Below are positions 1 through 38,143 of a DNA stretch of 38,143 nucleotides, one piece after another (positions within the stretch are counted from its first letter, which is position 1; the number at the start of each line of letters is the position of its first letter). Origin of the DNA: a virus; IMG/VR virus record IMGVR_UViG_3300046522_000633, positions 1 through 38,143 of that record, one strand, 5' to 3'. The notes beneath the pieces are model-generated. The model was not told the origin of the DNA and ran no database searches. It saw nothing but the letters and a program-made list of their open reading frames with translations. Position numbers and translations under genes: made by a program.

Positions 1-453
1 GGCGGCGGCTTGGCCGCGTCCTTTCTCTTGAAGGCGCGCGACCTCGGCCTTCCGCTGCCCGAAGCTTGCGTTCTGGCAACGCCGGAAGCCGATCTTACCG
101 AGAGCGGTGACAGCTTTGAGACGAACGACACGATCGACGTCGTGCTCAAGCACCGGCTTACTGAGACGATCGCACTCTACGCCAACGGCCATGATCTCCG
201 AGACCCCTACCTCTCGGCCGTGTTCGGGGACTTCAGCAAAGGCTTTCCGGCAGCAATGCTGGTCTCCGGAACACGCGACCTGTTCCTGTCTAACACCGTC
301 ATTCTGCATCGCGCGCTGTTGCGGGCAGGATGCGAGGCTGAGCTGCATATTTGGGAAGCGATGCCGCACGGTGGCTTCTTCGGTGCACCTGAGGACGGTG
401 AGGTTCTAATGGCCGAGGCTGCGTTCATCCGACGAAAGCTGCGGATCGATTAA
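1..453 (+). CDS. alpha/beta hydrolase, 3' part (5' end outside window)
   Basis: The reading frame is open from the first base and stops with TAA at 451-453. It starts with Gly-Gly-Gly-Leu-Ala-Ala, which matches the residues just after the nucleophile Ser in the GDSAGGGLA elbow of hormone-sensitive-lipase-type hydrolases, so the Ser itself is just outside the window. Family features that remain are a strand ending in LVSGTRDLF (acid-residue region) and MPHGGFF, with the likely catalytic His. These enzymes hydrolyse carboxylic esters in the cytoplasm; the substrate cannot be told. The C-terminus looks complete. This is host sequence flanking the mobile region. Confidence 0.8.
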   Translation, partial: GGGLAASFLLKARDLGLPLPEACVLATPEADLTESGDSFETNDTIDVVLKHRLTETIALYANGHDLRDPYLSAVFGDFSKGFPAAMLVSGTRDLFLSNTVILHRALLRAGCEAELHIWEAMPHGGFFGAPEDGEVLMAEAAFIRRKLRID

Positions 454-533
454 TGGGCAAGCAGTAGAAAAGACTGGCATCCAGCTACCGAATGGAGCTT
501 CCCTTCAGTTCGCCATTCTGATTCAGCGTCGGC

Positions 534-1056
534 ATGAGCCGATATGATCTGACCGACTTCGAATGGCGCGTGATCGAGCCGCTGTTGCCCAACAAGCCCC
601 GAGGCGTGCCGCGCGTTGATGATCGGCGGGTACTGAACGGTATCTTCTGGGTTCTGCGGTCCGGTGCGCCTTGGCTCGATCTACCCGAACGCTACGGTCC
701 GCGAACCACCTGCTACAACCGCTTCGTGCGATGGCGGAAAGCGGGCGTATGGAACCGGATGATGGATGCCATCACCGCCGCGCACGATGGCGACATCCAG
801 ATGATCGATAGCACTTCCGTTCGCGCCCACCAGCAGGCCGCAACGGCAAAAAGGGGGATCGAGATCATTGTCTCGGTCGTTCCCGAGGCGGGCTCACGAC
901 CAAAATCCACGCGGTCGTCGACAGGCAAGGCCTCCCGATCCGCCTGAGCCTGACCGCCGGACAAAGCCACGACGGCCAAGCTGCCGATGGCCTGCTCGAT
1001 CATGTTGGTGCCGGAACGATAGTGCTGGCCGATAAGGCATACGATGCCGACCGCAG
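534..1056 (+). pseudogene. IS5-family transposase, two frames, 3' truncated
   Basis: The first frame (534-947) has the IS5/IS427-type N-terminus (YDLTDFEWRVIEPLLP, then GAPWLDLPERYGP) and the first catalytic Asp in MIDSTSVRAHQQAA. The rest of the DDE domain (GGLTTKIHAVVD, LSLTAGQSHD, LADKAYDAD with the second Asp) continues in the -1 frame from about 857. The switch falls at A5G5 (848-857), compatible with programmed frameshifting known in this IS group. The match stops just after DAD near 1056, so the third acidic residue (Glu) and the 3' end are missing. The enzyme would move its own IS; here it is dead. Confidence 0.85.
534..1056 (+). mobile_element. truncated IS5 (IS427-like) element
   Basis: This is the element carrying the broken transposase. 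The right end is lost within the DDE domain. I could not identify terminal inverted repeats or a target duplication, so the left boundary is only known to lie between 454 and 534. It sits exactly between the host hydrolase gene and the first prophage signals. Confidence 0.7.
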
Positions 1057-1164
1057 GTGCAAGTGTTCATCCACGAGAGCCGGCGAGACGAACTGCGCGC
1101 TGCAGCCCGCAAGATGGCGCGGCCCCGGCGGGCCAGTCGACCCTCGAGGCTTCCCTCCAACTGA
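1054..1164 (+). pseudogene. C-terminal remnant of an unidentified gene fused to the IS end
   Basis: Immediately after the transposase match an open frame of 36 codons runs to TGA 1162-1164. It reads like a basic, Ala/Arg-rich C-terminal helix (IHESRRDELRAAARKMARP). The pattern resembles the helix after the active-site Tyr of some phage integrases, but the Tyr and all other catalytic residues are absent, so this is a guess. It is transcribed towards, and stops at, the terminator of the opposing prophage operon, as the last gene of a module would be. Confidence 0.3.
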
Positions 1165-1192
1165 AAAGGGCCCGGGGAATGACCCCGAGCCC
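1164..1192 (-). terminator. rho-independent terminator of the dam-Q-P operon
   Basis: On the minus strand GGGCTCGGGG, a 5-base loop and CCCCGGGCCC (one mismatch) are followed directly by TTTT. It lies 30 bases past the stop of the methylase gene. Confidence 0.8.
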
Positions 1193-1221
1193 TCGACCTC
1201 AACCTTTGCCAGTGCACCCGC

Positions 1222-2031
1222 TCAGTTGGTGATGATGACCTCTCCCACCGACTTTGCCGCGCCGGCACCCACGGTGTAGCTCAGCTGTTCTTCGCGGAAC
1301 TGGAAGCCGGCGAAGATGCGGCGCACTTCCGGGTGGTCATTGAGGGACAGGACGAACCGGCCGCGCACGTGGCGCAGCTGCTCGGCCATGGCTTCGAACT
1401 CACCTCGGCCGAACATGTCCCGGCCATAGTCGTCCTCGCTGCCGTAGTAGGGCGGGTCGAGGTAGAACAGCGTGCCCGGCCGATCGTACCGCGCGATGAA
1501 GTCCGCCCAGGGCAACCGCTCGATCGTCACGCCTGCCAGCCGCTCGTGGACCGCCTCGATCATCGGGCCCAGCTTCGTCACGTCGAAGCGGGCGGGGTTC
1601 TCGGCCGAGACGCCGAACGTCTTGCCGCGCACCCGCCCGCCGAACGCCAGGCGCTGCAGGTAAAGGAACCGCGCCGATCGCTGCATGTCCGTTAGCGATG
1701 ATGGCTCCAGTGCCAGAAGCTTCTCGAACCCGGCGCGGCTCGTGATCTGCCATCGCAGCATGTCGAGGAAGGCGAGGTAGTGATGCTGGATCACGCGGAA
1801 GAACGTCGCCACGTCCTCGGACCAGTCGTTGATGACCTCGGCCTTAGGCTTGTGGTCGCGGCGCAGGAAGACACCGCCCATACCCACGAACACCTCGGCA
1901 TAGGTCCGGTGCTCGATTGAATTGATCAGCGCAACCAGACGCTTGGCAAGTTGGCGCTTGCCGCCAATGTACGGCGCGAGCGGCCGCACGGGATCGACCC
2001 GCTCGAAAGACGAGAGAGGGCTCGACAGCAT
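1222..2031 (-). CDS. phage DNA adenine methylase (D12 class)
   Basis: 269 aa. The N-terminus has PLAPYIGGKRQLAKRL, the SAM-binding start of D12-class N6-adenine methyltransferases, followed by AEVFVGMGGV. The catalytic DPPY motif is in FYLDPPYYGSEDDYG. It methylates adenine N6 in a short DNA target using S-adenosylmethionine; in phages this commonly protects DNA from restriction or affects regulation. AGGA 4 bases before the ATG fixes the start. It is last in the operon after terminase and portal, separated by 143 bases containing a small hairpin (GGTCCC/GGGACC, 2078-2094). The target site cannot be read from the sequence. Confidence 0.9.
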   Translation of the reverse strand: MLSSPLSSFERVDPVRPLAPYIGGKRQLAKRLVALINSIEHRTYAEVFVGMGGVFLRRDHKPKAEVINDWSEDVATFFRVIQHHYLAFLDMLRWQITSRAGFEKLLALEPSSLTDMQRSARFLYLQRLAFGGRVRGKTFGVSAENPARFDVTKLGPMIEAVHERLAGVTIERLPWADFIARYDRPGTLFYLDPPYYGSEDDYGRDMFGRGEFEAMAEQLRHVRGRFVLSLNDHPEVRRIFAGFQFREEQLSYTVGAGAAKSVGEVIITN

Positions 2032-2174
2032 TGCATATGTTCCTTATTTGTTCCCGCGCCGACTCGGCAGGCGGGATGGTCCCAAGGCGGGACCGATTGG
2101 GATCATGACGAGTTTCCGCCTCGTCGGACACGGGCGCACCAACGCCCTTGTCCCCCGCCTCTCGGCCGGGAATT

Positions 2175-3212
2175 TCAGCCGCTGGGGGCGGCGGTCGGCA
2201 GCGCCATGGCGGGCCGCTCGAACCTCACGGCCTCCACACCCAGCCAGTCGTTGACCTCGCGCATGCGCTCTTGGATGGGAACGATCTCCATCTCGTAGAA
2301 CATGGCGGCCGCGTCTTTCACGTTGCCGAAGCCGGCGGTGCTCTTGGGCACCATGCCGATCAGCTGCGGCGGGACGCGGTGCGCGGCAAGCAGGTCCTCG
2401 GCGGTCACGCTCTTGATGTTGAGGAACTCGTCGTTGGCCCCGACCGACGCGATCGGGATGATCTTGACCGCGTTCTCCTTCGCCTTGGGCAGGTGAAGGA
2501 AGAAATTGCGGAAGTTGCCCGGCCCCTTCGAATCGCGCATCGCCTGCCGGATCGCCTGGCTGTCCCCATCGCTGAGCCCCTCGTCGGTGATGCACAGGAT
2601 GTATCCAGCATGCGAGCCGTTGAGGTAGTACTTGCGCCGGAACAGCGTGGCGCTTTCATTCAACAGGCCGGACTGCAGCGCCGAGAGATACTCGGGCATG
2701 CCGTAGATTTCCTGCATCGGGTCCGGTTCGGCCAGATGGTGGATTGCCCCCGGCGCATACTCAACTGCGTCCGAGCGGATGTACTGGCGCGGCACCCACC
2801 AGAATTGCCCCGGCTTCACCCCTACGCGTGTGTATGCGGCGGGTGAGCGCCGTAAACCCGCCGGCCGCCCGATGCGATCGGAGAGGCGCTCAAGGTAAGC
2901 GTTGCCCATGATGAGCCAGTCCAGCGCCCAGCCGGCGAACTCGGCCTTGGGCAGCAGGGCGCTGGGCTGGAAGCTGGCCGTCAGCAAGTTGCGCTTGAGT
3001 AGGATGGCCGACTGGTGGTGGGGCGCCATGCGGTAGCACCGGCCGAGGCCGGCAAGCGACACCGGCGGTTCGTACCATGAGCCGTTGTGCGCCACCTCGA
3101 ACAGGTCGAATATCTCGCGCCGGTCAAGCATCGGCACCGGGTCGCCGAACGCGAAGGAGCTGGCCCCGGCAGGCGCGTCGAGAGTAGCGGGCAAGCTGGC
3201 CTGCTCGGTCAT
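2175..3212 (-). CDS. Q: phage portal protein (P2 gpQ-like, PBSX family)
   Basis: 345 aa. It forms the dodecameric portal ring at one capsid vertex through which DNA is packaged and ejected. Family features are FDLFEVAHNGSWYEPPVSLAGL near the N-terminus (broken here at 20 residues or fewer in other fields), WALDWLIMGNAYLE, the FRRKYYLNGSHAGYIL core and the AHRVPPQLIGMVP segment. The frame is open upstream to 3596, but the ATG at 3210-3212 overlaps the terminase TGA as ATGA and the extension is antisense-like, so the short form is chosen. P2 portals have the same length. Confidence 0.93.
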   Translation of the reverse strand: MTEQASLPATLDAPAGASSFAFGDPVPMLDRREIFDLFEVAHNGSWYEPPVSLAGLGRCYRMAPHHQSAILLKRNLLTASFQPSALLPKAEFAGWALDWLIMGNAYLERLSDRIGRPAGLRRSPAAYTRVGVKPGQFWWVPRQYIRSDAVEYAPGAIHHLAEPDPMQEIYGMPEYLSALQSGLLNESATLFRRKYYLNGSHAGYILCITDEGLSDGDSQAIRQAMRDSKGPGNFRNFFLHLPKAKENAVKIIPIASVGANDEFLNIKSVTAEDLLAAHRVPPQLIGMVPKSTAGFGNVKDAAAMFYEMEIVPIQERMREVNDWLGVEAVRFERPAMALPTAAPSG

Positions 3213-5071
3213 GCGAAAATCTCCAGTGTTGAGCCGCCGCCCACGGGTTCGTTGATATCGAGCGGTTCGAAGAAGAGGGCGTGCATCGTCGCCCAGGCGA
3301 GGTCGGCATGACCCACGCCGCCGGAACGGCTCGCGACGTAAGTGACCTGCGTGCCGCCCTTCGTGATTTCGGGCCGGATCGCCATGAAGGCGGCCATCAT
3401 GTCCAGCCAGCCCGCGTCGAATTCGAGACGGCCGGCGGTGACGACGTTCTTCGCCTTCAGCACCATCGCCGTCTTGGTCTGTACGGAATAGGTGATCGGG
3501 TGCGCAGTCGGGAACCACTTCGCTACCAGCTGATGCACGGCCTTGCCGGCGCCGGTGACGTCGATGCCGATCTTGATGACGGTGTACTTGCCGCACATCT
3601 CCTTGATCGCGTCGGCCTGCTCGTCGAACTGCTTACCCTTGAGGCGCTTCTTTTCGAGGATGCGGAACTTGCCGCCCGGCTTCGTGGGGGCGGCGATGGC
3701 CACAAGCGCCGCGTCGTCGCCCGTGGCGCTCTCGCTGGCGTTGGGGTCGTAGCCCAGCCACACCTCGCCTTCGTAGGGCCGCAGGGCGTAGGGCTGGTAA
3801 TCGCGCCAAGTGTCCCAGCTGTCGACCATGCAGCGGCGCATCGCCTGGAATGGGAACATCGACTGGCTGTCGTCGAGGAAGATGCAGCGGAACAGGTTGT
3901 CGAATTCGTCTGTGGCGTATTCCAGCTGCAGCCCCTCGACGTTGACGAGATTGAACCCGCCTTCGACCGCGTCGTAGACCGTGACGATCTGGCGCCAGAT
4001 TGCATCGGGCCCCAGCGCGCCGCGCTTGAGCGCCTCGTGGCTGACATCGATCTTGAGACGGTCGGCCTTGGCGCGACGCTTGTTGACCCGCTCGCCCGTC
4101 CACATCGGATAGGCCTCGTGCGCCAGCGTGCTCGGCGTCGAGAACAGCGTGCGGGTGAAATGCTCGTGGGTCGCGATGGCCGAGGCGACCTTGAACAGTT
4201 CCTCGAACCCGTAAATCCAGAAGCATTCGTCGATGATGACGTCGCCGGTGTACCCCTGCGCCGTCCTGTAGTTCGTGCCGAGGAAGTAGAGCGTCACGGC
4301 CTCGAGCGCTTCGCCATCCTCGTCCTCGCCGCGCTGAATCACCATGGGATCGCCGGCAAGCGCGATGCCGCAGACCTTCTGCACCCACTGGATGATGTAG
4401 TTGCGGAAGATGTTCGCCTGCGCACGCGATGCCGAGATGAAGATCTGGCTCTTGCCGGTCTCCAGCGCCACCAGCAGGCGCTCGCGGGCGAAGTACCACG
4501 TGGCGCCGATCTGGCGTGATTTTAGGATCATGCGCGTGCGCTGCGACGTCGTCGCCTGCCACGCCTCTTGGTGCCCGAACAGGCCGTCATCGAGATCCGC
4601 GCGCAGCCTCGCCAGCATGTCGCGCGTGATCAGGTTCTTGGTCTTCTCCTTCTTGGCGTTGGTCGCCTTCGCGCCGTTCGAGCGGGCCGGATTGAGGTCC
4701 GCCTCGTTGCCGCCGTCCGCGTAGCGCGCCACGCGCGCCAGGCGCTCGAACTGGCGGCCGAGGAGGTCGATTTCCTTGAAGTCGCCCCCCGTCTTGTTCT
4801 CCTTGGCCATCAAGGTCAGGTAGCGTTCGAGCGTGCCTTCCTCGGCGCGCTGGATGGCGGGCGCGTCGTCCCATTTGTGGCGCGCCTTCCACGAATAGAC
4901 GGTGTGGTAGGGAACCCCGATTTCCTCGGCGACCTGCTGGATCGTCCATCCCCGCCAGAACAGCGAACGCGCCATGGTGCGCTTGGCGACGATCGCGGGC
5001 ACGGCGCCGGGCGCGGGCGTTTCGCCCACGGCCTCGTCATCGACCTCCACCGCTGCTGCTTTGCTCGCCAT
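3209..5071 (-). CDS. P: terminase large subunit, ATPase/nuclease (P2 gpP-like)
   Basis: 620 aa, the DNA-packaging motor. An N-terminal helix-turn-helix (about residues 34-68, WTIQQVAEEIGVPYHTVYSW) is followed by the ATPase with the P2-type Walker A KSRQIGAT (184-191) and Walker B VIIDECFW (278-285). The C-terminal RNase H-like nuclease has WLGYDPNASES (Asp442) and IGIDVTGAG (Asp504). It docks on the portal, cuts concatemers at cos and translocates DNA. It is first in its operon, 45 bases below the dyad at 5116-5139, and translationally coupled to the portal gene by ATGA. Confidence 0.95.
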   Translation of the reverse strand: MASKAAAVEVDDEAVGETPAPGAVPAIVAKRTMARSLFWRGWTIQQVAEEIGVPYHTVYSWKARHKWDDAPAIQRAEEGTLERYLTLMAKENKTGGDFKEIDLLGRQFERLARVARYADGGNEADLNPARSNGAKATNAKKEKTKNLITRDMLARLRADLDDGLFGHQEAWQATTSQRTRMILKSRQIGATWYFARERLLVALETGKSQIFISASRAQANIFRNYIIQWVQKVCGIALAGDPMVIQRGEDEDGEALEAVTLYFLGTNYRTAQGYTGDVIIDECFWIYGFEELFKVASAIATHEHFTRTLFSTPSTLAHEAYPMWTGERVNKRRAKADRLKIDVSHEALKRGALGPDAIWRQIVTVYDAVEGGFNLVNVEGLQLEYATDEFDNLFRCIFLDDSQSMFPFQAMRRCMVDSWDTWRDYQPYALRPYEGEVWLGYDPNASESATGDDAALVAIAAPTKPGGKFRILEKKRLKGKQFDEQADAIKEMCGKYTVIKIGIDVTGAGKAVHQLVAKWFPTAHPITYSVQTKTAMVLKAKNVVTAGRLEFDAGWLDMMAAFMAIRPEITKGGTQVTYVASRSGGVGHADLAWATMHALFFEPLDINEPVGGGSTLEIFA

Positions 5072-5115
5072 GGGCCCACGCTACGGGCGAAATCCGCCTC
5101 GCTCTAACGAGTGGG

Positions 5116-5139
5116 GTTGTGGAGCGCGGGGGCCACAAC
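5116..5139. promoter_or_regulatory. putative Ogr-type late activator site between P and O
   Basis: A 24-bp interrupted dyad: GTTGTGG, 10 bases, CCACAAC (perfect 7-bp arms). Its centre is 57 bp upstream of the terminase start and about 115 bp upstream of O. A near-copy lies between J and V. P2-family late promoters are activated by a zinc-finger protein bound to an interrupted dyad about 55 bp upstream of the transcription start; assigning this dyad to Ogr is inference. Confidence 0.6.
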
Positions 5140-5242
5140 GCGCACGCGTTGCGAAGAAGCCTCCAACCCTGTCCTTTGGCCTCACTGAATTTGGCCAGCC
5201 TCGGCAACGGGGGGCCGCGAACCCGAGGACCGGAGCACACCG

Positions 5243-6127
5243 ATGGCAACCGCTACCCCCCGCTTTTTCCGCGTGGCCGTTGAAGGCGACACGACCGACG
5301 GCCGCAAGATCACGCGGCAGGACATTCTCGACTGCGCCGAAACCTTCAACCCGCAGCTGTACGGCGTGCGCATCAACCTCGAGCACTATCGCAGCATCAT
5401 CCCCGGCGGCCCGTTCGACATGCTGGGCGACGTCACCGCCGTGAAAGCGGACGAGGTCGATCTGCCGGTGGGCAACGTGACCCAAAAGGTGATGGGCCTG
5501 TTTGCCGCGATCACCCCGCTGCCCGCCTTCGTCGACATCAACAAGAAGAAGCAGAAAGTCTTCTCGTCGATCGAGATCGGACAGAACTGCCGGGGGACCG
5601 GCAAGGCTTTCCTTGTCGGCATGGCCGCGACCGACAGCCCCGCATCGTTCGGCACCGAGGCGCTGGAATTCGCGGCCAAGACGCCGGGGTTCTATTCGAA
5701 CCGCAAGCTCGCGGCAGACAACCTGCTCTGCCAGGCGCACGAAATCCCGCAGGAGGTTTTCACCGCCGAGCAGCCCGGCGTCGAGGCTGACCCCACGGGC
5801 ATCCTAGCTTCGGCCAAAGCCTTCTTCGACCGCTTCACCAAGGCGCCAGAGGCGGTCCAGCAGCAGGGGCAGACCCCGCCCGAGGTTCAGCCCCCCGCCG
5901 CTCCCGTCGCTGCGCCGCAGGGCGAGGCGCTGGCCGCCTTCGGCATGATGTTCGGCCAGATGTCCACCGCGATCGACAGGATCGCAACCGACAACACCGC
6001 CGCGCTCACCAAGCTGACCGCCGATCTCGCGGCGCTGACCACGAAGGTCGACGCCACGCCCAGCGGCAGCTTCACCCAGCGCACGCCCGCCACGGGCGGC
6101 GCGGCCACCGTTCGTACCGACTGCTGA
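5243..6127 (+). CDS. O: capsid scaffolding protein and maturation protease (P2 gpO-like)
   Basis: 294 aa. The N-terminal half is the gpO serine protease: Asp19 in TDGRKI, His48 in LEHYRS and Ser108/109 in KVFSSIEIG lie at the positions of the P2 catalytic Asp-His-Ser set. The C-terminal half is Ala/Pro-rich followed by a helical stretch (MMFGQMSTAIDRIATDN) that acts as internal scaffold for capsid assembly. The protease then cleaves scaffold and capsid protein. It is first gene of the rightward head operon; the next start is 52 bases after its stop. Confidence 0.93.
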   Translation: MATATPRFFRVAVEGDTTDGRKITRQDILDCAETFNPQLYGVRINLEHYRSIIPGGPFDMLGDVTAVKADEVDLPVGNVTQKVMGLFAAITPLPAFVDINKKKQKVFSSIEIGQNCRGTGKAFLVGMAATDSPASFGTEALEFAAKTPGFYSNRKLAADNLLCQAHEIPQEVFTAEQPGVEADPTGILASAKAFFDRFTKAPEAVQQQGQTPPEVQPPAAPVAAPQGEALAAFGMMFGQMSTAIDRIATDNTAALTKLTADLAALTTKVDATPSGSFTQRTPATGGAATVRTDC

Positions 6128-6179
6128 ACCCCTCCCACCGACGCGCCGCCAGCCTACTCCCGTTCAAGGACCACCACCC

Positions 6180-7205
6180 ATGAAGAATGAAACCCTCGCC
6201 CTGTTCACTGCGATGGTCGATAACATCGCCTCGTTGAACGGCGTCTCGGCAGCGACCGCGCAGACCCGAAAGTTCGCGGTCGCCCCTTCCGTCCAGCAGA
6301 AGCTGCAGCAGCGCGTGCAGGAATCGAGCGCCTTCCTGTCGCTGATCAACATGAGCCCGGTCGACGAGATGACGGGCGCGCTTCTCGGCCTCGGCGTCGG
6401 GAGCCCGATCGCGAGCCGCACCAACACTGCCGGCGGCACCCGCCGCGTCGGCCGCGACCCGAGCACGATGGACGAGCGGAGCTACACCTGCGTCCAGACC
6501 AACTTCGACGTGGCCCTGCGCTATGCGAAGATCGACATGTGGGCCAAGTTCCCCGAGTTCGAAACGCTCTGGCGCGACAACAACATCAAGCGTTTCGCGC
6601 TGGATCGCATCCTGATCGGCTTCAACGGCATCACCGCCGCCGCTGCCGCCACCACCAACCCGACCACCACGCCGCTGCTCACCGACGTCAACATCGGGTG
6701 GCTGCAGAAGATGCGCCTCGAGAACGATGCCCGCATCCTCGACACGGGCACCACCCCCAACAAGGTCACCTACGGCGAGGGCGGCGACTACGCCACGCTC
6801 GACGCCATGGTCTGGGACGCGAAGGAGAGCCTGCTCGCGCCCTGGGCGAAGGATGACACCGAACTGGTGGCGTTCGTCGGCGGCGACCTGCTGCACGACA
6901 AGTACTTCCCGATGGTCAACCAGGCGGAAGCCCCGACCGAGCAGCTTGCCCGCGACGTCATCATGTCGACCAAGCGCCTGGGCGGCCTGCCGGCAGCGCG
7001 CGTGCCCGGCTTCCCCAACGGCAAGGTGTTCATCACCCGTCCCGACAACCTGTCGATCTACTATCAGGACGGGAAGCAGCGTCGCCTCATTCAGGACGAG
7101 CCCGCGCTGGATCAGGTGACCGACTACAACTCGTCGAACGAGGCGTACGTGCTCGAGGACCTCGACTGCGCCTGCCTCATCGAAAACATCGAACCCGCAG
7201 CCTGA
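6180..7205 (+). CDS. N: major capsid protein (P2 gpN-like)
   Basis: 341 aa, the usual length of P2-type capsid proteins. Conserved stretches include FAVAPSVQQKLQQRVQESS near the N-terminus, FLSLINMSPVDEMTG, the YTCVQTNFDVALRYAKID strand, DRILIGFNG and the final LEDLDCACLIENIE. The protein builds the icosahedral shell after processing by gpO. A strong hairpin follows 7 bases after the stop, fitting the much higher dosage needed for this protein than for the distal genes. Confidence 0.95.
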   Translation: MKNETLALFTAMVDNIASLNGVSAATAQTRKFAVAPSVQQKLQQRVQESSAFLSLINMSPVDEMTGALLGLGVGSPIASRTNTAGGTRRVGRDPSTMDERSYTCVQTNFDVALRYAKIDMWAKFPEFETLWRDNNIKRFALDRILIGFNGITAAAAATTNPTTTPLLTDVNIGWLQKMRLENDARILDTGTTPNKVTYGEGGDYATLDAMVWDAKESLLAPWAKDDTELVAFVGGDLLHDKYFPMVNQAEAPTEQLARDVIMSTKRLGGLPAARVPGFPNGKVFITRPDNLSIYYQDGKQRRLIQDEPALDQVTDYNSSNEAYVLEDLDCACLIENIEPAA

Positions 7206-7212
7206 CCCGACA

Positions 7213-7242
7213 AAAGGCGGCCGGCCCGTTTCGGCCGCCTTT
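7213..7242 (+). terminator. hairpin terminator or attenuator after the capsid gene
   Basis: AAAGGCGGCC (7213-7222), a 10-base loop and GGCCGCCTTT (7233-7242) form a perfect 10-bp stem ending in TTT. As genes downstream have no obvious promoter, it probably acts as a partial terminator. Confidence 0.65.
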
Positions 7243-7304
7243 CCTGCCCCGCCCGTCCCTCTGATCCACGGGTGGGGCAGGTTACTCTTTGGAGCCCGCC
7301 CGCC

Positions 7305-8057
7305 ATGCGAATTTCCCCCGCCCAAGCCAGTCTGCAGCGCAAGCTCGCCGCTGCCTCGCGTCCCGATGCTACACCCGCCGCCGGCACTGCAGCGCCCATG
7401 CCCACCGATGGCCCGGTCGCCAGCGAATACCAGCTGCTGCTCGCCGCGCTGGGCATCGACCTCAACACGCTGCGCAACACCCAGTCCAAGGAACGGAAGA
7501 TCGAAGCCAAACGCGGCATGATCGACAAGTACCGGGCGTGGGTGGAAGGTGCGGCGGACGCTTCGGCCGGCGCGCAGGACGAGATCGTCTCCCAGATTAT
7601 GATCTGGGCGATCGACATCAACGAGTGGCCGCTGGCGCTCAAGCTGGCGGAATACGTGCTGCTCGCCGGCATCAACCTGCCCGAACGCTTCAACCGCACT
7701 CCCGCGACCATGATCGCCGAGGAAATCGCGCAGGTGGCCATCGACACGCCCGACGCCGTTCCCCTCGAGGTGCTCAATACCGTTGCCGATCTGGTGAGCG
7801 ATGCGGACATCTTCGACCAGGTGCGCGCCAAGCTGGAGAAGGCGTTCGGCCTTGCCTTCAAGGCGCGCGCCGACGCCTTTGACGCGACCGCAGAAAGCGC
7901 CGTAGCCGGGGGCAAGCCCGCGCTCCTCGCCGTCGCGATCAGCCATCTGGACCGGGCCATAGCGCTCGACGCCAAGTGCGGCGCCAAAAAGATCAAACAG
8001 GCGATGGAGGCCGAGTTGAAGAAGCTCAGCTCCCCGCCGCCGGCAACCCCGGCTTAA
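7305..8057 (+). CDS. M: terminase small subunit (P2 gpM-like)
   Basis: 250 aa. It starts with MRISPAQASLQRKLAAAS, matching the P2 gpM N-terminus (xSPAQxHxxR), and carries the family core LGIDLNTLRNTQSKERK, IDKYRAWVEGA and QDEIVSQIMIWAID. This subunit recognises and helps cut the packaging (cos) site with gpP. The frame is open to 7272, but the internal ATG fits the family and follows GGAG. The C-terminus has the usual helical repeat (LLAVAISHLDRAIALDAKCG, IKQAMEAELKKL). Confidence 0.92.
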   Translation: MRISPAQASLQRKLAAASRPDATPAAGTAAPMPTDGPVASEYQLLLAALGIDLNTLRNTQSKERKIEAKRGMIDKYRAWVEGAADASAGAQDEIVSQIMIWAIDINEWPLALKLAEYVLLAGINLPERFNRTPATMIAEEIAQVAIDTPDAVPLEVLNTVADLVSDADIFDQVRAKLEKAFGLAFKARADAFDATAESAVAGGKPALLAVAISHLDRAIALDAKCGAKKIKQAMEAELKKLSSPPPATPA

Positions 8058-8162
8058 CCAGCTGCGCCACCGCGCCGGGGGGCGGAACAGAACCGGGAAG
8101 GCATCAGCCTACCCCCGGTCCCTGATCCTCACCCCCCACCCCTTTCCCGCAAGGACCCGCCC

Positions 8163-8639
8163 ATGTCGTTCGTCGCCCTACCGCCCAGCCCCGCCAGTCC
8201 GGCCGCGTCCGTGGTGCCAGGCGACGACTGGTATCCCGACATCGACTGCAATGCTTTTCGGGACGCCTTGCGCCTTGGCGGCGGGATGGTGACGCAGGAA
8301 CGCCTCGTCGCCGCGATCGAGGGCGCACAGGTCACCGTCGAGGGCGAACTGGCGGGGTGGCGGGCGGCCTGCGAGATGTGGGGCGCCGCGAACCTGTCCG
8401 ACGTGGAACCGAATCGGAAGAGCGGGGGCCAGCACCGTTTGACGCTGATCTACACCCGCGCCGTGCGCATGCATGCGGCGGCCGAGATTGCCGAGACGCA
8501 CCGCGATCTGACGGCCACGCAGGACGGCCAGGCGCGGGCCGACACCGAAGCCACCACCTCGCAGGAATACCTGCGTCGCGCCACCCACGCCGTGCGCGAC
8601 ATCATCGGCGTTACCCGCACCGCCGTCGAACTGATCTGA
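8163..8639 (+). CDS. L: head completion/stabilisation protein (P2 gpL-like)
   Basis: 158 aa. Family pattern: an N-terminal DDWYPDIDCNAFRDALRL segment, a central VEGELAGWRAACEMW, then a Tyr/Arg-rich helix (HRLTLIYTRAVRMHAAAEI) and a C-terminal helix REYL-like (EYLRRATHAVRDIIG). It closes the filled head and forms the head side of the head-tail joint. AAGGA precedes the ATG. A 105-base G/C-rich gap after M contains the dyad ACCGGG/CCCGGT but no T-run. Confidence 0.88.
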   Translation: MSFVALPPSPASPAASVVPGDDWYPDIDCNAFRDALRLGGGMVTQERLVAAIEGAQVTVEGELAGWRAACEMWGAANLSDVEPNRKSGGQHRLTLIYTRAVRMHAAAEIAETHRDLTATQDGQARADTEATTSQEYLRRATHAVRDIIGVTRTAVELI

Positions 8640-8857
8640 TGACATCCACCGTCACGGCGCTGCAGGGCGACACGATGGACCTGATCTGCTGGCGCGTCTT
8701 GGGCACTACCGAGGGCGAAGTGGTCGAACAGGCCTATACCCTCAACCCCGGCCTTGCCGCGCTCGGCACCGTGCTGCCCGAGGGGACCGAAGTGATGCTG
8801 CCCGATCCGCCGGCCGCCGCCGCGATCGCGCTGCAGACCATCAACCTCTGGGACTGA
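8639..8857 (+). CDS. X: tail protein X (P2 gpX-like)
   Basis: 72 aa. A LysM-like fold is suggested by GDTMDLICWRVLGTTEGEVVE and the ending of short gpX proteins (LPEGTEVMLPDPP). It is needed for tail assembly at the tail terminus or hub. The ATG overlaps the stop of L (TGATG), indicating translational coupling. In P2 the lysis genes follow X; here they are elsewhere and the tail completion gene R follows after 4 bases. Confidence 0.9.
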   Translation: MTSTVTALQGDTMDLICWRVLGTTEGEVVEQAYTLNPGLAALGTVLPEGTEVMLPDPPAAAAIALQTINLWD

Positions 8858-8861
8858 TTCG

Positions 8862-9347
8862 ATGAAGAAACCCGGCCTGCTGCGTGAAGCCATCGCCGCT
8901 CTTATGCCCGAGACCGCCCGTGATCCCGACCGCCTGGCCATGTGGGTCGAGCGCGGGAACGTGCGAGCCACCGGCAACCGGCAGCGCGGCTTCTCGTGGG
9001 AATACGATCTGATCGTGGTCGCCGAGAACTACACGGGCGATCCGGCGCAGCTGTTCTTCGTCGTGGTCGACTGGCTACGGGTGCAGCAGCCCGATCTGCT
9101 GAAGGCCAACGGCCCCGGCTTTCCGTTTGAAGTCGATGTGATCGACGTGAGCACGGTCGATGTGCGGATGACCTTGCCGCTGCGCGAAGTTGTGACCGCC
9201 GCCCAGGTCGATGGCGAGTGGCAGCTTACCGTCGCGGACGAAACGGTTCCCCTATTTCCCGACGATACTCCCCTGCGCGCCAACGAGGGGCCGATCGCCT
9301 CCATTTGGGCAAGGGGTGGTGACGTACCATTTCAGGTCGCGCCCTGA
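8862..9347 (+). CDS. R: tail completion protein R (P2 gpR-like)
   Basis: 161 aa. It starts MKKPGLLREAIAALMP as expected for gpR, followed by LAMWVERGNV and the WEYDLIVVAENYTGDP strand. The acidic motif VVVDWLRVQQPDLL is typical. It caps the tail end and helps join it to the head. The stop overlaps the ATG of S. Confidence 0.9.
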   Translation: MKKPGLLREAIAALMPETARDPDRLAMWVERGNVRATGNRQRGFSWEYDLIVVAENYTGDPAQLFFVVVDWLRVQQPDLLKANGPGFPFEVDVIDVSTVDVRMTLPLREVVTAAQVDGEWQLTVADETVPLFPDDTPLRANEGPIASIWARGGDVPFQVAP

Positions 9348-9814
9348 TGGCTGACGGCTTCGCAGAACTCGAGTCCTTCCTGACGGCCGAACTGGCGAAG
9401 CTCTCGCCTGCCCGACGCCGCCGGATCACGCGCAAGATCGGCATGGAAATCCGCAAGGCCAATGCGAAGCGGATCGCCGAAAACATCCAGCCTGACGGCA
9501 GCGCAATGCAGGCTCGCAAACCGCGCACTCTCTCGGCGGGCAAGGGCGCCATCAAGCGCGGCCGGATGTTTCGCAAGATGCGCCTAGCAAGGTCCTTCAA
9601 GGTCGCTCCCTCGGCAAATGGCGTCTCAGTCGGTTTCGAGGGGCCCGTAGCGCACACCGCCCGCGCCCACCAGTACGGCCTTACCGACTTCGTCGGCCGT
9701 ACCGAAGCGGGCAAAACCGTGCGGGCCAAATACCCCCAGCGCGTGCTGCTCGGCTTCGCGCCCGAAGACCTTGAGATGATCGCCGATACCGTCCTCGCCA
9801 TGTTGGGCGAATAG
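9347..9814 (+). CDS. S: tail completion/virion morphogenesis protein S (P2 gpS-like)
   Basis: 155 aa. The N-terminal helix has LSPARRRRITRKIGMEIRKA, and then IQPDGSAMQARKPR, GRMFRKMRLARSFKV, VAHTARAHQYGL and a C-terminal PQRVLLGFAPEDLEMI; this order is diagnostic for the gpS/virion morphogenesis family. It acts with R in tail completion. It is the last gene of the rightward head block; the next gene points the other way only 28 bases later. Confidence 0.92.
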   Translation: MADGFAELESFLTAELAKLSPARRRRITRKIGMEIRKANAKRIAENIQPDGSAMQARKPRTLSAGKGAIKRGRMFRKMRLARSFKVAPSANGVSVGFEGPVAHTARAHQYGLTDFVGRTEAGKTVRAKYPQRVLLGFAPEDLEMIADTVLAMLGE

Positions 9815-9842
9815 GTAGTACCGATCATAGGACCTACGGGAT

Positions 9843-10772
9843 TTAACCGGCCCTTAACTCGATCCCGAACTGTTGCACAGTCGACCCTTGACCATCCCAA
9901 CTTAGAACGATGCGGGCATCGCGATAGGGACCGTTGAAGTCGATGACACCGGGTCGGCGGCGTCTTAATGTCCGCTCGTTCGTCATTTCCCGAGCGAGCG
10001 GAACGAGCAGTGTATCAAATTGAACAGTGCCAAAGTTTGTTCTGATGCCAACACAGTCACCCGTCGATCGATCGCTCAATGGCATGATGGAAATCGCCTT
10101 TTGAGGAATTTCACGCTCGTTGCGGCCGAAGAACAGCCCACTGTTAGTGGGCAGGACTCCTGTCGATAACGCATTAATGATCGTCTGTTCGGGCAAGCGC
10201 CGAAAATCCTTCAGCGGCTGTCTTCCAGCGGCGGCGATGCGGGCATGAAACACGCCCGCAAGGGTTTTGACCATCCAAATCTCCAGCGCCGCGCCGCTTG
10301 CAAGATAGTAGGCCGGCCGTCCTGGAGAGCGTCGTGAGGTCGCAAAAAGGGGCGCCTCAACGAAGCATCGGAATGCGTGGGACGCCAGATCATCTATCGG
10401 GGACAGGGCCGTGTTGTGCCGAGTGCACAGAATGTTTGACGCAAGAGCGTTTATGGGCAGCTCTTTCATTTCCCCGTCTGGCAAGAACGGCAGTCCGCTG
10501 ACTTTGAAGGTGGGAAATTGTTTGAGAATAGCCGCAGAGATGTAGTGCTCTCTCGAAATAGTTTTCGAGCAGTTGTTAGTCGCTGCCATGTAGCATTTTG
10601 GATGTGAATATTGGGTCTGATCGCCCGGCGGCGCCAGACTCGGCATCTTCACCATGGGGAGTTTGCAACGCCCAACCTTGCAACAGGAGCCGAACTTGTA
10701 TTCGCTTCCGCAAGGGCAGGGATCGCTATCGCCCCACGGGGAAACGAACTTGTCTGGTGCCAGCTTTGCCAT
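9843..10772 (-). CDS. SEC-C zinc-motif protein with HNH-like Cys/His cluster (accessory gene)
   Basis: 309 aa, function unknown. The N-terminus has a SEC-C metal-binding motif (CPCGS at 19-23, Cys30-Cys31). A second cluster follows: Cys60, Cys68, SREHY (His76) and LCTRHNTALSPID (Cys116, His119, Asn120, Asp127), an arrangement like HNH/treble-clef nucleases. The C-terminal half is unassigned. It is antisense to the surrounding phage genes, has lower GC and is placed between tail genes and the partition cassette, as typical for a moron. A DNA- or RNA-acting accessory or defence role is possible but not shown. No strong ribosome site is seen before the chosen ATG. Confidence 0.75.
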   Translation of the reverse strand: MAKLAPDKFVSPWGDSDPCPCGSEYKFGSCCKVGRCKLPMVKMPSLAPPGDQTQYSHPKCYMAATNNCSKTISREHYISAAILKQFPTFKVSGLPFLPDGEMKELPINALASNILCTRHNTALSPIDDLASHAFRCFVEAPLFATSRRSPGRPAYYLASGAALEIWMVKTLAGVFHARIAAAGRQPLKDFRRLPEQTIINALSTGVLPTNSGLFFGRNEREIPQKAISIMPLSDRSTGDCVGIRTNFGTVQFDTLLVPLAREMTNERTLRRRRPGVIDFNGPYRDARIVLSWDGQGSTVQQFGIELRAG

Positions 10773-10837
10773 AGCGTTGGAATACGCATTGCTACCTTAG
10801 CAGTCCAGCAACGCGAGGTCGGGGCGGGAAACGCGAC

Positions 10838-10881
10838 TTGCCCGGCCAATGGTATACACGTATACGTGTATACTTATATAC
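10838..10881 (+). promoter_or_regulatory. parA promoter overlapped by 8-bp-phased GTATAC operator repeats
   Basis: A -35 candidate TTGCCC (10838-10843) and -10 TATACG (10861-10866) are 17 bases apart. Hexamers GTATAC start at 10852, 10860 and 10868 and ATATAC at 10876, all with an 8-bp step. The first three form a perfect 22-bp palindrome (10852-10873) covering the -10 box. This is the expected form of an autorepressor and centromere site for a ribbon-helix-helix partition protein. Confidence 0.7.
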
Positions 10882-10895
10882 TATCGGGGAATGCA

Positions 10896-11537
10896 ATGAA
10901 GGTACTGGCCGTCCTCTCGCAGAAAGGCGGGGTCGGAAAAACGACGCTCGCCACGTGCCTCGCGGTCGCCGCCGAACAGGCCGGGCAAAGCGTCGCCATC
11001 ATCGATATCGATCCGCAGGCCACCGCATCGTTCTGGAAGGACGTGCGCGAGCAGGAAACGCCCGCCGTGATCTCGGTGCAGCCGATCCGGCTTGCCGCGA
11101 TGATAAAGGCCTGCGCCGACGCCGGCACCGAACTGGTCATCATCGACGGCGCAGCCATAGCGCGCGACGTGACGTTCGAAGCGGCGAAGCGCGCCGACTT
11201 CGTCATCGTGCCCACCCGAACCGCCGTCTTCGACACCATGAGCATGACCCACACGCTGGACGTGGTGCGCGAGCAGGGCAAACCCTGCGCCGTCGTGCTC
11301 ACCTTTGTGCCGCCACGCGGGCAGGAGACGGCCGACGCGATCGAAGCCATCGCCCAGCTAGGCGCCCCAGTCTGCCCGGTGACGATCGGCAACCGCAAGG
11401 CGTTCTTCCGCGCCCAGGCATCCGGGCAGGCAGTTCAGGAATTCGAGCCCGGAGGCGCTGCCGCAGATGAAATCGCGCGCCTATTCGAGTATACACGTAT
11501 AGCCCTATACGATGAAGGAGCGAACCATGGCCGCTAA
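10896..11537 (+). CDS. parA: ParA/ParF-like partition ATPase
   Basis: 213 aa, the size of small (type Ib, ParF-like) ParA proteins without an N-terminal DNA-binding domain. The deviant Walker A is SQKGGVGKTTLA near the N-terminus, followed by VAIIDIDPQATAS and LVIIDGA. Such ATPases form ATP-dependent gradients or polymers on the nucleoid and, with a centromere-binding partner, segregate plasmids. The frame is open to 10611, but the ATG at 10896 starts directly before the Walker A strand and lies below the promoter. The 3' end carries a second operator copy and overlaps the next gene by 11 bases. Confidence 0.88.
   Translation: MKVLAVLSQKGGVGKTTLATCLAVAAEQAGQSVAIIDIDPQATASFWKDVREQETPAVISVQPIRLAAMIKACADAGTELVIIDGAAIARDVTFEAAKRADFVIVPTRTAVFDTMSMTHTLDVVREQGKPCAVVLTFVPPRGQETADAIEAIAQLGAPVCPVTIGNRKAFFRAQASGQAVQEFEPGGAAADEIARLFEYTRIALYDEGANHGR
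11489..11510. promoter_or_regulatory. second operator copy in the 3' end of parA
   Basis: GTATAC (11489), GTATAG (11497) and CTATAC (11505) repeat the same 8-bp phasing; 18 of 22 positions match the upstream palindrome. It lies directly before the AAGGAG and ATG of the RHH gene, so binding could also limit expression of that gene. Confidence 0.65.
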
Positions 11538-11838
11538 CTCGCTGCAGGCGATGCTCGATCGCGCGAAGGCGCAAGAGGAAACGGCCCAGCCAAAGGCGAA
11601 GCCGGTGGCAACGAAGGCTGCACCCCGCGCGGCACGCAAGACGCCCACGGAACCCATTGCCGGTGCGCAGCCGAGCCGGTCGGGAACGAAACTGATCGGC
11701 GGCCACTTCGCACCGAAAGTCTCCACGCAGCTGCGCATTATCGCGGCCGAGGAGGGAACGACCATCCAAAGCCTGCTAGCCGAAGCGCTCGACGATCTTT
11801 TTGTAAAAAAGGGCAAGGCGCGGATTTTGAAGCGATAG
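11527..11838 (+). CDS. ribbon-helix-helix partition partner (ParG/ParB-like)
   Basis: 103 aa. The first about 55 residues are a flexible Ala/Lys/Pro-rich tail; the C-terminal domain (LIGGHFAPKVSTQLRIIAAE, then GTTIQSLLAEALDDLF) reads as a short beta strand and two helices, the ribbon-helix-helix fold. Partition proteins of this layout dimerise on phased short repeats and stimulate the ParA ATPase through the N-terminal tail. AAGGAG 7 bases before the ATG at 11527 decides the start over an ATG at 11512. The gene overlaps parA. Inferred ligand: the GTATAC repeats. Confidence 0.8.
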   Translation: MAANSLQAMLDRAKAQEETAQPKAKPVATKAAPRAARKTPTEPIAGAQPSRSGTKLIGGHFAPKVSTQLRIIAAEEGTTIQSLLAEALDDLFVKKGKARILKR

Positions 11839-11875
11839 CATCGCCGAACAGCAGGTTAATAGGTTGCCAAAACTT

Positions 11876-11919
11876 TGTGTCATTATTGGACAGCCCAATA
11901 ACCAGCATAGCATGACACA
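11876..11919. repeat. nested inverted repeats between the RHH gene and the GrlR-like gene
   Basis: The outer arms TGTGTCAT (11876-11883) and ATGACACA (11912-11919) enclose an inner hairpin TTATTGG/CCAATAA (11883-11901, 5-base loop). There is no T-run. It may be an operator or an RNA fold of the leader of the next gene. Confidence 0.45.
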
Positions 11920-11935
11920 CGCTTCGTTCCCAATT

Positions 11936-11956
11936 CTCCTACTCCACAGGTAGGAG
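11936..11956 (+). promoter_or_regulatory. hairpin sequestering the ribosome binding site
   Basis: CTCCTAC (11936-11942) pairs perfectly with GTAGGAG (11950-11956) across a 7-base loop. The 3' arm contains most of the AGGAGGT Shine-Dalgarno sequence that lies 5 bases before the ATG at 11964, so the fold would block translation initiation until opened. Confidence 0.55.
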
Positions 11957-11963
11957 GTAAAAA

Positions 11964-12299
11964 ATGAGCATCGAAAACGGTACTTACGTAGTTACTTTCG
12001 GGACACCCGCAGGACAGGGCGGCGGCGTTATCATCCTTCAGGATGGTAAACTGCGCGGCGGCGACGGCGCTATGATCTATATCGGCAGCTACAACGAACC
12101 TCAGCCAGGACACATCGACGCGGATGTGCGCGTGGAGACGCATACCCAGTGGCCGGGGCAGACGTCGGTATTCGGTCTCCCAACGGTGAACATCAAGCTG
12201 GCAGGCAACATCTCGGGAGGCTCTGGGACGGTTCAGGGCCAGGCAGCAGAGGCGCCAAGCGTACCGTTCACCGCCAAGATCGAGCGCTTTTGCGATTGA
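11964..12299 (+). CDS. GrlR-like small beta-barrel regulatory protein
   Basis: 111 aa. The pattern NGTYVVTFGTPAGQGGGVII, DGKLRGGDGAMIYIGSY and QTSVFG matches small proteins related to GrlR, a beta-barrel that binds partner regulators. No DNA-binding motif is seen. It is monocistronic with an excellent AGGAGGT site that is buried in a hairpin, and it ends at a strong bidirectional terminator. Its role in the phage is unknown; control of host or prophage regulators by protein binding is a reasonable guess. Confidence 0.6.
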   Translation: MSIENGTYVVTFGTPAGQGGGVIILQDGKLRGGDGAMIYIGSYNEPQPGHIDADVRVETHTQWPGQTSVFGLPTVNIKLAGNISGGSGTVQGQAAEAPSVPFTAKIERFCD

Positions 12300-12327
12300 A
12301 GCATTGGGGCTCTTGGCATGACGCATG

Positions 12328-12359
12328 AAAAAGGGCCGCTCCGATGGGAGCGGCCCTTT
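12328..12359. terminator. bidirectional terminator between converging operons
   Basis: A perfect 13-bp stem AAAGGGCCGCTCC/GGAGCGGCCCTTT with a GATG loop. On the minus strand it continues into TTTTT, on the plus strand into TTTA. It ends both the GrlR-like gene (+) and the lysis/tail operon (-). Confidence 0.88.
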
Positions 12360-12397
12360 ACATGTGAAAGCACCATCAGAGGTGCGCTTGTATCCTG

Positions 12398-12973
12398 CTA
12401 CCGCTGTGGTGGCGTGGTGGTAGCCAGTCCTTCGGCGATTAGCCCTCGGGCCCAATCGTAGGCGGCGGCTGCGTAGACGTAAGCGGAATCGCAGGCGAGG
12501 AGGTCGGCTTCGTCCGTCGCCACGAGGGTGCCGGCGGTACTTGCGTCATGAACGGCGGCACCGAGATCATCGGTGGAGCGGGGGGAAGAGGCGGTATTGC
12601 TTCCGGCCTGCAGGCGGCGATCAGCGATGTAAGCGCGCAGGCCAGCATTGTCGGCCGCCAGCGCATCGTGGGATGTCTGGGCATCGGTAGCGATCTCCTG
12701 TGACTTGTGTTTCGTCGCTTCGAGCGCGGCTTGCGCGGCGGCGACCTGACGGCGCCAATCTCCACGGTCGGCTTCGCGTGCCGTCTTCTCGGAGGCGAGA
12801 GCAGTGCGAGCCTTGTCGCGGCTTGCTCGGGCTTCTTCGGTGAGGCCCCATTGCCACCATGCCAGTGCCAGCGCGGCGGCGCAGCCGACGGGCCACGGAT
12901 GGCGCTGGGCACACCCCAGCAGCCATCCGGCGACCTTGCTGACGAAGCCGAGGATCGCGAGCACCGCGCTCAC
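12398..12973 (-). CDS. Rz-like inner-membrane spanin
   Basis: 191 aa from a GTG at 12973 that overlaps the endolysin TGA (GTGA). An N-terminal hydrophobic stretch (PVGCAAALALAWWQWGL) anchors it in the inner membrane, followed by a long charged helix (EARASRDKARTALASEKTAR and on) of coiled-coil type reaching into the periplasm. With the outer-membrane lipoprotein encoded inside the same gene it would fuse the two membranes at lysis. The C-terminus keeps several Cys/Tyr residues of unknown role. Position directly after the endolysin is classical. Confidence 0.8.
   Translation of the reverse strand: MSAVLAILGFVSKVAGWLLGCAQRHPWPVGCAAALALAWWQWGLTEEARASRDKARTALASEKTAREADRGDWRRQVAAAQAALEATKHKSQEIATDAQTSHDALAADNAGLRAYIADRRLQAGSNTASSPRSTDDLGAAVHDASTAGTLVATDEADLLACDSAYVYAAAAYDWARGLIAEGLATTTPPQR
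12439..12666 (-). CDS. embedded Rz1-like outer-membrane lipoprotein
   Basis: 75 aa, wholly inside the Rz gene in another frame. The start MRWRPTMLACALTSLIAAC has a basic n-region, a hydrophobic core and the lipobox IAAC; the mature protein is Pro-rich (RPEAIPPLPPAPP, QVPPAP). This is the hallmark of an o-spanin. Alternative starts are 12684 and 12648. It would be lipidated at the Cys, sorted to the outer membrane and pair with the Rz protein. Confidence 0.78.
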   Translation of the reverse strand: MRWRPTMLACALTSLIAACRPEAIPPLPPAPPMISVPPFMTQVPPAPSWRRTKPTSSPAIPLTSTQPPPTIGPEG

Positions 12974-13557
12974 TGGTGGCCTCGCAGGCAGATGGCACGC
13001 TCTCGGCCGCGCCGGGCGGTGAGGCCCGCCACGGGCCGCAGCACGCCATTGACGCGGGCCTTGTTCCACATGGCGAAGGCATCGCAACCGGCCTGCCATC
13101 GCCCGGCGTTGAACCGGCGCGCCGCGCTCGACCCGCAGTACCCACCGACGCCGATGTTGTAGGCGAGCAGCACCGCCGCCACGCGCTGGTAGTCTCGGCC
13201 CGGCTCGGCCAGGCGCGGCGTGCAGCGCATCACGCCTTGGGCATGCGCCACCAGTTCGCGCTCGAGGAGCGCGGCGCACTGTTCCTCGCTGTAGCGCTGC
13301 CCCATCTTAACCCCGCCCGTGATGCCGTCGCAGGCGGTGGGGAAGCCTGCGATGTCGCGGTAGGCGCTGAGGTATTGCGGGCCGGCGACGTGCGTGACGG
13401 AGGCAGTGCCGTCCTGTGCGACCACCGCGTGAACGGTGCGCCCGCTTTCTTCTTTCGGAGTTTCCACCAGCAGCAGGGTCGCCGACAGCAGGCCGACGAT
13501 CGCGGCGAGCGTACCACCCTTGACGGCAGGCGTAAGGGATTTGGGATCACTGGCCAT
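12970..13557 (-). CDS. SAR-type endolysin, GH24 lysozyme family, catalytic Glu apparently missing
   Basis: 195 aa. Residues 15-31 (GTLAAIVGLLSATLLLV) form a weakly hydrophobic N-terminal segment as in signal-anchor-release endolysins. The lysozyme domain keeps AYRDIAG (Asp68), FPTACDG (Thr74), the Cys pattern, NIGVGGYCGSS and GLTARRGRERAIC. The usual catalytic Glu nine residues before the Asp is absent: the region reads HVAGPQYLS with Gly59 or Ala58 there. It cuts peptidoglycan glycan strands if active. It overlaps the holin-like gene by 11 bases and Rz by GTGA. Confidence 0.85.
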   Translation of the reverse strand: MASDPKSLTPAVKGGTLAAIVGLLSATLLLVETPKEESGRTVHAVVAQDGTASVTHVAGPQYLSAYRDIAGFPTACDGITGGVKMGQRYSEEQCAALLERELVAHAQGVMRCTPRLAEPGRDYQRVAAVLLAYNIGVGGYCGSSAARRFNAGRWQAGCDAFAMWNKARVNGVLRPVAGLTARRGRERAICLRGHQ

Positions 13558-13789
13558 CGCTGGCGTCCTTTCGCTTGGTGACCCGAAGGCCGATGGCGGT
13601 CGCCGCCAATGCCACGCCGAGAAGGGGCTGCGCCCAATGGGGCAGCAGGGCAGTGACCTGCGCGAACCCCTTGGGGTCGGACGTGGCCCAGCTGGTGACC
13701 GCGCCGGCCACGACGGCGAAGTGGACGCTCGACCAGCGCCACCAGTTGCGCGCGTCCCCGACCAGACGCGCCTTCAATTTTCCGATCAT
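13547..13789 (-). CDS. holin-like membrane protein with two membrane segments
   Basis: 80 aa. Start at the ATG 13787-13789 that overlaps the upstream stop (ATGA). Hydrophobic stretches SVHFAVVAGAVTSWAT and LLGVALAATAIGLRV suggest two transmembrane helices with a basic, Lys/Arg-rich C-terminus, as in class II holins. Placed immediately before the endolysin, it most likely makes the membrane lesion that times lysis. Called holin from context and shape, not from a specific sequence match. Confidence 0.65.
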   Translation of the reverse strand: MIGKLKARLVGDARNWWRWSSVHFAVVAGAVTSWATSDPKGFAQVTALLPHWAQPLLGVALAATAIGLRVTKRKDASDGQ

Positions 13790-14028
13790 GGGTTCGGCTC
13801 CTTGCGCTTCACGAGCCGCTGCACGGTCTCGGTTTCGTAGATTCGGATGGCGGTCCAAAGGATGGTGAGGAGGGAAGCGACGGCAGGCAGCACGCTGATC
13901 AGGCTCCCCAAAAGTGCGGTGAAAGACAGGGCGTCGAGCCCGAGCTTGAGGCCCTCGGGCAGGTGGTCGATCATGTTCATCGCGCCGCGTAGCTGCCCGA
14001 CGAGGAAGCGCGGAAAATCAGGCATCAT
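13786..14028 (-). CDS. second small membrane protein of the lysis cassette
   Basis: 80 aa (ATG 14028 or 14025). A long hydrophobic stretch ALLGSLISVLPAVASLLTIL indicates one or two membrane helices, followed by a charged C-terminus (VQRLVKRKEPNP). It overlaps the next gene by ATGA and the previous one by 11 bases. It may be a second holin or an antiholin; this cannot be separated by sequence alone. Confidence 0.6.
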   Translation of the reverse strand: MMPDFPRFLVGQLRGAMNMIDHLPEGLKLGLDALSFTALLGSLISVLPAVASLLTILWTAIRIYETETVQRLVKRKEPNP

Positions 14029-14260
14029 CACCGGCCTTCGTGAGGATCGCCCCAAGCTGGCCGTCGATCTCGATAAGCTGGGTGAGCGCGGCGCCCAGCT
14101 GGGCGCGCGCCTCGCCGTAGCGCGCGACGGCGTCCTCTGCCGGCGCCGGGTCGGCCGCGAGCGCGTCTTTGACCGCGCCCTTGAGTTCGTCCCTCAGGTC
14201 GCGTGCCTGGAGCGCAAGCGGCGACAGCAGGTCGACCGCCGCAAAACTGATATCGGTCAT
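14018..14260 (-). CDS. small helical protein of the tail/lysis operon, function unknown
   Basis: 80 aa. Start at ATG 14258-14260 preceded by GGAG. The sequence is almost entirely helical and Ala/Leu-rich (QARDLRDELKGAVKDALAAD, GAALTQLIEIDGQLG), without signal or membrane segment. It lies between the fibre gene and the holin-like genes; a fibre-associated chaperone is conceivable, but nothing in the sequence proves it. Confidence 0.6.
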   Translation of the reverse strand: MTDISFAAVDLLSPLALQARDLRDELKGAVKDALAADPAPAEDAVARYGEARAQLGAALTQLIEIDGQLGAILTKAGDDA

Positions 14261-14271
14261 GGCTTCACTCC

Positions 14272-16668
14272 TCAGGAAATCGTTTCGCGGATGCCCATCC
14301 GCTCCATGCCCCACCAGCGGGCGGGCAGCAGGTTGCCCAGCGATCCGCGGTTGACCCCGGTCAGCCAGTCGTACTCCCGGCCGTAGAGATCGATGGCGGC
14401 GGTTACACCGTCGATGGCAGAACCGCCGGTGTCCTTGGGCAGACCCGTCGCGCTGTCGTAAAACAGGGCGCGCCTCACGCCTCCCGTGGCGACGGAGATG
14501 TCGAACGCCGTGCCGAGGAACAGCATCCAGCGGCGCATGGCGAAGCCCTTGAGCGGCGCGCCGGTGGACATGAACAGCCGGGTGAGCAGCGCGAGGTCGA
14601 TGGGCGTGCCGTTCGCCGGGATAGCGACCGTCGTGATGTCCTCGTTGTTGCCGTACTGGAGGATGCCGAGATCCGTATCGATCGACAGGAAGATGCCGGC
14701 ACTGCGGTACGGGTCGGCCGCCGGGCGGAAGACAGGCGAGGTGCTGATCGATGTCCCGCCCACATACTTGGCCAGCAGGCGGACCGAGGATTGCGACGCG
14801 CTACTGCCGAGAAGCGTTCCCGTGTCGAAGTTGCCCGAGTAGCCGCCCGGCATCACGCGCCCGGCGATGAACAGGGTCAGCTTGGTGGTGTTCGGGACAC
14901 GGGGGAAGAGCGTGGTGTTGGTCGCATCGACGGGCACCAGCGCGGGGTTCTGCCGGTTGTCATCGACACCAAGGAACTCGACCTCGTATCGGGGGCGGGT
15001 GTCGCCGGTATCCTGCGCCATCAGCAGGCTTTTGCGGTTCTCGTGAGCCCCCCGATAGTTGGAAGCCCTGACGATGATCTCGCGCGAGCCATGGATGATC
15101 TTGCCGCTGCCGCGCGTGATCGCCCCCGTTTTGCCGATGCCGATCGCCCCGTCGCCGTTCTCGCCGGCCGAGCGCAGGCAGTTGGCAGCGGTGCCGAGGA
15201 TCAGCCCATTGGAGATGACGGTGCCGGCCGGGTCGTTCTCGCGCAGCGGCAGCACTTCCTCATGCACATAGGGCGCGCCGCCGTTCAGGGCGCGGAACAG
15301 GCGGGTCTGTTCGAAGCCCATCTGGGTAGCGCCGAGCGAAGAGAAGTGCGTACCGTCCCACGTCACCGCGTCTTCGGAAGCCGTCGCCCCCTGCTGGCGC
15401 CAGATGGTTTCCCAGTCCCAGATCTTCGCGCCGTGGGCAGCGCGCACCTCGCGGAAGAGACGCTTCTGCTTGTCCGTCATGCCGTTGCCGTAGGCGCCGC
15501 CGGTGGCGCCTACCCACGGGCCGGTGAAGGTAGCGATGATCGCGTCGAAATTGGCTTTGGTAACGCTGTAGGCAGTCCCGTTTTCATCGTTGTTCGAGGC
15601 GTTGAAGATGTTGGTACCGGCGGCCCGGCCGGGATTGGCCGCATTGTCGTTCTGGATGATCGTCAGGATTTCAGCGGTCGTTCGCCCGTTGGCCCCGGTG
15701 TTGATGCTGTTCACCGTGCCGCTGCACAGCGCCGTCGTAATCATGAAGGAGGTGCGGATCGGGGTCCCGCTGGTCTGCATGGCCAGGCTGTCGCCGTTCA
15801 GGCGGTAGGTCAGCCCGGCGCCGATCGGGTCGAACAGGCAGTCGCCCCTGAGTGCAGCCTCGTTGCGGACGATCATCTCGCGGTAGTTGGTCGTCATCTG
15901 CGACAGGCGGGCCGCGCGATACTGCGTGCGAAGCGCGAGGGCATCGACCTGATCTGCGCGAGCAAAGCCGAGCGACAGATACCGCGTTGCCTGATGATTG
16001 CCCCAGGCGCCGCCGGAGATCCGGCGCCAGCCGTATTGCCACTGCGCTCCGGTGGTGCCGTCCATCAGGTAGCCGTTGCCAAAGGCCTTTGGGGCGCCGG
16101 CCGCGTCGAAGCCGTTGATGACGGCGAGGTAATAGCGGCCAGCGACCGCCACGAAGCGAGGGATGCGGAAGGCGGCCTGCTCGATGAAGTCCGCTGCCGA
16201 CACGATGGCGGAAGAGACTTCGAGATCGCCAGCTGATCCGGGGACGGCGTTAAGGCTGGCGGTGGGGAGGCGCTCCAGAATGCTCACGGAATAGTAAGCG
16301 GCATCAGTAGGCGCGATCAGCTGCCCCCTGACGGCGTCGACGAAGCCGACAGGGAAGTCTGTTCCGCACAGCAGGCCGCGCGCGATCGAGGTGTAGTTGC
16401 TGCCGGCGACGTTTACGCCGCCGCCGAACCGCAGCCCGGTGGTGGTCAGGCCCGATCGGGCTTTGTCCATGGCATTGGTGAACGATGCCGTCGCCGCCGT
16501 GGCTGTCGCTGCCTGCGTGGCCATGAGGGTGAGCAAGGGCTGCGCCAGCTTCTCGAAGAAGGCGGACGCCAGCGTGCGCATCATTGCACTGCCCTTGAGC
16601 ACGGGCAGGGTCTCGGTGCCGTCGACGTTCTCGGGCGCCAGGACGGGAAGCTGGGAAGTCTTGGCCAT
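14272..16668 (-). CDS. tail fibre/spike with SGNH-hydrolase domain
   Basis: 798 aa. The N-terminal part is Ala/Thr-rich (about 1-90). A central SGNH (GDSL-type) hydrolase is indicated by RLNGDSLAMQTS (nucleophile Ser294), GANGRTT (about 326), an Asn-rich NIFNASNNDENG (354-364) and the catalytic pair WDGTHFSS (Asp438, His441). The C-terminal 330 residues are beta-rich with a jelly-roll-like region and no recognised motif. It probably deacetylates or de-esterifies a surface polysaccharide during adsorption. It begins 1 base after the stop of the upstream fibre gene, in the position of P2 G. Confidence 0.78.
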   Translation of the reverse strand: MAKTSQLPVLAPENVDGTETLPVLKGSAMMRTLASAFFEKLAQPLLTLMATQAATATAATASFTNAMDKARSGLTTTGLRFGGGVNVAGSNYTSIARGLLCGTDFPVGFVDAVRGQLIAPTDAAYYSVSILERLPTASLNAVPGSAGDLEVSSAIVSAADFIEQAAFRIPRFVAVAGRYYLAVINGFDAAGAPKAFGNGYLMDGTTGAQWQYGWRRISGGAWGNHQATRYLSLGFARADQVDALALRTQYRAARLSQMTTNYREMIVRNEAALRGDCLFDPIGAGLTYRLNGDSLAMQTSGTPIRTSFMITTALCSGTVNSINTGANGRTTAEILTIIQNDNAANPGRAAGTNIFNASNNDENGTAYSVTKANFDAIIATFTGPWVGATGGAYGNGMTDKQKRLFREVRAAHGAKIWDWETIWRQQGATASEDAVTWDGTHFSSLGATQMGFEQTRLFRALNGGAPYVHEEVLPLRENDPAGTVISNGLILGTAANCLRSAGENGDGAIGIGKTGAITRGSGKIIHGSREIIVRASNYRGAHENRKSLLMAQDTGDTRPRYEVEFLGVDDNRQNPALVPVDATNTTLFPRVPNTTKLTLFIAGRVMPGGYSGNFDTGTLLGSSASQSSVRLLAKYVGGTSISTSPVFRPAADPYRSAGIFLSIDTDLGILQYGNNEDITTVAIPANGTPIDLALLTRLFMSTGAPLKGFAMRRWMLFLGTAFDISVATGGVRRALFYDSATGLPKDTGGSAIDGVTAAIDLYGREYDWLTGVNRGSLGNLLPARWWGMERMGIRETIS

Positions 16669-16669
16669 G

Positions 16670-17866
16670 TCAGTTCCCTACGGCGATGAAGCAGGTGCCA
16701 TCGGCGCTGTCGTCGGCGCTGAAGACGGAGAAGCCATCCTTGGTGATGGTGGAGGTGATGACGGCCGGCGGGTTGTCCTTGCTGTCGGCCCCGCCGACCG
16801 TGACGCCGCTGCAGACCACCGAGAAGCAGGCGGTCTGGAAGCCGGGAGCGAAGGCAACCGGCGTTGTGGCGTTGGCGGCTGCGGAGAACCGGCCCCATAC
16901 GATCTGCAGCCCGAAGAACCGGATGTAGCCGTTCTGAGCGAGCGTCATCGTGATCGGGCCAAGCCGGCGGGGCGTGACCACCTTGTCGGCGGCGGTGCCA
17001 TCGGTGATGTCCGCCGCGCTGGCCTCGGTCACCGTCAGGACGCGACTTGCCGAGAGATCGCCGCCGCCGGTGACGAGGCCGCCGCCGGTGATGGTGCGGC
17101 CCCGGAGGGCATCTATGGCGCTGCCGATGTTGTCGAGCACAGGGCGCAGGCGGCGCGGGGTAACCACCGAGGCTGCAGAGGTGCCAGCGTCGATCTCGGC
17201 CGCCGTCGCTTCGGTGACCGACAGCACACGATTGGCCGACAGGTCACCGCCGCCCGTAACCAAGCCGGCGCCCGTGATGGAGCGCCCGGTAAGGGCGGCG
17301 AGGCTGCCGGTTACGGAAGTCGCAAACGCCAGCAGCCGCGCGCGCAACGTCTTGGGTGTGACAATGGTCTCGGCGTCGTCCTCGCCGTCCACGGCGGCAT
17401 CCACGCGGTCCTGCGTGGCGATCCGTGCCACGCCGCGCATCGCAGGGGTTGCGGGCGGATAGGTGAACACCGCATCACCGAATGTGATGTTGGCCGCGAG
17501 GTCAGCCTCGAACGCGATGTCGCAGGCCAGCAGCGCAAAGGCGACACCGGCCTTGTTCATCACCGGCTCCGTGCCAGCATAGACCGCCAGAAGCGTCCCG
17601 TCCGATAGAAACAGGCCGAAGCTGGTGGCGCTCCAGACGTCGGCCGAGGTGTCGTACACCGTCAGATGGGTGACGTTAGGCGCGGCGGCAACGCCCGCGA
17701 CGGCGCCGAGCCGCTTGAACTCGCCTGGCAAAGCCGTCAGCGTCGGCGCGAAGTCGAAGGGCATGGCGGACAGGCCCACCCCCGCCACTACGGTGGCACT
17801 CGATCCGGAGGCAGCCTGTACGGCGGCCAGCCCGGCGTTGGTGAGCTTGAGGGAAAGGGCGGCCAT
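16670..17866 (-). CDS. tail fibre protein (P2 gpH-like) with tandem repeats
   Basis: 398 aa. The N-terminal domain (MAALSLKLTNAGLAAVQAA, VTHLTVYD, FGLFLSDGTLLAVY) is the baseplate-attachment domain of P2-type fibres. A degenerate unit ARIATQDRVDAAVDGEDDAE and TIVTPKTLRARL is followed by two 49-residue repeats (194-242 and 256-304), each with TGGGDLSAxRVLxVTEA and VVTPRRL. The C-terminus (YIRFFGLQIVWGRFS) resembles gp53-like fibre tips that contact the receptor. Its ATG overlaps the stop of I. Confidence 0.88.
   Translation of the reverse strand: MAALSLKLTNAGLAAVQAASGSSATVVAGVGLSAMPFDFAPTLTALPGEFKRLGAVAGVAAAPNVTHLTVYDTSADVWSATSFGLFLSDGTLLAVYAGTEPVMNKAGVAFALLACDIAFEADLAANITFGDAVFTYPPATPAMRGVARIATQDRVDAAVDGEDDAETIVTPKTLRARLLAFATSVTGSLAALTGRSITGAGLVTGGGDLSANRVLSVTEATAAEIDAGTSAASVVTPRRLRPVLDNIGSAIDALRGRTITGGGLVTGGGDLSASRVLTVTEASAADITDGTAADKVVTPRRLGPITMTLAQNGYIRFFGLQIVWGRFSAAANATTPVAFAPGFQTACFSVVCSGVTVGGADSKDNPPAVITSTITKDGFSVFSADDSADGTCFIAVGN
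16955..17287 (-). repeat. two 147-base tandem repeats in the fibre gene
   Basis: Units 17141-17287 and 16955-17101 encode similar 49-residue blocks separated by 13 codons. Such repeats lengthen the fibre shaft and are prone to recombination. Confidence 0.75.
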
Positions 17867-18495
17867 CAGGTGGTCTCCAGATAATCGAGGCCGTCCTCGG
17901 TGCGGATGGGTTCGCCCTGCTCGGTCTGCCAGACGGCATTCCAGTCGCGGCTCGTGTCGAGGGCGGCGGCGTAGTCAGCGCGGAACATCGAACCCGTCAG
18001 GCCGCCGGCCGCGAGATAGATCGCGCCCTCGGCTTCAAGTGTCTGGACGAAGTCGAAATGCGCTCGCAGCGACTTCGCGGCGGCGACGTCGCGGATGATC
18101 GCCTCGGACGTTTCGGCCGTCAGGAACTCGGCGCCGATGTCCAGCGCGGCGGCTCGAACCTCGAAAGTATGGGGCGCGCGGCGCGGATTGGCTTCATGCC
18201 ATTCCGTGATCGTCAGCAGGGGGTGGAACCGAAGAAGCACCTGCTCGACGGCGGCGCGCGTGCCCTTGATCTTGTGGAACGGCATCGCGCCCATCACGGC
18301 GGCGCGCTTCTCCTCCACCGTCCAGGTGGTGTCCCAATGGCTGATCGCCAGTTCCCAGGCGAGGAAGGGGAGAACGGCGGGCGGGCAGGTGCGCGGGTCC
18401 TTCTCGTCGCCGACATTGTGGATGTCGATGCCGGAAAGCATCGCCTCCTCCAGCGCCCGCTCGGCTGCGGTGGCGTTGGGCGGTAGCAGGCTCAC
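17866..18495 (-). CDS. I: baseplate/tail protein I (P2 gpI-like)
   Basis: 209 aa. The N-terminus MSLLPPNATAAERALEEAM followed by NVGDEKDPRTCPPAVLPFLA and LAWELAISHWDTTW is diagnostic for gpI. The central KIKGTRAAVEQVL is also conserved. It is a baseplate wedge part connecting to fibres. It overlaps J upstream (4 bases) and the fibre gene downstream. Confidence 0.93.
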   Translation of the reverse strand: MSLLPPNATAAERALEEAMLSGIDIHNVGDEKDPRTCPPAVLPFLAWELAISHWDTTWTVEEKRAAVMGAMPFHKIKGTRAAVEQVLLRFHPLLTITEWHEANPRRAPHTFEVRAAALDIGAEFLTAETSEAIIRDVAAAKSLRAHFDFVQTLEAEGAIYLAAGGLTGSMFRADYAAALDTSRDWNAVWQTEQGEPIRTEDGLDYLETT

Positions 18496-19388
18496 AGCAC
18501 CGTCCCCGCCACGGTGACCGAGATCGAAGTGGGGTTGCCCACCTGCGCGGAGTTGATGGCCACGTCGTCCGCTGGCTGCAGCAGTACCACGCGCTCCACG
18601 TTGCCGACGTGCAGCGCGGCGATGATCGCGGACCTCGCGATGTTCCGGTCAAGATAGCGGACTTCGGCAAGGTGCTTGGCGAGCGCGTCCTGCGCGGTCG
18701 ACAAGATCAGCCCCTGATCGGGCCCGGCGAAAACGTACAGCTGTGCCTCGACGGCGAAGGGGACGGGCTGCGCGGCCTGCACCGAGACAAGGTCGGTGAG
18801 CGGGCGAACCTCGTTGTCCTGCAGCACGGAATTGACCGCGTTGATCACCTCGGGACCCGGAACGCCGTTGCCGCTGGCGGACATCACCGTCACCAGCACC
18901 TCGCCCGGCGCAGGAGAGCGCGCGGTGACATCGGCCACGTCCGCGTGCGCCGAGCGAGCGTGGAAGACATAGGCCATTTCCGGCCCGGCGACCGAGAAGC
19001 GATGCGGCGCAAGCTGGATGCGCTGTTTGTAGCCGAGGTCGCTTTCCATCACGGCCGGGGCGGTATCCGTCGCCGGTGTGACCATCAGGCGCGCGACGTC
19101 CAGCGCGGCGCCGATCTGATCTAGGTTCGCACCCGTAGCGTAGGCCAGTAGCAACGACTTGGCCGCATCGTTGAACGCCTGCACGAGCACCTGCTCATCG
19201 TAGGCGTCTGCCTCGATCAGCTTCACGGCCGGGTCGCTTTCGACCAGCGCCGTGAACTCGTCATGCAGTTCGAGCAGCCGCGCCAGCTTGGCCGCCCGGC
19301 GCTCGGCATAGCTCGGCTGCGGCACGATGACCGGAGCGGGCAGCGTCGAAAGATCGACTGCGGGGGAAGTGGCGATGGAACCTACCAT
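18492..19388 (-). CDS. J: baseplate assembly protein J (P2 gpJ-like)
   Basis: 298 aa, baseplate_J family. Recognisable parts are DLSTLPAPVIVPQPSYAERR at the N-terminus, EQVLVQAFNDAAKSLLLAYA, GANLDQIGAALDVAR and the ESDLGYKQRIQLAPHRFSVAG block followed by HADVADVTARSPAPGEVLV. It forms the baseplate wedge with W and I. It is the first gene of the leftward tail-fibre/lysis operon, with the dyad 19434-19457 centred 58 bases before its start. Confidence 0.95.
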   Translation of the reverse strand: MVGSIATSPAVDLSTLPAPVIVPQPSYAERRAAKLARLLELHDEFTALVESDPAVKLIEADAYDEQVLVQAFNDAAKSLLLAYATGANLDQIGAALDVARLMVTPATDTAPAVMESDLGYKQRIQLAPHRFSVAGPEMAYVFHARSAHADVADVTARSPAPGEVLVTVMSASGNGVPGPEVINAVNSVLQDNEVRPLTDLVSVQAAQPVPFAVEAQLYVFAGPDQGLILSTAQDALAKHLAEVRYLDRNIARSAIIAALHVGNVERVVLLQPADDVAINSAQVGNPTSISVTVAGTVL

Positions 19389-19433
19389 GTCCCCAGCTAT
19401 TGGCAGGGCCCGGCCTTACTTCTACCCGTGCGC

Positions 19434-19457
19434 GTTGTAGGCGCCGGGCCTCACAAC
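19434..19457. promoter_or_regulatory. putative Ogr-type late activator site between J and V
   Basis: A 24-bp interrupted dyad with GTTGTAG on the left and TCACAAC on the right. Outer arms GTTGT/ACAAC and total length are identical to the site at 5116-5139. Its centre is about 55 bases from the V start and 58 from the J start, so one site could serve both directions. Confidence 0.62.
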
Positions 19458-19500
19458 CCTAGGGCGTGGCGCAGTTTTTCGGGGGCGCCATGGTAAGGGC

Positions 19501-20037
19501 ATGAGAACGCCCGAAGACGCCCCCACCGATCCCGATGCGCTGCTGCGCTACGCCACTGTCGCGTCGGTCGACCTTGGCGCGGCCCGCTGCACAGTGCTGC
19601 TGGATGACGACGTGGAGTCGCCCGCATTGCCTTGGCTCGCGCCCCGCATGGGCGAAACCCGCGTCTGGCTCCCGCCCAGCGTGGGCGAACAGGTTGTCCT
19701 GTTCTGCCCCGGCGGCGAGATCGGTGTGGGCGTCGTGGCGGGCGGCGTGGTGTCGGATCAGAATCCGGCGCCGATCGACGAAGCCGTAGCCCTGATCCGC
19801 TTCAAGGACGGGGCCGTCATCTCATACGACCCCGAGACGTCCGAACTGCTGATCCAGCTGCCCTCGGGCGGCTCCACAGTGCTGGTATCGGACACCGTTG
19901 ATATCGTGGGCGACGTCAATGTGACCGGCAAGCTGACCGCCAGCGAGGACGTCCTCGCCGGGAGCGTCAGCCTGAAGAACCACAAGCACAGCGGCGTACA
20001 GGCCGGCGGCGCGCAGTCGGGCGCTCCCGTCCCATGA
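19501..20037 (+). CDS. V: baseplate spike protein V (P2 gpV-like)
   Basis: 178 aa. The N-terminal OB-fold part has YATVASVDLGAARCTVLLDD and GETRVWLPPSVGEQVVLFCP. The C-terminal beta-helix ends in KNHKHSGVQAGG; the HxH motif is the iron-binding tip of P2-type spikes that puncture the outer membrane. It is first gene of the rightward tail operon. Its start codon lies about where transcription would begin for an activator dyad centred at -55, so the leader must be very short. Confidence 0.95.
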   Translation: MRTPEDAPTDPDALLRYATVASVDLGAARCTVLLDDDVESPALPWLAPRMGETRVWLPPSVGEQVVLFCPGGEIGVGVVAGGVVSDQNPAPIDEAVALIRFKDGAVISYDPETSELLIQLPSGGSTVLVSDTVDIVGDVNVTGKLTASEDVLAGSVSLKNHKHSGVQAGGAQSGAPVP

Positions 20038-20390
20038 CATCCCTTACCGGAATGAGCGCGACCACCGGCAAGCCGCTTTCGGGTGATGAGCACCTGGCGC
20101 AGTCGATCGCGGATATCGTCACCACGCCGATCGGCACCCGCCGCATGCTGCTGGATTACGGCTGCTACCTGTTCGACCTGCTCGATCGGCCCCTGACGCG
20201 CGCCACGCTGCTGCTCAGCGCCATGGCGGTCACGATCGCGCTGGCCAAGTGGGAACCGCGCATCGCCGTCACACAGGTCACCTTCGGAGGCGACTTCGCC
20301 AGCGGGCAGGCAGTCCTGAATATCACCGGCAACCGCATCGATGTCGCCGGCAACGCCCTTACCCGCCTGACCATCCCCCTTTCCCGATAG
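20034..20390 (+). CDS. W: baseplate protein W (P2 gpW-like, gp25 family)
   Basis: 118 aa. The core EHLAQSIADIVTTPIGTRRM followed by YGCYLFDLLDRP is diagnostic for gpW/gp25 lysozyme-like baseplate proteins. It joins wedge and sheath. It overlaps V by ATGA. In P2 the genes J, I, H and G come next; here the sheath gene follows after 11 bases. Confidence 0.94.
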   Translation: MTSLTGMSATTGKPLSGDEHLAQSIADIVTTPIGTRRMLLDYGCYLFDLLDRPLTRATLLLSAMAVTIALAKWEPRIAVTQVTFGGDFASGQAVLNITGNRIDVAGNALTRLTIPLSR

Positions 20391-20401
20391 GAGCCGCCAC
20401 C

Positions 20402-21553
20402 ATGCACGGCATCAAGACGAACATCCTGCTCACTGGCACCCGCACCATTGCCAGCCTCGCTTCGGGCATCATCGGCCTGATCGCTACCGCGTCGGCGCCG
20501 GTGGGCGCCGCAGCCACCGCCCTCGACGCGGCCTTCCCGCTCAACACGCCCGTACTCGTCACCGACGTGCGCAAGGCCATCGGCTTGGCCGGGGTCGGCG
20601 GCACGCTGCTGCCGTCGCTCGAGGCGATCTACGATCAGGTAAGCCCAGTGGTCATCGTCGTGCGCGTTGCCGAAGCGGAAGACCCGGAGGATCAGGATGA
20701 GGCTGTGATCGGCAGCGCCGGGGCCTACAGCGGCATTTACGCGCTTCTGGCGGCGGAGGCTCAAACCGGCTACCGGCCCCGCGTGCTGGGCGCCCCCGGC
20801 CTCGACAGCGAGAATGTGACGGTTGCCCTCGCGTCGGTCGCCAAAAAGCTGCGCGCCCGCGTCTATGCGGCGGCGCAGGCCGAGACGATCGCCGAAGCGG
20901 TTACCTATCGCGGCCAGTTCGCAGGGCGCGAGCTTTCGCTGATCTGGCCGAACTGGTCGAACGCTTTCGCAGGCGATGCGGTCGCCCGCGCGCTCGGCGT
21001 CCGAGCCTACATCGACGAGACGCAAGGCTGGCACAAGTCTCTCAGCAACGTCGCCGTCAGCGGCGTGACTGGCATTTCCGAGAACCTCTTCTTCGACATC
21101 CAGGACGAAAGCACCGACGTCGCCGCCCTGAACGATGGGGACATTGTGACGATGATCCGCTCCCCTTCGGGCGGGTTCGTCTACTGGGGCAACCGCACCT
21201 GCTCCGACGAACCGCTCTTCGCGTTCGAGCCGGCTGTGCGCACCTCGCAAATCCTGCAGGACGAGATCGCCAAGGGGCTGGTGTGGGCGGTCGACAAACC
21301 GCTGACCATGGCCCTGATCAAGGACATGCTCGAAACCATCAATGCGCGTTTCCGCAGCCTCGTGGTGCAGCAGCGCTTGATCGGCGGGCGAGCGTGGTTC
21401 GATCCGGCGCTGAACGCGGCCAGCGACCTCGCGGCCGGCAAGCTGGTCATCGACTACGACTTCACCCCGGCCGCGCCGCTGGAGGGCCTGACCCTCAACC
21501 AGCGCATCACTGACAAGTACTACGCCGACCTCGCAGCCGCGCTGGCCGCCTGA
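20402..21553 (+). CDS. FI: contractile tail sheath protein FI
   Basis: 383 aa. Start ATG 20402 with GGAG upstream; the frame is open to 20249 without need. Family features are PLNTPVLVTDVRKAIGLAG near the N-terminus, the VVIVVRVAEAEDPEDQDEAV strand, YRPRVLGAPGLDSENV, FVYWGNRTCSDEPLFAFE and the C-terminal LTLNQRITDKYYADLA handshake region. Sheath subunits contract to drive the tube through the envelope. Confidence 0.95.
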   Translation: MHGIKTNILLTGTRTIASLASGIIGLIATASAPVGAAATALDAAFPLNTPVLVTDVRKAIGLAGVGGTLLPSLEAIYDQVSPVVIVVRVAEAEDPEDQDEAVIGSAGAYSGIYALLAAEAQTGYRPRVLGAPGLDSENVTVALASVAKKLRARVYAAAQAETIAEAVTYRGQFAGRELSLIWPNWSNAFAGDAVARALGVRAYIDETQGWHKSLSNVAVSGVTGISENLFFDIQDESTDVAALNDGDIVTMIRSPSGGFVYWGNRTCSDEPLFAFEPAVRTSQILQDEIAKGLVWAVDKPLTMALIKDMLETINARFRSLVVQQRLIGGRAWFDPALNAASDLAAGKLVIDYDFTPAAPLEGLTLNQRITDKYYADLAAALAA

Positions 21554-21575
21554 TCGCCCCCACAGGAGAACGACG

Positions 21576-22085
21576 ATGGGTTTCCCCGCGAAACTGAAGG
21601 ACCTCAACCTCTACGGCGACGGCGAAAGCTGGAAGGGCGAGGTGGCCGAATGCACGATCCCCAAGCTGGTCATCAAAATGGAGGATTGGCGCGGCGGCGG
21701 CATGATCGGCCCGGTGCCGATCGACAATGGCCTCGACAAGCTGGAATTCGAGTTCAAGGCCGGCGGCCTGCTGCTCTCGCCGTTGCAGCAGTTCGGTGCG
21801 CCCGCCGCCGATGCCGCGCAGCTGCGCTTCGCGGGCGCGTACCAGAACGACCATAGCGGGGTGGAGAACTACGCCGAGGTCGTGGCGCGAGGCCGCTACA
21901 GCGAGGTGGACTTCGGTAGCCAGAAGGTCGGCGACGATACCGAGACCACCTACAAGATGGTCTGCGCCTACTACAAGCTCGTGCTCGACAACACGGTGAT
22001 CCTCGAAATCGACCTGATCGCCGGCATCTTCGTCGTCTTCGGCGTCGATCGCTACGCGGAACGCCGACAGGCGCTGGGCGCCTGA
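21576..22085 (+). CDS. FII: tail tube protein FII
   Basis: 169 aa, the normal length. MGFPAKLKDLNLYGDGESW, VAECTIPKLVIKMEDWRGGG and the LEFEFKAGG strand match the FII family. It polymerises into the inner tube through which DNA passes. AGGAG precedes the ATG by 8 bases. Two hairpins follow the stop. Confidence 0.95.
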   Translation: MGFPAKLKDLNLYGDGESWKGEVAECTIPKLVIKMEDWRGGGMIGPVPIDNGLDKLEFEFKAGGLLLSPLQQFGAPAADAAQLRFAGAYQNDHSGVENYAEVVARGRYSEVDFGSQKVGDDTETTYKMVCAYYKLVLDNTVILEIDLIAGIFVVFGVDRYAERRQALGA

Positions 22086-22093
22086 TCCAATCC

Positions 22094-22163
22094 GGCCGCC
22101 GCCCTCCCTTCGGCGGCCCGATACCCCCTTCCGGCGAATTCTGGCGGGCGCGCCGGAAGGGGG
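22094..22163 (+). terminator. tandem hairpins after the tube gene (attenuator)
   Basis: Hairpin 1: GGCCGCCG/CGGCGGCC (22094-22118, 9-base loop). Hairpin 2: CCCCCTTCCGGCG/CGCCGGAAGGGGG (22124-22163), a perfect 13-bp stem with a 14-base loop. No T-run follows, so full termination is unlikely; a role in lowering downstream expression or stabilising the sheath/tube mRNA fits. Confidence 0.55.
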
Positions 22164-22199
22164 ACACCATCTGCCCGCCGCTGACACAGGAGGCCCGCC

Positions 22200-22544
22200 A
22201 TGGCCGAAGCCAACATTCCCGCACCCGCGCAGCCGCAGACCGTCACGATCAGGCTCACCACGCCGATCCAGCGCGGCGAAACCACCATCAACGAGATCGT
22301 TCTGCGCAAGCCCAAGGCCGGGGAACTGCGCTCGCTCAAGGTCGAGGACGTGTTCACCACCGACGTAAACACGCTCTTCGTGCTGCTGCCGCGTATCTCG
22401 CTACCGACGCTGCTCGAGAAGGACATCGCTGATCTCGAGTCCGAGGACCTGCTGGAGTTCGCTGGCGCGGTGAAGGGTTTTTTCATGCCCGCCGCGATGA
22501 AGGCGGCCGTGGCAAGGATGACGGGCGGTTCCGACCTGGCCTGA
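22200..22544 (+). CDS. E: tail assembly chaperone E
   Basis: 114 aa. The TIRLTTPIQRGETTINEIVL start followed by LRKPKAGELRSLKVEDVF and the LPTLLEKDIADLESEDLLE block is typical of gpE. It binds the tape measure protein and guides tube length assembly. GGAGG precedes the ATG. A slippery heptamer near its 3' end gives a longer product. Confidence 0.93.
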   Translation: MAEANIPAPAQPQTVTIRLTTPIQRGETTINEIVLRKPKAGELRSLKVEDVFTTDVNTLFVLLPRISLPTLLEKDIADLESEDLLEFAGAVKGFFMPAAMKAAVARMTGGSDLA

Positions 22545-22681
22545 TCGAGCATTGGATAGCCAACGTGGCGGCGGTCTTTCACTGGCCGCCGTCCGAGGTG
22601 GCCGCGATGGAGCTCGAAGAACTCGCGATGTGGTCTGATCTCGCCGTGGAGCGGTGGAACACTATGAACCGGGCGCAATAG
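22200..22681 (+). CDS. E-E' frameshift product (gpE+E')
   Basis: At the in-frame heptamer T TTT TTC (22478-22484) a -1 slip continues translation in the other frame to TAG 22679-22681. The extension contains GLIEHWIANVAAVFHWPPSE and MELEELAMWSDLAVERW, the characteristic gpE' C-terminus. As in P2 and lambda G/GT, the minor fusion product tethers the chaperone to the tail tube and tape measure. The extension has no good independent start. Confidence 0.85.
22478..22484 (+). promoter_or_regulatory. -1 ribosomal frameshift slippery site
   Basis: T TTT TTC in the correct phase (codons GGT TTT TTC in frame 0). Analogous to the T-rich slip site in P2 E. Confidence 0.85.
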
Positions 22682-22685
22682 CCAG

Positions 22686-24473
22686 ATGTCGAACAACAAA
22701 CTCAACCTGCTGTTCCAGTTCACCGGGATCGACAAGGTCTCGGACAACATCAAGAACATCGTCGGCGCTGGCAAGCGCGGGGCCGAATCCATGCGCGAGA
22801 TGCAGCGCGAGGTGCGCTTGATGGAAAAGGACCTGGCGCGCGTGCAGCGCACGCTCGCCAAGGGCGGGTCGCAGAGCGGCGGCCTGATCATGGCCGAGCG
22901 CGAACTCGCCGATGCGATCGAACGCACCAACCGGCAAATCGCGGCGCAGGAGAAGAAGTTGCAGCGGGTGGAAACCATCCGAGCCGGTGCAGGCAAAGTG
23001 GCAGGGGCGCTTGGCCGTGCCGGTGCCTACGCGTCAGCATCGATCACCGCGCCGCTGGGCATCGTGATGAACTCGGTCGACAACCTGGCTGAAAAGACGC
23101 GTGGTCTGAAAAACGCGGCCAATGTAGCCGGGATGGGGTTCGAACAATTCCAGCGTGACGCCTACGCCGCCCGGTCCCTCAACATCGAGTACGATAAATT
23201 CGGCGACATCCTGAAAGACACCCAGGACAAGATCGGCGACTTCACTGCCAACGGTGGTGGCGAAATGGCCGACTTCTTTGAAAACATTGCCCCCAAGGTC
23301 GGCGTGACGGCGAAAAGTTTCCGGGACCTGTCAGGCGCGGACGCCCTCCAGCTGTATTACAACTCTCTTGAGAAAGCCGGCGTAAGCCAAAAGGAGATGG
23401 TCTTTTATATGGAGGCCATCGCCGACGAGGGCAGCGGGCTCATTCCTATCCTGAAGAACAACGGCACGGGCATGCGCGAGATGGGATCTCACGCTGCTGT
23501 AATTTCCGCCAGCGACGCCGCCGGGCTTGAGGAATACACCCAAGCACAGATGCGGTTGGGTAACTCGACCACGAAGCTTAACATCGCTCTAGCCAAATCG
23601 GGGCTCATCGACACTATGACTTGGCTTTCGGACCAAGGCGCCAAGGCTGCTGACTGGTTCGGCACATTGTCGCCCGGGGCCCAAAGGGTTGCTGTTGTGC
23701 TGGGATTGGTGGCCGCTGTGGCCGGCCCCCTCCTCATCTTTTTCGGCGCGATCGCTTCAAGCGTGGCCACCCTCGCCCCCGTTTTCGCCGCCGTGGGCAC
23801 CGGGATCGCGGCGATCGTGGGGGGTGTCGGAAGCGCTATGGCCTTTGTCGGCACGGCGCTGGCAACGGTGGTCGGCGTAGTCGGGGCGGTGCCCCTTCTC
23901 ATCGCGGCGGCAGTCGCGGCTGTCGGTGTCGCGGCGTATATGATCTACACGCACTGGGATCAGGTAAAGTCCGCCCTCGGCGGCGGCATCGCCTGGCTCA
24001 AGGGCGCATTCAACGCCTTGCCGGGGTGGATGCGAACTATAGGTTCGATGATGATGCAAGGGCTGCTGATGTCACTCAACCCGGCGCTGCTGGTCGGCAA
24101 GCTGATCGGCATCGCGAAGTCAGGCGTCACCGCGTTCAAGAACTATTTCGGCATCAAGAGCCCCTCGCGCCTGTTCATGGAAATGGGCGGCCACATCAAC
24201 GAAGGGCTCGGCATCGGTCTCGAAAAGGGCAAGGGCCGCCCCGTGCGCGCGGTCGGCCGGATGGCGGGCGCCGTGGCGGGTGCGGGGGCGATGGCGCTCT
24301 CGCCGGCTGCAGCTTCGCCACGCGCTCAGCAATCGGCCGCCCCTGCCAAGATCGAGATCCACATTCACCAGATGCCGGGCGAGAATTCCGAGGCGCTCGC
24401 CCAGCGTGTGGCCGAACTGGTCGAGCAGGCGCAGCGGCAGAATGCCCGGCGCGGATACGGGGACGATTTCTGA
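22686..24473 (+). CDS. T: tape measure protein (P2 gpT-like)
   Basis: 595 aa. The N-terminal 110 residues are coiled-coil (EMQREVRLMEKDLARVQRTL, QIAAQEKKLQRVE). The middle has MEAIADEGSGLIPIL and a hydrophobic block at about 335-425 (VAVVLGLVAAVAGPLLIFFG and following Ala/Gly/Val-rich helices) that may insert into the host membrane. The C-terminal FGIKSPSRLFMEMGGHINEG motif is a hallmark of this family. It sets tail length and is ejected with DNA; it is shorter than the P2 protein. Confidence 0.94.
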   Translation: MSNNKLNLLFQFTGIDKVSDNIKNIVGAGKRGAESMREMQREVRLMEKDLARVQRTLAKGGSQSGGLIMAERELADAIERTNRQIAAQEKKLQRVETIRAGAGKVAGALGRAGAYASASITAPLGIVMNSVDNLAEKTRGLKNAANVAGMGFEQFQRDAYAARSLNIEYDKFGDILKDTQDKIGDFTANGGGEMADFFENIAPKVGVTAKSFRDLSGADALQLYYNSLEKAGVSQKEMVFYMEAIADEGSGLIPILKNNGTGMREMGSHAAVISASDAAGLEEYTQAQMRLGNSTTKLNIALAKSGLIDTMTWLSDQGAKAADWFGTLSPGAQRVAVVLGLVAAVAGPLLIFFGAIASSVATLAPVFAAVGTGIAAIVGGVGSAMAFVGTALATVVGVVGAVPLLIAAAVAAVGVAAYMIYTHWDQVKSALGGGIAWLKGAFNALPGWMRTIGSMMMQGLLMSLNPALLVGKLIGIAKSGVTAFKNYFGIKSPSRLFMEMGGHINEGLGIGLEKGKGRPVRAVGRMAGAVAGAGAMALSPAAASPRAQQSAAPAKIEIHIHQMPGENSEALAQRVAELVEQAQRQNARRGYGDDF

Positions 24474-24847
24474 TGCTCTTCGCCCTCGGCATGTTCGTCT
24501 TCGACAGCAACACCGTCCTGCCGGATAGTCTTACGAGGCGCCGGGACTGGCGGCACGAGCGCACCGATCGTTTTGGCGCCCGCGCGGCCAGCCAGTTCAC
24601 CGGGCCGGGCGATGATAAGATCACGCTTGCCGGCACCCTCGTGCCCGAACTGCTCGGCGACTATTCGTCGATCGAAAAGCTAGCCGAGATGGCTGAGGAA
24701 GGCGAAGCGCTGCCGCTTCTCGACGGCCGGCACGTCAACATTGGCACTTTCACCATCGATGCTATCGACGAAGACAAGGGCAACCTGACGGACGACGGCT
24801 GCGCCAGGCAAAACGCTTTCACCATCGCACTCACGCGGGTGGCGTGA
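24473..24847 (+). CDS. U: tail protein U (P2 gpU-like)
   Basis: 124 aa. The ATG overlaps the T stop (TGATG). MLFALGMFVFDSNTVLPDSL, RRRDWRHERTDRFGARAASQF and PGDDKITLAGTLVPEL are the typical gpU opening; IGTFTIDAIDEDKGNL is also conserved. It is a tail-tip/baseplate assembly component acting with D. Confidence 0.94.
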   Translation: MLFALGMFVFDSNTVLPDSLTRRRDWRHERTDRFGARAASQFTGPGDDKITLAGTLVPELLGDYSSIEKLAEMAEEGEALPLLDGRHVNIGTFTIDAIDEDKGNLTDDGCARQNAFTIALTRVA

Positions 24848-25878
24848 TGGCCAGCGCTCCAGTCATCGTCGGACAGCCTTATGTCGAGCCCCGGGCCGGT
24901 TGGGACGTGGCGCTGGACGGCAAGAGCCTCACCAGCACCTTCGCCCCGCGCCTGATCTCGCTGCGCCTTTCGGAACGGCGCGGTGAAGAGGCGGATGAAC
25001 TGGAGATCGTAGTGCACGATCACGACGGCCTCTTTTCACCCCCGCCGCAGGGTTCGATCCTGCGCGTGTCGCTGGGCTGGCTGCGCGGCACTGGCGTCAC
25101 GCCCGGTCTGGTAGACAAGGGCAGCTTCGTCGTCGACGAGCTTAGCTGGGACGGCCCGCCGGATCGTATTTGCGTTCGCGCTCGCAGCGCCGATTTCAAG
25201 GACAGCTTTCGCACGCGCACGAATCAGGTCTGGAAGGACACGACGCTCGGCGCGATCGTCACCGGCATCGCCGGCCGGCACGGCCTGACCCCCCGCTGCC
25301 ATCTCGATCTTGCCGGCCAGGCGGTTACGGCGGCCGAGCAGGGCAACAAGTCCGATATGCAGTTTCTGCGCGACCTGGCGCGCCGCTTCGACGCGACCTC
25401 CACGGTGAAGGCTGGGTCCCTCATCTTCGCGCCGATCGGAGCGACCACCACCGCCACCGGGGCCGTGCTCCCCACCGGGAGAATCAAACGCGGCGACTGC
25501 AGCCGCTACTCATGGAAGCGCTGCGCGCGCGAAAAAGCGCAGGACGGCGCTGAGGCCCAATACCACGACACCAAGGCCGGGAAACGCGAGACGGTGAACA
25601 CTGGCGGCACGAACAAGAAGCGCCTGAAGCGCGTCTACGCCAGCAAGGGCGATGCCCATGCCGCCAGTAAATCGGAACATCGCCGCCTGCAGCGCGCCAG
25701 TGCCAGCCTTGATCTTGACCTATCGCTTGGCAACCCCCTGCTGATGCCGGGGATGCACGTGACCGTCTCTGATTTCAGACCGCACGTCGATGAGGCAAAA
25801 TGGCTGATCGCATCGACGGATCACCATATGGACGCGCGCGGGCTCTCTACGCGCGTCACGATGGAGGTTTCGGGATGA
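24847..25878 (+). CDS. D: baseplate hub / late control protein D (P2 gpD-like)
   Basis: 343 aa. The gp27-like hub fold is indicated by LRLSERRGEEADELEIVVHD and HDGLFSPPPQGSILRVSLGW, WDGPPDRICVRARSADFKDS and KSDMQFLRDLARRFDAT. The C-terminus WLIASTDHHMDARGLSTRV is also conserved. It is the last gene of the rightward late operon. A GTG three bases upstream could also start translation. After it the phage order is interrupted by the cargo region. Confidence 0.94.
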   Translation: MASAPVIVGQPYVEPRAGWDVALDGKSLTSTFAPRLISLRLSERRGEEADELEIVVHDHDGLFSPPPQGSILRVSLGWLRGTGVTPGLVDKGSFVVDELSWDGPPDRICVRARSADFKDSFRTRTNQVWKDTTLGAIVTGIAGRHGLTPRCHLDLAGQAVTAAEQGNKSDMQFLRDLARRFDATSTVKAGSLIFAPIGATTTATGAVLPTGRIKRGDCSRYSWKRCAREKAQDGAEAQYHDTKAGKRETVNTGGTNKKRLKRVYASKGDAHAASKSEHRRLQRASASLDLDLSLGNPLLMPGMHVTVSDFRPHVDEAKWLIASTDHHMDARGLSTRVTMEVSG

Positions 25879-26250
25879 TGCGAAGGCGGTGCGACAGATT
25901 GCACCATGAATGACCGGCCGCGATTGCGACAGAATCCTGTAAGCAAATATCGCGAAAATCAGGGGGGGGCTGCGGTAGCTCGCTGATGCATCGGCAGCGA
26001 TCGATTTTGGCCGGACGCGGACCGTTATCGCCTGGTGGAGCGTAAGCCGTACGCTGCCAGTCGCAGTATCCACATCGCCTTGTGACGCCTACCGATAGTT
26101 CCTGCTTTTGGCTTCGCCAGCAAAGTCGTTTCAGATTATATCGTCGCTATGTCGCGATGGCGGACGAGGATGGCGGCCCGCCTGACCATCACCGACAGTG
26201 TTGACGACGAGTGCGCAAGAGATCGGTGGCAAGCAAACGGCCTCCGAGGC
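25879..26250. other. non-coding spacer between gene D and the cargo
   Basis: It holds no supported gene. There is a run of eight G residues near 25962 and GTGCGACAGATTGCAC (25890-25905), a weak dyad. No clear terminator was found after D. It marks the left edge of the inserted cargo, where GC content starts to fall. Confidence 0.6.
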
Positions 26251-29055
26251 TTAAAATCCGTATTTCGCTCGGCGCAGTCGGAAGGCGTTTTCACCGCCCT
26301 CCATTATTTGTTTTATCGCTTCGCGTGCCGCCGGCAGGTCGATCGCCCCTACGCCCTTGATTGTGCCACGGGATTGATCGCCCGTCGTCCGGTATCCAAA
26401 CCACGCCACTAGCTCCGCGTCGCCATTCACGACGAGGTTGGCATTGTGGCTGGCAAAAACGATTTGCCGGAGCCGCTTCGCATCCCAGAGCTGATTGACG
26501 ATTTCGAGCATGACCGGGTTGTCGAGGTCTTCTTCGGGCTGGTCGATGATGAGTGGCGGCCCTGCTTGGTTGAGCAACGTTTTTAGAAGCGCCGTCGCCT
26601 GCTGGCCGGCCGAGGCGTTTTTGAAGGGGATGTACTCCCCTTCACGCGCCCGGAACTCATAAACAGGGACCGAGGCGATCGGCGTTAGCGACAGCACCAG
26701 CCAGTTCTCCGGCGTGAAGTGCTGCGCGATCCTGTCAATGTCGCCGACGTTCAGCCCAAGGCCCAGCAGGCCGACCCCTCCCGGCCTGTTGCCAAGCGGG
26801 CCGCGCTCGGCATCATAGTCCGCCAAGCCTTCCAATTCCGCCAGCGCCGCCGTCCAAGATGCTTTTGGATCGGCCGCGCCCGTAATCCCCTCGCCCAGCG
26901 CTTCGAGCTTCGCCGATTGAACACGCGAGCCCTGCAGCGCTGTGCGCAACGTACTAACGAAGGCGACGGGATCTGCGTAACGCTTGACGGCCACGCGGAT
27001 GAGGCCGCCCGATCGGGTCGTCAGCTCGGCACACTCGCGATCCACCAGATCATCATGCTCGGCATGTGCCCCCAGCCATTCATCCCGCGCGGCGGTATAG
27101 TTCTCATCTGCGGTCGCCAGCGTCGCCAGCATCTCGCGTACTCGCGTCGTTTCGTCGGTCAGCTCGGCAACACGTGCCTCCAGCGTTCGGAGCTGCTGCA
27201 GCTTTTCGGTCTGCGACGATGACCGCTCCATCGCAGCGCTATATTCATCCTGAAAGGCGGAGTGCCCCGCCTCCCACGCATCCCAAGGGCCAGCGGCCAC
27301 CTCCCCGCCTTGGAACGCGCCCGCCGCCGCGCCCATTTCGTCGAGCGAGATCAGCGCGGCCTGCAGCATCGCGTCGTATTGGGCGCGGGCCTGGTCGAGA
27401 GTTTCCTTCATGCCGGCGGGTTCTGCCGGTACGGGCTGCATGGCGGCGCGTTGGGCCTGGACGAGCTGGCGCAGTTCACGCGCCTTCTGGCTAATCGTGC
27501 CTGCCCCTACTTTCCACGAGGCCACGAGAGAGCTTGCGGCATTGTAATGCTGGCCCTGCTCCAGCAGCGCCCGATCGGCGTCCGACAGCCCCGAGAGCGA
27601 GGCGCGGATCGTATTCGCCTGTTCTGTGATCGAGCGTTCTTCCAAGACCCGGTTATGCAGCGTCCGCGACAAATCGCGGAAACGCTGGCGGGTTGCATAG
27701 GCCTCCCGGATCCGGTTCGCCCGATCGTCGGCTTTCCGCTGCAGCCGGTCAAGATCGCCCTTGATCGGCGCGGTGATGAAGCGGGTCAGCTCCTCTATGC
27801 GTACGCTCACGTCACTGAGCTGCTTCTGGCTATAGGCCTGTATCGGAAGAAGCGCCCTTACTTCTTCTTCGGTGCAGGGCTGCAGCGCGGCCGCGCCGAT
27901 CTTCATCTGGACGCTGCCATCGACACTTGTCCGCCGGACCAGATGGGGAACCCCGTTGAGAACATACATCACATCGACTGTGGCACCGTGGGGCTTCAAC
28001 GTGCCGTCGATCAAGCGCAGGCGTCGCGCCTGATAGTTCGGCGTTTCGTCCTCATCGCCGGTGGGCGGCTGATCGCAGAGCGCCCAGCGGATATACTCCA
28101 GCACCGTGGACTTGCCGGTACCGCGACCGCCGATGAGGGAGTTGTATTGCGGGTTGAAGTCCAGATCGAGCGGCCCGAGGAACGTGGAATTGCTGACGCT
28201 GACGCTGGCGATGTAGGTTTCCGGCACGTGGGGTGAATCATGTGCGACGCGGGATTCCTGCGCAAGGCAGGCCTGCCGCAAAGCTTCCGCGGTCGGCGTC
28301 GCCCACTTCAGCCAAGTCGATGGTACGCCGAGCGTGGTGTGATCGTCGCGGCGCGTGTCCGAGGTTTGGATGCAGGCGATACGCTTGTGACCCCATGCGC
28401 CATCAATGCCGGCCAGCTTGTTTTTCGTCCCCTGCTTCAGATTAGCAAACAGCCCGTCGCTGTATCCGCCGACGCATGGCATCTCGATATACTTGTCGGT
28501 CTGACCTGCGCGCAGGAGAGAATGCTGCCCCTCATCAGTGACGTTTGGAAGAACAATGTAGCGGCCGCGCAGATATTCGTGTGCGTCGAGCTTCGCCTTC
28601 AAATCTGAAAAGGTCGTGATGGTGCCGAGGCGCACAACATCCCGGACCTTCGACTGTGCCGCCTCGTTCTGCGTGATCGCCAGCGCATTGATGGCCAGCG
28701 AAAACATATCATTGGGGAAGTCAGCATCGAAGATGATGATGGCTTGGCATGGAACGCCGAGAGTCAGTTCCATGCCAGGGAAGACGATGAGCTTGCTTGC
28801 TGGATCGAGCGCCGTGCCGTCTTCCGCCAACTCCTCCTCCGCTGCCGTCCGGATGAAGGGGAGAAATGTCATGCAGTGATGATCGGTGATGGCAACGGCC
28901 TGAAGGCCCTTTTCTCGGCAGGATTCAACAAACCGCCGACCGTAGGCAAGCCGATCTTTGTCTGTTAAAGCATCCGGTCCAGCCCAGCGGCGATCACGCG
29001 GGGTGTGAACCTGAAAATCGCACTTATAAAAATGCGCGCCCTTGTCCAAGATCAT
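26251..29055 (-). CDS. TrlF-like PHP-domain plus SMC/ABC-type ATPase (defence-type)
   Basis: 934 aa from ATG 29055 (preceded by AGGGGAT); an upstream ATG at 29118 is possible. The N-terminal PHP metal-dependent phosphoesterase domain has FQVHTP (His17), AITDHH (58-60), FPGMEL and SDTRRDDHTTLG. It is followed by an SMC-like ATPase: Walker A GGRGTGKST (about 309-317), long coiled coils with many charged heptads (400-700), signature NASAGQQ (813-819), Walker B LIIDQPEEDLDN (about 835) and SHN switch (about 869). This is the TrlF architecture found in defence contexts; it likely senses DNA or a phage state and cleaves nucleic acid through PHP. It stands alone in its transcription unit. Confidence 0.88.
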   Translation of the reverse strand: MILDKGAHFYKCDFQVHTPRDRRWAGPDALTDKDRLAYGRRFVESCREKGLQAVAITDHHCMTFLPFIRTAAEEELAEDGTALDPASKLIVFPGMELTLGVPCQAIIIFDADFPNDMFSLAINALAITQNEAAQSKVRDVVRLGTITTFSDLKAKLDAHEYLRGRYIVLPNVTDEGQHSLLRAGQTDKYIEMPCVGGYSDGLFANLKQGTKNKLAGIDGAWGHKRIACIQTSDTRRDDHTTLGVPSTWLKWATPTAEALRQACLAQESRVAHDSPHVPETYIASVSVSNSTFLGPLDLDFNPQYNSLIGGRGTGKSTVLEYIRWALCDQPPTGDEDETPNYQARRLRLIDGTLKPHGATVDVMYVLNGVPHLVRRTSVDGSVQMKIGAAALQPCTEEEVRALLPIQAYSQKQLSDVSVRIEELTRFITAPIKGDLDRLQRKADDRANRIREAYATRQRFRDLSRTLHNRVLEERSITEQANTIRASLSGLSDADRALLEQGQHYNAASSLVASWKVGAGTISQKARELRQLVQAQRAAMQPVPAEPAGMKETLDQARAQYDAMLQAALISLDEMGAAAGAFQGGEVAAGPWDAWEAGHSAFQDEYSAAMERSSSQTEKLQQLRTLEARVAELTDETTRVREMLATLATADENYTAARDEWLGAHAEHDDLVDRECAELTTRSGGLIRVAVKRYADPVAFVSTLRTALQGSRVQSAKLEALGEGITGAADPKASWTAALAELEGLADYDAERGPLGNRPGGVGLLGLGLNVGDIDRIAQHFTPENWLVLSLTPIASVPVYEFRAREGEYIPFKNASAGQQATALLKTLLNQAGPPLIIDQPEEDLDNPVMLEIVNQLWDAKRLRQIVFASHNANLVVNGDAELVAWFGYRTTGDQSRGTIKGVGAIDLPAAREAIKQIMEGGENAFRLRRAKYGF

Positions 29056-29118
29056 ATCCCCTAACGTTCTCAAATTACGTTCTACTCCAACGGGGTGCAG
29101 AAGCAAATATGGCGACAA

Positions 29119-29144
29119 AGTATACGGGCTGATTTTAAAATCAG
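29119..29144 (-). promoter_or_regulatory. promoter element and palindrome before the TrlF-like gene
   Basis: A minus-strand -10 candidate TATACT (29119-29124) lies directly below a perfect 16-bp palindrome CTGATTTTAAAATCAG (29129-29144). The palindrome covers the spacer/-35 region, as an operator would. No good -35 is seen. Confidence 0.45.
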
Positions 29145-29239
29145 ATACGATTAGCTTTTGCGGCAGAAGGGAATGTGCTTCTCGCCTACCATGCTGACTT
29201 GAAGCGGCCGACGCGGCCGCCTATCTTCTGGCCTCCAGT

Positions 29240-29437
29240 TTGAAGAGGAAACTTCGCGCAAAACGACTCACGGCTATCGCGGCGTGGATAGCTATCACCA
29301 TCGGGTTCACCACCACGGTCACCATTCAGGTGCCAAAAACGGAGGTCCATATGGATGCACACGTCGAACTTATCGTGCACGGAAAAGCGGGCGCTGACGT
29401 GATCCCTGGTGGGGTAGCTGATCCACGCAAGCGATAG
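29240..29437 (+). CDS. possible small membrane or exported protein
   Basis: 65 aa from TTG 29240. A basic start (MKRKLRAKR) is followed by one hydrophobic segment (LTAIAAWIAITIGFTTTVTI) and a short polar tail. No Shine-Dalgarno sequence is convincing and no family is recognised. It is listed only because the signal/anchor-like pattern is good for so short a frame. Confidence 0.3.
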   Translation: MKRKLRAKRLTAIAAWIAITIGFTTTVTIQVPKTEVHMDAHVELIVHGKAGADVIPGGVADPRKR

Positions 29438-29483
29438 AGTGATGTTCGTTGTAGTGAGGTGCCTCATCAAGGTCGCGCCGGGG

Positions 29484-29510
29484 AGAGGTTCGATTCCTTT
29501 CCGTCACTCC
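29484..29510 (+). other. tRNA 3'-end-like fragment
   Basis: AGAGG TTCGATT CCTTT forms a T-arm with a standard loop, followed by CCGTCAC and TCC as in an acceptor strand. No matching 5' half (GTGACGG) lies 70-90 bases upstream, so it is not a functional tRNA. It may be the attachment-site remnant of an integrated element. Confidence 0.3.
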
Positions 29511-29967
29511 TATGTATCGATCAACGAACTTCGCTTGAATTTCGGTACAGCTTTACCGTTGCGCAATCTTTGCTGAGCGTCGGCTTTCAAGCGAACCTGA
29601 TGTGCTCCTGACCGACGGAGATGGGCCCAAAGCCGCTGGGCGTCTCACGCCGCAACCTGCCGATGCCTTTTGGCCGATAGCCGAATGTTTGGTTCGGAGC
29701 GCTTACGCCAAGATAGCTGCCGTCCGGGTGCCTTCCAATTATCGACCATCATAAGCGGTCCCGAGCCGGCTGTGAGAACGGTCGCGCGAGATGCCGTAAC
29801 CTGCCGTTTGCGGGAGACAACACGGCCCGCAGCTTTTGGCATTTAACTGCTAGACCCGCTTCCACGGACGCGACTTGGGATACCATATCGCACGGCCATC
29901 ACTGCGGCTCTTGGCCGACAGCATAGGAAGGGTTATGCGCTGCAGCGATAAGGGGCTCGTCTAAAAA

Positions 29968-32900
29968 ATGGATATTCACGGTTATCTCGCAGAAATTCGA
30001 GCGCTTTATGCCAGCGGGATTTCTACTGAACACAGTTTCCGGCCCGCCTTGGTCAGATTATTTGGCTCCATCGCCCCCGGGCTGACCGTTATCAATGAAC
30101 CAAAGCACCTTACCGACGTTGGCGCGCCGGACTTCGTGTTCAACCGGGGTGAGGTCGCCATCGGTTGGTGCGAGGCCAAGGACATCGGCAAGGACGTGCG
30201 AAAATTCGCCGCGACCGATTACAGCAAAGCCCAGAAAGAACGCTACAAGAAGGGCCTGCCCAACCTGATCTACACCAACGGACTGGACTTTGAATTCATT
30301 CGCGACGGCGAGGTCATCGATTTCATTACCGTTGCCGACCTTATCCCGTCACTGCCTGCGCGGGCCGAAAACTTCCCCCTTCTAGAAAACCGGCTGCGTG
30401 ACTTCGCACAGGTGACCCCGCTTAGCGTCACTTCGTCGGCAAAGCTCGCGGCGATGATGGCGGGCAAGGCCGCGATCATAAAGGACATCATGGGCCGCGC
30501 CCTTGTGGCCGATATGAAAGCCAGAGACGCCACCGGCACGGCAACCGACCTGATCGGGCAGTATGAAGCGTTCAAGACAAGCCTGATCCACGACATTACC
30601 GCGGAGGAATTTGCCGACGTCTACGCAGAAACCATCGCCTACGGCCTGTTTGCCGCGCGCCTGCATGACGAAACGACGGACACGTTCACCCGTGCCGAGG
30701 CGCTTGACCTGCTACCCAAGACAAATCCGTTCCTGCGCGAACTGTTCATCTACATCGCCGGTCCGAATTTGGATGAGCGTCTGCGCCGCGTGATCGATGA
30801 ACTGTGCCACGTATTTTGCGCCACTAACATGGAGCGGGTGCTACGCAATTTCGGCAAGATCACCTCGCGGCAGGACCCGTTCTTGCATTTTTACGAGGAT
30901 TTCCTGGCCGAATATAACCCGGCCAAGCGCAAGGCTCGCGGCGTTTGGTACACGCCCGAACCCGTGGTTAATTTCATCGTGCGCGCCGTGGACGAGGTAC
31001 TGAAAACGGAATTCGGGCTGGCCGATGGTTTGGCCGATACCTCGAAAATCACTATTGATTGGGACACCGGGCAAAACGACCCCAAAACGGGTAAGGCCGC
31101 GACCATCAAAAAGGAAGTCCACCGCGTCCAGATTCTGGACCCAGCAACTGGCACCGGGACCTTCCTTGCCGAGGTGGTTAAGCTCGTGTCTGAACGGATC
31201 AAGGGCGTCGCCCCGGGGCAGTTGTCGGCTTATATCGAGCGCGATTTGATCCCGCGCCTGCATGGGTTCGAATTGCTGATGGCCTCCTACGCCATGTGCC
31301 ACATGAAGCTGGACATGATCCTAACCCGGCTGGGCTACAAACCATCGGCCAACCCGCCGCGCCTTGGGGTTTACCTCACCAACTCGCTGGAAGGGGGGGA
31401 GCGCGTGTTGCAGACCTTCGATTTCGGCATTCAGCGCGCTATTACCGAAGAGTCCAAGCAGGCCAACAACATCAAGCGCCAAACCCCTATCATGTGTGTG
31501 ATCGGCAACCCGCCCTATTCGGGCCATTCATCCAATAGGGGAGCATGGATCGAAAAGCTGATGACCGACTATAAGGTCAGCCCGGAATTGAAACGTCCAG
31601 CACAGGCCAAATGGCTATCGGACGACTACGTCAAATTCGTGCGTCTCGCCGAACACATGATCGAAAAGAACGGTGAGGGCGTACTTGGGTTCATCACCAA
31701 TCACGGTTATCTGGACAACCCTACCTTTCTCGACATGCGGCACCATCTGCGTCAGACATTCGACCGGATTTACGTGCTCGACCTGCACGGCAACGCCAAG
31801 AAAAAGGAAGTTTGCCCAGACGGGACCCCTGACAAAAACGTGTTCGACATTCAACAGGGCGTGGCGATAATCCTCGGCGTGAAGCGGCGAGCAATGACGA
31901 CAAAGGCCAAGCCACTTGCGCAAGTGCTGCACGGCGAATTGTGGGGCGACCGCGAAACGAAATATCGGCAGTTATGGGATGGCACCGCACCGGCTTTGAT
32001 CACGAGCGATGTTTCGCCCGAGACCGCGCCGTGGCGCTTCAAGCCGACCGACAAGGCCTTGGAAGCGCGCTATCTTTCGGGCTTTTCTGTTGCCGACCTG
32101 TTTTCGCCCAATGGCAGGCCAGCACCTGGCATTGTCACCACGCACGACGAGTTCGCCATTTCGTGGAACGCCGCAGAATCCGCCGAAAAGGTCGAGCGCC
32201 TGCTGGCGACAAAAACTGAAGCAGACGCCCGTCAGCTTTTTCGACTCTGTTCGCAAAGCCAGTGGAATTATACGGGGGCTAAAGTCGGGCTTGCGGACTT
32301 CAAGTGGCGGCAGGCGATCACTCCGATTGCCTACCGGCCTTTCGACACACGTTTCACTGTCTACAATTCTCACGTAGCGGTGCATCGCCGGGAGCGCGTG
32401 ATGGCACACATCTTTAAGCGTCAAAATTTGGCGCTGCTTGTGACGAAAGCTGTGCGTGACACCAAATACGCACACTGCTTTTTGACCGACACGTGCAATG
32501 AGGTGATCTTCCTTTCTGGCGTTTCCGCATCAAACGCGATGAGCCTCCCTCTCTACCTTTTCCCTGAAGAAGGTACCTTGGATCAATCCATCCGCGTGAA
32601 CTTCGAACCGGAGCTATACGGCCAAATCCGCACGACGGCAGGCCTCTCCAGCACCCCGGCTATACCTGATGGCACCGATAAATTCCGCAACGCCACCGGT
32701 GATGCCCGCCCTGATGAGATCAAGGTGTTCGATTACATCTATGGCGTTCTGCACAGCCCGGCTTATCGCGCCACCTATGTGGAATTCCTGAAGACTGGCT
32801 TCCCCCGCATTCCTTTCCCGGCGAGCGCGGAATCCTTCCGCGCGATCAGCGAACAGGGCGAGGCGCTACGTCGCCTGCACCTGATGGAGGACGCCGCCAT

Positions 32901-33180
32901 CGGTGCAACACCCTATCTCTTCCACGGTGACGGCGACAGCGTGGTGGAAAAGCCACGCCATGAGAACGGGAACGTCTGGATCAATGCCGACCAGTATTTT
33001 GACGACGTCCCCGCTGTTGCATGGGAATTTCACATTGGCGGCTACCAGCCAGCGCAAAAGTGGCTGAAAGACCGCAAAGGGCGAGTCCTGACCTATGATG
33101 ACATTCGCCATTACCAGCGCATGATCAAGATCTTGACCGAAACCGACAGCATCATGCATGGCATCGACGTGCCGCTCTAG
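29968..33180 (+). CDS. single-chain restriction-modification enzyme (type ISP-like, without helicase)
   Basis: 1070 aa. The N-terminus holds a PD-(D/E)xK nuclease: PDFVFN (Asp55) and WCEAKD (Glu69, Lys71). A helical region (130-320) leads to an N6-adenine methylase with GVWYTP (325-330, motif X), ILDPATGTGTFL (389-400, SAM motif I) and GNPPYSG (NPPY 514-517, motif IV). The C-terminal about 350 residues resemble the type ISP target-recognition/specificity region (GVLHSPAYRATYVEFLKTGF; WKD-like WLKDRKGR). No Walker A helicase motif is seen, so it is shorter than full ISP enzymes of about 1600 residues. It would methylate self DNA and cut unmodified invaders. Confidence 0.87.
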   Translation: MDIHGYLAEIRALYASGISTEHSFRPALVRLFGSIAPGLTVINEPKHLTDVGAPDFVFNRGEVAIGWCEAKDIGKDVRKFAATDYSKAQKERYKKGLPNLIYTNGLDFEFIRDGEVIDFITVADLIPSLPARAENFPLLENRLRDFAQVTPLSVTSSAKLAAMMAGKAAIIKDIMGRALVADMKARDATGTATDLIGQYEAFKTSLIHDITAEEFADVYAETIAYGLFAARLHDETTDTFTRAEALDLLPKTNPFLRELFIYIAGPNLDERLRRVIDELCHVFCATNMERVLRNFGKITSRQDPFLHFYEDFLAEYNPAKRKARGVWYTPEPVVNFIVRAVDEVLKTEFGLADGLADTSKITIDWDTGQNDPKTGKAATIKKEVHRVQILDPATGTGTFLAEVVKLVSERIKGVAPGQLSAYIERDLIPRLHGFELLMASYAMCHMKLDMILTRLGYKPSANPPRLGVYLTNSLEGGERVLQTFDFGIQRAITEESKQANNIKRQTPIMCVIGNPPYSGHSSNRGAWIEKLMTDYKVSPELKRPAQAKWLSDDYVKFVRLAEHMIEKNGEGVLGFITNHGYLDNPTFLDMRHHLRQTFDRIYVLDLHGNAKKKEVCPDGTPDKNVFDIQQGVAIILGVKRRAMTTKAKPLAQVLHGELWGDRETKYRQLWDGTAPALITSDVSPETAPWRFKPTDKALEARYLSGFSVADLFSPNGRPAPGIVTTHDEFAISWNAAESAEKVERLLATKTEADARQLFRLCSQSQWNYTGAKVGLADFKWRQAITPIAYRPFDTRFTVYNSHVAVHRRERVMAHIFKRQNLALLVTKAVRDTKYAHCFLTDTCNEVIFLSGVSASNAMSLPLYLFPEEGTLDQSIRVNFEPELYGQIRTTAGLSSTPAIPDGTDKFRNATGDARPDEIKVFDYIYGVLHSPAYRATYVEFLKTGFPRIPFPASAESFRAISEQGEALRRLHLMEDAAIGATPYLFHGDGDSVVEKPRHENGNVWINADQYFDDVPAVAWEFHIGGYQPAQKWLKDRKGRVLTYDDIRHYQRMIKILTETDSIMHGIDVPL

Positions 33181-33657
33181 CGTTCAATATGTATTTGGAA
33201 TTTAAAATTTTACAGGTGGCCGGGAACCACGATCAAGTTCCGCGACCTGCTTGGTCCACCGATCGATGATGGCCACAGCGAGCGTCGTCGGCTCATGGGA
33301 CCGAGGATCAAGTGGCTGACCGCCAGTTAGGGCGCGAAGCTGCCGTAGCCTCGTGAAGCCGATCGTTCCCCAATGTTACACGCGAGCCTGACCAGTAATA
33401 TGAGAGCGGTCATGGCTTCCCCAGCATAAGCCCTAACTCAGCGGCATCCGGGGTTTTGCCGCGCCCGTAGGAGGCTGCACGAATGGCTGTCCCATCGGGA
33501 AAGTTTCGCTACCTCAAGTTTACCGCTTTCCTACAAGTTCCGTTCCGGCCAAGGGAGGGAACGAAAGGGGAACGCGGTGCGATCGTGGTGAGCAACAACG
33601 TGTATCGGTTAACGCCAGGCTGCGCCGCCGCCTGCCTACGTTGCAGCGTTCGCTGCG
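33181..33657. other. spacer between the RM gene and the repressor
   Basis: No supported gene. An ATG at 33483 follows GTAGGAGG, but the frame (131 codons) runs antisense into the repressor gene and its later part is composition-driven. A minus-strand tail of about 20 codons ending at 33208 (KQVAELDRGSRPPVKF) may be a gene remnant. This is the right edge of the cargo. Confidence 0.5.
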
Positions 33658-34194
33658 CTACAGCAGTCGCGAATCGGGACGATTTGTGGCGCGCCCTCGA
33701 GGCGGCGCGGCGTGAGCAGGCTCTTCGTCCAAGTCCTCTTCGTAAACGGCAGGTCCGATTGCTGCAAAACCAGTTGGAAGCCGCTGAGCAAGAATGCGCG
33801 CGGCTTCAGCCCGAGTCGCGTCTTCGGGAATCAAAGCTAGAAGCGTCTCAAACATCGCGGCGAGGGCTGCTTCACTAGGCAAACATACGGGCAGATGGAC
33901 CCACTGCCGCTTCGGCTGCGCGGCTTCGATCTCGCGAGCCTCAGGCTCGGCTTCGGTCTCCGTAAGCCCGGCAAGCGCCATCACATCTGAAGGGTCGATG
34001 CCGTGCTCCGCGAAGACCACCGCGATTTTGCGGGCCAGCTCCAGCGGGAGAAAAGGCTTCTTGTAGGAATTGGCGCTCTCGTAAAAACCATATGACGAGT
34101 GGCCGAGGCCCAGCTTTTCAGCCGCGCTTCGAAGCGACAGCGCGGGCCGGGCGGTGAGGCGGAGAGCTTTGAGACGAGGCGCTACGGAGGTCAT
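33658..34194 (-). CDS. phage repressor-like HTH protein
   Basis: 178 aa from ATG 34194 (GGGAG upstream); the frame is open further but only this start fits. Residues about 5-60 form an XRE-type helix-turn-helix (LSLRSAAEKLGLGHSSYGFY) followed by LELARKIAVVFAEHGIDPSD. The C-terminal part is helical and acidic; there is no S24 peptidase domain, so it would not be cleaved in an SOS response, like P2 C. It faces the early operon across a perfect dyad and is the obvious lysogeny repressor. Confidence 0.8.
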   Translation of the reverse strand: MTSVAPRLKALRLTARPALSLRSAAEKLGLGHSSYGFYESANSYKKPFLPLELARKIAVVFAEHGIDPSDVMALAGLTETEAEPEAREIEAAQPKRQWVHLPVCLPSEAALAAMFETLLALIPEDATRAEAARILAQRLPTGFAAIGPAVYEEDLDEEPAHAAPPRGRATNRPDSRLL

Positions 34195-34241
34195 GCTCCC
34201 GTCGTACGGAAAACTTGGACGCCGTCCGCACGGAATATCCG

Positions 34242-34270
34242 TTGACTTATGTCCAGAACTTCTGGACATA
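34242..34270. promoter_or_regulatory. early promoter and repressor/Cro operator
   Basis: TTGACT (34242-34247, -35 for the rightward operon) is followed at once by a perfect odd dyad, TATGTCCAGAA / TTCTGGACATA around C34259 (34248-34270). A smaller dyad ACGGA/TCCGT lies at 34230-34242 on the repressor side. The start codon of the Cro-like gene is only 8 bases after the operator, so bound repressor blocks the -10 region. Confidence 0.7.
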
Positions 34271-34277
34271 GCGGGGG

Positions 34278-34646
34278 ATGCAATGTCCTGTCTCAATTTT
34301 CACCCTCTTCGGCGGCGTTCGTCCGATGGCTCGGGAACTCGGTGTTCCAAAGTCGAACGTCTCCGCTTGGAAGACTGCTGACCGCATTCCAGCCGGTGAA
34401 CAACCCCACGTTCTTGAAGTCGGCTTGGCTCTTGGCCTGCCGATCACGGCGGAATTGGTCATCTTTCCCTCGGGCGATGTCCCTGACGCGGTCGCTCGTG
34501 CTGCCCCCCAAGATTGCCCTTGCACTCCGGCTGCCGCAGTGCCCAACGCCGCTGCTGTCTTCCACGGCGTAGACCGCACCGGCGGCACGCAATACGGAAA
34601 ACGCAGCGCGGGTTTGCACGCTTGTGACCGCACGGTGCGGGCGTGA
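34278..34646 (+). CDS. Cro-like HTH regulator (YdaS/carph-isopro type)
   Basis: 122 aa, ATG after GGGGG. The HTH FTLFGGVRPMARELGVPKS and NVSAWKTADRIPAGEQ is of the short YdaS-like type with a typical Phe-Gly-Gly start. The C-terminal half is Ala/Pro-rich with a CPC pair and no known fold. First gene of the early operon, opposite to the repressor, hence a Cro-type switch protein. It overlaps the next start by ATGA. Confidence 0.75.
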   Translation: MQCPVSIFTLFGGVRPMARELGVPKSNVSAWKTADRIPAGEQPHVLEVGLALGLPITAELVIFPSGDVPDAVARAAPQDCPCTPAAAVPNAAAVFHGVDRTGGTQYGKRSAGLHACDRTVRA

Positions 34647-35098
34647 CGAAGTCGCGCCAACCGCTGACCCAATATCGGGCGCTGGAAACGGTCGCCGATC
34701 TGCTTGGCTGGGAAACCTGCGCCGAAATCGTCGAGATGTCTGTCTCGATGACGCGCAAGCTGGGTGATCCCGACACCGGCCGCGAACTCAAGTATCGCGA
34801 TGCGATCCGCCTCGACGCCGCGTTCCGGCAAGCGGGCGGCACCTGCTCGCCTTTTCTGGACTGCCACGCCGCCCGGCTCGGCATCGACACGACCGCCCCC
34901 GGCTTGGACGCGGTCTGTCTGATGATGGCCTCGGGCATCGTAGCGAAAGAAAGCGGCGAGGCCATGAACGCAGTGATGCAGGCCGCCAGCAGCGGCGACC
35001 CCGCCGCCCGCTTGGCTGCGATCCGCGAAGGCGAGGAAGCCATGCAGGCTTGGGCCGCGCTCCTCCACAACCTCAAATTGCAACCGCCGGGGGCCTGA
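34643..35098 (+). CDS. phage regulatory protein CII-like
   Basis: 151 aa. YRALETVADLLGWETCAEIV, SMTRKLGDPDTGRELKYRDA and IRLDAAFRQAGGTCSPF match the phage CII family of P2-like elements. Its N-terminal part carries the HTH (VSMTRKLGDP is the recognition part). It likely controls the early/lysogeny choice or establishes repressor synthesis. Translationally coupled to the Cro-like gene. Confidence 0.78.
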   Translation: MTKSRQPLTQYRALETVADLLGWETCAEIVEMSVSMTRKLGDPDTGRELKYRDAIRLDAAFRQAGGTCSPFLDCHAARLGIDTTAPGLDAVCLMMASGIVAKESGEAMNAVMQAASSGDPAARLAAIREGEEAMQAWAALLHNLKLQPPGA

Positions 35099-35101
35099 TT
35101 G

Positions 35102-35470
35102 ATGTCGGGGGGACACAAGCACACCGCAGCAGAGGACGTTGCCACCGTCGTCGCCGAAGACGACGCTGGCCGGTTCGCGCCTCTCTACTGCCCGCACTGC
35201 GGGTTCCGGGGGCGTATCCGCTCCAGCAAGCAGGTCACCGGCCAGCACCGGGACATGTACTACCAGTGCGTCAACCTATTCTGCAGCCATAGCTGGCGCG
35301 CCTCGCTCGCCTACGAATACGGGATCGTCCCCAGCGGCATCCCCAATCCCAAGGTGGACCTGCCGCTTCGCCCCATGGAGCGGCAGGCATTCCTTGAGGC
35401 CACGCGCCCGCGCGACACCGCCCAGCCAGACATGTTCGATTCCGGCCCGCCCTCGGTGGCGGCCGCCTGA
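35102..35470 (+). CDS. ogr: Ogr/Delta-like zinc-finger late activator
   Basis: 122 aa. The N-terminal part has the Ogr/Delta zinc-binding pattern CPHCG ... YYQCVNLFCSHSW, the same order as P2 Ogr (CPLC ... YHQCQNVNC). Residues after it (PSGIPNPKVDLPLRP) also follow the family. These proteins bind interrupted dyads at late promoters and recruit RNA polymerase. Here the gene lies in the early operon, not after D as in P2, and has a C-terminal extension of about 45 residues. Target sites are probably the 24-bp dyads at 5116 and 19434. Confidence 0.9.
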   Translation: MSGGHKHTAAEDVATVVAEDDAGRFAPLYCPHCGFRGRIRSSKQVTGQHRDMYYQCVNLFCSHSWRASLAYEYGIVPSGIPNPKVDLPLRPMERQAFLEATRPRDTAQPDMFDSGPPSVAAA

Positions 35471-35483
35471 AAGGCACCCCAAC

Positions 35484-35660
35484 ATGCCGAAACCTGACGT
35501 GCATCCGATGGAGTGCGCCTGCCGCGCCTGCACTCCCGCCAAGCTCAACGGCGGCGCCGAAGCCCTCGGCCTTAGCGCCGCCGCCCTCATCCTCGTCGCG
35601 ATCGTGCTCCTTGCCGTCGCCGCAGGCCTTCACCTCGAATCACTCGCTCACTGGGAATGA
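35484..35660 (+). CDS. small Cys-rich membrane protein
   Basis: 58 aa. The N-terminus has HPMECACRACTP (three Cys, possible metal or disulfide site), then one hydrophobic helix (AAALILVAIVLLAVAAGL). Function unknown. It ends overlapping the next ATG (ATGA) and follows ogr by 13 bases, so it belongs to the early operon. Confidence 0.6.
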   Translation: MPKPDVHPMECACRACTPAKLNGGAEALGLSAAALILVAIVLLAVAAGLHLESLAHWE

Positions 35661-35875
35661 CCGCCATGCGCTTGAACCGCCAGACCACGCCCGCCCGCCG
35701 CGCGCAGCCGCCCGTCACCTTCATCTGCAACGCCTGCGAATGTGTTGAACACGCCCGCAATACCGCCCTGCCCAAGGGCTGGACGCGTAAGGAAACCCGC
35801 CGCGACGTTCACGTCTTCTGCGGGCCTTGCACCGTCAGCGCCGAGCAGCGCGGGCTTTCGGGCCGCCGCCAGTGA
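35657..35875 (+). CDS. small zinc-ribbon-like protein
   Basis: 72 aa. Two CxxC pairs (FICNACECVEH and FCGPCTV) about 40 residues apart suggest a zinc ribbon. An alternative start is ATG 35666. Overlaps both neighbours. A nucleic-acid or protein-binding role is probable but unproven. Confidence 0.65.
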   Translation: MTAMRLNRQTTPARRAQPPVTFICNACECVEHARNTALPKGWTRKETRRDVHVFCGPCTVSAEQRGLSGRRQ

Positions 35876-36012
35876 CCGCCTCTCTCGCCGCCTGGCGCGA
35901 ACTCTGGCGAAGCGCCCCGATCGAAGTGCAACGGGACATCGTGCGTCTCGCCTGCCTGACGCCCAGCATCGCATACGGCTTCGCACTCGCCTGGACGATG
36001 CTCCCAGCATGA
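35872..36012 (+). CDS. very small hypothetical protein
   Basis: 46 aa from GTG 35872 overlapping the previous TGA (GTGA). VTASLAAWRELWRSAPIEVQ then RDIVRLACLTPSIAYGFALA: amphipathic N-terminus and a moderately hydrophobic C-terminus. The ATGA overlap with the next gene supports that it is translated. Confidence 0.5.
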   Translation: MTASLAAWRELWRSAPIEVQRDIVRLACLTPSIAYGFALAWTMLPA

Positions 36013-36185
36013 CGCCCATCGCCCACCACGTCCGCGAGGGCCTTGAAGCCGTCATCGGCGAGCGCCTGCGCGGCGCCGCCCCGGCCCGCAACCCTTACAC
36101 CCCGAAATCCCGGCGCGGCCTCTTCTGGCAGCGCGGTGCCGATCACGCGCAGGCGACGATCGACGAACTCATGAAGATCGTCTGA
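36009..36185 (+). CDS. small hypothetical early protein
   Basis: 58 aa, basic. IAHHVREGLEAVIGERLRG followed by NPYTPKSRRGLFWQRGADHA and a C-terminal helix. No domain recognised. Chained to the neighbours by ATGA/TGATG overlaps. Confidence 0.6.
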   Translation: MTPIAHHVREGLEAVIGERLRGAAPARNPYTPKSRRGLFWQRGADHAQATIDELMKIV

Positions 36186-36682
36186 TGACCGCAGAGACCG
36201 ACCACTACGGCACCGCCGTCAAGCTCGTGCGCGAGCACGACAAGGCCTCCACATCATGGCTGCAGCGCCAGATCGGCGTGGGCTACAACACCGCCGCCAA
36301 GCTGATCGAGCGTATGGAAGCGGACGGCATCGTTTCGGCGCCCGACCACGTCGGCCGCCGCTTCGTCCTCGGTGATGACGGCCAGGCGATCAACCCGCCC
36401 GCGCCGGTCGAGCAGCAAATGACCATCCCGGTCGACCTGCCGAAAGAGAACCGCGCCGCTGACGATCGCCTGCGCCTTCTGATCGAGCGCGTCGAGCGCC
36501 TCGAGGAAGAGAAGAAGGGCATCAGCGACGATGTCCGTGACATCTTCAACGAGGCGAAGGCGGTCGGATACGACGTCAAGATTATGCGTCAGATCGTCCG
36601 CATTCGGAAGATGAAGCCCGATGATCGCCGCGAGCAGGACATGCTGCTCGATACCTACAAGTGCAGCCTCGGGATCGACTGA
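36185..36682 (+). CDS. FtsK-gamma winged helix fused to GapR (DUF2312)
   Basis: 165 aa. Residues about 6-62 match the gamma domain of FtsK: YGTAVKLVREHDKASTSWLQ, then RQIGVGYNTAAKLIERMEAD and GIVSAPDHVGRRFVL. In FtsK this winged helix reads polar KOPS sequences. Residues about 95-165 match GapR: LLIERVERLEEEKKGISDDV, FNEAKAVGYDVKIMRQIVRI and RKMKPDDRREQDMLL. GapR is an alphaproteobacterial nucleoid protein that clamps overtwisted DNA. A Pro-rich linker (NPPAPVEQQ) joins them. The fusion would combine sequence-specific and topology-specific DNA binding; its job in the phage (replication, packaging orientation or takeover of host segregation) is inference. Confidence 0.88.
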   Translation: MTAETDHYGTAVKLVREHDKASTSWLQRQIGVGYNTAAKLIERMEADGIVSAPDHVGRRFVLGDDGQAINPPAPVEQQMTIPVDLPKENRAADDRLRLLIERVERLEEEKKGISDDVRDIFNEAKAVGYDVKIMRQIVRIRKMKPDDRREQDMLLDTYKCSLGID

Positions 36683-36685
36683 TCC

Positions 36686-36892
36686 GTGTTCCGCCTGCCG
36701 CGCCTCTTCCGCCGCCAGCCCTCCACCACCGCCGCCGCACAGACCCTAGGTCAACGCAGCGCCGAGGTGCGCGCGGCGAAGGCCCGGCAGGAGCGCAGCA
36801 AGGTACGCACCATGGCCAACGAGCTGCGCGCCGACATGCGCGCCAAAGGTCTTAGCGACCTCCCCGACATTGACTGGAGCACATTCGAATGA
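36686..36892 (+). CDS. small basic hypothetical protein
   Basis: 68 aa from GTG 36686, 3 bases after the fusion gene. Strongly basic helix (RLPRLFRRQ; RSAEVRAAKARQERSKVRTM) ending in an acidic tail LPDIDWSTFE. It could bind nucleic acid or a partner protein. The stop overlaps the next ATG. Confidence 0.55.
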   Translation: MFRLPRLFRRQPSTTAAAQTLGQRSAEVRAAKARQERSKVRTMANELRADMRAKGLSDLPDIDWSTFE

Positions 36893-37020
36893 ACGAGACG
36901 CTCGCCAGCTTCTATCGTTTCAGCGTGCCCGGCCTGCGCGGCTTCGCCGCCACCGGCCCCGCCATCGCTCTTCTTTGCCGCCACGTACTTCTTCTTGGCG
37001 ACGCGGCCGCGCGCGAATGA
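36889..37020 (+). CDS. very small hypothetical protein
   Basis: 43 aa: MNETLASFYRFSVPGLRGFA then ATGPAIALLCRHVLLLGD. Supported only by ATGA overlaps on both sides within a tightly coupled operon and a plausible hydrophobic C-terminal half. Confidence 0.45.
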   Translation: MNETLASFYRFSVPGLRGFAATGPAIALLCRHVLLLGDAAARE

Positions 37021-37223
37021 TCCAAAACCCTCATCCCATCGCGAACCTGGGGAAATGCCACGTCTGCAACGACACTGGCTTTTCGGACTACGCATGGTTT
37101 CGCATCGATCCATGCGCCTGCGCCGCCTCTCCACCAGCAAGCCCGCTCGCACCCTTCGTTGTGAACGGCACCAGCCACACACCACCCCCCAGTCTCCAAG
37201 CGACAAAAGGTCCTAGGCCATGA
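37017..37223 (+). CDS. small Cys-motif (DnaJ-type zinc-like) protein
   Basis: 68 aa. GKCHVCNDTGFSDYAWFRID followed by PCACA gives CxxC and CxC, resembling a half zinc finger with the CxxCxxTG signature of DnaJ-type repeats. The C-terminal half is Pro/Ser-rich. Overlaps both neighbouring genes by 4 bases. Confidence 0.6.
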   Translation: MIQNPHPIANLGKCHVCNDTGFSDYAWFRIDPCACAASPPASPLAPFVVNGTSHTPPPSLQATKGPRP

Positions 37224-37534
37224 TCCGCCAATCGAACTTCGAGTGCCACATCGTATCGCAAAATACACCAATCACAGTCGCCGCGCAGGAACCGCAAATG
37301 TTTGACAGCCCAACTTCTCCCACACCCGCAACCCCAAGCATCAGAGCGGTCGGTCGGCTCCTACGTCGGCAAGAGGTGGAGCGGGAAGTGGGCCTGAGCA
37401 GATCCTCAATTTATCGACTTATGGACCAAGGAAAGTTCCCCCGCCCGGTGCAGACCGCAGAGCGCGCCGTTCGCTGGCCAAGCGCGGTGATCGACGCCTG
37501 GAAGCTGTCACTCCCCACCGTCGATAAAAATTAA
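37220..37534 (+). CDS. AlpA-family transcriptional regulator/excisionase
   Basis: 104 aa from ATG 37220 (overlap with previous stop); ATG 37298 would give 78 aa, closer to usual AlpA size. The MerR-like HTH is RRQEVEREVGLSRSSIYRLM, followed by DQGKFPRPVQTAERAVRWPS and VIDAWK, typical of AlpA. Such proteins act on excision or on integrase expression. Here no integrase follows; only 424 bases without a gene separate it from the host transporter. Confidence 0.88.
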   Translation: MIRQSNFECHIVSQNTPITVAAQEPQMFDSPTSPTPATPSIRAVGRLLRRQEVEREVGLSRSSIYRLMDQGKFPRPVQTAERAVRWPSAVIDAWKLSLPTVDKN

Positions 37535-37958
37535 TTATCGCACATTCCGAGTTATTCGGGGGCAGCGCTGGGGGCATTCCCCGCGATGCAATCTCCAAAA
37601 CTAGCGAATTTCGGGGCAATTGAAGAATGCACTCAGAATCCTGTAGCCGGCACCATTTCCGCACATCGAAGGACAATCGGGAGCGGGCGGCGCCGAGCAC
37701 TCTTGCTCCGCCGCGCGCGTTCAGATCTGGCTGTCGAGCCAGGAGGCCGTGCAGTGAGACTTGCGCGTGCACCTGGCATCGCCGTGCGCGCAATTCCAGC
37801 GCCGTAAGGCATTGATCTAAAGGCATAAGACATGAATGATCCGGCGCATCTTGGGTGATTACCACTAGGATTCGCCGATTCAATATTCAGCTAATGCAAT
37901 TAACGTGTTTTAATGTGTCTCGCTTGGCGAGCGGCTCGGCGCAAACCCGAGCCCCTGC
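37535..37958. other. gene-free right end of the prophage
   Basis: Starts with a weak hairpin CGATAA/TTATCG (37522-37540) around the AlpA stop, then small dyads. Open frames here (for example 37419-37883 on the minus strand) show no family features. The right attachment site should lie here, but no direct repeat with the left end was found by eye. Confidence 0.5.
37933..37953 (-). terminator. possible terminator of the MFS gene
   Basis: GGCTCGG / CCGAGCC with a 7-base loop just past the stop of the transporter gene, plus a second small stem CTCGC/GCGAG next to it. No T-run, so a weak call. Confidence 0.4.
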
Positions 37959-38143
37959 CTATTTCTCCGCGACCCATTCCTGGCGCAGCGCAGGCCCGGC
38001 CAGCGTCATGAGCACAGCCGCCAGCAGGTACAGCACCAGCGCGAACAGCATCGAGTAGCGCAGCGATTCCGCGCCCCATACCGGCACCAGCGCCTCCGAC
38101 AGCGCGCCTAGCGCGTAGATGCCGCCGCCGAGGCCGATCAGGT
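37959..38143 (-). CDS. MFS transporter, C-terminal end (rest outside window)
   Basis: Sixty codons are visible, ending at TAG 37959-37961. The protein has LIGLGGGIYALGALSEALVP and a last membrane helix MLFALVLYLLAAVLMTLAG, then ALRQEWVAEK. The Gly-rich helix and final helix are typical of the C-terminal half of major-facilitator sugar/aromatic-type permeases; substrate unknown. It is host DNA right of the prophage. Confidence 0.75.
   Translation of the reverse strand, partial: LIGLGGGIYALGALSEALVPVWGAESLRYSMLFALVLYLLAAVLMTLAGPALRQEWVAEK

Follow-up and report, generated by a model that had tools for sequence, protein, structure and literature searches.

By examining a window of 38,143 nucleotides (the whole stretch of DNA analysed here, which is the whole IMG/VR record of a P2-like phage with terminase, portal, tail, Ogr-like and AlpA-like genes), we found a parA gene and a gene for a ribbon-helix-helix (RHH) protein accompanied by two arrays of short boxes set at 8-bp steps. 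We consider it likely that together they form a pUT1-family partition module resembling type Ib, which is carried by a P2-like prophage in a Sphingomonadales tRNA-Thr gene, is autoregulated, and is used while the phage DNA is extrachromosomal. Both genes and both arrays are intact in the window:

Array U, 10852..10881, + strand: GTATAC/GTATAC/GTATAC/ATATAC, palindromic, spaced by exactly 8 bp, lying on the predicted promoter of parA
parA, 10896..11537, + strand: ParF-like Walker ATPase of 213 aa, intact, with the deviant Walker A motif KGGVGKT
Array J, 11481..11510, + strand: CTATTC (degenerate)/GTATAC/GTATAG/CTATAC in 8-bp steps, in the parA 3' end, upstream of the RHH gene start
RHH gene, 11527..11838, + strand: 103 aa, Pfam PF20605 (E 3e-25), with the predicted DNA-contacting strand TKLIGGHF; proposed centromere-binding protein and repressor

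Box arrays and the parA/RHH pair

Reading the sequence, we found the boxes of array U to begin at 10852, 10860 and 10868 (GTATAC) and at 10876 (ATATAC), separated by ac, gt and tt, and the good boxes of array J to begin at 11489 (GTATAC), 11497 (GTATAG) and 11505 (CTATAC), separated by ac and cc. A preliminary description of this DNA had listed these seven hexamers, and the sequence matches it in both letters and coordinates. It had also placed the second array just before the RHH gene: the array does precede that gene, but it lies within the last codons of parA (10896-11537) and not between the two genes. The RHH gene, which sits downstream of parA, most likely starts at 11527, with AGGAG in front.

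When the window was scanned for runs of at least three boxes, each with at most one mismatch to GTATAC, U and J were the sole runs at 8-bp steps, and steps of 6, 7, 9, 10 and 11 gave no run at all. Dinucleotide shuffling of the window, repeated 200 times, likewise never produced a run of at least three boxes at 8-bp steps. With two mismatches allowed, array J gains its fourth, degenerate box (CTATTC, at 11481), and relatives carry a good box at this position. The scan over the 38 kb found no third array elsewhere in the window, and for want of such an array the idea that the RHH protein also controls other phage genes was dropped. Beneath array U, a promoter-like match at 10853-10882 is the only one in the region; the proposal that the boxes act as an operator fits the position of this predicted promoter.

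The ParA protein starts with MKVLAVLSQKGGVGKTT and is a short ATPase with a deviant Walker A motif and without an N-terminal DNA-binding domain. It matched CbiA and AAA_31 in Pfam and a ParA-like partition protein in PHROGs, and its best solved matches were a ParA (5u1g) and ParF of TP228 (4dzz). Against the NCBIfam model NF041546 (ParA family partition ATPase) it scored 167.5 bits, below the curated cut-off of 180 bits. A search of solved chains with the RHH protein returned nothing up to an E of 1, and thus no ParG by sequence, and none of 50,697 deposited phage records had a match to it either. Its AlphaFold model has a low mean pLDDT of 65, and the weak fold matches were mostly RHH proteins (Arc, CopG, MatP), none of them significant. 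In type Ib systems the RHH partner has a flexible N-terminal tail with an arginine finger; the tail of this protein, where model confidence is low, holds a conserved NSLQAxLxRA motif, from which the arginine is missing in the relative L011. Judged by sequence, the pair is a ParF-like ATPase with an RHH protein of PF20605. Its earlier assignment to the ParF/ParG kind is borne out by the ATPase, which is short and has no N-terminal DNA-binding domain, and by the presence of an RHH partner, but not by homology of that partner to ParG. Because no ParG was found by sequence, the RHH protein would be ParG-like in its working and not a member of the ParG family.

Relatives and the conserved 8-bp phasing

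Compared with the ParA of the window, those of Acetobacter, Kozakia and Komagataeibacter plasmids are ~80% identical, and those of sphingomonad plasmids such as pUT1 75-78%. On those plasmids the ParA gene is followed by an RHH gene of the same family and usually then by repA. The partition system had been described as new, a claim that we could not uphold since in sphingomonads and acetic acid bacteria plasmids of the pUT1 type have the same parA-RHH pair and boxes beside repA. The module is a phage-borne member of the alphaproteobacterial plasmid parA-RHH-repA family (pUT1, Acetobacter). With the pUT1-type module (Sphingobium pUT1 and pPDL2, Acetobacter pAPA01-030, and Kozakia and Komagataeibacter plasmids; ParA 75-80% and RHH 54-60% identical) it shares the gene order, the overlap of the genes, and 8-bp TATAC boxes before parA and at the parA end. 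In contrast, repA adjoins the module on the plasmids, with a third array between it and the RHH gene, whereas the phages are without this array and repA (PF10134) was found in none of them. Because the phages miss both, the third array is probably tied to repA. Among the loci L163-L170, which have this 8-bp array between the RHH gene and repA (for instance five TATAC boxes from 3426 in L170), L166 keeps it though an IS element occupies the expected place of repA.

In IMG/VR, ten phage contigs (the window included) have ParA relatives at E below 1e-70. parA and the RHH gene are linked: a PF20605 partner is present in 10 of the 10 phage records with a close ParA and in none of 38 P2-like terminase relatives without parA. 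A P2-like terminase was found in seven of the ten contigs, as far as the records extend. Close ParA relatives are rare among Sphingomonadales genomes (3 of 398). The ParA tree places the window and phage L003 as a pair next to eight pUT1-type plasmids, and the window, L003 and these plasmids nest in a clade that is otherwise phage, with three phage/plasmid label changes. Given this nesting, the plasmids may have got the module from phages; the direction of transfer between phages and plasmids cannot be told from the ParA tree, and the module is not a one-off phage passenger. Capture of the cassette from plasmids was considered and dropped, as this direction is unsupported when the plasmid clade is nested among phages.

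The 8-bp phasing, on whose conservation the preliminary description had staked its reading, is conserved in relatives at both positions. In 34 loci, 4-mer matches at distance 8 were far above shuffles (z 22 upstream and z 27 at the junction), and among distances 4 to 20 only 16 showed a comparable excess besides 8. When near-copies were removed, leaving 24 non-redundant parA/RHH loci, the 8-bp period still had a z of 20.1 for U and 16.9 for J, while control stretches gave 0.1 inside parA and 2.9 upstream. The phasing set includes the cyanobacterial plasmids L232 and L240. Iterons are thus present beside homologous genes of other prophages and plasmids, where a search for them had been suggested, with the spacing kept and the letters varying. 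Since the box letters differ between relatives, the spacing is the conserved feature.

Array J moreover reveals a constraint on parA at the DNA level. The rare codons ATA and CTA/TTA stand at fixed places of the array in nearly all TATAC-type relatives, window included. Elsewhere these codons are avoided (ATA in 7 of 245 isoleucine codons, CTA and TTA in 18 of 411 leucine codons, over eleven window genes), and the rest of parA likewise avoids them. An 8-bp step cannot follow the reading frame, and that rare codons coincide with it gives good grounds for seeing the array itself as under selection.

TATAC boxes occur in the window, in L003-L008 (those of L007 being TATATG-like) and on the pUT1-type plasmids. 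The other box types are GTAGAC/GTCGAC in phage L010, TCGAC in plasmids L234, L241 and L248, CATGCA/CATGTA in L236 and L237, GTGAAC/GTCCAC in L233, and TGTA-type in the cyanobacterial plasmids L232 and L240. In RHH proteins, every other residue of the strand faces the DNA. In the strand K-x-I-x-G-x-F, the x residues are L, G and H in TATAC-type proteins, Q, A and H in phage L010, Q, A and F in plasmids L234, L241 and L248 (TCGAC or TAGAC boxes), A, T and Y with CATG boxes, and A, S and Y with GTGAAC/CACGTG boxes. As for the third strand residue, L or M goes with TATAC boxes and Q with TCGAC/TAGAC boxes. The box letters thus appear to vary together with the residues of the RHH beta-strand that are predicted to face DNA. 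The RHH domain of L010 is 62% identical to that of the window and 45% to that of L241; because it is nearer to the window, the shared Q and the shared boxes cut across the overall relationship. This box/strand code is a pattern over few independent lineages and not a statistical proof. It would provide a testable DNA code, made of palindromic 6-bp boxes at strict 8-bp steps, for the large and experimentally uncharted PF20605 group of RHH proteins. With box letters tied to few strand residues, centromeres and incompatibility groups could be predicted from sequence.

Integration of the carrier and use of the module

The two ends of the window show where the carrier lies:

attR-like site, 37636..37655, + strand: last 20 nt of tRNA-Thr(TGT), the joint of prophage and host chromosome
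Host chromosome flank, 37656..38143, no strand: end of an MFS transporter gene (C-terminal part, minus strand, about 37959-38141) with 92% identity to Sphingomonadales genomes
Other end, 1..1200, no strand: alpha/beta hydrolase gene, 3' part (1-453), and remnant of an IS4/5-type transposase (about 534-1190), replacing the integrase end

Collinearity with two Sphingomonadales genomes ends at 37636, in the 3' end of tRNA-Thr(TGT), and in both genomes this tRNA gene adjoins the same MFS gene. The prophage is integrated at a tRNA gene, and the carrier is not an extrachromosomal replicon in this assembly. No integrase was found in the window, which we attribute to loss of the left end, where the IS and hydrolase sequences stand; relatives L175 and L176 have the integrase end that the window is missing, and because of this gap the prophage may be defective. 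A search for the empty site on the left yielded hydrolase relatives of 56-66% identity only, with no MFS gene within 10 kb on either side in six genomes. In two other phages with parA and the RHH gene, a tyrosine integrase immediately adjoins a tRNA gene, tRNA-Pro in L005 and tRNA-Asn in L010. From the tRNA junction and from these integrases beside tRNA genes, the window, L005 and L010 are taken to be integrating prophages. We also considered that parA and integrase might be mutually exclusive, and ruled this out as three parA phages have tyrosine recombinases.

Among known systems, RHH dimers align on short tandem boxes in omega/delta of pSM19035 and in MetJ, whose boxes are palindromic and 8 bp long. 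The tandem short boxes of the window are alike, whereas the 7-bp length of the omega repeats and the missing ParA partner of MetJ set both apart. With TP228 ParF/ParG/parH (type Ib), the window shares a short ParA without an N-terminal DNA-binding domain, a small RHH partner downstream, and repeats upstream of parA, which in the TP228 system act as both operator and centromere (review PMC5016525). It differs from TP228 by an RHH protein without a ParG match, a second array inside parA, and palindromic hexamer boxes.

We propose that each palindromic 6-bp box is bound by one RHH dimer and that the dimers stack at 8-bp intervals. On array U, they would cover the parA promoter and repress it. The nucleoprotein arrays at U and J would together serve as the centromere, stimulating the ParA ATPase and being carried along the nucleoid, and the excised, replicating phage DNA would in this way be shared between daughter cells. 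Because the carrier integrates, the benefit must fall when its DNA is free, that is after infection, during excision and replication, or in an episomal side-population. The srpMRC partition locus similarly stabilises the excised form of SXT/R391 ICEs, which live integrated (PMC4489591). It is, as here, a partition system on a chromosome-integrated element that needs stability when excised, but it has a type II actin-like motor and its carrier is a conjugative element, not a phage. Several observations count against partition of excised phage DNA: in this assembly the prophage sits in the chromosome, where it would need no partition, and with its integrase end missing it may be defective; there are only four boxes in array U and three good ones in array J, and the third array of the plasmids is absent; and not all relatives keep the arginine that the RHH tail was expected to have, L011 being without it.

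The main rival, which is live although we find it rather unlikely, is that the module serves to evict plasmids, with the phage boxes and RHH strand competing for the partition machinery of pUT1-type plasmids (partition incompatibility). The window and these plasmids share the strand TKLIGGHF and TATAC boxes and occur in the same bacterial order, and eviction would give integrated prophages a reason to retain a par module. SGI1 offers a precedent, as its parS-like sites expel the helper IncC plasmid (PMC10954446); however, SGI1 needs the sites only, whereas the phages retain an intact ParA and RHH protein, and the boxes of L007 and L010 differ from the common plasmid type. The question thus raised is whether tRNA-integrating prophages keep a plasmid partition module for stability at the excised stage or for plasmid expulsion. 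A broader scenario, to which we give a low probability, is that integrating P2-like phages of alphaproteobacteria carry working cassettes of centromere, centromere-binding protein and ATPase whose box code diversifies under conflict with plasmids, that same-type plasmids are evicted, and that the 8-bp grammar, in which box letters can be exchanged, is an incompatibility code common to plasmids and prophages.

It is improbable that the lysogen is instead a free low-copy phage-plasmid whose module partitions it at every division, as in the 36.9-kb P2-like plasmids of Zymomonas. One of these (L230, CP006891.1), a complete circular plasmid, encodes a P2-like portal protein and terminase; parF and a gene for a small partner stand next to the portal gene, and an 8-bp periodic stretch lies upstream. 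That stretch is AT-rich and of low complexity, hence weak evidence for an 8-bp step, and the Zymomonas ParA is only about 31% identical to that of the window, with a different partner strand. The XerD-like recombinase immediately upstream of parA in L004 recalls those that plasmids have for dimer resolution, and the window has no detected integrase; this absence is accounted for by the lost left end, and none of the phages has RepA. A free phage-plasmid as the default reading was set aside for this element on account of the right end of the window, which passes from the tRNA-Thr 3' end into chromosome, and L005 and L010 again combine the parA/RHH pair with an integrase beside a tRNA gene. We regard it as very improbable that the pair has no part in partition and is instead regulatory or toxin-antitoxin cargo, its RHH protein acting as an autorepressor in the manner of an antitoxin. 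The Pfam family is indeed named Antitox_RHH, array U stands on the predicted promoter, and the locus is one of variable cargo, but the partner is a ParA ATPase with all its motifs and no toxin, the pair adjoins repA on plasmids, and an array inside parA would be superfluous for simple autorepression. Finally, TATA-like letters are common in promoters, and the repeats might be put down to chance or to generic AT-rich promoter sequence. This is already contradicted, and has practically no probability, given the shuffles without any such run, a phasing conserved among relatives with different box letters, and an array with rare codons in GC-rich coding sequence.

Other genes of the prophage

The site of the cassette, with the tail-completion gene (9347-9814) on one side and the lysis genes on the other, is one of variable cargo. 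In phage L003 this tail/lysis site holds the same cassette, while in L214, the nearest relative of the window, it is taken up by an IS remnant and an acyltransferase-like gene. The cargo genes that flank the cassette, at 9843-10772 (-) and 11964-12299 (+), had no Pfam or PHROGs match; judged by eye, the product of the latter may begin in the manner of GrlR-type regulators. A large single-chain restriction-modification enzyme of type ISP/IIG (29968-33180, +) and its neighbour, an SMC-like AAA ATPase protein (26251-29118, -; best PADLOC match Ppl, E 2e-40), form a defence island in the prophage.

At 36185-36682 (+), an FtsK gamma domain is fused to a GapR-like DNA-binding domain, and DNA homologous to this segment is also found beside parA in L005 and L006. 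The FtsK gamma domain of the phage might act on host Xer recombination or on the handling of phage DNA. In L005, an HTH protein (MxAVSFGxLLAG...) is encoded between the RHH gene and the integrase (4487-5353, -), and a protein of the same type, absent from the window, adjoins the integrase in L175 and L176. With a length of 288-312 aa across L005, L175 and L176, it is a candidate for a replication or control protein of these prophages.
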